Source: Candidatus Schekmanbacteria bacterium (lineage in GTDB: Bacteria; CSSED10-310; JACPHN01). From it: 64,000 nt of DNA. Positions 1 through 64,000 of the stretch are shown here, piece after piece. Under the pieces are notes generated by a model. The model ran no database searches. It was not told the DNA's origin and worked only from the letters and a program-made list of their open reading frames with translations. The translations under genes and the position numbers were made by a program. Position 1 is the stretch's first letter. Every line of letters begins with the position of its first letter. The stretch is taken from positions 1 to 64,000 of the forward strand of contig JACPHN010000012.1 of assembly GCA_016188575.1 (NCBI GenBank). Direction: 5' to 3'.

Positions 1-155
1 TGGTTTTCATGCTTTACCCAGACGCGAATGCCGCACCCAACTAGCTCGTCGAGCACCGCATAGTGGCGCAACGGCGTTTCAGGGAGGTAACCGGAGATCC
101 GGCTATGCGCAGCTTCGACGTCGGCAAACTGAATTGGCCACGTGAGAAAGGCCAT
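1..155 (-). CDS. Threonine dehydratase-like PLP enzyme (5' end only)
   Basis: Partial gene running off the left edge. Translation from the ATG at 155 gives 51 residues that match the N-terminus of serine/threonine ammonia-lyases (fold type II PLP enzymes that deaminate threonine to 2-oxobutanoate). The segment LPETPLRHYAVLDEL is followed by VWVKHEN, the start of the family's K-x-E-N...G-x-F-K block. The PLP lysine itself lies beyond the edge. A GGAG ribosome site stands 7 nt before the ATG. The gene lies 65 bp downstream of the regulator at 221-2131 on the same strand. The family call rests on about 50 residues, so substrate (Thr, Ser, or another hydroxy-amino acid) is not settled. Confidence 0.8.
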   Translation of the reverse strand, partial: MAFLTWPIQFADVEAAHSRISGYLPETPLRHYAVLDELVGCGIRVWVKHEN

Positions 156-220
156 GTCGATTCTCCGAGCGAATGAACGTCAGTGGTCGCTTCGCAGCGG
201 AGGCAGGCAGTGAGCGGGGC

Positions 221-2131
221 TCACTCGCCCCCACCGAGGATGTCCTTAACCGTAAAGCCGGCCTTGCGCAACTGCCACCCGAACGCATCCTTCGTCATGC
301 CCAGAGCCTTGGCCGCAGCAGCCCCCGAGCCGTGCTCGAGGATCGCCTCCCTGAGCTGGTCGGCATCGGGCTGACGCTGCTGGCGGATCGCCGAGACCTC
401 GCCGTCGAGACCCAGCTCGCGCAGTCGGAGCAGTAGTGTCGACAACGGAATTGCGCCGCGTTGCGCATATCCAAGCGCGGCGGCGACGCGGGGGTCGGCG
501 GCCAGATCGCCCAGTCGCGCGTGATGCTCCTCGATCTTTCGCCGGAGAAGCGCGCGAACCGCTGCACTCGACGGTCGGCGCGCTTCGCCAGCCGCCTGCC
601 GCCCAGCATCTTCGTGCTCGTGCGCCGGCGGTGGCGACATCCCGCTCCGGCCTGCCGCAGCAGCACTTGCAGGCGAAGGCGCTGAGGTCGGCGCCCCTGC
701 GGCCGGTACGCCGCGACCATAGTCGAAGAGCTCATCGAAACGAATATCAGATTCCTCGAGCACCGTCTTCCCCGGCTCTGCCAACAGCAAGGACCGCCGA
801 ATCGTATACTCCAGACCGCGGATGTTGCCGGCTTTCGCCCAGTCGTGCCGCTGCAGCTTTCTGGCTGCGGCCGGCGAGAGGGACGCGCCGGCGCGATCAC
901 CTTGCTCGGCGCAGGCGCGCACGAGCAGACTTTGCGCCATCTCAGGAATATCCACGAGCCGCTGATTCAAGTCCGGAAGCGCAACCCGCATGAGCGCGAG
1001 ACGAAACAGAAGATCTTCGCGGAATCTTCCCTCGCGCACCAGGCGGCCGAGATCGGCGTTGGTCGCGGCGATGATCTGCAGATCGGCGGCGCTTTCGGTA
1101 GCCGCTCCGAGCCGGGAATAGCGGCCCTCCTGGATGATCCGCAACAGCCGCTGCTGGAGATCGGCCGGTAGGCAGGCAATCTCGTCGATGAAGAGGGTTC
1201 CCTTGTGGGCGAGCTCGGCCTTGCCGGGCCTGCCGTCCTGAGGCGCGTTGGCATAGCCCGAGCTCGGCGCATACCCGAAGAGCTCGGCGGCGAGCGTCTC
1301 CGCCGAAGTGACCTGACCGCAGTCGAGCACGACGAACGGGCCGTTCCGCCGCGCGCACTGGTAGTGGTACGCGCGCGCCAGATGCGTCTTGCCGCTCCCG
1401 CTTGGTCCGGTAATCAGCAAGGCAATCTTGTCCGCGTGCGCGACTCGGCGCAGCGGCTCGATGACGTTTTCCGCAAAACACCTGTCCCGGGTCTCGTAAT
1501 TGCCGAAGCGATACTCCCGCGCCACGGCCTGCCGCGTCTCCTCCAGACGGGCCTCGGAGCGTTGCAAGTCGGTCTGCACCGCGCGCAAATGGCGAAGCAG
1601 GTTGAGGTTGCGCTCGGCCAGCTCTGCCACGTCAAGCACGAGTGACACGTCCTCCGGGGTAAACGGTGCCCGCGCGACGCTCCGATGGGCATACAGGCAG
1701 CCTCCGAAGCACCGCTCGCGAGCATCACCGGCGACGTTCCACCAAAAGAGCGGGACGGCCAAGACACTTTGCACCTGATGTTCGACGATGCTCTCGGAGG
1801 TCAGCGGCAAGCCGCCGCGCGCCACCGTAAGGAGCGGTTCTGTGGTGCGGCGCACCTCCTCCAGCACGGACACGGACCCAAACATGCCGATGTCGCCGTG
1901 CTGCAGCAGCTCTCCGTCGCGAGTGCAAGCCGTCCAACCGCTCCCGTCGCCGTCGTAAAGCGCGACCAGAGCTTCATCGGCCTCCAGAGCCACAATAGCC
2001 ATTTGCGCCACATCGCGCAGCGCTTCCCCCCAGCTCGCGCGGCGCAGAAAGTCCCGTCGCAGCAACGCGCGCAACGCGTCGAGATGGCGTTGCGCCGCGG
2101 TTCCACCATCGGTTGTCTGCATGTCCGGCAT
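221..2131 (-). CDS. GAF/AAA+/Fis regulator with degenerate GAFTGA loop
   Basis: A 636-residue bacterial enhancer-binding-type regulator. An N-terminal GAF-like sensory region (about 1-200) and a short coiled coil precede an AAA+ domain with Walker A GPSGSGKT (about 242-249), Walker B LFIDEI (about 313-318) and an R-finger region. The C-terminus carries a Fis-type helix-turn-helix (AAKALGMTKDAFGWQLRKAG). The loop that normally reads GAFTGA and touches sigma-54 is here SSGYANA after ELFGYAP, so classical sigma-54 activation is doubtful. Like TyrR-type members it may act with another sigma factor or as a repressor; that is inference. The start at 2131 is chosen because GCGAGG sits 6 nt upstream; the frame is open further 5'. 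It lies 92 bp downstream of the S8 protease gene. Confidence 0.85.
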   Translation of the reverse strand: MPDMQTTDGGTAAQRHLDALRALLRRDFLRRASWGEALRDVAQMAIVALEADEALVALYDGDGSGWTACTRDGELLQHGDIGMFGSVSVLEEVRRTTEPLLTVARGGLPLTSESIVEHQVQSVLAVPLFWWNVAGDARERCFGGCLYAHRSVARAPFTPEDVSLVLDVAELAERNLNLLRHLRAVQTDLQRSEARLEETRQAVAREYRFGNYETRDRCFAENVIEPLRRVAHADKIALLITGPSGSGKTHLARAYHYQCARRNGPFVVLDCGQVTSAETLAAELFGYAPSSGYANAPQDGRPGKAELAHKGTLFIDEIACLPADLQQRLLRIIQEGRYSRLGAATESAADLQIIAATNADLGRLVREGRFREDLLFRLALMRVALPDLNQRLVDIPEMAQSLLVRACAEQGDRAGASLSPAAARKLQRHDWAKAGNIRGLEYTIRRSLLLAEPGKTVLEESDIRFDELFDYGRGVPAAGAPTSAPSPASAAAAGRSGMSPPPAHEHEDAGRQAAGEARRPSSAAVRALLRRKIEEHHARLGDLAADPRVAAALGYAQRGAIPLSTLLLRLRELGLDGEVSAIRQQRQPDADQLREAILEHGSGAAAAKALGMTKDAFGWQLRKAGFTVKDILGGGE

Positions 2132-2223
2132 GACGTCCCTCGCCAGCAGTTCTTCAGTCTGCGCAGGCGAGGTTGATTCTAGCGCCTCCTTTCGATTAGC
2201 GCCGTAGCGGGTCCGTCGCGGAG

Positions 2224-5200
2224 TCAACCCCCGGAGAATGGCACGTGGCGCCGAACGCTGCTGGCAGATCGGGCCCGGCTCCGGCTCACGCCCGGCCCCT
2301 CGCACCGCGACCGCGCAAGCAGAGGAGTGGCCGCAAACAGGGCCAGCAGTACTGCGGGCGCCGCAAACACCGGCACGGGAACGGCCTCCGGGGCCGTCGC
2401 GGTCACCACCTCCGAGAGCGGCCCGAACGCACCGCTATCCTCGCGGGTGCGCACGGCAAAGGAATACGTCTCACCGGGGGTCAGGCCACCGACGCGAACG
2501 TATGCCGCCAACCCCGCATCCACTGCATTGACCAGCGACTCGGGCTCCGTCCCCCAAAGCAGGGTGTAGCCGCTCAGGTCGTCCTCCACGACCGGTTGCC
2601 AGCTCACCACCGCCGTCGCGGCCCTGCCTGCAGCGCTTCCGGCGTGCGCCCCGCTACTCCGGAACATGCCCCAGCCGATCGCCACGCCTTGCGCAATGCC
2701 GACCGGTGTGTCCACGACAAACGTCGTCCCGGAGTCGCCGGGAAGGCTCATGCCACCGTCATCGACGGCGCCGGTTAGGACGGCTTTGTAGGTGCCGTCC
2801 GGCGTGCTTGTTGCGACATCATAGGTAAAAGCGATGGTGTCGTTGGGCAGCCGAGTGGAGGTCCAGACACCGGCCACCGCGCCGAGCTCGGTGTACGGCG
2901 ACTGCAGACCGAAAGTGAGCGAAGGCGTAACCGCGGGATCCATGCTGCGGCTGAACACCGCCGTAAAGGTGACGCGCTGGGCACCGACGGGGCTCGGAGG
3001 CGCGAGCGTCAGGCTGAGCGGGAAAGCGGGGGCTGCTGGGCTCGGTTCCTGCAGAAACGGCTCGAACAAGACCTGGGTACGACCGCCGCTGCCATCGTCG
3101 GCGTCGTCGTAGATCCACGCGGCAATCTCCTCGGCGTCGGTGGTCCCCCAGTAACTGCCGGTCGCATCAAGCGGCGGCGACGCCAGCGGCGCGATCATTT
3201 CGAAGTTGTTGCCGTCGTGGTTGGCGACGAAGTTGTTGCCGTCCAGGCGGCTGATCACACCTACCTCGGGAAACGAGACGGCGCCCGCGTTGTGGCGAAA
3301 CGTGTTCGCGTAGAACTGCAGCGGGCCTTCTCCTTCGATCTGTGCTCCCGCGCCGTCAGCGAACAGGTTGTAAGCAAAGATCAGCGGCTCGACCATCAGC
3401 TCGCCGGCGTAGAGCCCAATGCCGGCAGGGGCCCCGTTGCGCAGGAACAGGTTACGTTCCACGCGCGCTGCAGCGCTACTGATCTCCAGCGGGCTGAGCT
3501 CGTTGTCCTGAAAGAGGCAGCGATGAATGAAGGGGCCGCCGGTGCTGCCCGCGACCTCGGCCACGGAAACGGCTGGACCGGACATCACACCTTGCACCAC
3601 AGATCGCTCCAGGATGGAGCCGGAGACATAGTTGCCAGTCCCATCGTAGGTGGCGGGGACGCTCGTGTGGAGAAATTGAATTCCCCCTTCGTCGAGCTCG
3701 CCCCAGCCGAGCTCCGGATCGGCGGCGACGAAGGCGATCGGGCTCTCCGCCGACCCGCGCGCCACGAGCTCGCCGTCGACTTCCAGATAGGCGAAGCGGC
3801 CAAAACGCACGGTGACGCCGGGCTCGACGGTAAGTCGCGCTCCCTCCACGACGCGAACAAGGGTGGAGACGTACACGGTGGAACCATTCGTCCAAGTGGT
3901 GTCAGCGGCGATGTCGCCGCCCGCGTTTTGCGGCCCGATGAGGAGCTCGACCACGCCTGCCACGGCATACCCGCCGGCAGCCGAGATGCCGAGCGGCAGC
4001 GAGCTGACGGCACCGGCAAGTGCATTGTCGATGTGCACGCGGAAAGGAGCAGCGGTGTTGGCGGAGCTCTGCCCGGGAGCCAAGTCACCGTAAGCGGCGT
4101 TGGGCTGCTCGACGACGATGTCGGGGCTAAGCACCGAAAGGGTCCCGCTGACGGATTCGACCGCACCGTATAGATTGCGAATGGCAACTACCAGATCTAT
4201 GGTCTCGCCAATATCCGCCTGGCCGTCGCCGTCGCAGCTCGGGCAGATCAGGGTGTCGGCGTCGTCCACGGTAACGGACTCGACGACGACGTCAGGAACC
4301 GGGACCGCGGTCAGAGCGCGATAGGCGTTCGCCCGTCCACTGCCGAGTCCATCCCCGGACACTGAGTCCGTGCTGCGCGCGATCTGACTGGCGACGAGCG
4401 CCGCGCTCCAGGTCGGATGGGCGGTGCTCACGAGCCCGGCGATTCCCGCAACGAACGGCGCAGCCATGCTGGTGCCGCTCCAGGTTCCGTAGGCCTGACC
4501 TGGGAGGGTGCTCAGGATCTCGCTTCCGGGCGCGGCGAGATCGATCCAGTCGCCGCGGCTGGTGAAGTCGCTTGGGTCGTCGTTCCGATCGAGCGCCGCG
4601 ACTGCAAGCACTCCCGCGTTGGCCGCAGGGTAGACCGGGGCTTCGCTGGCACCATTTCCTGCAGCAGCGACGGCAACCACGCCCGCCGCCTGAGCCGCGT
4701 CGAGAGCGTCCTGGATCGCCTGCGAGTACGATCCCGCTCCCAAGGAAAGGTTGATGACGCGAGCGCCGTTCGCGGCCGCGAGGACGATGCCGGCGGCGAC
4801 ATTTGAGAAGGCGCCGGTGCCCGATTGGTCCAGAACCTTGATGGGCATTACCCGGCATCGCCAGCACAAGCCCGCAATACCCTGGCCGTTGTTTCCGGCG
4901 GCCGCGGCGATACCGGTAACGTGGGTGCCGTGCCCGGCATCATCCTCCGGAACGTCGTCGCCGTTGACGAGATCTGCCCCGGAAACCAGGAGGACACGCC
5001 CACTGAGCTCGCCGTGGGACAGGTCCAGGCCGGTGTCGAGGACGGCGATGACGGTACTGGGATCGCCGAGTGTTTCGGCCCAGGCCTCGGGAGCGTCGAC
5101 GTCCGCGTCCGCCGCGCCGCCGCCGGAGCCGTCGTTTTGGAGGCCCCATTGCTCGGAAAAGCGGGCATCGTCAGGAATCACCGCGGCAAGAGCCCTGACG

Positions 5201-5538
5201 GAGCTGTCGCACTCGGCAAACTCCACTTCTGGCCGGGAACGAAGGCGGGCGAGCAGGGCGCGGGGATTTTCCGCCGCCCCAATGGGAAGCACAGCGGTGC
5301 GCGCGAGGCGGTCGACGGCGCGGGCCGTGTCCGCCGCGGGTGCCAGGCGAGGTGCGAGTTGGGTGAGAGTCTCCCTTGAGTACAGCCGCGCAGCCGCAGC
5401 TCCGAGTGAAGATGACCGCACAATGATCCGGGGACAATCATCCGCGAGACGTGTCGCGAGGCCCGAGGTCGCAGCGGCGGCCGGGAAGCCGAGCACGGCA
5501 ACCAGCCCACTGAGAAAACAGCAAAGTGTCTTTTTCAC
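2224..5538 (-). CDS. Secreted S8 subtilisin-like protease with beta-helix and C-terminal anchor
   Basis: A 1104-residue exported serine protease. After an N-terminal signal peptide (hydrophobic residues about 4-24) and a propeptide-like region comes a peptidase S8 domain with the full triad: Asp168 in AVLDTG, His203 in GHGTHV, Ser357 in SGTSMAAP. Next is a CPSCDGDGQAD motif before a beta-sandwich, a right-handed beta-helix-like region (NGSTVYVSTLVRVVEGARL onward), then an FN3-like domain. It ends with VPVPVFAAPAVLLALF plus a basic tail, an arrangement resembling sorting/anchor signals. The GTG start at 5538 has GGAG 8 nt upstream and overlaps the kinase stop (GTGA), so the two are translationally coupled. 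A paralogue lies at 59825-63250. Substrate unknown. Confidence 0.9.
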   Translation of the reverse strand: MKKTLCCFLSGLVAVLGFPAAAATSGLATRLADDCPRIIVRSSSLGAAAARLYSRETLTQLAPRLAPAADTARAVDRLARTAVLPIGAAENPRALLARLRSRPEVEFAECDSSVRALAAVIPDDARFSEQWGLQNDGSGGGAADADVDAPEAWAETLGDPSTVIAVLDTGLDLSHGELSGRVLLVSGADLVNGDDVPEDDAGHGTHVTGIAAAAGNNGQGIAGLCWRCRVMPIKVLDQSGTGAFSNVAAGIVLAAANGARVINLSLGAGSYSQAIQDALDAAQAAGVVAVAAAGNGASEAPVYPAANAGVLAVAALDRNDDPSDFTSRGDWIDLAAPGSEILSTLPGQAYGTWSGTSMAAPFVAGIAGLVSTAHPTWSAALVASQIARSTDSVSGDGLGSGRANAYRALTAVPVPDVVVESVTVDDADTLICPSCDGDGQADIGETIDLVVAIRNLYGAVESVSGTLSVLSPDIVVEQPNAAYGDLAPGQSSANTAAPFRVHIDNALAGAVSSLPLGISAAGGYAVAGVVELLIGPQNAGGDIAADTTWTNGSTVYVSTLVRVVEGARLTVEPGVTVRFGRFAYLEVDGELVARGSAESPIAFVAADPELGWGELDEGGIQFLHTSVPATYDGTGNYVSGSILERSVVQGVMSGPAVSVAEVAGSTGGPFIHRCLFQDNELSPLEISSAAARVERNLFLRNGAPAGIGLYAGELMVEPLIFAYNLFADGAGAQIEGEGPLQFYANTFRHNAGAVSFPEVGVISRLDGNNFVANHDGNNFEMIAPLASPPLDATGSYWGTTDAEEIAAWIYDDADDGSGGRTQVLFEPFLQEPSPAAPAFPLSLTLAPPSPVGAQRVTFTAVFSRSMDPAVTPSLTFGLQSPYTELGAVAGVWTSTRLPNDTIAFTYDVATSTPDGTYKAVLTGAVDDGGMSLPGDSGTTFVVDTPVGIAQGVAIGWGMFRSSGAHAGSAAGRAATAVVSWQPVVEDDLSGYTLLWGTEPESLVNAVDAGLAAYVRVGGLTPGETYSFAVRTREDSGAFGPLSEVVTATAPEAVPVPVFAAPAVLLALFAATPLLARSRCEGPGVSRSRARSASSVRRHVPFSGG

Positions 5539-8500
5539 TGGGGTATCTCCTTCGAGCGTGGATGCGTCAAGCCACCGGTGAGCTTCGCGGACCGCGGCAG
5601 GCCGCACACGGTCGCGAGCTGCAGAGCTCGCACGCGGAAGTCGTTGCGAAGCTCTTCGGGGAGCTGTTGCACGATTCGCGCCACGTCCTTATGGCCCAGG
5701 CGCCGCGCCCTGCGCGCTCCGGCGTGGTCGCCTAGCGCGGCCAGGGCCGTGGCCATGAGAAGGTATACCGTGAAAAGATCACGCCGGGCCCCCGACTTCC
5801 GCGCCCTGGCCTCGAGCTCCGCCAGGGCCACCAGACAATCTGCGAGCTCGTCACCGCCGACACCCAGGGACAGCGCCAGGCGTGCGGCAGACACGATCGC
5901 GGCACGCCGCAGCCCCGCGGCATCTCGCGGCCAGTCGGCGGGAACGAGCACAAACATCCCTGGCCATCGCTGCTCCAGGTGGGCCTGCGCGAGGTCGATC
6001 CGGACGCCAGCGGAGACCGCAAGCGCCGGATACGGCAGCGCTGCCGCCACTGCCGCCACCTCTCGAAACGCGATGAGGGCAGCAGCCGCCTCTTCTGTCT
6101 CAAAGAGGATCTCCCCCAGCTTGTGTTGCACCTCCGCCAGGCGAAATCGGTCGCCAAGCGATCGGCACAGCACGGCACTTGCTTCGAGCTGCGCCATTGC
6201 CGCGGCCCGCGCGCCGGCCTCGTGCAGGCAGACGCCGTAGTTGTAGCGCGACCACGCCAGCGCGCGAACGTTTCTCCCGGCCTCGTGCGCGCTGACGACT
6301 TCGCGCTGCACCAACAGGGCGCGTCCGAGATGCCCCATTTCGAGACGCACGATGGCGATGTTGTTGCGCATCCTCAAGGTACCGGCCGCCTCGCCGACGC
6401 GCGCAAAAACGCGATGTGCTTCCTCGAAGTATTTGAGCGCAGCACGGTCTCGCTCCATCTCGAGCATCAGCGCCCCGAGATTACCGAGCACTTCCGCTTC
6501 GTAGACGACATCGCCCGACCTGTGGCAAACCTCGAACGCCTCGGCGTAGGTGTGACGCGCGCCGACGTGGTCTCCGGAGCGGGCCTGTGCTGTGCCGAGA
6601 TTGACCAGCAGAGACGACCGCGAGCGTGAGTGGCGGGATAGCTCGCGAGTGTGCTCGAGCCCGCGGTTACACCGCGCCATGGCGTCGCCAAAGTCGCCGC
6701 TCTCCAGCGCGATGAGCCCCAGGTAGCCGAGGGCGCGCACTTCGAGGTCGTTGTCGCGCAGCTCGGTCGCCACCTGCAGCGCCGCCTCCAGGCGACCGCG
6801 AGTAGCATCGCGGTCGCCCTGCATCCACAGGGCGACGCCCTCGTACAGCATGGCCCGCGCGGTCGTTCCGCGGTCGCCGGAGCCGCGCAGGAGAGCGAGC
6901 GCCTGCCGGGCCTCACAAAGAGCGTCCGCGGCCCGTTGAATGCGCGACAGGAGGGCAGCGGCGGCGATGTGGCACTCGGCCGCGGCGTGCGGGTCGGCGC
7001 CGGCAGTGTAAATGCGCACCGCAGCCGCCAAGTCTTCCAGTGCTTCCGGAAATCGTCCTCGGAGCTCGCGAACCGCCGCTCGCCCTCGATGGACAACTGC
7101 TGCCTGCACGGTCTCGGCGGCGGTCAGCGCCAGCGCCCTTGCCGTGTAGCCTTCGGCGGCGGCAAGCGCCGCCATGTCCCACGCGTGCTTCGCGGCGCTC
7201 AGATAGGCCTGCCGGGCTTGCTCCAAGTCTCCCCCACGAAACCAGTGCTCGGCTATTTGCCCGAGATTCGCCAACCTGACCGCCAGCGGTGCCGAAGCCA
7301 GTAGCGCTGCGGCCCGCAGGTGGATGCTCAGCCGCCGGTCAGCGGCCAGCGTGGCATAAGCCTCCGTCCGCAGCTTGTCGTGCGGAAACCGCAGACTCCC
7401 GCCGCCGTCGACCTCGAGCACCTGCCGCCGCCGGAGCTCACCCAGAGCAGCGGAGACCTGCTCCAGGGGACGCTCGAGTACCGCCAGCAAGAGTTCCTCA
7501 TCGATCTCCCGCCCAAGCGCCGCCGCGGCCCCTACCACCGCGAGCGCGAGCCCGTCCAGCGCCGCCAGGCGCCGCACCAGCACCTCGGCGAGCGAAGGCG
7601 GAAACGGCATCGCCGCCAGCGCTGCCAAAGGTCTCGACTGCTCCCCTGCATGCACCCGCCAGCCCGCAAACCGCTCGCGGCGCAGAGCACCGACATCGAG
7701 CGCCATCAGCAGGAGCTCTGTGACAAAAAACGGGTTCCCCTGCGCGCGCGTCAACATGAAGTCGGCGAGCTCTGCCTGCGCTGCCGGCGGCGCCAGCATC
7801 GTCTCGATCATACGTTCCACCGCGGCAAGATTTAGCCGCGACAGCGCGATGGGCAGCACCGTTGGTAGCGTTCGCAAGTCGGCCAGGCCCCGCCCCTGCT
7901 CTTCGCTGCGATAGGCTCCCAAAATGAGCATGCGCATCCGATCGATTTGCCCTTGACGCGCAAGATACTGCAGGCAGCGCAGGCTGAGATCGTCCGCCCA
8001 CTGCAGGTCATCGATCACCAGCAGCACCGGCTCCTCCAGAGCAAGCATGAAGAGCGTCTCCGCCAGGCACGTAAACAAGCGGCGCGCGGCGGCGTCGGCC
8101 GGGAGCTCGGGAGCTGCCGCGAGCGTGCCCTGACCGGGGAGGTCACGGATTGCCGGTTCATACAGTCCGAGCACGGCCCCTCTTGGGCCGATAACCCGCT
8201 CGACCGTTTCCGGACCGTGCTCCGCGCAGCGCTCGGCAAGCTCTTCCAGAGGGCGGCGAAACGCCTCCAGAGCGGACCCGGCGCTGGCCGCACCGGCGCT
8301 CGCTCCGGCGGGCGGCGGCGAACAGTCGCCAACCAAGACCAGCAGACCCTGCTTTGTGGCTTCACGGGAAAGCTCGAGCGCCAGGCGCGTCTTGCCGAGA
8401 CCGCTCTCGCCCTCCAGGATCACGATGCCGCCACGTCCTTTCGTTGCCGAGGCAAGCGCCGAGTGCAAGGTCGCCAGCTCCGTCTCGCGTCCGGAGATTG

Positions 8501-9383
8501 CGGATCGCAGCAAGAAGCTCCGTGGGCTGGGCGACGCCCTGGTGGCAGGCGGGCGCGCGCCTAGCTCGACAAGCCTTTCTGCAACGTCCGCAGCATATCC
8601 AGGCCGCTGATCCGGCTCCTTCGCCAGCAACGCGAGCAGCAGGGCGTCCAGTTCGGAGGGCAGGCACGGGTCAAGCGACGATGGCACCGGCGCAACTCCC
8701 CTGAGATGACCGCGTATGACCTCCCCAATCGTCGCTCCGCAGAACGGGGGTCGCCCTGTCAGCATCTCAAAAGCCACGCAGCCAAGCGAGTAGAGGTCCG
8801 CGCGTGAGTCGACCAGCTCGCCGCGAATCTGCTCGGGTGACATGTAGCGAATGGTGCCGACGACTACACCGGCAAGCTCGAGATCTTCCTGACCCAGGCG
8901 CCCCGAAAAGGACGTGGACAGCCCGAAGTCCACGAGCACCGGACTGCCGTCGAGCCGCACCAGGATATTCTCGGGCTTGAGGTCGCGATGCACCAGGCCT
9001 TCACCATGCAAGTAGGCCAGCGTTTCGGCGAGCCGCATGACGATCCCCGTAATCCCTGCAATCCTCGCGGCGGCGGTTCTCTCCGTAGCGCGAACAAGCG
9101 CGCAGTGATCGCGCAGGTCCCGCCCGTTCACATGCTCCATGGCATACCAGTGCACACCGCCGTCCATCCCGTGATCGATCACGCGAACGATTCCAGGATG
9201 GGAGAGTCTGGCGAGCGCGCGAATCTCCCGGCGAATCGCCGTCGTTTTCGCGGCGCCACAAGCAACCACGGTCTTGATGGCCACAGGTTCCGAATCGCTG
9301 TCGCGGCGGGCAAGATAGACGACGCCCTCGCCCCCGCGGCCGAGCGGGCGCACAACGGCATAAGGGCCAACAGTTTGCAACAT
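5535..9383 (-). CDS. PknK-like Ser/Thr protein kinase with AAA ATPase and TPR domains
   Basis: A 1282-residue cytoplasmic signalling protein. The N-terminal kinase domain (1-270) has a glycine loop GRGGEGVV, the invariant lysine in VAIK (37), catalytic HRDLKPEN (Asp134), DFG (152-154) and an MSPEQ activation segment. An ATPase domain follows, with Walker A GESGLGKT (about 325-332) and Walker B LLVIDDLQWADD near residue 455. The C-terminal half is built of TPR-like repeats (for example VLGNLGALMLEMERDRAALK). This order matches multidomain kinases common in Myxococcota, in which the ATPase/TPR part senses or scaffolds. The stop overlaps the GTG of the secreted protease, which places the protease under the same transcript. 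No obvious Shine-Dalgarno precedes the ATG at 9383. Confidence 0.92.
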   Translation of the reverse strand: MLQTVGPYAVVRPLGRGGEGVVYLARRDSDSEPVAIKTVVACGAAKTTAIRREIRALARLSHPGIVRVIDHGMDGGVHWYAMEHVNGRDLRDHCALVRATERTAAARIAGITGIVMRLAETLAYLHGEGLVHRDLKPENILVRLDGSPVLVDFGLSTSFSGRLGQEDLELAGVVVGTIRYMSPEQIRGELVDSRADLYSLGCVAFEMLTGRPPFCGATIGEVIRGHLRGVAPVPSSLDPCLPSELDALLLALLAKEPDQRPGYAADVAERLVELGARPPATRASPSPRSFLLRSAISGRETELATLHSALASATKGRGGIVILEGESGLGKTRLALELSREATKQGLLVLVGDCSPPPAGASAGAASAGSALEAFRRPLEELAERCAEHGPETVERVIGPRGAVLGLYEPAIRDLPGQGTLAAAPELPADAAARRLFTCLAETLFMLALEEPVLLVIDDLQWADDLSLRCLQYLARQGQIDRMRMLILGAYRSEEQGRGLADLRTLPTVLPIALSRLNLAAVERMIETMLAPPAAQAELADFMLTRAQGNPFFVTELLLMALDVGALRRERFAGWRVHAGEQSRPLAALAAMPFPPSLAEVLVRRLAALDGLALAVVGAAAALGREIDEELLLAVLERPLEQVSAALGELRRRQVLEVDGGGSLRFPHDKLRTEAYATLAADRRLSIHLRAAALLASAPLAVRLANLGQIAEHWFRGGDLEQARQAYLSAAKHAWDMAALAAAEGYTARALALTAAETVQAAVVHRGRAAVRELRGRFPEALEDLAAAVRIYTAGADPHAAAECHIAAAALLSRIQRAADALCEARQALALLRGSGDRGTTARAMLYEGVALWMQGDRDATRGRLEAALQVATELRDNDLEVRALGYLGLIALESGDFGDAMARCNRGLEHTRELSRHSRSRSSLLVNLGTAQARSGDHVGARHTYAEAFEVCHRSGDVVYEAEVLGNLGALMLEMERDRAALKYFEEAHRVFARVGEAAGTLRMRNNIAIVRLEMGHLGRALLVQREVVSAHEAGRNVRALAWSRYNYGVCLHEAGARAAAMAQLEASAVLCRSLGDRFRLAEVQHKLGEILFETEEAAAALIAFREVAAVAAALPYPALAVSAGVRIDLAQAHLEQRWPGMFVLVPADWPRDAAGLRRAAIVSAARLALSLGVGGDELADCLVALAELEARARKSGARRDLFTVYLLMATALAALGDHAGARRARRLGHKDVARIVQQLPEELRNDFRVRALQLATVCGLPRSAKLTGGLTHPRSKEIPQ

Positions 9384-9719
9384 GATGGGTAATGATAGCC
9401 CAAGTCACGGATCGCTACCGCCTACCCGTGCGCTCGTCGCGTGAGCGGCGGGAGCAGCACCACGGTCGCGACGTGGCGTGCCACTGGTATTTCTCGGAAA
9501 GAGCCGGTATCATGGTTGACGTGGGGTGCCGCGCGGCCCGTGGTTTCGGAGGGGCAGGATGCGGGTGATCGAGCACCATATCCTGGTCTTGTGCGCCGGG
9601 CAGGCCGTGGGCGCGGACGCCGCTGCCGCTATGATGGGCTCCGCGGGCGGCCAGGCTCAGAGTGTCGGCTGGCCACCGCGAAACGGGGCGATCTTTCAGT
9701 TCTCAGCGAGAGGGAGAGC
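9384..9719. other. Divergent intergenic region
   Basis: Non-coding stretch between the minus-strand kinase and the plus-strand tail-fibre-like gene. It must hold two divergent promoters, but no sigma-70 or sigma-54 consensus stands out. An in-frame extension of the plus gene upstream of 9720 is rejected because it reads as arginine- and glycine-rich non-coding sequence and a clear ribosome site exists at 9720. Confidence 0.5.
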
Positions 9720-11087
9720 ATGTGGGGACGTAGCGCACTTGTAATTTCTATTGGTTTCCTTTTGTTCCTGTCCGCCGTTAGAAACCTGGACGCCGCTCCT
9801 CTCGACGCCCGGTTCACCTACCAGGGGTACCTCACGGACGGCGGCCTCGCCGCCAACGGAGCCTACGATCTGACGTTTTCGCTGTTCGACGCGAGCGCGG
9901 ACGGGAACCAGATCGCTTCCACCGTCACCGTGGCCGATGTGACCGTCACAAATGGCACCTTCTCGACGGCGCTCGATTTCGGCGCCGGCGCGTTCACGGG
10001 TGATGAGCGCTTCCTGGAAATCGCCGTCAGACAGGGCGCAAGCTCGGGAGCATACACCCCACTTTCGCCGCGCCATCGACTGGATGCCACGCCCCACGCT
10101 CAGTTTGCCATCTCGGCCAACAGTGTGCCGTGGAGCGGCGTATCCGGCGTGCCAGCGGACCTGGCCGACGGTGACAATGACACGACCTACGCCGCTGGCC
10201 AGGGGTTGGCTCTGTCCGCAGGTGAGCTCAGCGCGTCGTTCGGCGGCACCGGCAGCGCGACCTCCGTGGCGCGCAGTGACCACGACCACGCCGGTACCTA
10301 CGCGGACTCCGGTCACGATCACGACGCGAGCTACTACACGGAGACCGAGCTCAACACCAGTGGAGCTGGAGGCCAGGTGCACTGGAACAATCTCACCAGC
10401 GTGCCGTCCGGCCTTGCCGACGGCGACCAGGACACCACGTATTCGGCGGGCAACGGACTGACTTTGACCGGCACGACGTTCGCCGTCAGCTTTGCCGGCA
10501 CCGGCGCCGCCACTACTGCCGCGCGCAGCGACCACGACCACAACTCCAGCTACTATACGGAGTCCGAGTCCGATTCACGCTTTGTCAACGCGACCGGCGA
10601 CACCATGACGGGTAACCTCACGGTTCCAAAGGTGGCCTATTCCACTCCCCGCACGTGCTACTTTTCCGTCAGCGGTGAGCACTTCGTCACGTGGACGAAT
10701 TCCAACTACAGCAGTGGCGGTGGGAACGGCGGCGCGAACGGCCTGACGGGCCAGGATCACCTCGTCGCCGCGGCAAGCTTCCCGCAAGGTGCGGTGATAA
10801 CACAGCTCAAGCTCTACTACTACGATACGAGCGCTAATAATAATTTGACTGGTCGTCTGCTGTGCCTCTATTTTACAGGAGGGTACTCAATCCCAGCCAC
10901 TGCTTATAGCTCAGGCTCCACTGGCTATGGTTCAAGCAGTACTGCGGCACCTTATACTATAGATAACACTGTACAGGCATGCTCCGTCGATGTTTTTCCT
11001 ACCAGCGGAAACTGGGATGATGGAGGGAGCTATTCTCTAAAAGTCATGGGCGCCGTCATTACGTATACTGTATCCGAGGCGGACTAG
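9720..11087 (+). CDS. Secreted tail-fibre-like repeat protein
   Basis: A 455-residue exported protein of unknown function. A signal peptide (about 1-25) is followed by a beta-rich N-terminal domain (ARFTYQGYL...), then two imperfect copies of a module of roughly 70-90 residues, each with an ADGDxDTTY segment, a GxGLxL stretch and SDHDH...SYYTE. The histidine-rich SDHDH pattern resembles phage tail-fibre/collar repeats. The C-terminal domain (from about residue 300) contains QLKLYYYDTSANNN and is rich in Ser/Gly/Tyr. DNA from about 10800 to 11087 is visibly more AT-rich than the rest, suggesting a separately acquired module. The ATG at 9720 has GGGAG 3 nt upstream. No other phage genes surround it, so an adhesin or surface-filament role is as likely as a phage origin. 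Confidence 0.8.
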   Translation: MWGRSALVISIGFLLFLSAVRNLDAAPLDARFTYQGYLTDGGLAANGAYDLTFSLFDASADGNQIASTVTVADVTVTNGTFSTALDFGAGAFTGDERFLEIAVRQGASSGAYTPLSPRHRLDATPHAQFAISANSVPWSGVSGVPADLADGDNDTTYAAGQGLALSAGELSASFGGTGSATSVARSDHDHAGTYADSGHDHDASYYTETELNTSGAGGQVHWNNLTSVPSGLADGDQDTTYSAGNGLTLTGTTFAVSFAGTGAATTAARSDHDHNSSYYTESESDSRFVNATGDTMTGNLTVPKVAYSTPRTCYFSVSGEHFVTWTNSNYSSGGGNGGANGLTGQDHLVAAASFPQGAVITQLKLYYYDTSANNNLTGRLLCLYFTGGYSIPATAYSSGSTGYGSSSTAAPYTIDNTVQACSVDVFPTSGNWDDGGSYSLKVMGAVITYTVSEAD

Positions 11088-11114
11088 GCAATTCTTGAAG
11101 GCATTAACGAGGAC

Positions 11115-11152
11115 GATGGTTACGGCTGAGCCCTGCCGTGACCATCCTTTCT
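11115..11152 (+). terminator. Hairpin terminator candidate
   Basis: GATGGTTACGGC and GCCGTGACCATC pair over 12 positions with one mismatch around an 8-nt loop, followed by CTTTCT. It sits 27 bp after the stop of the tail-fibre-like gene and before the DUF3060 gene. The T run is short, so termination strength is uncertain. Confidence 0.5.
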
Positions 11153-11192
11153 GAAGTCGCTTGCTGAGTAGGGCGAGTAAGGAGGCTGAGCA

Positions 11193-11726
11193 ATGAAGAG
11201 CTCACGAAATTTCCCGTCAGTGTTACTTGTGCTGAGTGTTTTTCTGGCTGTTGCCGCCGCGGCTACTGCTTTTGCATCCGACACTACGGAGATCAAGACT
11301 GATCAGGGTGCGCAGGTGCAGGTGTCGGAGGATGGAAGCGTAAATCTCAGCGCCGGTGGGAACCAGGTCAAAGTGGACGCTGGAAGCGTCGAATTGTCCG
11401 GCGATAGCGAGGCTCCGGCGACCAGCACGGGCGCGGGCGCAACTCTGGCCATCGACGGCACGGGCAAGAAAATCGTCCATACATGTGACGCAACTCACGC
11501 TCGGGCGATCGAGCTGTCGGGCTCAGGTCAGGCCCTCGAGCTCAAAGGCGAGTGTGAGCGGCTTGAAGTTTCGGGCACCAACAACACAGTGACCGCGGAG
11601 GCGCTGGGCGCGATCGAAGTGTCCGGAGTCGCCAACAAGGTCGCCTACAAGAAGGGCCTGGCGGAAAAGCTGCCGAAGATCGAGCAGTCCGGCTTGAATA
11701 ACTCAGTGACGCAAATCACGGAGTAG
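11193..11726 (+). CDS. DUF3060-type secreted protein
   Basis: A 177-residue protein with a signal peptide cleaved near AFA/SD (residue 28). The C-terminal half carries the DUF3060 pattern: HTCDATHARAIELSGSG, then LKGECERLEVSGTNNTV and IEVSGVANKV, i.e. short beta strands repeating with SG(x)NN turns. Such proteins are small envelope or secreted beta-sheet proteins of unknown biochemical role. A strong GGAGG stands 7 nt before the ATG. It stands alone, convergent with the patatin gene. Confidence 0.8.
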   Translation: MKSSRNFPSVLLVLSVFLAVAAAATAFASDTTEIKTDQGAQVQVSEDGSVNLSAGGNQVKVDAGSVELSGDSEAPATSTGAGATLAIDGTGKKIVHTCDATHARAIELSGSGQALELKGECERLEVSGTNNTVTAEALGAIEVSGVANKVAYKKGLAEKLPKIEQSGLNNSVTQITE

Positions 11727-11820
11727 CGCCGCCGGCGGCACTGCGACCTGCGCACGGTCGCGAGGACGCTGGCAAGCAGAGGTGGAGACGGCGAGTCGTC
11801 CCGGCGCAGCAGGCGCGGGA

Positions 11821-12993
11821 TCACTCGTCGAATTCGTGGCCGTCCACTTCCACTCCCGTGGCCAGCCATCGCTTGGCCGCCTCGCGGCCTGCTTCATACA
11901 TGGCTGTCATCGCCTCTCGCTCGAAGTAGAGATACGATCCGGCGTCGAATAGATAACCGGGTCGCGGGCGAATCTCGCGGAAAAGATTAACGCGATCGAG
12001 GCTTAGCTCGGGAACCAGCGCCGCCAGTGCGTTTCGGTCCAGCAATAGCTTCCGATCGATATTGTACGCGTTTTCCAGAAACGCATCCGCCAGGCGCTCA
12101 ATGGCCCCGCCGAAGGTTGCCAGCGAGTCGCCGTTCTTGTGCTCGCGAACTGTGACCAGTACGGGGACGATACGCCGGGCGCCGAGCGATACCGCCGGGG
12201 CCAGCGGGGTATTCACCAGGAGGCCGCCATCCCAAAGCTCCCGCCGGCCAATCCTTACGGGATTGAAGAGAACCGGAATCGAGGCACTTGCAATGATCAT
12301 GTCGAGCGAGATCGTTGGGCTGTAGAGGTAGTGCCGGGCAGCGGCCGCATCGCGTTTCTTGGGCGGGTAGTTGACGATGCGGACGACGCCGCCGTCTTTG
12401 GCGTCCACCGTGTTGATGGCCAGTCGTGTCGTCGTTTGCTTCAGCTCAGGAGCGCCAATGGCGCGCTGCAACCGAATCCGCAGCTCATCCGTATTGAACA
12501 GGTACGAAGCGCGGATGTGCTCGAGAATGAAGCTGATCGTGTCGAAGCGCGCCGTCATGAGATATTGGAGCAGCAGCGCGCAACACTCGCTCGGCAAGTA
12601 CCATCGGTGCTTCGCGAACAGCCGGCGCAGAATCGATATCTCGCGGGCACGCTTGCTGAGCGGGCGCGTGGGTTCGATGAGCAAGACCTCCTTCAGCGCT
12701 TGGAGGAGGGTGGCGAAGAAGGAGTGATTGGCGATCACCGGCGGGTCGTCGGCCAGCTCAAGCCAGAAGCTCAGCATCTGGTCCGGATCAAGGCCGGCGG
12801 CGATAAGCGCGCCGTTCAGGGCTCCGGCCGAGGTCCCACTCACCACTTCAGGCGCCCTCTCCAGACCCCGGGGATCGCGGCGCAAGACTTCGTACACGCC
12901 GACCTGAAACGCCCCCCGTGCGCCACCACCGGACAAGACCAGACCGATCGGCTGGTCTTCGTTTGCTCGCAAGTCCACATCCGCCTGGCGCAT
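11821..12993 (-). CDS. Patatin-like phospholipase
   Basis: A 390-residue patatin-family lipid acyl hydrolase. The oxyanion-hole motif GGGARGAFQ lies near residue 23, the nucleophile serine in GTSAG near residue 55, and the aspartate of the Ser-Asp dyad in WDGG near residue 255. No signal peptide or N-terminal membrane segment is visible, so a cytoplasmic or type-secreted enzyme is possible. The ATG at 12993 is chosen over upstream in-frame starts because AGGAGG sits 8 nt before it. Members hydrolyse phospholipids or lipid esters; substrate cannot be read from sequence. Confidence 0.92.
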   Translation of the reverse strand: MRQADVDLRANEDQPIGLVLSGGGARGAFQVGVYEVLRRDPRGLERAPEVVSGTSAGALNGALIAAGLDPDQMLSFWLELADDPPVIANHSFFATLLQALKEVLLIEPTRPLSKRAREISILRRLFAKHRWYLPSECCALLLQYLMTARFDTISFILEHIRASYLFNTDELRIRLQRAIGAPELKQTTTRLAINTVDAKDGGVVRIVNYPPKKRDAAAARHYLYSPTISLDMIIASASIPVLFNPVRIGRRELWDGGLLVNTPLAPAVSLGARRIVPVLVTVREHKNGDSLATFGGAIERLADAFLENAYNIDRKLLLDRNALAALVPELSLDRVNLFREIRPRPGYLFDAGSYLYFEREAMTAMYEAGREAAKRWLATGVEVDGHEFDE

Positions 12994-13170
12994 CCGTTGT
13001 GCCTCCTCCGCTTCTCTGCCCAACCGTGGGAACGCCACCTCAGCCGCACTGTATATACCGCGCACCTCGGACCCAGCCGTCTACGATACATCGCCGCGCC
13101 GCTCCCGGCAAGGAGGCTTGGCGGCGATCATGGTCGCGCCAAGCAGCGCGGTTGTCGCAAAGCCGTGGAG

Positions 13171-13431
13171 TCAGGCCACCGTCAAGACCGGCCGCGCATT
13201 GCGCCAGTACCCGCAGACGACGCGGTCGCAATATGCCACGTGGGTCTCTCCGCTCGCGTCGCGCGCGACGGCCAGAATGCTTACCCCGCACGCGGGGCAC
13301 CGCTCGGTGGATGCGAGGCCGCTCGCGCCGGTGCGCGCGGCGTGCTCGAGCGATAGCCTCCAGAAGTACTGAATCCGCAGGCGGTTCAGCGTCCTCGCTT
13401 CGAATAGGCTTCGTTGTGAGTATCGCACCAT
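13171..13431 (-). CDS. Small cysteine-containing protein
   Basis: An 86-residue frame on the minus strand. Its C-terminal half has CPACG (about 45-49) and a second cysteine pair in YCDRVVCG, spaced like a small zinc ribbon. The N-terminal half is basic and aromatic (LNRLRIQYFWRLSLEH). The start at 13431 is a guess: no good ribosome site is present and the frame stays open upstream. It lies between the patatin and EF-hand genes on the same strand. Treated as a hypothetical gene of low to moderate certainty. Confidence 0.4.
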   Translation of the reverse strand: MVRYSQRSLFEARTLNRLRIQYFWRLSLEHAARTGASGLASTERCPACGVSILAVARDASGETHVAYCDRVVCGYWRNARPVLTVA

Positions 13432-13531
13432 CGTTTTCGAACCGGACTTGCTGCAGAGGCCGGCAAAAGCGTAGCATTGCTGGGCACACGAAATCCAGCC
13501 GGCCACGCGACCGTCACCGGCTGGCAGCAGC

Positions 13532-14521
13532 CTAGATGGAGGAGGGGGCATGCAGACTCCGCCGCTTTGCAATCTGTGTGACCGCGGCGTACCATTCTGA
13601 CCACGAGAGCGTGCGATTCGCGACACTCGCGCCGCGCTGATCGGTGTCAACGGCATCCAGGGCAAGCCGCGCCGCCAATTGGGCCACGAGCTCTCGATGA
13701 GCGACCTTGGTGGGAAGCTGTCGATGGGCACTGTCGCGAAGCTCCTTGAACGAGAGGCGGCCGTCTCGATTCGCCGCATCGATCCGGTCGAACTGGCGCC
13801 GCGCCGCCGCACGCACCTGCTCAACGGAGGATGTCTTCCCAACTCCGGGCGCCAGCGTTTGCAGGATGCGTAGCTCAAACGTTTGAAATTCGTTCCAGGT
13901 GACCCGGCCGTCGCCGTTCTTGTCCAGCTCTTTCAGCAGCGCCGCCGCCGCGCCATCCAACTTCTTCCCGCGAAACCATTCTCCCTCAGCGAAGCGAAGA
14001 TCTCGATCGAGATACCGGCGCAGCTCGGCAAGGCCAAAGGTCTGATTTGCGGTTTTCGCTCCGCGCGAGCCGGCCCCAAGAATCCTGTTGAAAACTCGTC
14101 CTACTGGACCATTGACGGACTGTCCGGGATTGGTCGTGGCACAGTTTCCACTCACCGATTGAGGCTCCCCAGCGCTTTCGGGTGCTCTGGCGGGCTCGCC
14201 GCTGGCTGGTGTCGAGCCGGAGCTTTCCTTCTCGAGCCGCGACCCGGCCACCGGCGTGGGGCGTGAGGACCGGGCTGCCAGGGCGCTGACATCGACAGCA
14301 TGCCGCTGGGCGGCTGCGTTCGCAGCGGCCCCGTGCGGCCTGCCAACAGCAGTGAGCAGCCCAAGCTGCTCTCGCTGCTGAGGGAGCGCAGCGTCCTCCC
14401 TGATCAGCTCCACGCCGGCGGCGGTGAGTGGCGCGATGCCCCTGATGGGCTCCGGCGACACGGGTTCCTCGCCAATACGATGATAGTAGTGTCCTGCGGC
14501 AGTGATGGCACGAGTGATCAT
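13532..14521 (-). CDS. EF-hand domain protein
   Basis: A 329-residue protein whose C-terminal half contains EF-hand-like calcium loops: DKNGDGRVTWNEF (canonical DxNxDG...E), DAANRDGRLSFKEL (good) and a third degenerate loop, DTDQRGASVANRTLSWSEW. The first 130 residues are low-complexity (Ala, Pro, Ser, Glu). No clear signal peptide. The ATG at 14521 is preferred because GGAG lies 7 nt upstream; an ATG two codons earlier and a GTG at 14596 are in frame. Probably a calcium-binding or calcium-sensor protein; partner unknown. Confidence 0.75.
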   Translation of the reverse strand: MITRAITAAGHYYHRIGEEPVSPEPIRGIAPLTAAGVELIREDAALPQQREQLGLLTAVGRPHGAAANAAAQRHAVDVSALAARSSRPTPVAGSRLEKESSGSTPASGEPARAPESAGEPQSVSGNCATTNPGQSVNGPVGRVFNRILGAGSRGAKTANQTFGLAELRRYLDRDLRFAEGEWFRGKKLDGAAAALLKELDKNGDGRVTWNEFQTFELRILQTLAPGVGKTSSVEQVRAAARRQFDRIDAANRDGRLSFKELRDSAHRQLPTKVAHRELVAQLAARLALDAVDTDQRGASVANRTLSWSEWYAAVTQIAKRRSLHAPSSI

Positions 14522-14731
14522 CTTCATGCTCCGTGGTGATGACAGTTTGCTCGCGGTTTCTGGGGGGATTACGACAGAGGTCGGTGGCGTATTCACAGGG
14601 TCGCGTCTTGGTCAGCGACACTCAGGGCCGAGGCAATGGACAGACGCTTGACTTCGGCCGCAGGCAAGCCATACGAATGGCCAGCAAGGTGACGCGACCT
14701 CGTGTCTGCCCCCCTTTTTTCCGGAAGTGCA

Positions 14732-15328
14732 ATGGTTCGCGGTGGTTTCATGGAAACGCAGTGGAAATGTGGACGTGTACATATCCTGGCGGCCATAGCA
14801 GCGGCACTTGCCGCCGCGGCGCTCATGACCCCGGAACCGGAGCAGAGCGCGCTGACGGCGTGGTTTTTCCCGGGTGCCCCCGGCGCCAGCGCATCTCCTT
14901 CCGCTCGGCGCGTTTCCGGCTCCGCTGGCTACCGGGAGCTGCGCGGCGCGCTACTGGCGCAACTTGATCGGCTACCGGTCAAGGAGCAGGACGGTAGCGA
15001 GCGACCTGTCGTGCTGAGCCCGACCGCGATCGCCGGCGATTACGTCGGCGTTGTCGCGCCGCCGCTGAGCGGCCAGACTGCGCAGCAGCAGCTCGAGGCA
15101 CTGGATGAGATGACCGCTGCACCGATCGAGAAGCTCATTTCGCTGTTTCCGGATCTGCGCGAGTCGGGTGACGGCACCGCGGCCGACCGCGAAGTGATGG
15201 CGCGAGCGCGGGTAGCGGCTCTCGTAGCGTTGCTCGAGCTTGACGGCCACCGCACCCGGGCGGCGCGGGCAAGTGGCTTCGAGCCGCGCGAAGCCGTAGC
15301 CGGCACCGGCAACTCCCCGCCGCAATAA
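14732..15328 (+). CDS. Hypothetical membrane-anchored protein
   Basis: About 198 residues. An N-terminal hydrophobic segment (HILAAIAAALAAAALM) acts as signal or anchor; the remainder is a soluble, helix-rich region with AQLDRLPVKEQDG and PIEKLISLFPDLRESG. No family recognised. The start is uncertain: ATGs at 14732 and 14750 are both possible, and an in-frame start at 14702 exists. It is divergent from the EF-hand gene. Confidence 0.55.
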   Translation: MVRGGFMETQWKCGRVHILAAIAAALAAAALMTPEPEQSALTAWFFPGAPGASASPSARRVSGSAGYRELRGALLAQLDRLPVKEQDGSERPVVLSPTAIAGDYVGVVAPPLSGQTAQQQLEALDEMTAAPIEKLISLFPDLRESGDGTAADREVMARARVAALVALLELDGHRTRAARASGFEPREAVAGTGNSPPQ

Positions 15329-15387
15329 GGCCAATGGCGCCAGCGCGCCGCCTTGGCGGGCGATCGGAAGGCTCCCGGATTCGTCAC

Positions 15388-15500
15388 CTGCAGGCTGTGC
15401 GAAAAGCACATCACGAAGACGCCGCACCTCACCTCCCCCCGCACGCGGAGGGAGGGTGGGGGGCGCTGAGGCGCAGATGCGGACCGGCGGTGGATCCAGG
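15388..15500 (+). repeat. Dispersed intergenic repeat, copy A (degenerate left end)
   Basis: About 113 bp alignable by eye with copies at 40202-40330 and 49987-50118. It shares CTGCA at the left, then CATCACGAAGAC, a C-rich/G-rich central hairpin (CACCTCCCCCCGC against GCGGAGGGAGGGTG), and GGCGGTGGAT at the right end. The left terminal inverted repeat seen in the other copies is poorly preserved. Confidence 0.65.
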
Positions 15501-15515
15501 GAGCTTCGGGTCTCC

Positions 15516-15544
15516 TTGACACCAGCCTCATCCGGTGGTATAAT
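15516..15544 (+). promoter_or_regulatory. Consensus sigma-70 promoter
   Basis: TTGACA at 15516-15521 and TATAAT at 15539-15544 are both perfect consensus hexamers with a 17-bp spacer. Transcription should begin near 15551. It begins immediately after repeat copy A and reads into a leader of about 195 nt before the rsgA frame. Such a perfect housekeeping promoter is unique in this window. Confidence 0.8.
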
Positions 15545-15616
15545 CGAGTTTATTCTCGCGTAGCTTTCATCTGCTACGCCCCGCATGACCTCATACCTCG
15601 GGAAAGGAGGCTGTTT

Positions 15617-15676
15617 ATGGTGCGCAGAGAATATGCAGGATTCGCCCCCAGCCTCGTATCGAGGTCGGTGCGCTAA
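15617..15676 (+). CDS. 19-codon leader ORF
   Basis: ATG at 15617 with AAAGGAGG ending 6 nt upstream, a near-perfect ribosome site, encoding MVRREYAGFAPSLVSRSVR and stopping at TAA 15674-15676. It lies in the leader between the consensus promoter and rsgA. Flanking the ORF are hairpins CGTAGC/GCTACG (15558-15577) and CCCAC/GTGGG followed by GGAAT/ATTCC (about 15689-15720). It could be a leader peptide, a translated small protein, or a ribosome-site-like sequence in a structured RNA. No known riboswitch core was recognised. Confidence 0.4.
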   Translation: MVRREYAGFAPSLVSRSVR

Positions 15677-15745
15677 CCGGGGTCTTGCGCCCACTGATGC
15701 GGTGGGAATACACATTCCGGTTCGCGGCTCCGGCTTTCGCCATTC

Positions 15746-16860
15746 ATGACATGTTCGCTGAACCGGAGTGTACTCGAATTGGATCTCACCAATCTGGGCT
15801 GGTGCCCGCAGTTTTGCTCGCAGTTCGACACCTTTCGCGCTGAAGGATTCCTCCCGGCGCGGATTGGGTGTGAGTATCAGCACATCTACACCATTTTCAG
15901 TGACGCCGGCATCCTCTCCGCGCGCGTCTCGGGCCGCTTCCGTCATCGCGCCGATGATCGCTCGGATTTTCCCGTAGTCGGCGATTGGGTTGCGGTCGAG
16001 CTCTCGAGCCTCCGCGATCAAGCAACCATCCATGCGACTCTACCGCGGCGAACTTCCGTTTGCCGAAAAGTCGCGCCGGCAACGTGACCGATCGCCAGGT
16101 CATCGTCGCCAACATCGACGTGCTTTTCATCGTCTGCGCACTCGACTTCGACTTCAACATCAGAAGGATCGAGCGATATCTCGCCGTTGCCCGCGAAAGT
16201 GGCGCCGAGCCTGTCGTCGTCCTCAACAAGGCCGACCTCGTCGCCGACCCGGCCGCATTCGTGCAAAAGGTCTCGCAGACCGCTCCCGAAGCGCCGGTTC
16301 TCGTCATGTCCGCCCTGGAGGGAGCGGGAATCGACCAGCTTGGTCACTACTTGAGCCGTGGCAAGACCGGTGCTCTGCTCGGATCGTCGGGCGTTGGAAA
16401 ATCGACCATCCTCAACAGCATGATGGGGCTGGAGCTTCAGGAAACCAACTCCGTGCGGAGCTCGGATGGGCGCGGCCGCCACACCACCACGTCGCGCGCC
16501 CTCGTGCCCTTGCAAAACGGCGGTGCCATCATCGACAACCCGGGCATGCGGGAAGTTCAAGTGTGGTGCGAAGACGAGAGCATAGACGCCGTCTTCGACG
16601 ACATCGAGGCGCTCTCCGAGGACTGTCGATTCAGCGATTGCTCGCATACTGTCGAACCGGGGTGCGCGATTCTCGCCGCCGTGGGCGCCGGAGCAATCGA
16701 TGGGGAACGCCTCGGGAACTATCGGAAACTCCAGCGCGAAGCGGCGTTCCTGGCACGCCGCCAGGACCAGCGCGCAAGGCTGGACGAAAAAAGGCGTGTC
16801 AAGCAGATCACCAAGCGGTTCGAGCGCCGAGCTCGATCGGCCAACCGGGGCGGCGCGTAA
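15746..16860 (+). pseudogene. rsgA: Small-subunit maturation GTPase RsgA, frameshifted
   Basis: RsgA (YjeQ) is a circularly permuted GTPase acting in late 30S subunit assembly. The N-terminal OB domain (…PARI, SGRFRH, DFPVVGDWVAVE, ATLPRRTS) is read from ATG 15746 and stops at 16087. The GTPase part is read one frame over: NKAD (G4), MSALEG (G5), GSSGVGKST (G1), HTTTS (G2), DNPGM (G3), then the C-terminal zinc site CSHTVEPGC. Both halves together give the normal family length (about 372 codons). The frames would join by one base added or re-read near the A run at 16066-16069. This is either an assembly/sequencing error, a real broken gene, or a slip site; the intact downstream domain with all motifs favours error or recent mutation. 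Confidence 0.88.
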
Positions 16861-17067
16861 GCACCGCCGGCCGCTAGCCCGCCGGTGGACGCCCCGCGCC
16901 GCCGGCGGCCCCGGCGGCTGCCGATCGCCGGTCACATACGGGGCCGGCTTCCCCAAGCGATGCAGCACGGACAACAGTTGCGCCTTGGCACCCGATAACT
17001 GTTCCGAAAATACCCCGCTCGTAAACGCGAGAGAAAAGCCACGCCAGGCGAGGAAAGGAATCTACCG

Positions 17068-18273
17068 ATGACCATGCGCGTCACGGAGACCGGGCACTCA
17101 TACGATTTTCCACCAACGACCCAAGCCCCGATCCACATTGTCCGGCGCGGCGAAACCCTGTCGGGCATCGCACGCGAGCACGGCACCACCTGGCAGGAGC
17201 TCGCGCGGTTCAACAACTTCCCCGATCCCAATCATATCGTCGCGGGTCAGGCCATCCGCATTCCGGAGACGGTCCGCGGCTCGACCCAGCTCGACGACGC
17301 GCCGGCTCTGGCGCGCCGCCCAACCACGGACGGTTACGAGACCGCCGCCTCCGACCGCTACGGCATTGCGGCTGCCGCTGCCGCAGAGGGCGGTGATGCC
17401 GGCGCCGTCCAGCACACCACGCTCAGACACGGGAGCCACTCAGCAGAAGTCACGCAAATGCAACTACGGCTCGCGGAGCTCGGCTTCCCTCCAGGGCCGG
17501 CGGATGGCGTTTTCGGACCGGAGACTCGCGCGGCCGTGCGTAGATTTCAGAAGGCGAATCTGCTTGCGGCCGACGGCGTCGTGGGACCGCTGACCTGGTC
17601 GGCTCTCGATGCGGGTCGCGCGGCCGCGCCGCCCGAGGCTTCGCCGACAGGGCCGACGGTACCAGCTCCGGCGCTTCCCATGGGCGGCTTTGACGGCTCG
17701 CACCCGGCGCGCGCGGTTAGCGGCGTGCGGCCGTGGCTTCCCGTCGACGCCCCACTCATCAATGGCGAGGGAGACCGTTCTGCGGCCAGCTACGATCAGG
17801 TCATCAATCAGTTCGGCGTCGGCAGAAACCGGCGCTACGAAGTCAATCAGCAAGGGCGCGACGACACGTACTGCAACATCTTCTCCTGGGATGTGACCCG
17901 CGCCATGGGCGCCGAGATTCCGCACTACGTGGATCGAGACGGTAACCCCATGACGCGCGAAGCGGCGCTGCGAACGCCCGGCTATCGCGAGCTGAGCGGC
18001 AATCGCACGGCGCGATGGCTCCGCGACCATGGCGAGGATCACGGCTGGCGAATCGTGACGGCAGAGGAGGCACAACGGCGCGCCAATCTCGGACACCCAA
18101 CCGTGGCAACCCGCGAGAACCCCTCGGGCGCCGGGCACATCGCCGTTGTCCGCCCCGGTGAGCTAACAGCAGACGGCCCTGCCATCGCACAGGCCGGCGG
18201 TCGCAACTTCAATCGGGGCCACGTCCGTGACGGCTTTCACGGCCGAGCTCCTGTCTACTATTCCCACGACTGA
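17068..18273 (+). CDS. LysM and peptidoglycan-binding protein with putative cysteine hydrolase domain
   Basis: A 401-residue protein. A LysM domain (about 22-68; HIVRRGETLSGIAREHGTTW) is followed by a PG_binding_1 domain (about 117-180; LRHGSHSAEVTQMQLRL, DGVFGPETRAAVRRFQ). The C-terminal domain (about 245-401) contains TYCNIFSWDVTRAMG and SGAGHIAVVRPG, a Cys...His arrangement like CHAP or NlpC/P60 amidases. No signal peptide is visible, so export would need another route, or the protein acts on lysis. Likely binds and may cleave peptidoglycan. AGGAAAGGA lies upstream of the ATG. Catalytic assignment is inference from motif spacing. Confidence 0.8.
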   Translation: MTMRVTETGHSYDFPPTTQAPIHIVRRGETLSGIAREHGTTWQELARFNNFPDPNHIVAGQAIRIPETVRGSTQLDDAPALARRPTTDGYETAASDRYGIAAAAAAEGGDAGAVQHTTLRHGSHSAEVTQMQLRLAELGFPPGPADGVFGPETRAAVRRFQKANLLAADGVVGPLTWSALDAGRAAAPPEASPTGPTVPAPALPMGGFDGSHPARAVSGVRPWLPVDAPLINGEGDRSAASYDQVINQFGVGRNRRYEVNQQGRDDTYCNIFSWDVTRAMGAEIPHYVDRDGNPMTREAALRTPGYRELSGNRTARWLRDHGEDHGWRIVTAEEAQRRANLGHPTVATRENPSGAGHIAVVRPGELTADGPAIAQAGGRNFNRGHVRDGFHGRAPVYYSHD

Positions 18274-18321
18274 CGCACCACCGGCGACATCGCCGCTACC
18301 TCAGCGCCCCTGACTCCGCTC

Positions 18322-18810
18322 ATGCAAGGCAAACTTCGTGATCATTCCGGCTTCTATTACTTGCGGCCGCAAGGAATCGGCGCAGGATACACGGAGTACT
18401 TTGCTCTGTTTCGCGATGGCACCTGGCTTCAGAGCACCGAGCATCCGTGCCACGAGCACAATGAGCCGATTGACGAGCTCGTGCTGGCGCGCCGTGGCCA
18501 GTGGAGTGTCACCGAGAACCGACTCGCGATGATCGAAACCGAGCGCGACGTGTACAGGGGGGGCCGCTTCGACTGCCAGGGATTCTGGTGCGAACCGGCT
18601 GAAGGTCAGCTCCTCACTCTTCGAGACGATCTCGTGGTGGCTGTCGAGGAGGACCGGCTCAGCATCAGCATTGGCTCGGCCGCCACCGCCGGCGCTCGCG
18701 TGGCAACGCTCTGGATCGAAGGCACGCTGTACTTCAACCTGGGTGCTGCAGAGGACTTCGTTGACCCACCGGCGCCCTGCGGGCTTGACATCCGTAGGCC
18801 GTTGGCCTGA
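18322..18810 (+). CDS. Hypothetical protein
   Basis: A 162-residue soluble-looking protein with no recognised family. It has an acidic, aromatic-rich N-terminal half (GAGYTEYFALFRDGTW, HPCHEHNEPIDELVL) and ordered beta-strand-like spacing afterwards. Codon use looks coding. It begins 48 bp after the LysM protein gene on the same strand. Function unknown. Confidence 0.55.
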   Translation: MQGKLRDHSGFYYLRPQGIGAGYTEYFALFRDGTWLQSTEHPCHEHNEPIDELVLARRGQWSVTENRLAMIETERDVYRGGRFDCQGFWCEPAEGQLLTLRDDLVVAVEEDRLSISIGSAATAGARVATLWIEGTLYFNLGAAEDFVDPPAPCGLDIRRPLA

Positions 18811-18923
18811 ATCTGAGCGCGATTTCGGGGCGAAATGTCGGCCTACGACAGGCTGGCCGAGCGGACCCACTTTTCGGACTGCCCCCGCCAACTGGCGGTC
18901 TTCCATTGTTGGAGCCACTATCG

Positions 18924-19403
18924 ATGAACGAAGCAGCCAAGAAAAAGGCCTTGCTCATGGTGCCCTACGGACTTCAGGTCCTCGGCGCCAAGAGCGGCGA
19001 GGCCATGAGCCTCTCCACGGTCAACTGGTGCACGCAATGCTCCTTCAAGCCGCCGCTCGTTGCGGTGGCGTTGAAAGTCGCGTCGCATACTCACGCTCTT
19101 GTCAAAGAGGGCGGCGCATTCTCGCTGAGCTTTCTCGGCACCGGGCAAAAAGATGTCGCATTTTCCTTCTTCAAGCATAGCCTGCCCGAAGGCAACACCA
19201 TGGCCGGACACGCTTTCACCCTTTCTCCGGTGACGGCCTCGCCGGTTCTGCAAAGCGCGCCCGCCTGGGTTGAATGCCGAGTCGTTGGCTTCTACGAGCA
19301 CGGCGATCATTCGCTCGTCGTGGGCGAGGTCGTGGAGGCGAGCGCCAACTTCGAGAGTGAGCCGCTTACCCTGAAAGAGGTTGGAGCAAAGTACGGCGGA
19401 TGA
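18924..19403 (+). CDS. Flavin reductase-like domain protein
   Basis: A 159-residue flavin reductase-like (DIM6/NTAB) protein, a split beta-barrel family that binds FMN. Typical features are the N-terminal VPYGLQVLGAKSG, SLSTVNWCTQCSFKPPLVAVAL (the 'NW.tq.S..PP.v.v' block) and the C-terminal VGEVVEAS. GGAG lies upstream of the ATG at 18924. Its stop overlaps the molybdopterin enzyme start (ATGA), so the two are coupled. It may reduce flavin for, or bind a cofactor of, the partner enzyme; that link is inference. Confidence 0.85.
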   Translation: MNEAAKKKALLMVPYGLQVLGAKSGEAMSLSTVNWCTQCSFKPPLVAVALKVASHTHALVKEGGAFSLSFLGTGQKDVAFSFFKHSLPEGNTMAGHAFTLSPVTASPVLQSAPAWVECRVVGFYEHGDHSLVVGEVVEASANFESEPLTLKEVGAKYGG

Positions 19404-21334
19404 GCACTGAAATTCGCACGACGACCTGCAACCGGGATTGCCCGGACGCATGCCACATCGAAGTCACGGTCGAGCATGGCCGCGCGGTGAAACTCGCGGG
19501 GAGCAAGCGACACCCCGTGACCAGCGGCTTCCTGTGTCTTCGCACCAACCGGTTCCTGGAGCGGCACGCATCCCCCGACCGGCTCACCGCGCCACTGCTG
19601 CGGAGGAACGGAGAGCTAGCTCCCGTGAGCTGGCAAGAGGCGCTCGACCATGCCGCAACAGAGCTTCTCCGGATCCGCGGAGAATCGGGTCCAGCAGCGA
19701 TTTTCCATTACCGCAGCGGCGGTTCGCTAGGCCTGTTGAAACATCTGTGCGACTATTTCTTCGAGCGCTTCGGGCCGGTAACGACCAAGTCAGGCGACAT
19801 CTGCAGCGGTGCTGCCGAGGCCGCTCAGGAGCTTGATTTCGGGGTCAGCGACAGCAGTGACATTTTTCAACTGCTGCGCGCACGTCAAGTCATCCTGTGG
19901 GGGAAGAACATTGTCACCTCGAGCCCCCACCTGGTACCAATCCTGCGTGAGGCACGGGGGCGCGGAGCGGAAGCCGTGCTCATCGACCCCGTGTGGAACA
20001 AGACCGCGCAGCTTTGCGACCGCTTCTTGCAAGTCCGTCCGGGTGGAGATCTCCCGCTCGCGATGGCGGTTGCCCACATCCTCTTCGATTCGGGCTGGGT
20101 TGACCCCGCAGCCGCGTCGTATTGTGGCAATTTGGAGCAATTTCGCGAGCTCGCGACCTCCAGAAGCGTGGGCTCCTGGTGCGCAAGCGCCGATCTCCCT
20201 GTGACGGACGCCGCCGACCTTGCCCGCCGTCTGGGCTGCGCGGGTCCCGCAACCATCCTCGTAGGCTGGGGCATGGGCCGCCGGGCAGACGGGGGCAGCA
20301 CCGTCCGGGCTCTGGATGCGCTCGCCGCGGTTTCGGGCAATCTCGGCATTCCCGGCGGCGGCGTGTCCTTCTATTACCGGCGCCGTGCCGCATTTGACCT
20401 GTCTTTTCTCGGCGGTGCCGCACGCGCTCCACGAACGGTTTTCGAGCCGCAGCTCGGGGCCCAGCTAGAGGCTCTTGACGACCCACCGATCCGCGCCGTT
20501 TGGGTGACCGCCGGCAATCCCGTGGCGATGCTCCCAGACTCGGCTCGCACCGACCGGGCGCTGCGCCAGCGGGAGCTTGTTGTTGTCGTCGACAGCTTTC
20601 TCACCGACACCGGCCGCGCCGCAACCCTGGTCCTTCCGACGACAACGATGCTCGAAGACGATGACATCGTTGGCGCCTATGGACACCATTGGCTCGGCGA
20701 GGTACGCCCCGCCTGCGACCGTCTGCAGGGAGTCCGCACCGACCTGGAAATCATGCAGGAGCTGGCGGCGCGCGTGGGGTTGGGAGCCGTGCTGGCGGGT
20801 TCAGCACGTGACTGGAAGCAGCGGCTCCTCGCCGTGGAGGGTGGGCAGCAACCCGTCTCTCTGGATCAGGTGTCGGCAGGGCCGATTCGCAACCCCCTGG
20901 CGCCCGACGTGCTCTTCGCGGATCGGCGCTTTCCGACGCCGAGTGGGCGAGTAAACCTCATGGCGGAGCTCCCGCCGCTTCCGGAGGTGCCGGCGCCCAG
21001 CACAGCCTTCCCGCTGCTGCTGTTGTCCATCTCCACCCCGCGTTCCCAGAGCTCGCAGCAGACTGATGCGTTGGCTGTGCCCGCGCCGGCCACCGTGCAT
21101 CCGGATAGCGCTTGCGGCTTGGGCGCCGGTTCGGTCTGCCGTCTCGTCTCCCCCATCGGCACCATGGAGGTAACCTTGGTCCTCGACCACCGCCAACGCA
21201 AAGATGTCGTCCTGCTGCCCAAAGGAGGACACTTCCATTCCGGGCACTGCGCCAACGCCCTGATCGGCGGGCGGCCAACCGATCTCGGTGGAGGTGGTGC
21301 CATTCACAGCGAGTATGTTCACATCGAGGCGTGA
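19400..21334 (+). CDS. Molybdopterin oxidoreductase with [4Fe-4S] cluster
   Basis: A 644-residue member of the DMSO reductase superfamily. The N-terminus has a CxxxCxxxC cluster motif (Cys10, Cys14, Cys18) and a fourth cysteine at 46, as in formate dehydrogenase-type subunits that carry one [4Fe-4S] cluster. Motifs of bis-MGD binding follow: GSLGLLKHLC, SGDICSGAA, ILWGKN, VLIDPVWNKTAQ, AGNPVAMLPD and a C-terminal molybdopterin dinucleotide-binding fold. No twin-arginine signal is visible, so it is cytoplasmic. It is coupled to the flavin reductase gene by a 4-bp overlap. No small electron-transfer subunit is nearby. Substrate unknown. Confidence 0.93.
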   Translation: MSTEIRTTTCNRDCPDACHIEVTVEHGRAVKLAGSKRHPVTSGFLCLRTNRFLERHASPDRLTAPLLRRNGELAPVSWQEALDHAATELLRIRGESGPAAIFHYRSGGSLGLLKHLCDYFFERFGPVTTKSGDICSGAAEAAQELDFGVSDSSDIFQLLRARQVILWGKNIVTSSPHLVPILREARGRGAEAVLIDPVWNKTAQLCDRFLQVRPGGDLPLAMAVAHILFDSGWVDPAAASYCGNLEQFRELATSRSVGSWCASADLPVTDAADLARRLGCAGPATILVGWGMGRRADGGSTVRALDALAAVSGNLGIPGGGVSFYYRRRAAFDLSFLGGAARAPRTVFEPQLGAQLEALDDPPIRAVWVTAGNPVAMLPDSARTDRALRQRELVVVVDSFLTDTGRAATLVLPTTTMLEDDDIVGAYGHHWLGEVRPACDRLQGVRTDLEIMQELAARVGLGAVLAGSARDWKQRLLAVEGGQQPVSLDQVSAGPIRNPLAPDVLFADRRFPTPSGRVNLMAELPPLPEVPAPSTAFPLLLLSISTPRSQSSQQTDALAVPAPATVHPDSACGLGAGSVCRLVSPIGTMEVTLVLDHRQRKDVVLLPKGGHFHSGHCANALIGGRPTDLGGGGAIHSEYVHIEA

Positions 21335-21391
21335 CCGACAGGTCGAAGCATTTCGTTCAGCCTGGCGGGGCTCTGATTCGGATGAGGAAGG

Positions 21392-22564
21392 ATGAGCGCC
21401 TGGATTCCGTTTCACAAACCGGATATCGGCGAAGAGGAAATAGGCGCTGTTGTCGATTGCCTGCGCAGTGGATGGCTGACGACGGGACCGAGAACGGCGG
21501 CGTTCGAAAACGACTTCGCGAGCTACCTCGGAGTACGCCGTGCCGTGGCGGTCAGCTCCTGCACGGCGGCGCTCCACCTTGGGCTGCTCGCGGCTGGCAT
21601 CGGTCCGGGTGACGAGGTGGTAACGACGCCGTTCACTTTTCCAGCGACTGTCAATGTCATTCTCCATGCCGGCGCCAAACCGGTCTTTGCGGACATCGAC
21701 CGTGAGACGCTGAATATCTCCGTTGCCGCCGCTGAGCAGTGCATCAGCCGCCGCACCAAGGCGCTAGTGCCAGTCCATTACGCGGGACGTGCATGCCCCA
21801 TCCGAGAGCTCCGAGCGCTCGCTGAGCACCACGGCCTGTATCTGCTACAGGATGCAGCCCATGCCATAGAGACCGCGGTGGAGGGACGATCCGTGGCGGG
21901 CTACGGACACGCCGCAGCCTACAGCTTCTACGCCACCAAGAACATCTCGACAGCCGAGGGCGGCATGTTGGCCAGCGACGACGAGGAGATCGCGAATCGC
22001 GTGCGATTGCTGCGCCTGCACGGCATCTCGCGCGACGCCTGGAAGCGATATCGAGAGCCCGGCCACGGTTTGTTCACCTGCGAGGCCGTGGGGTTCAAGT
22101 GCAATCTCACGGACGTTCAGTCCGCGCTCGGGCTCGCGCAATTGAAGCGCATCGACGAGCTATGGGAAAAACGCCGGCGACGGTCACAGGAATACGACCG
22201 CCTGCTGGGCAGCGCCTTGCCCGATGTCGCATGCGTTTGCCGTGTCGCCGAAGACTCGCGAGTCAGCCGCCACGCGCACCACCTGTACGTCGTCCTGTTG
22301 CCGCTCGAACAGCTCTTCGCCGACCGCGACACCATCATGCGCGCGATGGAAGAAGAGGGCATCGGCGTCAGCTTGCATTTCCAGCCGCTGCATGAAATGC
22401 CACTCTACGCAAAGCTCCTTGGAACGTGCGCCGATGACTGTCCGGCCGCGAGCTGGGCGGGGCAGCGCTGCCTCTCATTGCCACTGTACCCGGGCCTCGA
22501 GAGCAGCGACCAGAGCCGCATCGTTGATTCGCTCGTCCGAGTACTTGACCGATTCCGGAGATAG
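21392..22564 (+). CDS. DegT/DnrJ/EryC1/StrS sugar aminotransferase
   Basis: A 390-residue PLP-dependent aminotransferase of the type that installs amino groups on keto-sugar nucleotides for surface polysaccharide or glycan. The PLP lysine is Lys183 in YATKNIS; the aspartate of QDAAHA (about 154) and the SCTAALHLGL phosphate loop are present. GAGGAAGG precedes the ATG. It follows the molybdopterin enzyme by 57 bp but no sugar-nucleotide genes are adjacent, so its pathway is unclear. Confidence 0.93.
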   Translation: MSAWIPFHKPDIGEEEIGAVVDCLRSGWLTTGPRTAAFENDFASYLGVRRAVAVSSCTAALHLGLLAAGIGPGDEVVTTPFTFPATVNVILHAGAKPVFADIDRETLNISVAAAEQCISRRTKALVPVHYAGRACPIRELRALAEHHGLYLLQDAAHAIETAVEGRSVAGYGHAAAYSFYATKNISTAEGGMLASDDEEIANRVRLLRLHGISRDAWKRYREPGHGLFTCEAVGFKCNLTDVQSALGLAQLKRIDELWEKRRRRSQEYDRLLGSALPDVACVCRVAEDSRVSRHAHHLYVVLLPLEQLFADRDTIMRAMEEEGIGVSLHFQPLHEMPLYAKLLGTCADDCPAASWAGQRCLSLPLYPGLESSDQSRIVDSLVRVLDRFRR

Positions 22565-22582
22565 CCCGATAGTACATCCATC

Positions 22583-22879
22583 ATGGCGAACACGTGGAAT
22601 GAAATCGTCGTTGTCTGTCCGGGGCACATGGGCTTTGCCCAGATGCACGCCGCCAACGCCATTGTTTCGCACGCGCTTGGCGAAAGCGTCTCCTTGCGCT
22701 TTTCCATGACCGAGCAGGGGGTGTTCGTGGGCTCGCACGTCAGCAGCTCGCCGCTCCAGGGCATCGAGACGATTCAGGAGGCACTGGAGACGGTCGCAAC
22801 AGCCGGCGGGCAACTCCCTCTCTTGCTGCTGCTCCTCCATGACGGTGCACTTCGCTACCAGTTGTCTGGAACTTTCTAA
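22583..22879 (+). CDS. Small protein, possibly HPr-like fold
   Basis: A 98-residue protein 18 bp after the aminotransferase gene. It begins IVVVCPGHMGFAQMHAANAI, which by spacing resembles HPr/phosphocarrier domains, where a histidine would follow 'GLHARP'; here the region reads MGFAQMHAA. There is also a run of leucines (QLPLLLLLLHDG). No confident family call. It converges on the NtrY gene end. Confidence 0.5.
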   Translation: MANTWNEIVVVCPGHMGFAQMHAANAIVSHALGESVSLRFSMTEQGVFVGSHVSSSPLQGIETIQEALETVATAGGQLPLLLLLLHDGALRYQLSGTF

Positions 22880-22937
22880 GGCACCGCTGGCGCCTGGCGC
22901 AGACGCCTCGTTGAAAGCGTGGCAATCGCGGAGAGCG

Positions 22938-24881
22938 CTACCTTGAAGGCGCCGTCACGCCGCCCACTGCCGGAGGAGCATCAGGTTGCGCCGGTAGGCG
23001 TACCGTAAGGACCGCCCCACCGGCTTGTCGGTTAGCCGCCCGTATCGAGCCTCGGTGGTCGGAGATGATGCGATGCGCGATCGCCAGGCCGAGGCCGGTG
23101 CCGCCTGCTTTCGTGGTGAAATACGGCGTAAAGACCTTTTCGAGCGCATCGCTCGAGATTCCGGTCCCGGTGTCCTCGACGGATACCTCGACGCCGGCGA
23201 ATCCAGCGCCGTCTCCGGCCGCGTCCGGTGTTGCCTGCGGCGCAGATAGCGCCGACGTGCTGATCGTTAGCACGCCGCCATTCGGCATGGCATCCACAGC
23301 GTTGGCGATGAGATTGATGAACACCTGTGACAGCAGCTCGGGATCCGCGGCGATTGGCGCCGGCGCCGATAGACGTGACGTAATCTCGATGCTCTCGGGA
23401 AGTCCTGAGTACAGCCCCATGCTTCGCTGCACTACGTCGTCCACCGAGCACGGCTGAAAGCTGGGAGATGGCAGCCGCGCAAACTGCGAGAACTCGTTGA
23501 CGATGCGCTTCAGTCTGTCCACTTCCTCGAGAATCGTTTCCGTGCTTTCGGTAAAAATCTCGGCGAAATCCGGGTGAGAGCGCGTGTACGCCTTTTGCAT
23601 GCTCTGGATGGAGAGCTGGATGGGGAACAATGGGTTCTTGATTTCGTGAGCAATGCGCTGTGCGATTTCCCGCCAGGCGGCTACCCGCTCCGCTTGCTTC
23701 AGCCGCTGCTCCGCGGACGACAGGTCGCGAGTCATGCTGTTGAAGGCGCGCATGAGCTCGCCGATCTCGTCACGGCGTGCTGTTGGCAGGGCGAGCTCGC
23801 GATCTCCCCTCGCTACGAGCGCAGCGGCCTCGCGTAAACTCGCCAGCGGTGCCGTCAGGCGCCGGGCGAGCAGCAGAGCAGTCCCGGCGGCCATCGGTAC
23901 GCCGAGTGCAGCAATGACCCAAAAGGCTCGCTGCAACTGCCCGAGCATCTGGCCGAGCTCGCTGTTGGAGAACACGACGACCAGCCCGAATCCGGGGCTC
24001 TCGGCCACCGGCACGCTGCCCGTGGTGGTGGCTTCCGGACCAGCTCTGCCCAGCGGTACTCTGCGCGCCGCGAGGCCGGGTCCCGCAAGCGAGACGCGTC
24101 CCGTGGTGACTGAGTCCGGTGTGCGCGCCTCGAAAAGGCGCTCGGAATCGCGAGCGATTGCGAGCAACGACGCGCTGGAACCGCTCTGCCCGCCGGCTTG
24201 CGCGGTCGCCGGAAGCTCCACCGCTCCGGTCGAGGCCAGCCAGACCCGCGGCCCCATGCGGATCAGGATTTGAACGTTGAAGATCTCCTCAAGGCGCTGC
24301 AGTTCCTTCTCGTCGTACCAGGCACCGCCGGCGAGGAAGAAGGCCACGCTTCCAGAGCGCACCTCGTGGACCGCCTGCAGCGTCGGGCGCTCCACGCCGC
24401 CGGGACGTCCTTCCACGCGCAGCGAAACCTTGCCGGGCTGCTTCACCTGCCGCCGGTCGTCCGCGTCCACGTACCCGAATCTGGCCGGCCAATGTGCGCT
24501 GGACAGGAGCTGCCCGTTCTCGTCGACGATGTCGAGGACCTGCAAGTCGAGTCCTTGCGCGAGCCTGCCCGCAAGTCCAAAGGCCGCGCCTGGGTCCGGG
24601 CGACCCTGCTGGGCAGCCAGCAGCAAGCGGCGCATCTCGTCGCGCTCCGCAGCCGCGGCGACGCGCCGCTCGATCAGCGCAGCCTCCTCTTCGAAGGTGC
24701 GGCGAATCAGGCGCACCGTACGTTCCATTCGCAAGAGCGCAACATCGTCGAACTGGCGGGAGACCAGGTGGGCCCCGAGCAAGGCGAAGCCCAGGATCGC
24801 AACCACGACCACCACCGCAAACGCCATGCCCATCTTGGCGCCGAGCGAGCCGATCAAGATCCGGGCGAGGGACGCTCTCAC
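22938..24881 (-). CDS. NtrY-like transmembrane sensor histidine kinase
   Basis: A 647-residue membrane kinase. An N-terminal helix (about 17-40), a periplasmic region of about 250 residues, a second helix (AFWVIAALGVPMAAGTALLL), then HAMP and a HisKA domain with phosphoacceptor His412 in HEIKNPLFPI, and HATPase boxes NLIANAVDAM, DTGTGI and GGTGLGLAI. The HEIKNPLxPI box marks the NtrY/AtoS-type subfamily. The GTG at 24881 overlaps the solute-binding protein stop (GTGA), so it is coupled to that gene and probably responds to the same ligand. No response regulator gene is adjacent in the window. Confidence 0.93.
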   Translation of the reverse strand: MRASLARILIGSLGAKMGMAFAVVVVVAILGFALLGAHLVSRQFDDVALLRMERTVRLIRRTFEEEAALIERRVAAAAERDEMRRLLLAAQQGRPDPGAAFGLAGRLAQGLDLQVLDIVDENGQLLSSAHWPARFGYVDADDRRQVKQPGKVSLRVEGRPGGVERPTLQAVHEVRSGSVAFFLAGGAWYDEKELQRLEEIFNVQILIRMGPRVWLASTGAVELPATAQAGGQSGSSASLLAIARDSERLFEARTPDSVTTGRVSLAGPGLAARRVPLGRAGPEATTTGSVPVAESPGFGLVVVFSNSELGQMLGQLQRAFWVIAALGVPMAAGTALLLARRLTAPLASLREAAALVARGDRELALPTARRDEIGELMRAFNSMTRDLSSAEQRLKQAERVAAWREIAQRIAHEIKNPLFPIQLSIQSMQKAYTRSHPDFAEIFTESTETILEEVDRLKRIVNEFSQFARLPSPSFQPCSVDDVVQRSMGLYSGLPESIEITSRLSAPAPIAADPELLSQVFINLIANAVDAMPNGGVLTISTSALSAPQATPDAAGDGAGFAGVEVSVEDTGTGISSDALEKVFTPYFTTKAGGTGLGLAIAHRIISDHRGSIRAANRQAGGAVLTVRLPAQPDAPPAVGGVTAPSR

Positions 24882-26482
24882 GGACCTCGACGCTCCTTTC
24901 GCACGGGTTCCCGTTGGAGCCAGGCATTTTCGAGCAGCGGCACCTGTTCCACCGGGTCGAGCGCAACACCGATAAGCTCTTTGGCCATTGCATAGGCTGT
25001 GACAGGATGGTACAGCGGGACCAACAGTGCCTCGTCTTGGAGCTGCACGTCCAGGCGCAGGATCGCCAACGCGGCCCCAGCCTGGTCTGTCGCGTGCGGC
25101 CAGTCTGCCCACGCAGGCGGGCGCCCAGCGGCCGCACCCCGACTCCTGTAATCGCCTGCCATCTTCAATGCCAACAGCGCTAGCTCGGGCTCCAGGGTAG
25201 GAGGAACCCACTCTTCGATTGCCAGTCCTGGAGGCGGCGACTGCTCGTCAGCGCCGCCCCGCGCCCGCCCCAGGCTGGGTATTCCGGCCTGCAAGAGGTT
25301 CACCGCGACGCGATCCACAACCGACTGTGGGACGGAAAAATCGGGCGAAAAGAAGATCGACAACGGAGGCATGCGGGCGGCAGTGCGCGGAAGTGGGGTT
25401 TTCTCGCCGGGGTTGGCGGAGTCGTGCGGCGGCTCCGGAAGGGGCAGGATGGACGGCGGCAGCAGCGTCGATGCCACCACGCCCTGCCCCCCGAGCAGCA
25501 CATCTACCAAGGACCTACGGTCCAGGATTCCCCGTAGCTCCACGGCGCGGCCTGCGTCGATCGGCGCCCCGGAGCCCGGTCGCAATGCCAGGACAACGGT
25601 TGTTGCGGCCGTGCTCGTTAGCACCCCCAGCCGGGCCGCGGCGCTCTCCGCTGCAAGCTGCACGGGATCTGCGCGGGCAACATCCAGATCGCCGAGACCG
25701 ACCCGAAGTACGTGGTCTCGCGCCGCCGTGATCACATATTCGACGCCATCCAAATACGGTCGCCCGCGCGCGTGGCGCACGAAGGGTATGAGCGTGGTGC
25801 CGTCAGCGCCGAGCACAAACGGCCCGGAGGTCGCGATGACCGGTGCAGGCCCACTGTCACGTCCGCCGCGCCGAACAATCGCCATCCAGGGCAGCGCCAG
25901 TCGCCAGATGAACGACGGATCGTCGCGGTCGAGCGTCACGGAAATCCCCGGAGCGCTCGTTACCGCGATGCCGGCCAGATGGGGCGAAGACCCAGAAGCG
26001 AATTCTGCGAAACCGGCGACCGGATCGAGCGTCCACGCGTAACTCGGGTGGCGCGCCACCGCTTCAAGGCTGGCGCGCACGTCATCCGGCAAAAGCGGCG
26101 ACCCATCGGAGAAGCGAAGGCGCGCATCGAGCACCAAGTCAATGCGGCGACCTGACACTTTCACATCCGATGCCAGATCCGGTTCAACTCGCCCATCTCG
26201 AATGCGCACGAGATGCCCGTGGATTTGCCGAGCAACCACGCGCTCGTCGGCGGCGAATGGCCAGCCCAGCGGCTCCAGCACCGCCTGGCTCGGTCGCTCG
26301 CTGACCGCGACCCTGATAATGCCTCCATAGGCGGCACCCACACGAGCGGTTGCCTCCTGGGCGAATTCGCCCAGGAGCAACGCCCCGCCCAGCAGCACCC
26401 GCAGCGCGACTCCGCTTGGTTTGGCGACGCCCCTCAGGCGCACGCGGTACCGTTCCGGCATGGCAGTGCGCCCGTTCGACAT
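24878..26482 (-). CDS. Family 5 extracellular solute-binding protein
   Basis: A 534-residue periplasmic binding protein of the peptide/nickel-type family 5 (SBP_bac_5). A hydrophobic export segment (VLLGGALLLGEFAQEATA) precedes domains with the family signature region LRFSDGSPLLPDDV. No lipobox cysteine is seen. There is no cognate permease or ATPase in the cluster; instead the gene is coupled to a histidine kinase, which suggests a ligand-sensing role. It begins 8 bp after the CtpA-type protease stop. An ATG at 26461 is an alternative start. Confidence 0.85.
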   Translation of the reverse strand: MSNGRTAMPERYRVRLRGVAKPSGVALRVLLGGALLLGEFAQEATARVGAAYGGIIRVAVSERPSQAVLEPLGWPFAADERVVARQIHGHLVRIRDGRVEPDLASDVKVSGRRIDLVLDARLRFSDGSPLLPDDVRASLEAVARHPSYAWTLDPVAGFAEFASGSSPHLAGIAVTSAPGISVTLDRDDPSFIWRLALPWMAIVRRGGRDSGPAPVIATSGPFVLGADGTTLIPFVRHARGRPYLDGVEYVITAARDHVLRVGLGDLDVARADPVQLAAESAAARLGVLTSTAATTVVLALRPGSGAPIDAGRAVELRGILDRRSLVDVLLGGQGVVASTLLPPSILPLPEPPHDSANPGEKTPLPRTAARMPPLSIFFSPDFSVPQSVVDRVAVNLLQAGIPSLGRARGGADEQSPPPGLAIEEWVPPTLEPELALLALKMAGDYRSRGAAAGRPPAWADWPHATDQAGAALAILRLDVQLQDEALLVPLYHPVTAYAMAKELIGVALDPVEQVPLLENAWLQREPVRKERRGP

Positions 26483-26490
26483 GTCGATCG

Positions 26491-28056
26491 TCAGGATTTC
26501 GCCTTGGCGCGAATCGTGCCCTTGCTCAATTCGAGCAGGGCTTGCGCCTCGGGAAAAGCTGCCAAGGCCCGTACTACCTGGTTCTGCGACTCGACCTGCA
26601 CTTTGAAGCCGGCCTCGGGACCCCAGAGAACCGTCGCGATCTCGCGCTTCAGCGCGCGGCGAATCCCGTCCTTGTCCTTTTCCGACAGCACCGCGGGTAG
26701 CGCGCTACCCGCCGACCTCATGTGCTCGGCAAACCCCTGGAATATCTGCTCGGTGACCGCGAAATCCTCCTTCAGCTTCGAGCGATCTTCCGCGGACGTC
26801 CACTGCACCGCGAACTTGAAGAACACCTGATCAGCCTCGAGTTTCTCGGTCACAGGAGTGAGCGTGCTTTCGAATTCGACCTCGATGTCCGGGTGAATGC
26901 CCCCACCGCCCTTGACTTGGCGGCCGGCGTTTGAATAGAAAATCTCCTCCGCCGGTGTCGCCTCGCCCGCGGCCGCCTGCCGATAGCGCGCGTGGTACGG
27001 CCTCTGGATCGACCTCCCGGAGGGCGTGTAATATTGTGCCGTTGTCACCTGGAGCGCTCCTTCGCGAACCGGGTAGAGACGCTGCACGAGTCCCTTGCCA
27101 AAGGTGTCGGTGCCAACGACGAGGCCGCGATCCCAGTCCTGGACTGCGCCAGCCACGATTTCCGACGCCGAGGCGGTGCCGCCATTGGTCAAAATCACCA
27201 GCGGGACATCGGTGCGCAAGCGGGACTCTGATGCTTTGGACGCCTTGAACTCCAAGTCGCTTCCCGGGATCCTGCCCCGGGTGTACACGATGAGTCGCCC
27301 TTCGGGAAGTAGCAGATCCGAGACCTCTACTGCGGCGTTGAGCAAGCCCCCGGGATTGCCGCGAAAGTCCAGCAGCAGATGCTTCATGCCCTTCTTGGCC
27401 AGCGCCTCCACTGCTTCGCGGAGCTCTTTTGCCGTGGTCGAGGAAAAATTCGTGACGCGCACGTAGCCAGTGCCGCTGCGGATCATGAACGCATACGGGA
27501 CGCTCTTCAGGGGAATGGTGTCGCGCACCAGCGTGATGTCTTTGGCTTCAGCCCAGCCGATCCGCAGGATGGAGATGGTAACAGAAGTGCCTTCTTGGCC
27601 GCGAAGCTTGTTGATGACGTCCGACGAGCTCATCCCGTCGGTCGGAGCACCGTTGATCTTGACGATGCGATCCCCCGAGCGAATCCCGGCGGCATGCGCA
27701 GGCGTCCCTTCGATCGGCGAGATGACGGTGGGATAGCCGTCGCGAATGTCGAAGGAGACGCCGATTCCGCCGAAGGCGCCGGTCTGCTCCGCGGTCATAC
27801 GTGAATAGGTGTCGGCATCGAGGTAGTGCGTGTGAGGGTCGAGCATCCGCAGCATCCCGTAGATCGACCCCTCGACGAGGTCCTTTCGAGACTTGTCGTG
27901 AAACGCTTGCCGCTCGACGATGGCGAAGACTTCGGAAAACGCTCTCACGTTCGGTGACGCGGCCTGAGATCCATAGACCCGATGAGCCAGGCTCGTCACG
28001 AACAGCGAGGCAAGACCGAGAGCGAGAAGGGTTACGGCGATTGCTGATTTTCTCAT
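26491..28056 (-). CDS. ctpA: C-terminal processing protease (S41, CtpA-type)
   Basis: A 521-residue periplasmic, membrane-anchored S41 protease. An N-terminal helix (3-25) is followed by a tail-processing N-domain, a PDZ domain (GGIGVSFDIRDGYPTV...GDRIVKING), then the peptidase core with the serine in GTASASEI (about 296-298) and the lysine in TFGKGLVQ (about 321), the Ser-Lys dyad. A long C-terminal domain follows. Such enzymes trim C-termini of periplasmic and outer-membrane proteins. The ATG at 28056 is chosen because the upstream extension is arginine-rich with no signal character. Confidence 0.93.
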   Translation of the reverse strand: MRKSAIAVTLLALGLASLFVTSLAHRVYGSQAASPNVRAFSEVFAIVERQAFHDKSRKDLVEGSIYGMLRMLDPHTHYLDADTYSRMTAEQTGAFGGIGVSFDIRDGYPTVISPIEGTPAHAAGIRSGDRIVKINGAPTDGMSSSDVINKLRGQEGTSVTISILRIGWAEAKDITLVRDTIPLKSVPYAFMIRSGTGYVRVTNFSSTTAKELREAVEALAKKGMKHLLLDFRGNPGGLLNAAVEVSDLLLPEGRLIVYTRGRIPGSDLEFKASKASESRLRTDVPLVILTNGGTASASEIVAGAVQDWDRGLVVGTDTFGKGLVQRLYPVREGALQVTTAQYYTPSGRSIQRPYHARYRQAAAGEATPAEEIFYSNAGRQVKGGGGIHPDIEVEFESTLTPVTEKLEADQVFFKFAVQWTSAEDRSKLKEDFAVTEQIFQGFAEHMRSAGSALPAVLSEKDKDGIRRALKREIATVLWGPEAGFKVQVESQNQVVRALAAFPEAQALLELSKGTIRAKAKS

Positions 28057-28187
28057 GGGATGCGGCCGATCTGGGTTGCGAGCCGGCGAACCGCGGCGGC
28101 TCGCGCGATGCCTGTCATCTTCAACAATACCACGCCTGCGTGCCGCTGACAAGCATGACCCGTGCATGTCGTCGGCCATCGCCGGCT

Positions 28188-28835
28188 TCACTGCGGGGAT
28201 ACCTTTGGAGCCGCAGACAGGCGCATCGGCGGAGCATCAGGAGGGCGCAGCTCTTCCCGCTTTTGCTGCTCCTCCCGCTGGTCCACCAAGCGCTGTTCAA
28301 TAACGGCGATCCACTGTTCGATTTGCGCCTTGTCCGGCGCGTCCGGTTCCAGCTCGAGGTACCGCGTCAGATAGTACCGAGCGTAGCGGAAGTGATACAG
28401 ATTGTTCGCATAAATCACGCCAAGGTTTCTGGCGGCCTGGGGGACACCCGAATTGTAGAACAGAATGCGCAAATTCTCCTGCACTGCCTGTTGGTGCAGA
28501 CCTTGCTTCCGGTAGAGCTCGGCGAGGTCGAGGCGTGCCGCGACGTCGCGAGAGTCGATCTCCAGTGCTCTCTGTAAGTAGCTCACGGCGACGGCCGGCT
28601 TGTTGAGGTAGATGTAGGTCAAACCAAGGGCATGGTGAGCCGGCGCCAGGTCGGGTTCCTGATGAATTGCCAGCTCGAGCTCGTCAACGGCTTTCTGCAG
28701 CTCCCCGCGGTCGAAGTAGTCGCGCCCCGTCTGGTAGTGCTGCACGGCCTTCTTGAGCCGGCGCCCGCAACCCAGCGCCAAGAAGCAACAACAGACGGCA
28801 ACCGACACACGAATCCAGTACGGGAGCTTTTTCAC
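28188..28835 (-). CDS. TPR lipoprotein (TadD-like)
   Basis: A 215-residue lipoprotein. The signal peptide ends in LALGCG, a lipobox with Cys23 as lipid site. Tandem TPR motifs follow (YQTGRDYFDRGELQKAVDEL, HHALGLTYIYLNKPAVAVSY, LDLAELYRKQGLHQQAVQ). The Tad locus elsewhere includes the TPR lipoprotein TadD, so this may serve that role, though similarity in TPR proteins is weak evidence. It lies between the DUF192 gene and the S41 protease gene. The C-terminus is Glu/Gln/Pro-rich. Confidence 0.85.
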   Translation of the reverse strand: MKKLPYWIRVSVAVCCCFLALGCGRRLKKAVQHYQTGRDYFDRGELQKAVDELELAIHQEPDLAPAHHALGLTYIYLNKPAVAVSYLQRALEIDSRDVAARLDLAELYRKQGLHQQAVQENLRILFYNSGVPQAARNLGVIYANNLYHFRYARYYLTRYLELEPDAPDKAQIEQWIAVIEQRLVDQREEQQKREELRPPDAPPMRLSAAPKVSPQ

Positions 28836-28860
28836 GTTTCGTTCCGTTCGCGCTTGGATA

Positions 28861-29235
28861 CTATGGCAGCTCTTCCATGGCCAGCTCGTCGCCTACGGCC
28901 AGCGCGTGTCGTGCCGCAGCTCCGGCCGGGAGCTCGATTACGCTCCTGGCTCCTTTTCCACCGCCAACGTGCCATCGGCCCGGGGCCAGGCCCGGGCACA
29001 CGCGCGTCACTCTGAACGCCGAATCGAGAAACACGGCGTCTATTTCAAAGCGCATTCTCACGGTGTGTATGCTCGGGCACGGGATAATCCACATGCCATC
29101 TCCCTCCGCCAGTGAGGATCTGCCGAGCAGCCCTCGCATCCGCGAGAAAACCGTGGCGGCTTTCTCGGCTCGCGGCACAATGATCGCACCGGACGCCGCG
29201 TGGCGGATTCGGACCACGGGCAGGCTCTTCCCCAT
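28861..29235 (-). CDS. DUF192 family protein
   Basis: A 124-residue DUF192 protein. It has the typical features: SRMRGLLGRSSLAEGDGMWI, CPSIHTVRMRFEIDAVFLD and a C-terminal VIELPAGAAARHAL. GAGGG stands 4 nt before the ATG at 29235; a longer frame upstream is a shadow of the neighbouring FHA gene. DUF192 proteins are small, often periplasmic, and often sit near Tad/Flp genes; the biochemical role is not established. Confidence 0.88.
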   Translation of the reverse strand: MGKSLPVVRIRHAASGAIIVPRAEKAATVFSRMRGLLGRSSLAEGDGMWIIPCPSIHTVRMRFEIDAVFLDSAFRVTRVCPGLAPGRWHVGGGKGARSVIELPAGAAARHALAVGDELAMEELP

Positions 29236-29266
29236 GTTTCCCTCTCTTGCCTGTCCGCCGCCCCGG

Positions 29267-30799
29267 CTAGCTGCCGCCGCCGCCGAGCTCGGCGAGCTTT
29301 GCTTTCGCCTTCCTGTGGTATTCGTCACCGGGGTCCTTGGAGATCTCGAGCACTTTCTCCCATTGCCGGCGGGCTTCCGCGAGCTGGTTGAGCGACTGGT
29401 AGGTAACACCCAGTCCAAACGCCTCTCTGGCGGCAACCTTGATGCGTTCAACCTCCTGCAACAGGGGCCGCGTGCGCTCCTGGATCTCTCGTTCGGCGCT
29501 CTTGACCTCGATGAGCACATTTGAGCTGTTCGGAAGACCGAGGCCCGAGACCTCCTCGATCTTGGCGCGGGCGACGTCGTAGTGGTTCAGGGCCGTGGCC
29601 GGCAAGCCGTCGTTTGCGGCCTTGCCTCCCTTTTCGATCGCCTCGCGAATAGCGGCCAACAGAGCCGTCGCTGCCGCCTCCATTGAGGTCACGGACTGGC
29701 GCTTGGCAAGTGCCTGACGGGCGTTCGCGATGCCGGCGCTGGCCTGCGGGGATCCTGGGGATCGCTCGAGCACGCTTTGCCAGGCGGTGATGGCGCCGCT
29801 ATAGTTTCCGGCGTTGAACAGCGCCTGTGCCTTGGCGCTTAGTGCGGCAGTCTCCTTGTCCTGAGCAGCTTCCATGTCCTTGAGCTTGGCGGCGATACGC
29901 TTCTCGATCTCCACAACGCGACCGCGCCCTTTGCTAGCCTCCGCGTTCTTGGGATCCAGTTGCAGTGCTTCATCGAAGGCTTTTCGCGCATCCGCGGCGC
30001 GGGTACGCGCGTGATCGAGCTCGGAGGCCGTCCTGGCTTGCGCGAACAGCTTCTCCAGGCCTTCCAGACTTTCGCGCGCCGCCCGCGCAGATACTTCGAG
30101 TCGTTTCTGAATTCGGAGCCGCTCGGTCTGTTCGGCGAGAAGCGGTTCGCCGGCAGCCGGCGTTGCGGGTATCGCCGTAGCCGTGGCAGGCGCGATCTCG
30201 GGGGCGGCGACGGCAGCGCTGGCCACTGGTGTCGGTTGCGGATCCCGTTGTTTTCGTTTTCCCGAGGAACCCAGGACGACAACCATCAGCACCATGGCGA
30301 TGGCGGCGATCAGGTAGAGTCTGCGCCGGCCACCTGTCGAGGCGGCCGGGCCCGCGCGCCGTCCCAGGCGAGCAGCGAGGCGATCGCGCCATCCGGTCTT
30401 CCTGGCGACAACCTGCACGCGCTGGCTGTCTTCGGCGCCGGGGGCCTTGCGTTTGCCCGCAATAGCGAACTTCAGGAACACGCGGCCCACCTGGATGGTG
30501 TCCTCATCCTTGAGATAGCACTTTCGCGTCAGCTCCCCGTTGACGCGAATGCCATTGGTGCTTCCCAAATCCTTCAGCAGGTAGGTGCCGCCCTCGTAGG
30601 ACAGGCGGATGTGATTGCGCGACACCGACGCGTCGGGGACCACGATGTCGCACTCTTTGGACCGGCCGATGATGACCTCGTCCTTGTCCAGCTCGAGCTC
30701 TTCCTTGTCCCCGCTCGGCAAGAACATGGTAACCCGTGTGCTCGGGCCCATGCGCCGCTTTTCGTAGACCTGTGTCCGCTCGAGCTCAGCCTCGTTCAC
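29267..30799 (-). CDS. FHA-domain membrane protein with TPR/coiled-coil periplasmic part
   Basis: A 510-residue protein. An FHA domain (about 22-110) with GRSKECDIVV, SVSRNHIRLS and LKDLGSTNGI binds phosphothreonine peptides. One transmembrane helix (about 166-183; LYLIAAIAMVLMVVVLGSSG) follows; the outside part has an Ala/Pro linker, then TPR/coiled-coil-like helices (ARKAFDEALQLDPKNAEASK). The topology puts FHA in the cytoplasm and repeats in the periplasm. It is the third of three consecutive FHA genes after tadC; 7 bp separate it from its upstream neighbour. Confidence 0.9.
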   Translation of the reverse strand: MNEAELERTQVYEKRRMGPSTRVTMFLPSGDKEELELDKDEVIIGRSKECDIVVPDASVSRNHIRLSYEGGTYLLKDLGSTNGIRVNGELTRKCYLKDEDTIQVGRVFLKFAIAGKRKAPGAEDSQRVQVVARKTGWRDRLAARLGRRAGPAASTGGRRRLYLIAAIAMVLMVVVLGSSGKRKQRDPQPTPVASAAVAAPEIAPATATAIPATPAAGEPLLAEQTERLRIQKRLEVSARAARESLEGLEKLFAQARTASELDHARTRAADARKAFDEALQLDPKNAEASKGRGRVVEIEKRIAAKLKDMEAAQDKETAALSAKAQALFNAGNYSGAITAWQSVLERSPGSPQASAGIANARQALAKRQSVTSMEAAATALLAAIREAIEKGGKAANDGLPATALNHYDVARAKIEEVSGLGLPNSSNVLIEVKSAEREIQERTRPLLQEVERIKVAAREAFGLGVTYQSLNQLAEARRQWEKVLEISKDPGDEYHRKAKAKLAELGGGGS

Positions 30800-30806
30800 T
30801 CAGCAC

Positions 30807-31739
30807 CTAACGCGCCTTCAAAAAGGCCTCGGCCTCTGCGATCCTCGCTTCGGCATCCTTGCGAGTTGGATGATCCGGGCCGGCAAGGAATTGGACGTAC
30901 TTGAACGAGTTGATGGCCTCCTGGTACCGCAAAGCCTGCATTTCGACGTTGCCCTGCTGGTAGGATCTCTGAATGGCCTCTTCCAGGGCCTTTTGCGACT
31001 GTCCGAGCTTGAGCATCGCCAGCGTCCAGCCAGGTTCCCGGGCAAGCGCTTTCTCGAAAGATTCAATAGCTGTCTTGTACTCCCGCTGGTCGAACAGGAT
31101 CACACCGGTGGTATACGCCTTCATGGCTTCCTGGTCGCGGCGCTTGGCCACATTCGGCTCGCCACTCTCCTTGACGAGGTCGTCGCGAATCCTGCCCAAG
31201 TCCAGCCCAGGGGTTGCTGTCGGACCCGCATCCGCGCCTTCCTTGGGCTTGCGCGGCTCCGAAACCGCCACCACCACGACGAGCAGAAACAGCACGGCGC
31301 CAATCCCGTAGATGGCGAGACGCATGGGGCTTCGCGCCGCGGCTCCCCCGGCTGATCGCTTTCGGCGCTGACCTCGCGGCGACGACTTCTGCCCGGCCAT
31401 TTCGAAGCGAAACTGAGTATCGCCGATCTGAATGGTGTCGCCGGGCACGAGCGCCACCCGGTCGATGCGCTCGCCTCCCACGAGGACGCCGTTCTTGCTG
31501 CGCAGATCCGAGAGCACGAATTCGCCGCCGACAAACGCCACGCGGGCATGCACCGAAGATACTTTTTCATCCTCAAGGGCGATGTCGTTTGAGCCGAGCC
31601 GACCGATGTAGAGGGTCGGCGCGAGAATCTGGAACTCCAGATTTGCGCACTTCCCCTTCACGCCGACCAGCGACGCCTTGGGAAGCGCCGCTTCGCGGTC
31701 GTGTTCTTCGCCCGTTGGTCCGATGACTACATCTTCCAC
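30807..31739 (-). CDS. FHA-domain membrane protein with TPR-like periplasmic part
   Basis: A 310-residue protein organised like its neighbour: FHA domain (about 35-115; YIGRLGSNDIAL, VSSVHARVAF, LSDLRSKNGVLVGG), a transmembrane helix (LAIYGIGAVLFLLVVVVAV, about 143-161), then a periplasmic helical/TPR region (TTGVILFDQREYKTAIESFE). FHA domains recognise pThr, so a Ser/Thr kinase is expected to act on a partner. It lies between two other FHA genes. Confidence 0.9.
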   Translation of the reverse strand: MEDVVIGPTGEEHDREAALPKASLVGVKGKCANLEFQILAPTLYIGRLGSNDIALEDEKVSSVHARVAFVGGEFVLSDLRSKNGVLVGGERIDRVALVPGDTIQIGDTQFRFEMAGQKSSPRGQRRKRSAGGAAARSPMRLAIYGIGAVLFLLVVVVAVSEPRKPKEGADAGPTATPGLDLGRIRDDLVKESGEPNVAKRRDQEAMKAYTTGVILFDQREYKTAIESFEKALAREPGWTLAMLKLGQSQKALEEAIQRSYQQGNVEMQALRYQEAINSFKYVQFLAGPDHPTRKDAEARIAEAEAFLKAR

Positions 31740-31776
31740 TGTTCTCTCCGGGGCACCTCAGTTTGCGCCCGTGCTC

Positions 31777-33306
31777 CTAATCGCCTCGGGGTTCGACTCG
31801 CGGTATCGCGCGAGTTTCCACCCCGACCTCCAGCGGTTCGATCAGGATCAAGTGCATTCCGCGTTTGCCGCCACCCGCGGCGATCCCGTGCACCTCTACG
31901 GCCACCGATCCGCCGGCCGTGACCTCGCGATGCCGAGCGCCGCGAACGGCTCCGGCTGACACCTTTTTCAGGCATTCTATCACGACGCTTCGCAATTCGC
32001 CTTCGCGAAAAACCTCAAGCAGGTGACGGCCCCGCGGCTCGCGACCGGCGTTTCCGATCAGGCCTCTCGCGAGCGCATTAGCGAACGCCACGCGGTTGTC
32101 GGCCGTGACCAGAAGGACGCCATTGGGCAGGTGCTCCACCAGCCGTTGCACCGTCTCCAGCGGCAACGATTCCACTCCGAGCTCCTCGCCTCCGTGCGGT
32201 TCAGCCTGCTCGTCTACGCCCTTGTCCGCGCGCTCGAGGAAACGCTGGAGCGTCTCCGCCAACTGGTTGACTTCCCTGGCCTTGAATCGCGGCAGCGTCT
32301 GCCAGCTCCCATTCTTGATGCGAACCTCGAGCTCCTGGGTCAGATGGTCGATCGGGCGATACGCCAGCCGCGCCAGCACCAGGCTCACTGCCGCCGCGAA
32401 TGCGCCGGCAAACAGCGCCAGCACTGCGATCAGAGCAAATGGCGCCTTGCCCTGCTTGCGGACATCGGCATAGGAAAAATCGATCACTGCGGTCCCAAGG
32501 CGCTCGTTGTCGAGGCGGATGGGGTAGGAGAGGCGGTCGGTGACCTCGTTGACCGACTGAACGAGAAGCTCCGGCGAGCGCGCCGCCTCCTGAAATGTCG
32601 CGTCGGACACCGCCGCGGCCGGCACGAGGATGTGTCCCGTACGGTCCAGAACGTAGGCGCGCTCGACGCCCGGGTAGCGCGCAATTGTTTCACAGTCAAT
32701 CAACCCAATTTTCGTCGCGGCCAGCGCCTCGCGGTTGGTAACCGCGTGGTACTGGACGGCAAGCAGCGAGCGCGTCTTCGCTTCCGCCTCCAGGGAATCA
32801 CGATACGATCCGGAGATCGGGATGCCCACCAGCATGCTCGAAAAAAGCACCAGCCCCACCACCCAAACCACCAAGCGCGCCCGCACTCCAAGCTCAGGTA
32901 CCGGGATTTTCCCGCGGAGACCGGCCAGCACGCCCGTCGCGCGCGGCTTGTCGGCGGCTACCAGAGCCTCGTCGGCGCCCAGCACCGGCGCTCCCACCGG
33001 CTCCTGCGGGCGCGCAGCGACATCCTCATCGATGTACTTCAGCAGATAGCTGCCGATCTCGATTGTGTCTTCATCCTGAAGCTCCCGGATCCGGATCTCA
33101 ACGTCATTGACGTACGTGCCGTTCAGGCTTCCAAGGTCGGAGAGAATCGCCTTTTGGTCGACCACCTCGATTTTCGCGTGACGCCGCGAGACGCCTCCTT
33201 CCGTAAGCTGGATCTGGTTGGAGCTGAGGCGACCGAGATAGTACTTTCCGTCCGCGAGCTCAAGCTCCCTTTCCTGGGTGCCGTCAATAATGATCAGTTT
33301 TTTCAT
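31777..33306 (-). CDS. FHA-HAMP-PAS-like membrane sensor
   Basis: A 509-residue protein. An FHA domain (1-90; YLGRLSSNQIQL, GVSRRHAKIEV, LSDLGSLNGTYVND) is followed by a transmembrane helix (about 142-165), a periplasmic sensor region with a double-Cache-like look (AVQYHAVTNREALAATKIGL), a second helix (FALIAVLALFAGAFAAAVSLVL), a HAMP-like linker and a PAS-like C-terminal domain (VEHLPNGVLLVTADNRVAFA). It has no kinase or methyl-accepting domain, so output is likely by protein contact. It lies 18 bp after tadC. No clear ribosome site precedes the ATG. Confidence 0.88.
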   Translation of the reverse strand: MKKLIIIDGTQERELELADGKYYLGRLSSNQIQLTEGGVSRRHAKIEVVDQKAILSDLGSLNGTYVNDVEIRIRELQDEDTIEIGSYLLKYIDEDVAARPQEPVGAPVLGADEALVAADKPRATGVLAGLRGKIPVPELGVRARLVVWVVGLVLFSSMLVGIPISGSYRDSLEAEAKTRSLLAVQYHAVTNREALAATKIGLIDCETIARYPGVERAYVLDRTGHILVPAAAVSDATFQEAARSPELLVQSVNEVTDRLSYPIRLDNERLGTAVIDFSYADVRKQGKAPFALIAVLALFAGAFAAAVSLVLARLAYRPIDHLTQELEVRIKNGSWQTLPRFKAREVNQLAETLQRFLERADKGVDEQAEPHGGEELGVESLPLETVQRLVEHLPNGVLLVTADNRVAFANALARGLIGNAGREPRGRHLLEVFREGELRSVVIECLKKVSAGAVRGARHREVTAGGSVAVEVHGIAAGGGKRGMHLILIEPLEVGVETRAIPRVEPRGD

Positions 33307-33324
33307 CTACGGGTGGGGCTCAGC

Positions 33325-34236
33325 CTAGAACGCGGCAGCACTGAGGCCTTCGCCGCCAAGGATTTCGCCACGGAGCTGAAAGAATGCCAGTCCGAACGAG
33401 CCGAACATGACGATGAAGATCGCAGGCAAGATGAAAAGCATGAGCGGGATCAGCACGAGGATGGAGGCTTGCGCTCCCGCCTTCTCCGCCCGCGAAAATC
33501 GCTCGGCACGCATCTTGTCGGCCTGAGCTCTGAGCACCACGCCGATCGATGCACCCATCTGGTCGGCCTGAATGAGCACCGCGGCGAAGGATGTGATGTC
33601 GGAGATGCCGATGCGATGTGCCAGTGCACGCAACGACTCCGCCCGCGTCTTGCCCATGCGGATTTCCTTCAACATAGTTTGAAACTCGTCTTTGAGCGGC
33701 CCTGGTGAGCACTTCTCGACTACGCGCTGCAGGCCGATCTGGAAGTCCAGACCGGCTTCGACCGAGAGCGTCAACAGGTCGATGAAGTAGGGGAGCTGGC
33801 GGAGAATTTCCTTTCGGCGCTGGGTAACAAGCCCGGACAGCCAGAGGTTGGGAAACCAAAAGCCGACGACAAAGCACCCGCCGAGAATCGCCGGGTGCAA
33901 CCGTTTGGTGAACGCGAAGCCGAGGCCCATCACCACGAAGCCAAAAACGACCTTGAACGCCAGAAATTCGTCGGGGGTCACCTCGCCGTGCAGTCCTGCG
34001 TGGACGAGTTGTTGTCCGACTCTTTTCCGCCACCTCGGCAAGCGCAAGTTCGTAACCACGGGGACGAAAGCCGAAAGAAAAGGATACAGCAGCTTGAAGA
34101 ATAGATGCTCGGAACGGATCTGTTTTTTCTCGTATCCGAGAGTTTCTTTGACTTTTTGCTCTTCCTCGGACTCAAAGAACTGCCTGAAAAAGAGAGACGC
34201 GGCTATGGCAGCCAGGACAAATATGGCGAAGTGCAT
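33325..34236 (-). CDS. tadC: Tad pilus inner-membrane platform protein TadC
   Basis: A 303-residue type II secretion F-domain protein. An N-terminal membrane segment, then the F domain with SVEAGLDFQIGLQRVVEKC and MGKTRAESLRALA, and C-terminal helices (ILVLIPLMLFILPAIFIVMF) fit TadC. With TadB it forms the inner-membrane platform of the Flp/Tad pilus. It follows tadB by 22 bp. Confidence 0.92.
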   Translation of the reverse strand: MHFAIFVLAAIAASLFFRQFFESEEEQKVKETLGYEKKQIRSEHLFFKLLYPFLSAFVPVVTNLRLPRWRKRVGQQLVHAGLHGEVTPDEFLAFKVVFGFVVMGLGFAFTKRLHPAILGGCFVVGFWFPNLWLSGLVTQRRKEILRQLPYFIDLLTLSVEAGLDFQIGLQRVVEKCSPGPLKDEFQTMLKEIRMGKTRAESLRALAHRIGISDITSFAAVLIQADQMGASIGVVLRAQADKMRAERFSRAEKAGAQASILVLIPLMLFILPAIFIVMFGSFGLAFFQLRGEILGGEGLSAAAF

Positions 34237-34258
34237 GAGGTAACTCCTTCTCGTCCGG

Positions 34259-35107
34259 CTATACGCGAATCGTCACGAGTTTCTTGAGAACAAAGAAGCC
34301 CATAATGTCCAATGCGGCTGCTATGGCCATCATGAGCCAGCCTGCAGGCGTTGTCAGGAGCGGCATGACAATCTGTTTTTGCATTACATACATGAGTATG
34401 ACAAACGCTACAGGGCTAAAGCAGGCCATTATGCCCTGAAGATATCCCTGCGCGGTCAGGGACTTTATCTTGTCCTCTACTTTCTTCCGCTCGCGAATCG
34501 TGTATACGACTGTGTCAAACGTCTCGGCCAGGTTACCGCCTGTCTCTCTCAGCGTCAGGATCGAAGTTACTACCATGTCCAGGTCCTCGGACTGCATGCG
34601 CTCATTCAGGTGCTTTAGCGCATCATCTAGCTGTGCCGACAACCGCTGCTCCTTCAGCACGAGACCCAGCTCGTCACTAATGGGTGCGTCCATTTCCGAG
34701 ACGACAATGTGAAAGGATTGTAGCAGCGACAGGCCCGACCGCAGGGAGTTTGCAAGCAGTACCAGCGAGTCGACAAGCTGCCCGCCAAACGCATTACGCC
34801 GCTTCTGCGCGCGTCGCTTCACATACAGGCGCGGAATCAGCCACCCGATCGCCCCAAGCGGCAATGCGGCCAGCGGGGATGGGTAGACGAGCCATCCGAG
34901 CACGGCGCCGGCGGTACCCCCGCCGACAAACATCAGAATGCACTGCGCCTTGGTGACTTCGACGAATTGTCGGTCGAGCTCATCATGCAGCCATTCGGCG
35001 TATCCTGTCGTCCAGGCAATGACGGCCCGCTCCACGGCCTGGTAGTTCAGCCCGAGAATGGCGATACACGCGGCAGAGATGAGACCGAACAGCAGGATGT
35101 CGTGCAT
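34259..35107 (-). CDS. tadB: Tad pilus inner-membrane platform protein TadB
   Basis: A 282-residue type II secretion F-domain protein with an N-terminal helix (ILLFGLISAACIAILGL), a central F domain (LANSLRSGLSLLQSFHIV, TLRETGGNLAETFDTV) and C-terminal helices (GIMACFSPVAFVILMYVM). Order and length match TadB, the partner of TadC. It starts 8 bp after the TadZ-TadA fusion gene. Confidence 0.92.
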   Translation of the reverse strand: MHDILLFGLISAACIAILGLNYQAVERAVIAWTTGYAEWLHDELDRQFVEVTKAQCILMFVGGGTAGAVLGWLVYPSPLAALPLGAIGWLIPRLYVKRRAQKRRNAFGGQLVDSLVLLANSLRSGLSLLQSFHIVVSEMDAPISDELGLVLKEQRLSAQLDDALKHLNERMQSEDLDMVVTSILTLRETGGNLAETFDTVVYTIRERKKVEDKIKSLTAQGYLQGIMACFSPVAFVILMYVMQKQIVMPLLTTPAGWLMMAIAAALDIMGFFVLKKLVTIRV

Positions 35108-35115
35108 GAGCGCTC

Positions 35116-37389
<2,274 letters not shown>

Positions 37390-37574
37390 GAGGTGACTTT
37401 CCGCATGATGCGAAACCGTGAGAAGCGGTCATTATGGGGACAGGGGGCGCCACTGCAGCATAGTTTTTCGCCCAGGGAATTGTCAACGCTCGCCGGCGAT
37501 GACGGCGGCGGGCGTGCCAGGGCCACCGTAGGAAAAGCGGATGGCCCTGGGAATGCCTGCGCTCGGTCGCGCGG

Positions 37575-39134
37575 CTACTTGCCTGCGGGCGTGCGCGTGA
37601 ATTTCGGTTGGCTGTCGATTTTCAACCGCATGCCGTCGAGCAGCTCACGGTCAGACTGGACGGCGCGCCCTGGATCGACGACAGTCGGAGTAACAAAAAG
37701 CACGACCTCCGACTGCTCCAGTTGCGTCTGCTTTGATCCGAACAGGTAGTTCAACACCGGTATGCGTCCGATACCGGGAAGCCGTGACCATTGCTGCCGA
37801 AGCGTATTGGCGATGACTCCGCCGATGACCAAACTGTCACCTTTCGGAATGTTTACCCGCGTGTCCACGAGCTCCTTCGAGAATAGCGGCAGCTCGAAAG
37901 CGGTAACGGTGCCGATCAGTTGCAGCATCTCGGCCTTGATCTTCAGATCCACGTCGTCCCCGTCATTCACCATCGGTGTCGCCTCGACGACGAAGCCGAA
38001 CTCCTTGTATTCGACGGTGTATCCGGAGATGCCGGATCCGGTTACGATGGGGTATTCGCCGCCAGCCACCGTTTCCTTGCCTGTATCACCCGCCTTGATG
38101 ACCATGCGCGGGTTGCCGACGATCGTTCCACCGCCATCCTGGACCAGGAGGTTCACGGTCGGAATGAGGTTGGTGATGGTCCCGAAGAACCGGTAGTACA
38201 GCTCGCCCGTCTTCAAATTGCTGAAGAACTTTCCAGGAAGCTCTTCCTGATCGGCGGACGTGTCGGCTTGTTCAAATTCGATCGAGCCGTCGTCCGGCTT
38301 TGCAGAGCCAATCTCTGACGGCCACCTTATTCCGAGTCGGCTCAAGTCTTCGTTGAAGATCTTCATGACCTTCACGTCCAGGTGCACTTGCTTGCCGGCC
38401 TCAAAGCGCGAGCCTTCCTTGACCACGTCGATGGCGGCGATTACGCGATCGGACGTGTAGGTGTTCGCGATGGAAATGGCGCGATCGCGATCGGCTTCGG
38501 AGTTGACACGTCCCTCGAGCAGAATTTTGTCCTTGATGACGCGAGTCTTGAGCTCCTGTCGGCCGATTGCGCGCTCGATCTCCTGGGCCAGGAGGCGGAT
38601 CGCCTCCGGGTTGAGCTGGACCTGAAAAAGGATGAGCTCGGGGTTCCCGGATGCATTCTTGCGGACGAACTCGTAGTCCGACTCGGCAAAGACCGCTCCT
38701 TCGACGACCACCCGGTTGCCGGCAACCTTCACGTGGACGCCTTCGACGCCGCGAAAGAGCTCGCCGAGCTCACTGGCAAGCCGATCCAGATTGGCGACGA
38801 CATTGATCTGGATCGTGTCGCGCTTGGTTTGCTTGTTGTCCCACATCACCAGGTTGGTACTGCCAGTGGTCTTGGCGTTGACGAGCACCTCGCGCTGGTT
38901 TTCGGACACTTTGAAGTCCGCGACCTCCGGATCACCGATCGCGATCTGGCCGATCGTGTACGCCAGGCTCAGCGGGCGCGTGGTGCCTTTGATCATCGTG
39001 ATCGTCTCGGGCAGCTTCTCTTGCGCGCCCGCGGCGCCGCCCAGCCACAGCACGGCGCAGACCGCTACCGCAAGATTTGCGATTCCGTTGCGATACTTCG
39101 GTCGATTCGTCCCATCAGCCAGCATTACAGCCAT
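37575..39134 (-). CDS. rcpA: Tad outer-membrane secretin RcpA (CpaC)
   Basis: A 519-residue secretin-family protein. A signal peptide (IANLAVAVCAVLWLGGAAGAQ) precedes an N-domain (GTTRPLSLAYTIGQIAIGDP) typical of pilus-assembly secretins, a BON-like domain in the middle (KTRVIKDKILLEGRVNSEAD), and the secretin core (VVGNPRMVIKAGDTG, LVIGGVIANTLRQQWSRLPG, LEQSEVVLFVTPTVV). It forms the outer-membrane pore for Flp pili. GGGAGGAG lies just before the ATG. Confidence 0.94.
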   Translation of the reverse strand: MAVMLADGTNRPKYRNGIANLAVAVCAVLWLGGAAGAQEKLPETITMIKGTTRPLSLAYTIGQIAIGDPEVADFKVSENQREVLVNAKTTGSTNLVMWDNKQTKRDTIQINVVANLDRLASELGELFRGVEGVHVKVAGNRVVVEGAVFAESDYEFVRKNASGNPELILFQVQLNPEAIRLLAQEIERAIGRQELKTRVIKDKILLEGRVNSEADRDRAISIANTYTSDRVIAAIDVVKEGSRFEAGKQVHLDVKVMKIFNEDLSRLGIRWPSEIGSAKPDDGSIEFEQADTSADQEELPGKFFSNLKTGELYYRFFGTITNLIPTVNLLVQDGGGTIVGNPRMVIKAGDTGKETVAGGEYPIVTGSGISGYTVEYKEFGFVVEATPMVNDGDDVDLKIKAEMLQLIGTVTAFELPLFSKELVDTRVNIPKGDSLVIGGVIANTLRQQWSRLPGIGRIPVLNYLFGSKQTQLEQSEVVLFVTPTVVDPGRAVQSDRELLDGMRLKIDSQPKFTRTPAGK

Positions 39135-39194
39135 GACTCCTCCCTCTCGTGTCCGAAACCCAGGCTTCTCTGTATCGCGGCCGTCATCCGGCGG

Positions 39195-40058
39195 CTAGCG
39201 ACCGCCGAAGCTCTGCTCGGTGCCGCGGATCTCCTGCCATTGTGGCGCGATGCTCATCCGTGGCGCCAGCTTGCCCTTTCCGAGCAACTTGTTCGTGGTA
39301 ATCTGTTCGAGCTTGTATTCTTCTTCGGTCTCGATCTGCGACCGCAGGACGACGGTGATGACGCCGCTGTCCTGAGCAGTGATCAGGCGTCCCGCGTGCT
39401 CGGGCAGGACGGCAAGAGTCAAGTTCTGCGGATACTCTTCCTTTCCCATCCCTTTGCGGCCGCCGACTTCGCCCCGCTTCTCCTGCGCTTCACGTTCCTC
39501 CTCGATCGTCTGCAGTTGCTCAGGGGTAATGGCGGACATGCGGCGCTCGACAGCGAGCACGAGGATGTTCTGGAGAAGCAGCTCCGTCGCGCTTACCCGG
39601 TCGTCTTCGTCCTTGATCTGAAACGTTCCGAAGATGTCTACGTAGTTTCCGGGGCGCACCAAGCCGGCGACGCCGGTCACGTCATTGACCACCAGGCTCA
39701 GTGCTCGATACCCCGGCGGTACTTTCAGGGCGAGGCCGGTCTCCAAGCCGAAGGAGAACAGCTTGGTCTTTAGAATCTGTTCGCCGCTGAGCATAGGGGT
39801 CGAAGTCACTTGCCCGACCGCTTCCTTTTCAGACTTCAGGGCTCCAGGCTGGATGTATGCGGCCGGAACCTTGATGATCTTCACCATAATGTCATCGACG
39901 CGCTCGTATTGGAGGATGTCACGGGTCGCGACAAGAACGTCTTGCTCCGAGCCTAGCTGCATGTATTCTTTTTCTACCTGGCCGATGTAGCGGTAGATTA
40001 GCGCCCCCACGATCAGCCCTAGCATGATAGAAATGAGCAGTCCCTGCTTGCTTTTCAT
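39195..40058 (-). CDS. cpaB: Flp pilus assembly protein CpaB (RcpC)
   Basis: A 287-residue CpaB/RcpC protein: an N-terminal helix (LLISIMLGLIVGALIYRYIG), then a SAF-like beta-clip domain (VATRDILQYERV, IKVPAAYIQPGAL, SGEQILKTKLF) and the region RALSLVVNDVTGVAGLVRPGNYVDI. It is a periplasmic assembly partner of the secretin. GGGAGGTGAGG precedes the ATG, and the gene follows a 367-bp non-coding gap that holds repeat copy B. Confidence 0.93.
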   Translation of the reverse strand: MKSKQGLLISIMLGLIVGALIYRYIGQVEKEYMQLGSEQDVLVATRDILQYERVDDIMVKIIKVPAAYIQPGALKSEKEAVGQVTSTPMLSGEQILKTKLFSFGLETGLALKVPPGYRALSLVVNDVTGVAGLVRPGNYVDIFGTFQIKDEDDRVSATELLLQNILVLAVERRMSAITPEQLQTIEEEREAQEKRGEVGGRKGMGKEEYPQNLTLAVLPEHAGRLITAQDSGVITVVLRSQIETEEEYKLEQITTNKLLGKGKLAPRMSIAPQWQEIRGTEQSFGGR

Positions 40059-40201
40059 GTCGCAGCCTCACCTCCCAGGGCCCCGCCATCGAGCTCGCGA
40101 GCAAGGATACCCGGCCGGGCCTTGCGCGGGGTGCATCGCCGTCCAATTTCAACGGCAGTTTACCGGCGAAGGTCCGGTAGCGCAAGGGGCCGTATTCGCC
40201 T

Positions 40202-40330
40202 AAATCCGCCGCCAGATCGACTGCAAGTTGAGCGGAAAGCGCATCAAGAAGACTCCCCGCTTCACCCGCACGTGAGGGGAGGGACGCAGGAGCACTGTCA
40301 CGTGGACATCGAACTGGCGGTGGATATGGG
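40202..40330 (+). repeat. Dispersed intergenic repeat, copy B
   Basis: About 129 bp inside the Tad cluster, between the TadE-like gene and cpaB. Terminal inverted repeats are ATCCGCCGCCAGATCG (left) and, on the other strand from the right end, ATCCACCGCCAGTTCG, 14 of 16 matching. The middle shares CATCAAGAAGACTCCCC and a G-rich arm GAGGGGAGGGA with copies A and C. The rest of 40059-40425 shows nothing else recognisable. Confidence 0.75.
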
Positions 40331-40425
40331 CTCGGGTCCTGAGCGCGGGCTGCCAACAACGCCAATGCCGGGTCGCGGCGATGCGCTGCTACCCGGCATT
40401 GATAGATTCGCTATTGGGCGATGGA

Positions 40426-40791
40426 TCAACTGCAGTTTTCGACAGACGTCCTAGGCCAGGGGCGATGCGGTTGATACAACTTGACCGTGCTCGAGAATTC
40501 GGCGAGCCCTTGGGGCTTGAAAAAGATCCATTTTGCCGTCTTCAGCGTCACGCAGGGTTGATTTTCATCGTCGTCCCAGCCCAGTTGCGGTTCCACCATT
40601 CGCTCCAGAGCGTCGTTGCGAGCTGCCGAAAACGCGTACGTCTGGTTCCAGTTTCCGATGATGTAGGTAATGAGCAACAGCACGACGGGAATGAACACCA
40701 GCATGATGACGAGCAGCACCTCGAGAATGGATTGGCCGCTCTCACCCTTCATTCGCCGCGGGGTCCCGCTCTGCATTTTCACGTTTCGCAT
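40426..40791 (-). CDS. TadE-like pseudopilin
   Basis: About 121 residues. A short leader ending ESG is followed by QSILEVLLVIMLVFIPVVLL, the TadE-type pattern of Glu at +5 after a likely prepilin cleavage, then a soluble C-terminal part (NDALERMVEPQLGWDDDENQ). TadE-like minor pilins assist pilus assembly. The ATG at 40791 is chosen for GGGAG 9 nt upstream. Confidence 0.75.
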   Translation of the reverse strand: MRNVKMQSGTPRRMKGESGQSILEVLLVIMLVFIPVVLLLITYIIGNWNQTYAFSAARNDALERMVEPQLGWDDDENQPCVTLKTAKWIFFKPQGLAEFSSTVKLYQPHRPWPRTSVENCS

Positions 40792-40813
40792 GTCAGGGTC
40801 TCCCACCGGTGTC

Positions 40814-41872
40814 CTAGTGCAGGTACTGATGGGCGTCCGGGATACCGTGCCCAAGCGCGTTGGCTACCCGCGGGTAGCCGATCTTGACGAGGTATTCTTC
40901 GTAGTCGTCGCGATCGAAGAAGATGCCGTAGTTCCATGTCGGTCCATAGATGTCCGGTGGCCAGGGACTGCCAGGAGTGAAGAACATGGCGGCATGAGCT
41001 GCGACGATATTCCCCATCGGCAGAGATGCTAGCTCTCCCCATGGAACGAGAGGGTTGGGAGTGAACTGCCAGATGATTGTGCGATCTGGATCGTGCACGA
41101 GGTAGCCACCGAAGGGCTTGGCAGCCGCGACTGCCTCCATTGGGGGGATACCGTCCGGTGCAATCAGCCTACCGGCAAAAAGCTGCTCGGGCGGAATCGG
41201 CTTGGAGCGAACGCGCACACCCATTACGGTAACCGTGCGCGTGTCCTTACCGTCGTGCCAGGTCTTGATCTTCGGCAACGAACCGTAGTTGGTGCAGGGA
41301 TATTCGACGCCCAGGAAGGAGCATACATCCTGATAGTAATAGTAGAAGTCCGAATCATGCTGCTTCTTGAGGAGCGTGATCTTGTTTTCGAGGCCGTGCG
41401 GCAGGATGATGTCGGGTTCGCCGTCAACGTTGACGTAGTTCTTCTTGACGATCATCTTGACCATGTTCTTTGCCCAAAAAGAGAACATGGCGTTGGCGCC
41501 GCCGGGGCCATCGATATCCTTCATCAGGGTATCAACCTTGGCCTGAAGCTCGCCCGCGTAGCCGATCGCGGCCGGCATCGAAACCGCGACGGGATCCTCC
41601 CAGTGGCTCGCCGACTTGTTGAGATACGTGAAGTACTGCCGCCGAATCTCCTTTTCCTTGCGGATAATCTCGTTGAATCCGAGTGCATGGACCGCGGCGC
41701 CGCTCATCGCCCCAACATCTGCGGCGTTCTGCAGGGCCTCCTTGTGGCTGATAAGAACACCGGTGTTGTAAATCAGGCCAACGAACAGAAAGGCTCCCAG
41801 CACGAGGAAGAGAGCCATCAGGAATGCCTGTCCATGCTCGCGTCCGAGCGGTCTGTGCAAGTTCTCTGGCAT
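40814..41872 (-). CDS. TadG-like pilus-assembly protein
   Basis: A 352-residue protein with an N-terminal REHGQAFLMALFLVLGAF segment (TadG/TadE-type 'G-Q' and hydrophobic helix), then GVLISHKEALQNAADVGAMS, the characteristic 'K..LQ.AAD.gAl' stretch of TadG, and a large soluble domain. AGGAG stands 7 nt before the ATG at 41872. Longer in-frame upstream sequence overlaps the tadE gene and is rejected. Confidence 0.82.
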   Translation of the reverse strand: MPENLHRPLGREHGQAFLMALFLVLGAFLFVGLIYNTGVLISHKEALQNAADVGAMSGAAVHALGFNEIIRKEKEIRRQYFTYLNKSASHWEDPVAVSMPAAIGYAGELQAKVDTLMKDIDGPGGANAMFSFWAKNMVKMIVKKNYVNVDGEPDIILPHGLENKITLLKKQHDSDFYYYYQDVCSFLGVEYPCTNYGSLPKIKTWHDGKDTRTVTVMGVRVRSKPIPPEQLFAGRLIAPDGIPPMEAVAAAKPFGGYLVHDPDRTIIWQFTPNPLVPWGELASLPMGNIVAAHAAMFFTPGSPWPPDIYGPTWNYGIFFDRDDYEEYLVKIGYPRVANALGHGIPDAHQYLH

Positions 41873-41889
41873 GTGGGCGCTCCTGATTC

Positions 41890-42543
41890 TTAGTAATTGT
41901 CCGTGAACTCGAGTGGACCGCACTTGCCCCAGATTTCGCATTCTCTCGGGATCCCCAGGCTGAACTGCCCCAGTCCGGGAAGGGCAAAAAACCCTTCCTC
42001 GGGCAGCGGAGCGTAACCGAGAATCATGGTGCGATTGTCGGTCTCGGGGTTCCACGGGACCCAGGGGAACAGCTTTCGGATCAGCCAGGGGAAGAAGTCG
42101 TCGGGGTCCATCAGGTCGAAGGGAATCGACAGCGGTTTCGGGATGAACAGATCCATCTCCCAGTACACCACGACGCCGCCGGACACGAAGGGAATGCTGT
42201 AGTAGATCGCCTTCGCCTCGTATCTCGAGCCGCCGTACGCCTGCGCCATGATGTTCTTGGCGACCTTGGCGTGCTCACCGCTCCAAGAAACGGGCAGGAT
42301 CTCGCTGTTGGTAATCACCGTGCGCGCGGACATGAAAGCCGCGTAGTTCGCCATTTGCCAGGCATTCACGATGATCGCGATCTGCGCGATTACGATGAAC
42401 GCGATGAGGATGACAAATGCCGCGATGATGAACTCGATGATCGACGAGCCGCGCTCTCGCCCGGCGCTGTCTGTCTCGCCACGCTGCCCGCGCACTACAG
42501 TGCGCATTCGCTCCCGTGCTCGCCACATGCCGCTCATCTCCAT
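41890..42543 (-). CDS. TadE-family pseudopilin
   Basis: A 217-residue TadE-type protein. GSSIIEFIIAAFVILIAFIV gives the class III prepilin-like pattern with Glu near +5 and a helix; the soluble domain has AWQMANYAAFMSARTVI and a Trp/Pro-rich segment (FFPWLIRKLFPWVPWNPETD). It probably functions as a minor or pseudopilin of the Tad machine. Start at 42543 (ATGGAGATG) is not supported by a strong ribosome site; ATG at 42528 is possible. Confidence 0.85.
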   Translation of the reverse strand: MEMSGMWRARERMRTVVRGQRGETDSAGRERGSSIIEFIIAAFVILIAFIVIAQIAIIVNAWQMANYAAFMSARTVITNSEILPVSWSGEHAKVAKNIMAQAYGGSRYEAKAIYYSIPFVSGGVVVYWEMDLFIPKPLSIPFDLMDPDDFFPWLIRKLFPWVPWNPETDNRTMILGYAPLPEEGFFALPGLGQFSLGIPRECEIWGKCGPLEFTDNY

Positions 42544-42561
42544 TGGCGCCTCGCGAGGGCC

Positions 42562-42747
42562 TTAGAAGCCGATCGCGTCGGCGAAGTCGTTGATCTTTTC
42601 CTTGATCTTCTCGAAGATCTCGATCAGCGCGTCGGCGAACACCAGTGCAATGGTGACCATGGTGACGCCGATCATGATGCTCAAAACGATCCATTCGACT
42701 GTGGTTTGCCCGCTCTCGTCCACCGCGAGCCTGCTCAGGTGTTGCAT
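42562..42747 (-). CDS. flp: Flp-type pilin
   Basis: A 61-residue small pilin. After DESG comes QTTVEWIVLSIMIGVTMVTI, the class III prepilin hallmark: cleavage after Gly, Glu at +5, and an aromatic residue next to it. The helix is followed by a charged tail (IEIFEKIKEKINDFADAIGF). ATG at 42747 follows GGGGAC. It is the second gene of the cluster and the likely major Flp subunit. A prepilin peptidase (TadV) is not in the window. Confidence 0.88.
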   Translation of the reverse strand: MQHLSRLAVDESGQTTVEWIVLSIMIGVTMVTIALVFADALIEIFEKIKEKINDFADAIGF

Positions 42748-42773
42748 GGATGTCCCCTTTCCCCGTCCCCAGG

Positions 42774-43037
42774 TTAGAGCGATTTGTTGTGATAAGAAGG
42801 TTTCTGCACGACTTTGGTGAAGTTGCCGAAAATGCTCGCGCGGCCGGACTCCGGGCATTCGACCTTGTCCGGGCAGGCGATGTCGGCACCGCCGATCAGC
42901 GTCGCGACGGTCCGCACGATCATGTATCCAATGACGATGCCGACGATGATCAGCAGCACGTAGCTTGCCGTCATCTGGCCGTCATCGTCGCGAAGAAGGT
43001 CCCGCCAGAGTCTTCTTGGGGATGTCATTCCGTTCAC
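42774..43037 (-). CDS. Flp-like protein lacking the prepilin Glu+5
   Basis: An 87-residue protein. DDDG is followed by QMTASYVLLIIVGIVIGYMI, similar to Flp pilins in position and helix but with Ser where Glu+5 should be. A cysteine pair (IACPDKVECPESG) follows, unlike classical Flp. The GTG at 43037 has AAAGGAG 8 nt upstream. It starts the Tad cluster. Possibly a minor subunit or an assembly protein not processed like a pilin. Confidence 0.75.
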   Translation of the reverse strand: MNGMTSPRRLWRDLLRDDDGQMTASYVLLIIVGIVIGYMIVRTVATLIGGADIACPDKVECPESGRASIFGNFTKVVQKPSYHNKSL

Positions 43038-43070
43038 GGCTGATACTCCTTTCCGGCTGGGCTTATGCAA

Positions 43071-43381
43071 TCTTCATACCAGAGCAATCGTCCTCGCGGA
43101 TCTGGCGCCGTCGCGCAGGAATAGCGCCGCAGCGCACTTTCCTCTCCTGGCAGGGGGCCGCACTGAAGGGGTTCGCTGGCCGACTGTGGAAGCAGGTTCA
43201 CACTCCTCGCCCCGAGGGTGCGCGGCGATGCCCATGAGGCGCAGTCTGCCGTTGGGAACACTTCTTCACAGCAGATGCAGCAGCGTGCATAGCGTCGGGC
43301 CTCGGTCCGCACTGCCGCTGCCCTCGCGCCGCAAACGAGACCGGCAGAACTGCGGCGATACGCATGGCCCATTGACAAAAG
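43071..43381. other. Region upstream of the Tad cluster
   Basis: About 310 bp between the first Tad gene and the tRNA-Arg. It must hold the Tad promoter, but no sigma-70 or sigma-54 consensus was recognised. A cysteine-containing frame of about 112 codons ends in a GTGA overlap with the gene at 43037; it has no ribosome site and weak codon bias and is not called. Confidence 0.4.
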
Positions 43382-43764
43382 TACCCCCGGCGCGACTCGA
43401 ACGTGCAACCTGCGGATTAGCATACCCCACCCGGTTTCCCGAGCCACCGCTCGCCGCGGTGTTGGAGTCTGGACTATATCTTCGCCATTCCAGGCGCGGC
43501 GCGTATAGTCTCTGAGGGTCCTTGGTAGTGCCTCTACAGGCCTCGCCCGCGGTTCCCTGCGGATTGCCCATTGTCGCATCCCGAGGTCTTTTTTCACCGT
43601 CACGTACGCTCGCCACGCGGGCCGCGTTGTGGTGCCTCGGGCTTTAGGGGTTCCCCGCATACTGCGCCGTCCACTTCCACGGTTGGGCCTCGCCACAGCG
43701 ATGCTGGTTCCCGCGGAAGGCTCCTTGTTGAAGTCCGCTGCTCTATCCTTTGAGCTACGGGGGC
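43382..43764 (-). tRNA. tRNA-Arg(UCU) interrupted by a group I intron
   Basis: Two exons, 43731-43764 (34 nt) and 43382-43420 (39 nt), join to a 73-nt tRNA. Acceptor GCCCCCG pairs with CGGGGGT (a terminal G-U), D-arm GCTC/GAGC, anticodon stem GCGGA/TCCGC, loop CTTCTAA with anticodon TCT, T-arm GCACG/CGCGC around TTCGAGT (one A-C mismatch), discriminator A. CCA is not encoded. The intron splits the anticodon after U34. The gene starts only 12 bp after the dnaA stop, so it may be read from the dnaA transcript. Confidence 0.92.
43421..43730 (-). ncRNA. Group I intron (IC3-like) in tRNA-Arg
   Basis: A 310-nt intron preceded by exon U34 and ending in G, as group I introns require. Catalytic core elements appear in order: P (TGCGGGGAACCCCTAAAG, about 43642-43659), Q (CAATCCGCAG), R (CTCAGAGACTATA) and S (GATATAGTCC). 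P4 forms from TGCGG/CCGCA and P7 from a perfect GACTATA/TATAGTC. A P1 helix with a U-G pair at the 5' splice site can form with GGAGCC in the intron. No homing endonuclease frame fits. The sequence resembles tRNA introns of the IC3 class known in cyanobacteria and some proteobacteria, and should self-splice. Confidence 0.92.
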
Positions 43765-43776
43765 AGTTCTGTTCTC

Positions 43777-45246
43777 CTATCCTCCGGCCGAGCTTCCCTT
43801 GCCAAGCTCGGTCCGCAAGCGACGAAGCGTCTTCGCGATCACCTCATCCTGCTTGTCCAGATCCTCGATTTTCTTGCACGCGAAGATGACGGTGCTATGA
43901 TCTCTCCCACCGAACTTGCTGCCGATTTCCGTGGTCGAGTCATTGGTAAGCTCGCGCGCCAGATACATGGCAATCTGTCTGGCTTCGGCAACCGGCTTGG
44001 TGCGCCCCCTGGCTCGGAGGTCGCGCGACTTGAGGCTAAAATACTCCGCCACGCGATCGATCACAAGCTCTGTTGTCACCCGCGCCTCCGGTTCGTTGAG
44101 GATGTCGCGCAGCACTTCGCGGACAAAGGGGACGGTGATGCGATTCCCGCGGAAAGCGGCCTGAGCCGCAACGCGGTTGAGACACCCTTCGAGCTCGCGA
44201 ACGCTGGACGTCACGCGCTCGGCAATGAAGAGCGCCGCATCGTCGGGCACCTTCACCTTCAGTGACGCCGCTTTCTTGCGGATGATGGCCACCTTGGTTT
44301 CGAGGTCTGGCGGCTGGATGTCGACAATCAGGCCGCACTCGAACCGCGATCGCAGCCGGTGCTCGAGGGTCTTGATGTCCTTGGGCAGGCGGTCGCTGGT
44401 CAATACGATCTGCTTATGGGCGTCATATAGCGTATTGAAGGTATGAAAAAACTCTTCTTGCGTGCGCTCTTTTCCCGCCAGGCCATGGACGTCGTCGATC
44501 ATGAGCAGGTCGACCTTGCGGTACCGTTCCCGGAAGCCGGTGACCTGCTGGTTGGTGATCGATTCGATCATTTCTTCCATGAAGCGCTGCGACGGCACGT
44601 AGCACAGCCTCACTTCGCCGCCGCCGACAGCGGCGCGACTTGCCACCACGTGGCCGATCGCGTGCAACAGATGCGTCTTGCCCAAACCACTGCCGCCGTA
44701 GATGAAGAGCGGGTTATAGCGCCCCGCGGGATGCTCGGCAACGGACAGCGACGCCGCGTGCGCAAATTGGTTTCCCGCCCCCACGACGAAATTGTCAAAC
44801 GTGTAGCGGGTACTGAGCGGCATGCCCGTATATTCGCAACTGCCCTGTCGGCCCGCGACGGCGCCTTCCTCGACCAGCGCGGCAAAGAGGGTTTCTACTC
44901 CCGGGTTTTCCGGGCCACCCTTGGGATCGGCTGCAGCAAGGCGCCGCGTCGTTGGCCGCCGACCTGGCGCAGCGCTCCGGAACGCCGCCTGAGCGGGAAC
45001 CGGCTCGGGATGCGCGAAGACGACCGACACCTCCTGCCCGTCATCGCAAACCTCGCGAATGGTCTCCTGGATCAGGTGCGCGTAGAACGTTTTTAGATAT
45101 CGGCCGTGATCAGCATTGGGAACGGACAACACAACGTTGTCACCCATGTGACGTTCCAGGCTAACCGGCGCGAACCATCGCTCGTAACATCTTGAGGTCA
45201 CCTTTGCTCGTAGGCCTTCCTGAACGCGCGGCCATAGGTTATCCAT
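43777..45246 (-). CDS. dnaA: Chromosomal replication initiator DnaA
   Basis: A 489-residue DnaA. Domain I (MDNLWPRVQEGLRAKV...), a Pro/Ala-rich domain II, AAA+ domain III with Walker A GGSGLGKTH and Walker B LLMIDDVH, and domain IV with the DNA-binding signature SKFGGRDHSTVIFACKKIE. ATG at 45246 has GAGGTGG upstream; in-frame sequence before it lacks family similarity. It is not followed by dnaN: a tRNA and the Tad cluster are downstream, so the usual dnaA-dnaN order is absent here. It is essential for replication initiation. Confidence 0.96.
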   Translation of the reverse strand: MDNLWPRVQEGLRAKVTSRCYERWFAPVSLERHMGDNVVLSVPNADHGRYLKTFYAHLIQETIREVCDDGQEVSVVFAHPEPVPAQAAFRSAAPGRRPTTRRLAAADPKGGPENPGVETLFAALVEEGAVAGRQGSCEYTGMPLSTRYTFDNFVVGAGNQFAHAASLSVAEHPAGRYNPLFIYGGSGLGKTHLLHAIGHVVASRAAVGGGEVRLCYVPSQRFMEEMIESITNQQVTGFRERYRKVDLLMIDDVHGLAGKERTQEEFFHTFNTLYDAHKQIVLTSDRLPKDIKTLEHRLRSRFECGLIVDIQPPDLETKVAIIRKKAASLKVKVPDDAALFIAERVTSSVRELEGCLNRVAAQAAFRGNRITVPFVREVLRDILNEPEARVTTELVIDRVAEYFSLKSRDLRARGRTKPVAEARQIAMYLARELTNDSTTEIGSKFGGRDHSTVIFACKKIEDLDKQDEVIAKTLRRLRTELGKGSSAGG

Positions 45247-45452
45247 CTGGTAGCCCACCTCAAATGTACACAGCAGCCCGCGGGCACAAACCACCTATCA
45301 GGACCGGGAGACTGGTAGGAGAACTATCACGAGGTCCTTGAGAAGCGCTCTATGGGCGACCCCCAATCGCCATCTTTCTCCTACGGACCTCTTGATCTGT
45401 TGTGTAGCGGACCATAGCTGCTCTCGAAGTATCCCCAACAACCGACAACAGG

Positions 45453-45481
45453 AAAGTACCAGGGCACCGTCCGGGTGTCAA
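45453..45481 (-). promoter_or_regulatory. Candidate dnaA promoter
   Basis: On the minus strand TTGACA (45476-45481) and TACTTT (45453-45458, 3 of 6 matches) are separated by 17 bp, about 205 bp upstream of the dnaA ATG. The rest of 45247-45537 shows short inverted repeats but no TTATCCACA-like DnaA box and no AT-rich stretch, so an origin there is not supported. Confidence 0.4.
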
Positions 45482-45537
45482 GTCGTGAGCCATCGACAGC
45501 TAGATTTCGGCACCCGCCGCTGCCGGCCGTCGGCGGC

Positions 45538-47271
45538 TCAACGCGGCGCCGGGGTCAGGTGGGAGTGAATCAGGCGGAGCAGCGGCAGCATCACATTTCC
45601 GCTGAAGTCAAGGGTCGCTCCCGCGGCCGCAAAGAGCTCCGGGAGCGGCCGGCTTCCACCCAGGCCAAGCGCTTTTCGATAGGCGTTCACCGCCCCCAGT
45701 GGATCCGCCAATGACCGCTGCCATACTTGCAGCGCTCCGAGCTGCGCGATCACGTACTCCACGTAGTAGAAGGGCGTCTCGAAAAGATGGCTTTGCTGCA
45801 GCCACTCCACCTGTTGCAGCTCCTCCAAGCCATGGTGGTCCACCAGGCCCGCGTAGCGCGCGCGCAGATGCGCCCAGGTGTTGCGCCTGGCCGCTTTCGA
45901 GCGCTCCGTCGCGGTATAGATCGCGTGCTGAAAGGCGTCGATGGTCGCGGCCCACGCAAAGAAGGGGATGATGCCGCGAAGCTGGCGCCGCCGCGCTCGC
46001 TCCGCGTCATGCTGGCTGTAGAAAACCTCCAGATGACGAGCCCCCAGCAGCTCCATGGCCATGGAAGCGACCTCCGCAATCTCGGTAGGGACGTCGCGAT
46101 ACACGAGTAGGGGCTCGTGCCGAGTCAGGCAGCAGTGAAAGGCGTGCCCGCCCTCATGCAGCAAGGCCACGACGTCTTCATGCCCCCCCGCGGAGCTCAT
46201 GAAGATAAACGGCAGCCGGCGGCGGGCGAGCGTGATCTGATAAGCGCCGGGAGCTTTCCCCACGCGACTGGCAAGATCCAGCAACCCGTACCGGGAAAGC
46301 TCGCAGAACTGCTCGCCGAAGGCCGAAAACACGCGCTCGAAGATCGTTTGGCAGCCCTCTCGAAGGGCCTCCGTGCTGGTGAAGGGGGACAGCGGTGACT
46401 CGCCATCCGGATCGGCGAGCAGGTCCCACGGGCGAAGCACAGAGACCCCGAGCTGGTCCGCAAGCTGTTGCTGAACCATGCGCACCGATGGCATCGCGAA
46501 GCGCTCGGTGGTCGCGTGAAGTTGCTCGCAATCCCGCGGCCCGTAGTCGAATCTCCGCAAGCGGCGAAACATGTAATCCCGGTAGCTTGCGAACCCGCAG
46601 TTGGACGCCATCTGGCCGCGAAGCAAGACGAGCTCGTGGAAAACGTCCTCGAGCTCGTCTTTGTCCTGGAATCGCCGCTGCTCCACGGCTTGCCACGCCG
46701 CCTTCCGCCGCGAGCGGTCGAGCTCTTCCAGGTATGGCCGCATTTCGGGAAGCGTGCGTTGCTGGCCGTCGAAATCGACGGTCATGTTGCCCATGAGGCG
46801 TTGATATCGCCGCGAATGGCGCGCCTCAGCAGTTTCCAGTGCCAGGTTGTCCGCCACGAAAAGCGCCGCCTCGTTCTCGATGATTCTGTCGAGGACCGCG
46901 TAGCGACGCGGCTCGAGGTCGCCGCGCCCCGTGCTGGCCAGGTATCGCAGGTGAAGGCGATGCCACCGTTCCTTCGCAGGTTCGGTCACGGTTTCAATGT
47001 AGTCGAGATACGCCTGGTCAAGGGCGTCGGAGGCAGTGTCCCGCGTTGAGGCGATGTAGCGCAGCGAGAGCTCCTCGTCGATCGCCGCTTGCAGCTCGCT
47101 GCAGAAAACCAGCCAGGCCTGTAGCTTGGTGGCGCTCTCCAGCGAGTGCCGCTCGAGCTGATCGAATAGGGGTTCGACGCGGCTCCAGGAATCGACGCTG
47201 GTGCGGGCGTCCAGGAAGGTGCCAGCGGACGGCGGCGGCACCGCGGCGAGAAAGGTCAACGGGGTGCTCAT
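45538..47271 (-). CDS. M3 family oligoendopeptidase
   Basis: A 577-residue M3 metallopeptidase of the oligoendopeptidase F/PepF type. The zinc motif HEGGH (His372, Glu373, His376) lies in LLHEGGHAFHC, with the third ligand glutamate in the following helix (EIAEVASMAMELLG). It is cytoplasmic with no signal peptide and degrades short peptides. It lies 46 bp downstream of the operon of two unknown genes and 291 bp upstream of dnaA, all on the minus strand. Confidence 0.94.
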   Translation of the reverse strand: MSTPLTFLAAVPPPSAGTFLDARTSVDSWSRVEPLFDQLERHSLESATKLQAWLVFCSELQAAIDEELSLRYIASTRDTASDALDQAYLDYIETVTEPAKERWHRLHLRYLASTGRGDLEPRRYAVLDRIIENEAALFVADNLALETAEARHSRRYQRLMGNMTVDFDGQQRTLPEMRPYLEELDRSRRKAAWQAVEQRRFQDKDELEDVFHELVLLRGQMASNCGFASYRDYMFRRLRRFDYGPRDCEQLHATTERFAMPSVRMVQQQLADQLGVSVLRPWDLLADPDGESPLSPFTSTEALREGCQTIFERVFSAFGEQFCELSRYGLLDLASRVGKAPGAYQITLARRRLPFIFMSSAGGHEDVVALLHEGGHAFHCCLTRHEPLLVYRDVPTEIAEVASMAMELLGARHLEVFYSQHDAERARRRQLRGIIPFFAWAATIDAFQHAIYTATERSKAARRNTWAHLRARYAGLVDHHGLEELQQVEWLQQSHLFETPFYYVEYVIAQLGALQVWQRSLADPLGAVNAYRKALGLGGSRPLPELFAAAGATLDFSGNVMLPLLRLIHSHLTPAPR

Positions 47272-47317
47272 GGGGAGAGCTCTCGGAAAGCGTCCAGCAA
47301 CAGGCGAAACAACAGCA

Positions 47318-48178
47318 TCAGCGGGCCTGGCGAACCTCCAGCTTGCGAACCACTAACTGGGTCGGATCGACGTCTTCAGAGACTCCTTCAAACTTGCAGA
47401 GCGCGCGCCCATCGATGATGTGCGTATCGGAGCTCTGCCGCAATCCGCCGTCCCCGGGAAAAGCGACGGTCAGACGCAGTCGCGCGCCATCGAGATTGCG
47501 GTCCGGGGTCTGCAGGGCGACTACGTAGTTATCGCCGATACGGAAAACTTCGGCAATCGTGAAGGCGCTCATGGTTCGACGACGGGCGGGTTGATGCAGA
47601 GCCAGAGCGGGGCCGGCTTCGGGCGGCGCGGGCGGGCCAACCTCCAGGGGCTCGGGCGCCGGTTCCTCGGCGGCTTCGGGTGGCGCCGACGGCTCGCTGG
47701 CCTCGCGTACGCCCGATCTGGTCTTGCGCTCCGCGCGCAGCAGTAATTCGCGCTCCGCCCGCAGCGAAGCCAGCTCCTTGCTGCACCGGGCGCACCGCAA
47801 GAGATGCTCCCCGCCCTCGAGTGAAGACGCGCGGCCGAGCGCTTCTTCGACCAGCGCCCACCAAGGTAGACATTCGGAGGAGCGATCGCGCAGCAGCCGC
47901 TCGTCCTGAATACCGAGCGCGAGCAGCAGCTCGCGCTCGCGCGCCTCGCACTGATCGCGGCAGTGTTGGCACCGCCGCATGTGGTCGGCGAGCAAGGCCG
48001 CTTCGGAGTCAGAAAGCGCATCGAGGCAGTACAGAGTGATCTTCTCATTCACCAGGTCGTGCACCTGGACGAGCTCAAGACCGAGGTCCGCGTTACCCGG
48101 GTCGAGGGCAAGCAGTCTGAGCAACTCTTCTTTGCGCAGGAGCAGATAATTGATGGGGAAGTTCGCGGGATCGATCAT
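47318..48178 (-). CDS. Zinc-finger-like regulator protein of unknown function
   Basis: A 286-residue protein. Two HxxxCxxC motifs (HMRRCQHC at about 66-73, HLLRCARC at about 128-135) resemble the zinc-binding helices of anti-sigma factor (zf-HC2/ZAS) domains; in most anti-sigma factors there is one. A Pro/Glu-rich linker (SAPPEAAEEPAPEPLEVGPP) leads to a C-terminal beta-rich domain (TIAEVFRIGDNYVVALQTPD). No transmembrane helix is visible. The ATG overlaps the stop of the preceding gene (ATGA), so the two are coupled. No ECF sigma gene is adjacent. Confidence 0.7.
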   Translation of the reverse strand: MIDPANFPINYLLLRKEELLRLLALDPGNADLGLELVQVHDLVNEKITLYCLDALSDSEAALLADHMRRCQHCRDQCEARERELLLALGIQDERLLRDRSSECLPWWALVEEALGRASSLEGGEHLLRCARCSKELASLRAERELLLRAERKTRSGVREASEPSAPPEAAEEPAPEPLEVGPPAPPEAGPALALHQPARRRTMSAFTIAEVFRIGDNYVVALQTPDRNLDGARLRLTVAFPGDGGLRQSSDTHIIDGRALCKFEGVSEDVDPTQLVVRKLEVRQAR

Positions 48179-49896
48179 CGCTCGGCGCCGGGGTTTGGAC
48201 CGCTCTGACTATAGGCCGCGATCAGCTCGGGGACGCGTCGCAGTGCCTCGCTGCCGCCCACGGGCCGGTCATATAGACGCATTACCATGAGCATGGCACC
48301 CATCCACTCCAGGCCCCGATGGACCAGGCGCGCTTCGGGAAGATTCGTCAGGAACTCGTCGCGAGTTGAGAAGCGCTCGATGACAATCCCGGACCACCCG
48401 AGCCGGACAGAGTCCAGGTGGGCTCCCGACCCGGCGGTGAGGGAGTGTCTCGCCGTGTGTGGTTCGGCCAGGCGCGCAGCGGAGGCGGCAGGTCCGTCAG
48501 CGCCGGCCTTCAGATTCCAGGCCTCCAGCACCACGGCGCCGGGGCCAACCTGTCGTGTCAAGCCTGCCAGCACGGTTCCTGATCTGTCCCCCTTCAGGAG
48601 CCATGAATCCCCGGATGGACCATCCGGGATCAGAACGATGCCGTTCTGACAGCTCACCTCGTAGGCAAACTGGTCGGCGGGGATGCCGTCGACGACATCG
48701 GAAACGAAGAGACCGGCCAGGCGCGGAAACGACGCATGCTCCTCGCCCCGCGGGACGGTGACGCGGACGCCGTGGATCAGGCTCAAGCCGTCGGTCGCGG
48801 CTACCGCCTCGGCGTCGGTGACGAGTTGGCCGAAGCCGCTTCGTTGAAAGAGGCCATGGGGGCGCTCGTAGGGGACGAGAATGGCGGCGCCGTCGAGGCC
48901 GCGGCGAGCGAGCCGAACGCGCCATTGCGGCAATCTTCCGATGCGCTCACGGCAAAACGGCAGCACGTGCATGTCGAGATACCGTCGTTCCGCGAGCTCC
49001 TCGCGAATGACCTGCCGGGCGTCTGCAATCTGCCTGAGGTTGAGGCGAAAAGGTTCGTCCTCGGATCCACCGGTCAGACCGACTTCCTCACAAAGCAGGG
49101 TGCGGCGAAGAAAGGAGACGAGCAAAGGGGAAAGATCGGTGGTTTGCAGACAATGAAGGAATTTCTCCTTGAGGATCCCGAGGCCGATCTCGCGAACCGA
49201 TTCGCGGTAAAGCTGTCTGAAGTAGGCGGTGCCGGCGTCGCGGAGATCGCCCGCCGGGCGTTTTCGATGGACCACATAGTCCCAGAGATCGCGCCGGGCG
49301 TCGCGGTCGAGACCGACGAGTGCGCGGAGGGGGAGTGGCGTCGCCGTGTCATAGTGTTCAGGAACGGCTGCGGCCCGCACCCACCAGGGGCGGGCGAGCC
49401 CGAGCAACAAGATATCGAGTAGCGAATGCCGCTGCTCTCGATCCAAACCGCGAAAGAACGGATGGTCGGGCACTTTGAAGCGCGCCTCGAAGAGGCTGGT
49501 GCCGATCCGCGGGGAGAAGGTTTCCTGCCACCGCACGGCGTGGCACTCGCGGGCAAACAGGCGGATCATCTCATCGGCCGGATCGAGTCGATCCGCGGAG
49601 AGGAAAAGGCGCAGGCGCCAATCCGACACGATTTGGCGGCGTTCAAATGGCGACAGATCGATGGAGGGGTCAACACGCCGGCGCGACGCCGCCAGCGTCC
49701 GCACCCATACGCCAACCTGTGGGCTCAAGATATGGTGCAAGTAGTCGACAGGCACAGCTCGCAAACGATGCGATGACCCCCGCCCCGCGGCCGGGTCACC
49801 TGGGTGGATGACTGCTTGTTCTTGCCAGGCCAAGCGGCAGAAACTCGCCGGCAGGGCCGCCGTCAACCGCTCGGTGAGCAGCCCGCCGAGGCCCAT
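48175..49896 (-). CDS. Large protein of unknown function
   Basis: A protein of about 573 residues with no recognised domain. The N-terminal half is rich in Arg, Leu and Trp with helical character (DLSPFERRQIVSDWRLRL, RHSLLDILLLGLARPWWV); the C-terminal part contains a beta-rich stretch (QNGIVLIPDGPSGDSWLLKG). No signal peptide. ATG at 49896 is taken as the start, although no ribosome site marks it; GTG codons in frame at 49911 and 49914 are alternatives. It is coupled to the zinc-finger-like gene by a 4-bp overlap. Confidence 0.6.
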   Translation of the reverse strand: MGLGGLLTERLTAALPASFCRLAWQEQAVIHPGDPAAGRGSSHRLRAVPVDYLHHILSPQVGVWVRTLAASRRRVDPSIDLSPFERRQIVSDWRLRLFLSADRLDPADEMIRLFARECHAVRWQETFSPRIGTSLFEARFKVPDHPFFRGLDREQRHSLLDILLLGLARPWWVRAAAVPEHYDTATPLPLRALVGLDRDARRDLWDYVVHRKRPAGDLRDAGTAYFRQLYRESVREIGLGILKEKFLHCLQTTDLSPLLVSFLRRTLLCEEVGLTGGSEDEPFRLNLRQIADARQVIREELAERRYLDMHVLPFCRERIGRLPQWRVRLARRGLDGAAILVPYERPHGLFQRSGFGQLVTDAEAVAATDGLSLIHGVRVTVPRGEEHASFPRLAGLFVSDVVDGIPADQFAYEVSCQNGIVLIPDGPSGDSWLLKGDRSGTVLAGLTRQVGPGAVVLEAWNLKAGADGPAASAARLAEPHTARHSLTAGSGAHLDSVRLGWSGIVIERFSTRDEFLTNLPEARLVHRGLEWMGAMLMVMRLYDRPVGGSEALRRVPELIAAYSQSGPNPGAER

Positions 49897-49986
49897 CGCG
49901 TAGCTCGTCACCACGCCGCGCTGAGATTGGCACAAGCCGATGATAAGTCCAGCCCACACCTGGAGTCAACCGCGCCCCCAGGGCCT

Positions 49987-50118
49987 GAATCCGCCGCCGG
50001 TTCGCCTGCAAGGCACGCGGAAAGTCCATCACGAAGACTCCCCATCTCACCTCCTACCGCAAGCGCGGGGAGGGACGGGGGGGCGCTGCCGCGTCGACTT
50101 CGAGCAGGCGGTGGATTC
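49987..50118 (+). repeat. Dispersed intergenic repeat, copy C
   Basis: About 130 bp in the intergenic gap 49897-50297. Left end AATCCGCCGCCGGTTCGCC, right end CAGGCGGTGGATTC (inverted similarity to the left), centre with CATCACGAAGACTCCCC and a hairpin CTCCTACCGC/GCGGGGAG. It matches copies A and B in the same order. The rest of the gap shows only an upstream region for the SGNH gene. Confidence 0.75.
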
Positions 50119-50297
50119 AGGAGGGCACGCCGGCCGGCAGGGCTTGACGTCTGATGATTCGGCAGCAACAATTTCGCGGGCCGTTCCGGATGCCAACAAT
50201 CGCTCATGGCCGCCCTGTGCCGTGGCGGGATGAAGGCCTCCGGTCATGACCACATCTGGTATCAGCACCCGCCCGTCGGGCAAAGTGGACCTGGCAA

Positions 50298-52949
50298 ATG
50301 CGCCGTGCCCTGGTAGTGAGCCTCGGGATTGCCGCAGCGGCGGCCGCCCTGCTTTCGCTCCCGCGTCCGAAAGACGCTCTGGACGTCGGGGTATCGATGC
50401 AGTGGCGGCAGCCGACCTGCGCCACGGGTGGGGATCGCGCCGCGGAGCTCGAGCAGGGCCGGGTGAGCGTGATCATGCTGCCACCGGCGCTGGCGCCCCC
50501 GCTGTCGAGCGCCCTGACGACGCCGGCCTGCGCCGGCAACGTCAACGGTCAGGCGATGTGGCAGACCTATTTGTGGAGCCCGTACCCCGGTCGCTATCGA
50601 CTTGTCCTGTCGACGAAGCGGCATGCTCGACTCTATGTCGGCAAGCGGGAGGTCCTCGATGTCGTGGGTGAAAAGCCGCACGTCCACACGGAGGCAGCGG
50701 CGACCGAGATCGAGCTTGCCCGACAACCGCTGCTGCTTGTAGTCACGGCGACGGGACTGAGCGCTGAGGACTTCCGCCCCACCGGCGCGAGCTACGGCCA
50801 GGAGGAGTCAGCGCTCACACTGTCGCTGACGATTTCCGGGACGCCTGAGCAGAGCGGCGCGCCAATTTTTCAGCTCGCCGCGGAGCCCAAGCCCTGGCAA
50901 ACGCGCATTGCGCGGCTCCTCATCGCCTTGCCGCCGGCAACCTGTGCGCTGCTCTTCGCGGGCTTCGCCGCAGCCGGCGTCACCATCGCCACGGCGGAGC
51001 GCTGGCGGCGCGCGCGGCTCGGGTTCGACGCCGCCGACCGCACGCGGCTCGGATTGCTCGGAGCCTGCACCGCCTTCGTTGTGGCCGGCGCTCTGCTGAT
51101 CCATGGCACGGTGGAACAGCGCGGAGCACACGCCACGTATTATCGCGGAGCGGCCGCGGGTTCTCCCACTTTCCTGCGTCAACGGGAAGCCGCCATCGAC
51201 TTGAGAACACCTTGGGTTCATCCGAATTTCCCGACCCAGGATTTTTCGGCGGACTGGGAAGGCTATTTCACCGCCGTGGCCGCGGGACCGTACCAATTCG
51301 CGGCGCGCTACGGCGGCTTTGTGAGCGTTGAGGTCGATGGTCACTCCGTGATCAAGGCAGCCAGCACCACGCCGAAGGTGATCGCGGGCGTGGTCTCCTT
51401 GCCACAGGGAGAGCGGTCGATTCGCGTCAGATACGTGCACGGGCGCGGCGTCGCCGCACTCGAGCTCTTCGTCCTGACACCGGGCGGGCAGGGCTGGGAA
51501 CTACTCGGTAGCGGAGACCTCAGGCCATACAGTATCGGCGCGTCCGCGCAGGCTGTGGAGCTGCTCGTGCTCGGGCTGGCACCCGCGGTGGCGCTGGCCT
51601 TCGCGTTGCGCCTCCTGCGCCTCGCGGTGGCCGCTCTCGCGCGGGCCAGAGCCGCGCCGGAGAAGCTCAGGCGAAGCCTGTCAACCTATGCGCGCTACGC
51701 GGTGTACACGGCGCTGGCGTGGGCGATCGTTTTCGGATTCCTCGAGACGGCGTGTCGACTGCTCGGGCTCCCGGTGCGGCGCGGCGCGGCCCCGGTCACC
51801 GCCACTGTCGAGCAGTGGGTGCGATCACATGACGAGGCCGTGCCGAAAGTCGATGGCGCGTATCAGATTTTTTGCTTCGGGAGCAGCTCGATGGCCGGCA
51901 ATCCCCACCCGCAGAGCTCGGCTCCGCGGTGGCTCGAGGCGATCCTGAAAGATCGCGTGCCTGGAAGAACGGCGCGCGTGGTCAACTTCGGCCGCCCGGG
52001 CGCGCCCAGCCACTTCGTCCGCGAGGCAGTCCCGACAGCCATGAGTCTGGACCCGGATCTCCTGATTGTGTATTCAGGCCATAACGAGTTTCACGAGCGC
52101 AACCGCTATCTGGCGAGCCAGACGCGGCGGCAACTCGGCGTCCTGCATCGCAGTCGACTCTACCTGACGTTTGTCGACATCCTGGCAACCTGCTGTGGTG
52201 ACGTGCTTTGGTCAGGGCAGACCGAGGTCGCGCGCAAGCTCGGCCGTGACGAAGAGGATCGCTTCATGACGTTCTACGAGCAAAACATCCGCGCCGCGCT
52301 GGAAAGCGCGCGCACCCATGGCAAGCGAGTGCTCCTCGGAACACTCACTTCCAACCTGGAGTATCCGCCACTCGGGTCAATCCAGTCGGGCGCGCTCGGG
52401 CCGGAGCAGCGCCGGGTGTGGCTTGAGGCCACGGCGGAGGCGCGGGTGGCGACCGCCGAGGGACGCCTCGCTGAGGCCGTCGCGAAGTTGCGGGAAGCTC
52501 AGCGGGCCAACCCCGAGCACGCGCGCACCGTGTATGACCTGGCGGCCGCTCTCGCTGCCGGCGGCGAAACCGCGGAGGCGAAGCACTATTACGAGCTGGC
52601 GCGCGACAACGACCGCACGCCGCTCCGCGCGCCGACGCGCATCAACCAGATTGTGCGGCGCCTGGCAGCGGAGTTTCCAAACGTCATCCTGGTCGACATC
52701 GAGAAGCTGTTCGTCGAACACGCCCCAAATGGCATCCCCGGGTGGACGCTGTTCGAGGACTATTGCCACCCAAAGAAAGAGAGCTACCGGCTCATGGCCA
52801 GAGCATTTGCGGAGGCGATGCGAACGGCCGGCCTCATGGCGGCGGCGGAGTCGTGGACCGAGAGCGAGGGGGAAGCGGCCCGTGAGCTCGCGGTGGCCGT
52901 GGGCATCGACGGGCCAGCGGCGGCGAGACTGCGAGATCCTGTGAACTAG
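50298..52949 (+). CDS. Membrane protein with PA14-like and SGNH-hydrolase domains
   Basis: An 883-residue membrane protein. After an N-terminal helix (1-20) and a beta-rich periplasmic domain come two helices near 210-270, then a PA14-like beta-sandwich (about 275-400; FSADWEGYFTAVAAGPYQFA), two more helices (about 415-480), and a C-terminal SGNH/GDSL hydrolase domain: GSSSMAGN (nucleophile block), GRPGAPS, SGHNEFHERN (Asn/His block) and DYCHPKKESY (catalytic His). TPR-like helices (VATAEGRLAEAVAKLREAQ) interrupt the hydrolase. It may trim or modify esters on envelope glycans; this is inference. Start at 50298 has only a weak ribosome site. Confidence 0.85.
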   Translation: MRRALVVSLGIAAAAAALLSLPRPKDALDVGVSMQWRQPTCATGGDRAAELEQGRVSVIMLPPALAPPLSSALTTPACAGNVNGQAMWQTYLWSPYPGRYRLVLSTKRHARLYVGKREVLDVVGEKPHVHTEAAATEIELARQPLLLVVTATGLSAEDFRPTGASYGQEESALTLSLTISGTPEQSGAPIFQLAAEPKPWQTRIARLLIALPPATCALLFAGFAAAGVTIATAERWRRARLGFDAADRTRLGLLGACTAFVVAGALLIHGTVEQRGAHATYYRGAAAGSPTFLRQREAAIDLRTPWVHPNFPTQDFSADWEGYFTAVAAGPYQFAARYGGFVSVEVDGHSVIKAASTTPKVIAGVVSLPQGERSIRVRYVHGRGVAALELFVLTPGGQGWELLGSGDLRPYSIGASAQAVELLVLGLAPAVALAFALRLLRLAVAALARARAAPEKLRRSLSTYARYAVYTALAWAIVFGFLETACRLLGLPVRRGAAPVTATVEQWVRSHDEAVPKVDGAYQIFCFGSSSMAGNPHPQSSAPRWLEAILKDRVPGRTARVVNFGRPGAPSHFVREAVPTAMSLDPDLLIVYSGHNEFHERNRYLASQTRRQLGVLHRSRLYLTFVDILATCCGDVLWSGQTEVARKLGRDEEDRFMTFYEQNIRAALESARTHGKRVLLGTLTSNLEYPPLGSIQSGALGPEQRRVWLEATAEARVATAEGRLAEAVAKLREAQRANPEHARTVYDLAAALAAGGETAEAKHYYELARDNDRTPLRAPTRINQIVRRLAAEFPNVILVDIEKLFVEHAPNGIPGWTLFEDYCHPKKESYRLMARAFAEAMRTAGLMAAAESWTESEGEAARELAVAVGIDGPAAARLRDPVN

Positions 52950-53024
52950 AGCCGTCACCAACCACGGGCGCCGCTGCGGCCAGCGCGCCGGCTGGAGTCG
53001 CCGAGCACACCCAGGAGCAGCGTC

Positions 53025-53654
53025 TCAGCTCTGCGCGCTCTCGCGATCCAGCTTGTCGAGCATGCCGTCGAGGACCCAGTGCAGGTGGCTCCTGCGGGCG
53101 GCGAGCTCGGCCTCCGCCAGCGGGTCCGTGCCCCACATCGCCGAAAGGACAGGCGCGTACGTAAAGTAGTTGATGACCATGCCCGAGAACGTCACGAAAA
53201 ACTGGCGGGCCGACGTTTCGGGGCGCTGCACGGCAAGGTCCTCGAGCGGCACGCGAATAGACTCGAACAACATGGCGAGATTGCGCTGGATCGATTCCAG
53301 GTGTGGCCCATTGCTCGATACCTGTTGCTGAATCAGACGCGGGTATCGCCAATTGGTGGCCATGAAACGGAAGTAGGCATCGAGCATGTCGTGAAGGCGC
53401 TGGCGCACGGACATCGGACGCCGCGCCACCGCGGCGAGAACGGCCGCGTGAGCAGCGTAGTACCGCTCGATGACCTGTTCGAAAAGCTCCGCCTTGCTGC
53501 TGTAGTAGTAGAAGACCAGCGCCTTGTTGACTTGCGCCTTGCGGGCAACATCGCTGATGCTGACGGCATCGTAACCAAGCTCGCCGAACAGCTCGTCGGC
53601 GGCGTTCAGGATTCGTGACGCCGAATCCTTGGGCCGGGACATCTTTTTTTCCAT
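53025..53654 (-). CDS. TetR-family transcriptional regulator
   Basis: A 209-residue TetR repressor. An N-terminal helix-turn-helix (ILNAADELFGELGYDAVSIS, DVARKAQVNKALVFYYYSSK) is typical; the C-terminal ligand domain is helix-rich. GGAGG lies 4 nt before the ATG. It is the last gene of the four-gene minus-strand run beginning at 59403, whose promoter carries a perfect TetR-like palindrome, which makes it the probable autoregulating repressor of that operon. Confidence 0.93.
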   Translation of the reverse strand: MEKKMSRPKDSASRILNAADELFGELGYDAVSISDVARKAQVNKALVFYYYSSKAELFEQVIERYYAAHAAVLAAVARRPMSVRQRLHDMLDAYFRFMATNWRYPRLIQQQVSSNGPHLESIQRNLAMLFESIRVPLEDLAVQRPETSARQFFVTFSGMVINYFTYAPVLSAMWGTDPLAEAELAARRSHLHWVLDGMLDKLDRESAQS

Positions 53655-53752
53655 GAGACCTCCGCGGAGCCTGCCGGCCGATTCCGAACGACGGCTTTGC
53701 CCGCAAGGTAGCTCAGGCCCGGGAAAATCACAAGTCTATCGGCGGCGTGCCT

Positions 53753-55684
53753 CTAGTTTCCCGCGAAAACGTGCAGCAGGTCGATTGGCGGAAGCGTGTC
53801 GGCGCTCCCCACGGCCGGCGGCACATAGGTTCCCAGCGCCCTGTCCGCCCAGGCCATGAGCAAGAGCGACGGGTCGTCGAGCGGCGCGGCAAACTGAAAA
53901 TCGGCGACCGCGGCACGGCCATCGCTGGTCACTTCCCGAACGGTTATCACGAGATCCGAGAGCGTGATCGTCTCCTGCGGGTGAAACGGGAAACCAAGGC
54001 CGCGCACCATGCGCTCGCCCTCGGTGCTGTAGAACCCGTCTCTCGGCCGCACGCGCAGGGTGCGCTCGTCGAGTCGCTGCACTTCCACGGGTGCCAGGCC
54101 GGTCGCCAGCAGCCGGAGCTTTCGGAATGTCGGCTTGCCCGCGGCCTGACGCTGACTTTGGAGGTAGGCGACAAATCCGTCCGCGGGGGCATTGACGACG
54201 ACCAGAGTCCGGTCGCGGATGTCCTCTCCGGCAAATACCGCGGCGTCAATGCGCCCGAAGGCGTCCGCGAGCGCGTTCACCGACACGGCGCGAAACGGCA
54301 GCAGCGTGGGAGCGAGCGCCAGGTGAGCCGCGATCAGGCAGGGCACCGCGACCCGCACGGCGGCGCGGCGACAGGCACCGGAGGTGAGCCCGGGCGCCGT
54401 CGTAGCGGCAAGGAACGTGGCAATCAACCCCATGCCGCCGATGCCCGTAAAGACGAGCAGCCGATCGGAGGTGAACGTGGCACACACGGGAACCGCGGCC
54501 AACAGCGCGCCGAGCGCCCAGAACCGCGCCGCGGCCTGCGCGCGAAGGACCGGCCAGGCCAGCCACAGGACGCTGCCGATCGCCGCCAGCGCCAGGCCGT
54601 ATACCGCGACCCGCAGTTGCGCGGGGTAAAGGAGCCACAGGTCCGACCAGGGCCCGCCAAGCTGCGCGAGGAGAAGCACGGGAAGCCGCTCGAGCAGCGC
54701 GCCCACGAACCGGATCGGCTCCTGCAGGGGGTGCACGTATATCCCGCCGCCCCTGGTCCCATACCCAAGCGCGGCGTACAGCCCACTCCACGCGACGGTA
54801 ATGACCGCGAACGGGGTCAAGCGCAACAGGCGGAAACGCAGGGCACCGGAGTCCAGGAACAGGGCGTAGGAAAACAGGTAGGCGGTAATCGCCAGCGCTG
54901 ATTCGCCGGCCAGCAAGGCGAGCCCGAAAAGGAGGGGGCCGAGCCAACAGCCCTTTTGCCAGCCGCTGCGCCGCCAGGCGTCGTGCGCCACGAGCGCCGC
55001 CACGGCCAGAGTCGCCGCGATCAGAGCGTTGCGGTTTGCCACGAAGCTCAGGACCATCCCGCGAGCATCGTCTACGGCGTACAGAAGCAGGGCGAGACCG
55101 GCAATCCAGGGCTCGTGGATCCGCCGATACAGGAGGTGAACGACAAGCAGCAATGCTCCAAACCAGAGCAAGGAGTGGGCGTGCATCCACACCGAGGAGG
55201 TGGGAAAAAGCCAGTGATCAAGCACGTGAGTGCATGCGGACAGCGGTCGCCAAAAAGAAAGTTGAAAGCCGTCACTCGTCCACCAGGCGAAGCCGCCTGA
55301 CTCCATCATGGCCGCGCGTTGCGCGGGCTCGCCTGAGGCGAAGACAAACAAGTCGAGCGGAGCGTACGGGAAACCGGGGGAAGGATTGTCCGGCGAGAGG
55401 CGAAGCTGATGGATATAGTCATCGGCGAGTCGCTTTGCCGCCAGACAGGGTGCGGCGAGCGTCACCGCCGCCAGAATGATGACTAGCGGAGCGCGGCGGT
55501 GTTGCAGACGGGCCCGCACCCGCTCTAACCAGCTCGTGCGAGCCCGCGACCCGGGGAGCGCGGAGGTTTCGCCGCCCCCACCGGAGCCCGCGGCACTGGC
55601 GGCAAAAGCGCTCAGGTCGCGGTCATTGGCCGTAGTCTCGAATACTCGCGGGGACGGTCTCTCGTTTGGCATACGTTTGCCCAT
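53753..55684 (-). CDS. Multi-pass membrane protein (GT-C glycosyltransferase-like)
   Basis: A 643-residue integral membrane protein with about 10-11 hydrophobic helices (PLVIILAAVTLAAPCLAA, LLWFGALLLVVHLLYRRI, LLFGLALLAGESALAITAYL) and a soluble C-terminal domain (from about residue 480). The first periplasmic loop contains RLADDYIHQLRLSPDN, with an Asp-Asp pair positioned as in GT-C glycosyltransferases that use lipid-linked sugars. Not confirmed by any motif beyond that. It lies between the TetR gene and the SDR fusion gene. ATG at 55672 is an alternative start. Confidence 0.7.
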   Translation of the reverse strand: MGKRMPNERPSPRVFETTANDRDLSAFAASAAGSGGGGETSALPGSRARTSWLERVRARLQHRRAPLVIILAAVTLAAPCLAAKRLADDYIHQLRLSPDNPSPGFPYAPLDLFVFASGEPAQRAAMMESGGFAWWTSDGFQLSFWRPLSACTHVLDHWLFPTSSVWMHAHSLLWFGALLLVVHLLYRRIHEPWIAGLALLLYAVDDARGMVLSFVANRNALIAATLAVAALVAHDAWRRSGWQKGCWLGPLLFGLALLAGESALAITAYLFSYALFLDSGALRFRLLRLTPFAVITVAWSGLYAALGYGTRGGGIYVHPLQEPIRFVGALLERLPVLLLAQLGGPWSDLWLLYPAQLRVAVYGLALAAIGSVLWLAWPVLRAQAAARFWALGALLAAVPVCATFTSDRLLVFTGIGGMGLIATFLAATTAPGLTSGACRRAAVRVAVPCLIAAHLALAPTLLPFRAVSVNALADAFGRIDAAVFAGEDIRDRTLVVVNAPADGFVAYLQSQRQAAGKPTFRKLRLLATGLAPVEVQRLDERTLRVRPRDGFYSTEGERMVRGLGFPFHPQETITLSDLVITVREVTSDGRAAVADFQFAAPLDDPSLLLMAWADRALGTYVPPAVGSADTLPPIDLLHVFAGN

Positions 55685-55806
55685 CGATAGCAGGAGCTCA
55701 CGCCGCCACCGGTCGGTCGCCGCGGCAAGAGCGATACTTGCCCCGGGAACGCCGCGCTGTCAAGCGCGCCGGCGCGTCGAGATCGGGCACGTGCGGACCT
55801 ACGGCC

Positions 55807-57624
55807 TCATGCTCCGAAAAACTCGCTCCCCACTCCGCGCCGCATGCAACGCGCGTACGCCGCGGGCCAAACCCTGTTGAGCCAATACGAGGCTTTCCCC
55901 ATGCGGGAGAGGACGAGCCGGTCCCGGCGCCGCGCCGCCTGCTGTACGATCGCGACCGCGACGTCTTGCGGCCGCGCCATCGCGCCGATGATCACCCGGG
56001 GCCGAGCTACCGGATTGCCGTCGCCGCCGAGAGCCGCGGTGTCGATCGGCGTATCCGTAAAGCCCGGACAGACGAGATGCACGCCGATGCCGGATCCGCA
56101 GAGCTCCGCCCGCAGGCTGTCAAAGAAACCGTGAAGCGCGTGCTTGCTGGCCGCATAGCCGGCGCGGCCTACCAGCGGGGCGAAGCCCGCGATGCTGGAA
56201 ATCACTACAATCCGACCGCGCGCCTGGCGAAGAAACGGCAAGGCCGCCTGCGTGCAGTACACAGCGCCGAAGAAGTTTACCTCCATGACCTTGCGGATCA
56301 CCTCCGCCCGCGTCTGCTCAACGAGGCTGCGGTGCGAAATGCCGGCGTTGTTGACGAGCACGTCGACGCCGCCGAAGTCCGTCGCGATCTCCGCGAACGT
56401 CCGCCGAACGCGCTCGGCATCGGTAACATCACAAGTGTACGGCCGGGCGCGCACCTGTCGCGCCGCCAGGTCCATGGCCAGGGCCTCGACCCCGGGTCCG
56501 TCGCGGTCGATTATCGCGATCTGGCCGCCGGCCTCGGCGAACTCCTGGGCCAGGGCGCGGCCGAGCCCCCCGGCAGCGCCGGTAATCACCACGGTGCGGC
56601 CGGAAAAGGCGCCCCGCCCGCGGCGGTACACGCCAAACGCCGCGCGCGAGGTGCAGCGCGGGGTGAAGCCGAGCTCGCGCTTGAGCCGATCATTGGACAT
56701 CACCGGTCGGTACTGCAGGAATTTGAGCTGTTCGGGGCCAACCTGGCTCAGTCGGAGTCGCCTGAGCACCGCGAGGACGCGCGCCAGCAGACGCGGCGGC
56801 ACGGACAGATACGGCTTCCCCATACACCTGGCGATCTCTCTAAGCGTCATCACCCCGTCACCGACAAGATTGTAGATTCCGGTCCGCGCCGAGAAGACTC
56901 CCAGCAACACCGCGGCGACGACGTCCTCATCCCAGGTGAAGGTGAAGGGTGCGGCACTGCCCTTGACGCCGAGAACGAACGGCCTCTCGAACAGCCTGGT
57001 GATCAGGTTAGCGGTCGTGCTGCCGAGTATCGTGCCAGCGCGCAGCACCAGTTGGGCAAGCTCAGGGTGGTCGGCGCGGTAGCGCGCAAGCGCTTCTTCG
57101 ACCAGTCGCTTGCTCCGCGCATAGGGGAAATCATCGTTGCCCCGCAACGGATCCCGCTCGTCCAGGCAAGGGGAGCTATCGGGATGATAACCGTAGGCCG
57201 CGCCACTGCTCAGGACGATCACCTTGCGAACCTTCGCTGCGACGCTGGCGGCGAGCAGATTTTGCATGCCCGCCACGTCCGCGTCGAGCTGGCCGCCTTG
57301 AGTGCCTTGCGGAGCGGGATTGAGGGTCGCCGCCAGATGAACCACAGTGTCGATCCGGTGTTCGCGCAAGACCGCGACAAGCTTCTCGCTTTGGACGTCC
57401 AGGAGCGCGTGCACGACCCCTGGCAGGCGCGAGGTCACCGGCAGCTCACGGATATCCGCGGCCACGATCGTCGCGACCGACCGGCGCTCGCGAGCAAGAG
57501 CCGCGGTAAGCAGACGCCCCACGTAGCCCGCAGCACCGGTAATGAGGACAGCACGGGCACTCTCGGGTGACGACTCGGTGCTTTGCTCTGTTTCGGGTGG
57601 CATTTGTCGACTCTCCGTGCCCAC
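55807..57624 (-). CDS. Epimerase/dehydratase-short-chain dehydrogenase fusion
   Basis: A 605-residue fusion of two Rossmann enzymes. The N-terminal half (about 25-330) is an extended SDR/NAD-dependent epimerase with TGAAGYVGRLL and YARSK. The C-terminal half (about 340-600) is a classical SDR with TGAAGGLGRALA, NNAGIS and YAASK (Tyr/Lys catalytic pair). It starts 3 bp after the ThDP enzyme stop, so the two are certainly cotranscribed. The arrangement suggests successive reduction steps on one substrate; chemistry is inference. Start may be GTG 57624 or ATG 57603. Confidence 0.9.
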   Translation of the reverse strand: MGTESRQMPPETEQSTESSPESARAVLITGAAGYVGRLLTAALARERRSVATIVAADIRELPVTSRLPGVVHALLDVQSEKLVAVLREHRIDTVVHLAATLNPAPQGTQGGQLDADVAGMQNLLAASVAAKVRKVIVLSSGAAYGYHPDSSPCLDERDPLRGNDDFPYARSKRLVEEALARYRADHPELAQLVLRAGTILGSTTANLITRLFERPFVLGVKGSAAPFTFTWDEDVVAAVLLGVFSARTGIYNLVGDGVMTLREIARCMGKPYLSVPPRLLARVLAVLRRLRLSQVGPEQLKFLQYRPVMSNDRLKRELGFTPRCTSRAAFGVYRRGRGAFSGRTVVITGAAGGLGRALAQEFAEAGGQIAIIDRDGPGVEALAMDLAARQVRARPYTCDVTDAERVRRTFAEIATDFGGVDVLVNNAGISHRSLVEQTRAEVIRKVMEVNFFGAVYCTQAALPFLRQARGRIVVISSIAGFAPLVGRAGYAASKHALHGFFDSLRAELCGSGIGVHLVCPGFTDTPIDTAALGGDGNPVARPRVIIGAMARPQDVAVAIVQQAARRRDRLVLSRMGKASYWLNRVWPAAYARCMRRGVGSEFFGA

Positions 57625-57627
57625 GGG

Positions 57628-59403
57628 CTAGCGCCCCGGTTCCTCGTGCATCGCTTTGAAATCCCGCAGGTTTGGCGCCCATAGATGCTTCACCGGGTCG
57701 ACATCGACGTGCACCACCGCACACCGCCCCGCCCGGAGGCAACGCGCGAGCGCCCCACGCAGCGCCTGCGGGTCGCCGACACGCTCCGCGTATGCTCCCA
57801 GGGCGCGGCCCAGCTTGTCGAATTCGATCTCGCGGAAGTCGGTGTTGATGGTCTCATCCGGTCCCAACGATCGCAGCAGCAGCGTCTTGAGAGGTCGCAA
57901 CGCAAACTGCTGGTTCATCTTGACCATTCCCCACTGCTTGTCGCACAGCACCAAAAAGATGACGTCGAGCCCATCGCGCACCGCGGTTTCGATCTCCTGG
58001 CAGTGCATGGCCATCGCCCCGTCACCGATGATGCAATAGACCGTGCGCGCGGGGTGAGCAACCTTGGCGCCCAGGGCCTGGCCGATCCCGGCACCGAGCA
58101 TGCCCATCTTGAACGTCGTCAGCACCGAGCGCGGCGCGCGGACCTCGTGGTAAAACTGCGCCCAGATCGACGTATTGCCGCCGTCCACGACGAGGATAGC
58201 GTCATCACCGAACACCTCCTGGCAGATGCCGGCGACGTGCGCGGAGCACATGGGCACGGAGGTGTCGGACAGTGCGCTGTCGAGCTTCTGGCGGCGCGCC
58301 CGGCAGGCGGCGCCAAGCCGCTCGACGAAGGCGCGGCGCTCCGGCATCGCCGCCGGCGGATTCAGCGCCTGCAGGCGCTCGAGGAGCGCGACGAGGAAAG
58401 ATCTGGCGTCGGCCTGAATCGCGAGGTCGGCGGGTCTGTTAGCGCCGAGCGGATCGGGCTCGAGGTCAACGTGGATCAGACGTTGCTGCCGTGGATCACC
58501 CCAGTAGGGCGGCTTTCCCCACCAGTCGGTCTCCCCCATCCGCGTGCCGACAGCCAGCACGACGTCCGCACCGCGGCGCGCCTCGTTGACCGCCTCGACA
58601 TAGATCATGGGGACAGCGTGGCGAGCACGCTCGTCAACCGCCGACCGCCCCCCCCAGCTTGTCGTGATGGGCGCTTCCAGGAGCGCCGCCAGCGCCGCGA
58701 GCTCGCGACCCGCATCCCCATGCAGCACACCCGAGCCCGCATGAAGGAGCGGGCGACGCGCCTCGGCGAGCATCGCCGCGGCGGCGGCAACCGCAGCCGG
58801 GGACGGGTGCGGAAGCTCGGCGCGATAGGTCTCGGGCGCACGGAACCAGGCGTCGTCAGAGTCGAACGTGCCGTTCATGATGTTCTCCGGAACGTCGACG
58901 TGCACCACTCCAGGGCGCCCCATGAAGCAGGTCCGCAGCGCGCGCCTGAGAATCTCCGCGAGCCGGTCCGCCGCGGGAACCACGCAGCTCCACTTCGCCA
59001 TCGACTTGATGACCTCGACGTGCGGGAAGTATTGAAAAGTGCCGCCCCGATCGGGATACGAAATCCCCGTTCGGCGGCAGCTCGTGATCAGCAAGACGCG
59101 GTTTCCCTCCGCGTTTTCCACGGCGATCCCGGGCAAGATGTTGGCGACACCGGGTCCGTTGCTGGCGATGCAGACGCCGAGCTTTCCGGTAGACCGCGCG
59201 TACGCCCCGGCCATGTGCGCGGCGCAGGTTTCGTGGCGCGGGGATACGAGTCGGATGCCGTTTTCCGCCAGCTTCGAGTAGAACCCGAAGTAGGTTCCGT
59301 CGATGATGCCGAAGACGTGCTCGACGTGCTCGGCGGCGAGCATCCTGGCCGCGATTTCGCCGCCCTTGACGTGCTGCCGACTCGTGCTCGCGATGAGCGC
59401 CAT
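57628..59403 (-). CDS. Thiamine diphosphate-dependent enzyme (acetolactate synthase-like)
   Basis: A 591-residue ThDP enzyme of the acetolactate synthase/2-hydroxyacyl-CoA lyase group. The catalytic glutamate is Glu58 in RHETC; the central domain is intact; the ThDP motif starts GDGAMAMHCQE and ends LCDKQWG, where the usual second Asn of the motif is replaced by Asp. ALS, oxalyl-CoA decarboxylase, sulfopyruvate decarboxylase and related enzymes share the fold, so substrate is open. GGGAGG lies 7 nt before the ATG at 59403. First gene of a four-gene operon under the TetR-like operator. Confidence 0.92.
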   Translation of the reverse strand: MALIASTSRQHVKGGEIAARMLAAEHVEHVFGIIDGTYFGFYSKLAENGIRLVSPRHETCAAHMAGAYARSTGKLGVCIASNGPGVANILPGIAVENAEGNRVLLITSCRRTGISYPDRGGTFQYFPHVEVIKSMAKWSCVVPAADRLAEILRRALRTCFMGRPGVVHVDVPENIMNGTFDSDDAWFRAPETYRAELPHPSPAAVAAAAAMLAEARRPLLHAGSGVLHGDAGRELAALAALLEAPITTSWGGRSAVDERARHAVPMIYVEAVNEARRGADVVLAVGTRMGETDWWGKPPYWGDPRQQRLIHVDLEPDPLGANRPADLAIQADARSFLVALLERLQALNPPAAMPERRAFVERLGAACRARRQKLDSALSDTSVPMCSAHVAGICQEVFGDDAILVVDGGNTSIWAQFYHEVRAPRSVLTTFKMGMLGAGIGQALGAKVAHPARTVYCIIGDGAMAMHCQEIETAVRDGLDVIFLVLCDKQWGMVKMNQQFALRPLKTLLLRSLGPDETINTDFREIEFDKLGRALGAYAERVGDPQALRGALARCLRAGRCAVVHVDVDPVKHLWAPNLRDFKAMHEEPGR

Positions 59404-59453
59404 GTGAGATCCTCCCGAAGTTGGAGCAATGCCGGGGCCGGGCCGGCGCGATG

Positions 59454-59498
59454 TTAACCGATCGGTTAAATAATAAGCATGCCAGGGCAATCGGTCAA
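59454..59498 (-). promoter_or_regulatory. Promoter with TetR-type palindromic operator
   Basis: On the minus strand, -35 TTGACC (59493-59498) and -10 TATTAT (59470-59475) are spaced by 17 bp, each 5 of 6 consensus. Immediately downstream lies the perfect palindrome TTAACCGATCGGTTAA (59454-59469), which covers the expected start site. This geometry is typical for repression by TetR-family proteins. It stands 50 bp before the ThDP enzyme ATG. Confidence 0.8.
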
Positions 59499-59523
59499 GT
59501 GACAAGAGCGCAGAGCTCGCTCT

Positions 59524-59580
59524 ATCCACCGCCGGTTCGCCGTCGCTGTGACAGTGACCCCCTCCCTCGCCCTGCAAGCG
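59524..59580 (-). repeat. Dispersed intergenic repeat, partial copy D
   Basis: On the plus strand ATCCACCGCCGGTTCG starts the element, followed by CTGTGACAGTG and CCCCCTCCCTC; read on the minus strand this matches the right half of copy B (CACTGTCAC...GGCGGTGGAT). The other half is not recognisable. The remainder of 59404-59824 shows the promoter/operator and no gene. Confidence 0.5.
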
Positions 59581-59824
59581 GCATAAGCGCCCGGATAAGG
59601 AATGGCAGCGCGTAATAGCCATCCTCCGCTCACTGGAGGGAGGCCAGGAGAGGGGAACAACGGCGAGAAATTCCTCGGGCCCGAGGCAACCTCGGCCCCC
59701 CGACGGTCGCGGGGACGATCTCTGACCGGTTTGTGCAGCCTGACCTGCCGACATGCGTCGGGCAGGCTCGGCCAGGACTCGCCCGCGAGATCCCGCCTGG
59801 CGAGGCGCACAGGTCCCGACCCGA

Positions 59825-62800
59825 TCACTTCTCTGGATCTGGCCCGCGACGATCTTCCCGTCGCGCAACGGGACGAGCGGTCGAGCGACGCCGAGCATGA
59901 GCGGGTCGCGGGACGCAAGGCAATCCGGCGGCGAGGAGCAACAGGCACAGAACCTTGGGGTCGAGCAACGGCACCCCGTCCGCGGCCGGGGCGGTTTCGC
60001 AGACCGTGTTGGAAAGCTGGCCGTCCTGGCCTCCCTTCGTCGCCTTCACGGCGAAGCAGTAGGTGTCTCCTGGCGAGAACAGGTTCGGAAAGGTAAGCGA
60101 CGTTTGTCTGGAAACCTGGATCTGGCCCGAGAGCTGATCCGCGGATACCCCCCAATAGACAATGTAGTCGGTTGCTCGCGCGGCAGGCTGCCAGCTAAGG
60201 GTAGCGCTGTAGGCGCCCGCTCGCGGCAAGCGGCCCGCCAGAGCAGTGGTCGTCGCATCGGGCGCCGTCGCCGAGGGAGCTCCGAACATGATGCCCAGCG
60301 CCACCCCGCGCGCGATTCCGACCGGAGCGTCCACCACGAACGATGCTACGGGGCCGTCGGGAAGCGCATTGCCATCGGAGTCAGCGACGCGAATAAGCTG
60401 AAAGGTGTAGGACCCATCGGGCGCCAGCTCCCCGACTTCGTAGCTCGCAGTCGCATTCGTCGTTGAGCGCCACTCGAGGTCCACGTTCGCCACCTGAACG
60501 TCATCCTGAAGCACCAGGACGCGCCCTTGGTCCGTGCTCATCGGCCGGCTGAGCGCGATCGTCAGCCCGACAGTCTCGCTTCCCGCGATGGGTGGCGACG
60601 CCATCGCGCTCACGACGAAGGCGGGCGCGTCGGCTATGGGAACGGCCGAGGGGTTGTCCCAGAAGACCGAACCCCTCGCATAACTGTCCGCATGGTCGTA
60701 AATGCGCCGGGCGATCTCGAAGCCGTCGGTGGTCCCCCAGTAGCTCCCCTCCGCGTGAGCTCCCGGCCCCGGCCACGGCGGAGCCACGACATCGAACAGC
60801 CCGGAACCGCCCGTGTTGTTCGCCGTGATGTTATTGGACTGGATCGAGGCGTACCCGTCGAGAAGCATACCGCCCCGATTGCCCGTAATCGTGTTGTTGG
60901 TGACGACCGCTTCGGCGGAGCGGATGCGCAGCGGATGCTCCGCGAGCCCCCCCGTGACGGACGACCCGTAGAGGATGGAGTCGCCGCCGAGATCGATCCT
61001 GCCGATGCCGTCAAAGGAGCTATTCCGGACCGCCGCGGGAGCAAGCACGACCTCGTCGGCCACTCCGGCCATGCGACAATCCTGGATGAGGGGCCCCCCG
61101 GCAATTTCACCGCCGATGTACACCGCGCTGAGCCCTTCTGCAAGCTCGCAGTGCTCGAGAATCGATCCGCCGATGTAGCTCCCTTCGGCGTCGACGACTC
61201 CGGGTTGCCCATCCGCGCCGAAGATGATCGTCACCCTGCAATAGGTGGAGCCGGCCTCACAGCTTTCCTTGTCGATCGGCGCAATCGTGATGGGTAGTCC
61301 TCCATCCGCGCCGCGGGCGATTAGGGTGCCGTCCACGAGCAGAAGCGCCAGGTGGTCGAAAAGGAGCTCCGCCCCCCCCACGATCTCCAGGCTCGCGCCA
61401 GACTTGACGTGCGTCGTGCCGACGAAGCGATAGCGTCCACCCGCGGGGAGACGGAGGATGCCGTCGACATCGCCGGTGATCTCCTGCGCGACCGGCAAGG
61501 TCACCGTCGACTGACGGTGAGGCTCCTGTGCGATGAGAATCGTCAAGTCCATCGACACGTCCCACGCGGAAACCTCCGAGCCGACCGTGACGAGAAAGGG
61601 AGCCCCGACATTGCTCAACTCGTCCCCCGACGGGGCTCGCGCAAAGGTCACCGCGGCGCTGCCGACCGTGACGCCCCGCTCGGTCGTTTCCAGCGTGGCC
61701 GTAACTCCCTCGGCGGAGAAGGTGGCATCGCTCAGGTGCACAATCAACCCAACCGTCTCGCCGTGCTCGGCGGCACCGTCGCCATCGCAAGATGGACAGC
61801 CGGGCGTTGGGGAGTCGTCGACGTCGACATCGGTGACTTGTAGATTCAGGGGCGGGGTCGCAGTCAGCGCCGCGTGGGCGTCCACCAATCTGACTCTGAC
61901 TGCGGACTCTTCCCGGTAAGGCGCGGTGTGCACGACTTGCAGAGCGGCTCGGCGAATGTCCCAGTCGGGATGAAGCGACACGACCAGCGCGATCACGCCC
62001 GCGACGTGTGGTGCGGCCATGCTGGTCCCTTCCCATGAGGAATAGGTCTGGCCGGTCATGGTCGACCAGATTCCCGTGCCGGGGGCGTAGACATCCACCC
62101 AATCCCCGTAGTTGGAAAAGGGCGCGCGCCCGCCCGACGTGTCGGTTGCGCCGACACCGATCACGTGGTCGTAGGCGGCGGGGTATGTAGGCGCTTCCCA
62201 GCCGTCGTTGCCGGCAGCTCCGACGCAGACCATCCCGGCGGTCTCCGCGGCCGCGTCGACCGCCTCGCGGACCGCCTCGGAGCTCGTATGGAAACCGAGC
62301 GCCAGAACGGCCACCTTGGCGTCGCCTTCGGCCGCCTTCAGGATCCCCTCGGCAACCAGGGACACGGTACTGGCTCCTCCCATTCCGAGCACCTTGATCG
62401 GCAAGATTCGACAGCCCCAGCACACTCCGGCGATTCCCCTGCTGTTGTTTCCGTCCGCTGCCGCTATTCCCGCCACGTGCGTGCCGTGCCCGGAATCGTC
62501 ATACAAAGGGCGCGCCGAGCTGGGAGAACCGTTGACCAGATCCCACCCGGGAATGGTGAGCAGGCGATCGGCCGAGAAGTCGGGGTGGTCGGCGGCGAGG
62601 CCGCTGTCAATCACGGCGATGGTCACCGACGAGTCGCCGGTCGTGACCTCCCAGGCCTCGGGTGCGTTGATGTCGACGTTCACGTGGGAATCCGGGGTCG
62701 TAGGGGAGTCCAGGCCCCACTGGGAGCTAAACTTGGGGTCGTCGGGTACGAGGCCGGCTGCGGTGACCACCGCATCGAGCTCTGCCCATTCGACATCCGC

Positions 62801-63250
62801 GTTTTGGGCCAGGTCTCGCTGCGCCGCGGCCGCCTCCCCGGAATCGTCGAAGCTCAGGATGAGCGTGCGCAGCAGCCCCCCGATGGCTTCCGCTCCGGCT
62901 ACGGCTCGCTCGTCTCGGCGGTTGAGAGATTTCATGCGCAGCGCGAGAAGAGCCGCGCGCGAGCGGTACAATGGCCGGACCGCCGTGGCACCGAATGCGA
63001 ACCGATCGACCTCAGCCGGCACGCCCGCAGCCTGCAGCCGCTGGCCGAGGCTCGATCCCGCGCTCAGCTTGACGATTACCTGTGCCGGTACCGGCTCCTT
63101 TCCGCCGGCGCGCCCGGCGGGCAGCGTCAGGGTCATCGCCGCGAGAACGACGAAGGCCAGACGGGCCACCGCTGCGGCCCGGAAGAGACCCTGGCGCCCG
63201 AGGACGCGACCACGACTCCAAGGATCTCGACAACTATTCGCACTGCTCAC
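59825..63250 (-). CDS. Secreted S8 subtilisin-like protease with beta-helix (paralogue)
   Basis: A 1141-residue exported protease paralogous to the one at 2224-5538. Signal segment near 23-47 (AAVARLAFVVLAAMTLTLPA), propeptide-like region, S8 domain with Asp215 (AVIDSG), His255 (SGHGTHVAG) and Ser410 (EGTSMAAPHVAG), then CPSCDGDGAAEHGE before a beta-sandwich, a right-handed beta-helix-like stretch, Big/FN3-like domains and VPLLDPKVLCLLLLAAGL plus an arginine-rich tail. The GTG at 63250 has GGAGG 8 nt upstream. Both proteins share CWxCRxLPIKVL-like and CPSCDGDG motifs, so they arose by duplication. Confidence 0.9.
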   Translation of the reverse strand: MSSANSCRDPWSRGRVLGRQGLFRAAAVARLAFVVLAAMTLTLPAGRAGGKEPVPAQVIVKLSAGSSLGQRLQAAGVPAEVDRFAFGATAVRPLYRSRAALLALRMKSLNRRDERAVAGAEAIGGLLRTLILSFDDSGEAAAAQRDLAQNADVEWAELDAVVTAAGLVPDDPKFSSQWGLDSPTTPDSHVNVDINAPEAWEVTTGDSSVTIAVIDSGLAADHPDFSADRLLTIPGWDLVNGSPSSARPLYDDSGHGTHVAGIAAADGNNSRGIAGVCWGCRILPIKVLGMGGASTVSLVAEGILKAAEGDAKVAVLALGFHTSSEAVREAVDAAAETAGMVCVGAAGNDGWEAPTYPAAYDHVIGVGATDTSGGRAPFSNYGDWVDVYAPGTGIWSTMTGQTYSSWEGTSMAAPHVAGVIALVVSLHPDWDIRRAALQVVHTAPYREESAVRVRLVDAHAALTATPPLNLQVTDVDVDDSPTPGCPSCDGDGAAEHGETVGLIVHLSDATFSAEGVTATLETTERGVTVGSAAVTFARAPSGDELSNVGAPFLVTVGSEVSAWDVSMDLTILIAQEPHRQSTVTLPVAQEITGDVDGILRLPAGGRYRFVGTTHVKSGASLEIVGGAELLFDHLALLLVDGTLIARGADGGLPITIAPIDKESCEAGSTYCRVTIIFGADGQPGVVDAEGSYIGGSILEHCELAEGLSAVYIGGEIAGGPLIQDCRMAGVADEVVLAPAAVRNSSFDGIGRIDLGGDSILYGSSVTGGLAEHPLRIRSAEAVVTNNTITGNRGGMLLDGYASIQSNNITANNTGGSGLFDVVAPPWPGPGAHAEGSYWGTTDGFEIARRIYDHADSYARGSVFWDNPSAVPIADAPAFVVSAMASPPIAGSETVGLTIALSRPMSTDQGRVLVLQDDVQVANVDLEWRSTTNATASYEVGELAPDGSYTFQLIRVADSDGNALPDGPVASFVVDAPVGIARGVALGIMFGAPSATAPDATTTALAGRLPRAGAYSATLSWQPAARATDYIVYWGVSADQLSGQIQVSRQTSLTFPNLFSPGDTYCFAVKATKGGQDGQLSNTVCETAPAADGVPLLDPKVLCLLLLAAGLPCVPRPAHARRRSTARPVARREDRRGPDPEK

Positions 63251-63470
63251 CTCTGGCTCCTCCGTATGCGAACGAAAAGGCCCCCGGGGGAGGGTTCACC
63301 CCAGGGAATCGACGCCTACCCGGCGTGCTGCCCTCGATTATCATTGTGGTCCGTCGCAGGAAATTCGGCCAGCCACCGGCCCGCCCACGGGAGTGGCCAG
63401 GCCGGGAAAGGAAACGCCGCGCTGCTTGCCCACCGGGTGGCCCGGCCCGGGTTGATAGTTTCCGGGTAAA

Positions 63471-63511
63471 TGTTCACCCCCTCCCCCCCAGGCGGAGGGA
63501 GGGGGTGAACA
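63471..63511 (-). terminator. GC-rich hairpin after the FG-GAP gene
   Basis: Fifteen-bp perfect arms TGTTCACCCCCTCCC and GGGAGGGGGTGAACA surround an 11-nt C-rich loop. The element lies 18 bp downstream of the FG-GAP gene stop and is followed on the minus strand by a short ATTT, so a bidirectional intrinsic terminator is possible. Poor U-tract; it could also be a palindromic repeat. Confidence 0.5.
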
Positions 63512-63529
63512 GATACGTTTCCCGCCGTT

Positions 63530-64000
63530 TCAGTCGAGGTCGACGAGCTCCGAGCCGGCATTGCAAATCCCGGCGTAACACCCGCTCATCACGTGAGCGA
63601 CCCCGGCATCATCCCACTTGAAATCCTCTCCCGGCACCCCGATAACCAGCTCCTCCCGCCAATCCGAATCGAGGTCGCCGGCCAGGAGCGCCGCTCCAAA
63701 GCGGTCCCCTGATTCCGCAACTCCCGCCGAAGCGATCGTGTCCTGATGCCACAACTGGTCCTCGGCGGCATGCAGGCCGCTCGGCTTGCCCCGAATGATG
63801 ATGACCCCACCAGCGTTCTGGATGGAGCCGACAGCTTCTCCAGGGATGCCGATGGCCAGATCCGCGCTACCATCTCCGATAAGGTCACCGGCGGCGAGGC
63901 TGGCGCCAAGCAGGTCACCAGCTTCCGAAACGCCGGCAATTCCCGGGCTGTTCTGTGTCCACCGCTGATTGCCCGCGCTCGACAGACCGCAAGCCTGTCC
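63530..64000 (-). CDS. FG-GAP/integrin-like repeat protein (3' end only)
   Basis: Partial gene entering from the right edge: 156 residues. Two FG-GAP-type beta-propeller blades are seen, each with EAGDLLGASLAAGDL or ESGDRFGAALLAGDL, then IGIPGE or IGVPGED and a connecting GKPSGLHA. The protein is probably extracellular, of the integrin-alpha-like beta-propeller type, with possible calcium loops. The last residues (CYAGICNAGSELVDLD) are the C-terminus. It lies 279 bp upstream of the S8 protease start. Confidence 0.85.
   Translation of the reverse strand, partial: GQACGLSSAGNQRWTQNSPGIAGVSEAGDLLGASLAAGDLIGDGSADLAIGIPGEAVGSIQNAGGVIIIRGKPSGLHAAEDQLWHQDTIASAGVAESGDRFGAALLAGDLDSDWREELVIGVPGEDFKWDDAGVAHVMSGCYAGICNAGSELVDLD

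Follow-up and report, generated by a model that had tools for sequence, protein, structure and literature searches.

The insert that splits a tRNA-Arg(UCU) gene after U34 in the window (the whole 64,000-nucleotide stretch of DNA that was analysed) is very likely a group I ribozyme, and an ORF-less member of a recurrent family of mobile-type introns, judging from model matches and covariation. We regard it as a real and probably active group I intron at U34 of the only tRNA-Arg(UCU) gene that we detected. Introns in tRNA-Arg(UCU) are already known at the gene level, and the window holds a further case.

A tRNA-Arg(UCU) gene interrupted in its anticodon

We joined the two exons (GCCCCCGUAGCUCAAAGGAUAGAGCAGCGGACUU and CUAAUCCGCAGGUUGCACGUUCGAGUCGCGCCGGGGGUA; coordinates of all features are given in Table 1) and analysed the product with ARAGORN with no intron allowed. 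The joined sequence was called as a 73-nt tRNA-Arg(tct). This call, together with the covariance model match and the covariation described below, bears out the preliminary description, which had a group I intron splitting this tRNA at the anticodon. The exons were also said to fold to a regular tRNA. The length and the identity of the tRNA held, but its fold is not quite regular, with an A51xC63 mismatch in the T stem. This mismatch was absent from the uninterrupted Arg(UCU) tRNAs of the phylum and might point to a tRNA that is weakened or decaying, or to an error in the sequence. The G1-U72 pair of the spliced tRNA, on the other hand, is common to Arg(UCU) tRNAs of the phylum. The spliced tRNA bears A20, C35 and A73, the expected identity elements of an arginine tRNA.

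ARAGORN reported zero tRNAs in the window under default settings. In its intron mode, the junction was placed off by one base and the gene was miscalled as Ser(gct). We took splicing after U34 together with a terminal G as the junction because this solution fits the rules of group I introns. Genomes that carry such interrupted genes look as if they were without an AGA-reading tRNA because the default tRNA finders miss them.

The tRNA gene lies downstream of dnaA on the same strand, and the distance from the dnaA stop codon is 12 bp, as had been noted earlier. The best matches of the dnaA product are ∼43% identical and are scattered over Nitrospira, Omnitrophota, Acidobacteriota and others. On the minus strand, no noteworthy promoter or terminator was seen. 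Further downstream on the same strand (positions 41890-43070 of the window), small ORFs resemble by eye Flp pilin and TadE/TadG-type pilus proteins.

Table 1. Features of the interrupted tRNA-Arg(UCU) gene and of its intron (positions in the window)
Feature	Position	Strand	Evidence or remark
Interrupted tRNA-Arg(UCU) gene	43382-43764	minus	Two tRNA halves around a 310-nt insert
5' exon, tRNA nt 1-34, last base U34	43731..43764	minus	34 nt; ARAGORN on spliced exons
3' exon, tRNA nt 35-73, begins CUAA, CCA not encoded	43382..43420	minus	39 nt; ARAGORN on spliced exons and sequence
Group I intron, 310 nt, omega G at 43421 (very likely)	43421..43730	minus	R1 match, covariation; Rfam match below gathering score
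dnaA, upstream of the tRNA gene, same strand	43777..45294	minus	Pfam PF00308 (Bac_DnaA) 4.5e-67; coordinates
P1: exon CUU and first intron C (43730-43733), paired to GGAG (43721-43724); the 5' splice site has a U34-G wobble	43721..43733	minus	Same CUUC/GGAG pairing across six bacterial Arg(UCU) introns
P2, 9 bp (43711-43719 with 43674-43682), internal hairpin	43674..43719	minus	7/9 pairs change on both sides, six introns
P3, 6 bp CGGCGC/GCGCCG (43664-43669 with 43497-43502), pseudoknotted with P7	43497..43669	minus	4/6 pairs change on both sides
P4 UGCGG/CCGCA (43655-43659 with 43558-43562) and P5 base (43648-43650 with 43567-43569)	43558..43659	minus	P4/P5 covary
P7: R GACUAUA (43504-43510) with S UAUAGUC (43472-43478), 7 bp, enclosing P3' and P8	43472..43510	minus	Invariant
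P8 (43493-43496 with 43483-43486)	within 43472..43510	minus	One pair changed on both sides
P9.1-type hairpin, GAAA tetraloop (43439-43443 with 43430-43434)	43430..43443	minus	5/5 pairs change on both sides

Recognition of the insert by group I intron models

A search with the Rfam group I model, proposed earlier as a check, did return a match, but only with 21.2 bits (E=0.005 for 751 bases searched, E=0.014 for the whole genome), which is below the gathering score of 50 bits of RF00028 (Intron_gpI); this score is a database criterion and not a biological definition. With the same model, homologous members of the family (L193, L188 and L174) scored 40.7-53.3 bits. We used a covariance model, R1, that was built from three homologous introns of other genomes (G362/L188, G122/L174 and G220/L193) with their loops trimmed and with the window sequence left out. 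R1 matched positions 43417-43673 of the window with 104.5 bits (E=1.1e-25) over all its 182 model positions, where the P5 and P6 loops appeared as insertions. In the genome to which the window belongs, this was the single match. As R1 had been built without the window sequence, a score of 104.5 bits argues that the insert is more than a chance resemblance.

This match also bears on whether two tRNA-like halves lie next to each other by chance, or through a chimeric assembly, as could be suspected from the failure of automatic tRNA finding and from the fragmented assembly. Apart from the match to an independent model, which refutes this explanation, five other bacterial genomes and many viral contigs have homologous introns at the identical tRNA nucleotide. 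We give it practically no weight.

We also compared the insert with tRNA-Leu(UAA) introns, which, like that of the window, follow U34, have an exon that ends in CUU, and terminate with G. Under R1, introns of this type scored 20-43 bits (L195, 20.8; L196, 43.3; L159, 24.2) versus 104.5 bits for the window; R1 was the model used for this comparison with subgroup IC3, the cyanobacterial Leu(UAA) type. Their host tRNA and core sequence also differ from those of the window intron.

Fold of the intron and covariation of its helices

All the elements listed in the preliminary description for the 310-nt insert (the core, P4, a perfect 7-bp P7, an exon U and a terminal G) could be found by reading the sequence. 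The U that ends the 5' exon pairs with a G in P1, and this CUU^C/GGAG arrangement (the caret marks the splice site) was seen in 6/6 bacterial Arg(UCU) copies. The terminal base of the intron is a G (the complement of 43421), and the omega G is present in the homologues as well. Most of the homologues also have a GNRA loop at the P9.1-type hairpin. The P5 extension of the window intron, ∼70 nt in length, contains a CCCGAGG/CCUCGGG helix and a subdomain by direct reading and appears as a 72-nt insertion relative to R1. No such extension was seen in any of the five homologous Arg(UCU) introns from bacteria.

For the covariation analysis, we picked by eye, in each of the six bacterial Arg(UCU) introns, the strands of P1, P2, P3, P4, P5, P7, P8 and P9.1, and concatenated them. 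In this alignment, 99.2% of the pair cells were standard and 20/42 pairs changed on both sides, a result reached by 0/500 shuffles. When the registers were slid, pairing dropped to 34-43%. P1 and P7 showed no variation across the six introns, and their support is sequence conservation rather than covariation. The G349 intron has a mismatch in P8. The P3-P8/P4-P6 core with its P3/P7 pseudoknot is thus present and is backed by covariation.

A complete and covarying group I fold, 310 nt long, also speaks against a protein-spliced tRNA intron of the archaeal, bulge-helix-bulge type. Such an intron would agree with the location of the insert in the anticodon loop; however, the site after U34 is not the canonical 37/38 site of protein-spliced tRNA introns (PMC4033280, PMC8450103). 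We regard this origin as extremely improbable.

On the group I reading, the following pathway can be proposed. In the precursor, the exon CUU and the first base of the intron would pair with GGAG to form P1 with its U-G wobble, and a guanosine bound in P7 would attack after U34. The freed U34 would then attack after the terminal G, which would join CUU to CUAA and restore the UCU anticodon loop. The spliced tRNA would read AGA (and AGG). We infer splicing, GTP dependence, essentiality and spread by homing from these sequence features and comparisons.

Copy number of the gene and decoding of AGA

Two observations had been named at the outset as refuting the intron: the lack of a group I core, or a second, intact tRNA-Arg(UCU) gene in the genome with this copy unspliced and unexpressed. 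The core was recognized by R1 as described above, and no second copy was found in the 94%-complete genome. The spliced tRNA (73 nt), searched as DNA against this genome, matched only its own halves and, over part of its length, Lys and Arg(UCG) genes. A tRNA scan of the genome gave 38 other matches, and among those read by ARAGORN there are Arg(ccg), Arg(tcg), Arg(cct) and an Arg called as gcg, but no Arg(tct). An intact copy could be missing from the assembly because the genome is 93.8% complete and fragmented (275 contigs).

These data bear on the proposal that the intron is inactive and the interrupted gene a dead pseudogene, with AGA read by another tRNA. The T-stem mismatch, the sub-threshold Rfam score and the incompleteness of the assembly would all fit with it. 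However, P1-P9 are intact, including P7, the U-G pair at the splice site and the terminal G. Standard decoding of AGA needs a UCU anticodon, for which no other gene was found, and AGA codons are used in dnaA and in the neighbouring genes. We consider an inactive intron unlikely, and retain a probably active one as the preferred reading.

The same census showed no tRNAs for Asn, Tyr, Thr(GGU/UGU), Gly(UCC), Ile(GAU), Ala(UGC) and Gln(CUG). These absences are probably due to contig gaps, and further interrupted genes are possible. A 126-nt tRNA-like gene of this genome (G000:C245:26100-26225, L145) has intact acceptor and T arms and ∼50 extra nucleotides in its middle. It scored 49.2 bits with RF00005, gave no ARAGORN call, and folded better than its shuffles (z -3.6).

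Uninterrupted tRNA-Arg(UCU) genes were present in 6/7 other examined genomes of the phylum (G001-G006), and they sit in a Pro-Arg-His-Arg-Leu cluster in every case in which the contig was read at that place. The interrupted gene of the window lies outside any such cluster. In the seventh genome (G007), no Arg(UCU) was found. As six of these seven relatives carry the uninterrupted gene, the intron was gained in this lineage. Across the phylum's other genomes, no close DNA relative of the intron turned up; DNA matches there were to the exons alone, and R1 gave no match. One of these genomes (G002) has a different group I intron, which was unreported by R1 and follows U34 of a tRNA-Leu(UAA) (L178; G002:C357:6419-6721). 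It has a long P5 extension like that of the window intron.

Introns at U34 of tRNA-Arg(UCU) in other bacteria

A search with RF00028 over 386 genomes gave many tRNA introns. Among these, the three from which R1 was built interrupt tRNA-Arg(UCU) at the same nucleotide in other phyla. Two more (G244/L208 and G349/L209) bring the number of other bacterial genomes to five, and in all of them the intron follows U34. The core of the window intron is 71-74% identical to those of the bacterial Arg(UCU) introns, and about 59-69% to those of the phage Arg(UCU) introns described below (up to 140 aligned core positions in both comparisons). In a tree of the cores, the window intron groups with the bacterial introns and the deep nodes are weak. 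We draw no direction of intron transfer because the tree is poorly resolved. A plasmid search gave one 37-base match, to the exon only (query L188). In the genome of Bacterium UASB270 (DF820463.1), of the candidate phylum KSB3, a related intron (L236) interrupts a tRNA that we read as Lys(CUU); its insertion point seems to follow U35.

No homing endonuclease was detected by Pfam among the ORFs overlapping the window intron. The Arg(UCU) intron of G244, on the other hand, encodes a 152-aa PD-(D/E)XK protein (PF11645, 3.5e-29), with a weak match (E=0.0008) to 2ost, a solved 'putative endonuclease' known as I-Ssp6803I. The endonuclease of the I-Ssp6803I-type intron in cyanobacterial tRNA-fMet is related to this protein, and the window intron differs from that intron in having no endonuclease ORF. 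By eye, the P6 loops of the G122, G349 and G362 introns look like remnants of a PD-(D/E)XK ORF.

Bacterial group I introns also occur in the anticodon loops of tRNA-Arg(CCU) of Agrobacterium and tRNA-Ile(CAU) of Azoarcus. Unlike the window intron, these lie in tRNAs with other anticodons and at another insertion nucleotide. The placement of the window intron had been thought possibly new. This view could not be maintained. PMC4853749 already records that in giant sulfur bacteria of the Beggiatoaceae, namely Ca. Maribeggiatoa (with reference to MacGregor et al. 2013a) and Ca. Thiomargarita nelsonii, tRNA-Arg(TCT) contains putative group I introns, and the U34 site of this tRNA is likewise occupied in five other bacterial genomes and, on the viral side, in 18 contigs and a named phage. 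The Beggiatoaceae introns share with the window intron the isoacceptor and the group I assignment, in a locus of ∼324 bp (contig Ga0063879_1007, 79335-79658; PMC4853749). Their hosts, unlike that of the window, are Gammaproteobacteria, and the likeness is one of description, at the level of the host tRNA.

Related introns in phage tRNA genes

The named phage (LR756508.1, 484 kb) carries two introns, in tRNA-Lys(UUU) and in tRNA-Arg(UCU), both after U34 (L226, 10714-13774). We scanned IMG/VR with two patterns. The first consisted of core letters only, though letters typical of the tRNA-Arg(UCU) U34 family, and gave 20 stretches, 13 of which are in tRNA-Arg(UCU) after U34. The second included exon letters of Arg(UCU), and so cannot gauge how frequently this tRNA is the host; it added 5 further Arg(UCU) introns to make 18 viral contigs in all. 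All 18 have the loop CUUCUAA, the exon U and the final G, and scored 95.8-123.7 bits with R1 (77-124 bits when the intron of LR756508.1 is included). Terminase, primase-helicase, DNA polymerase and DNA-transfer proteins are encoded on several of the viral contigs, and these phage-type genes support their phage origin.

The phage Arg(UCU) introns thus share the tRNA and the U34 site with the window intron, and differ from it in residing in phage genomes and, for some, in carrying HNH ORFs. They are either short (∼230 nt) or long (593-654 nt), and the long ones encode HNH proteins (PF13392 in both of those tested). The introns of the IMG/VR loci L240 and L245 share a reading frame and may come from one phage lineage. 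According to a 2014 review, the phage introns observed by then were all in protein-coding genes (PMC3984707). Our literature search, which had most subscription papers outside its reach, found none on phage tRNA-Arg(UCU) introns, which speaks only weakly for novelty.

What stands out most in these observations is the connection to phages, whose introns recurrently occupy the U34 site that chromosomal introns use as well. The intron family at this site is a recurrent one, probably spread in some of its members by homing endonucleases, and the endonuclease-free copy of the window may have been passively retained because it is able to splice. More tentatively, and with somewhat less than even confidence, we propose that one mobile group I family targets U34 of tRNA-Arg(UCU) and circulates between phage-encoded and chromosomal genes across several bacterial phyla, exchanging PD-(D/E)XK and HNH endonucleases. 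The window copy would then be an endonuclease-free survivor in a lineage where the interrupted gene is the only AGA-decoding tRNA. Since one intron family occupies the same nucleotide of this tRNA both in many phages and in the chromosomes of different phyla, phage tRNA genes may serve as a reservoir and vehicle for tRNA introns.

Several of these phages (IMG/VR loci L239-L263) have extra introns in apparent Asn, Tyr and Leu(UAA) tRNAs, as read by eye or by ARAGORN.
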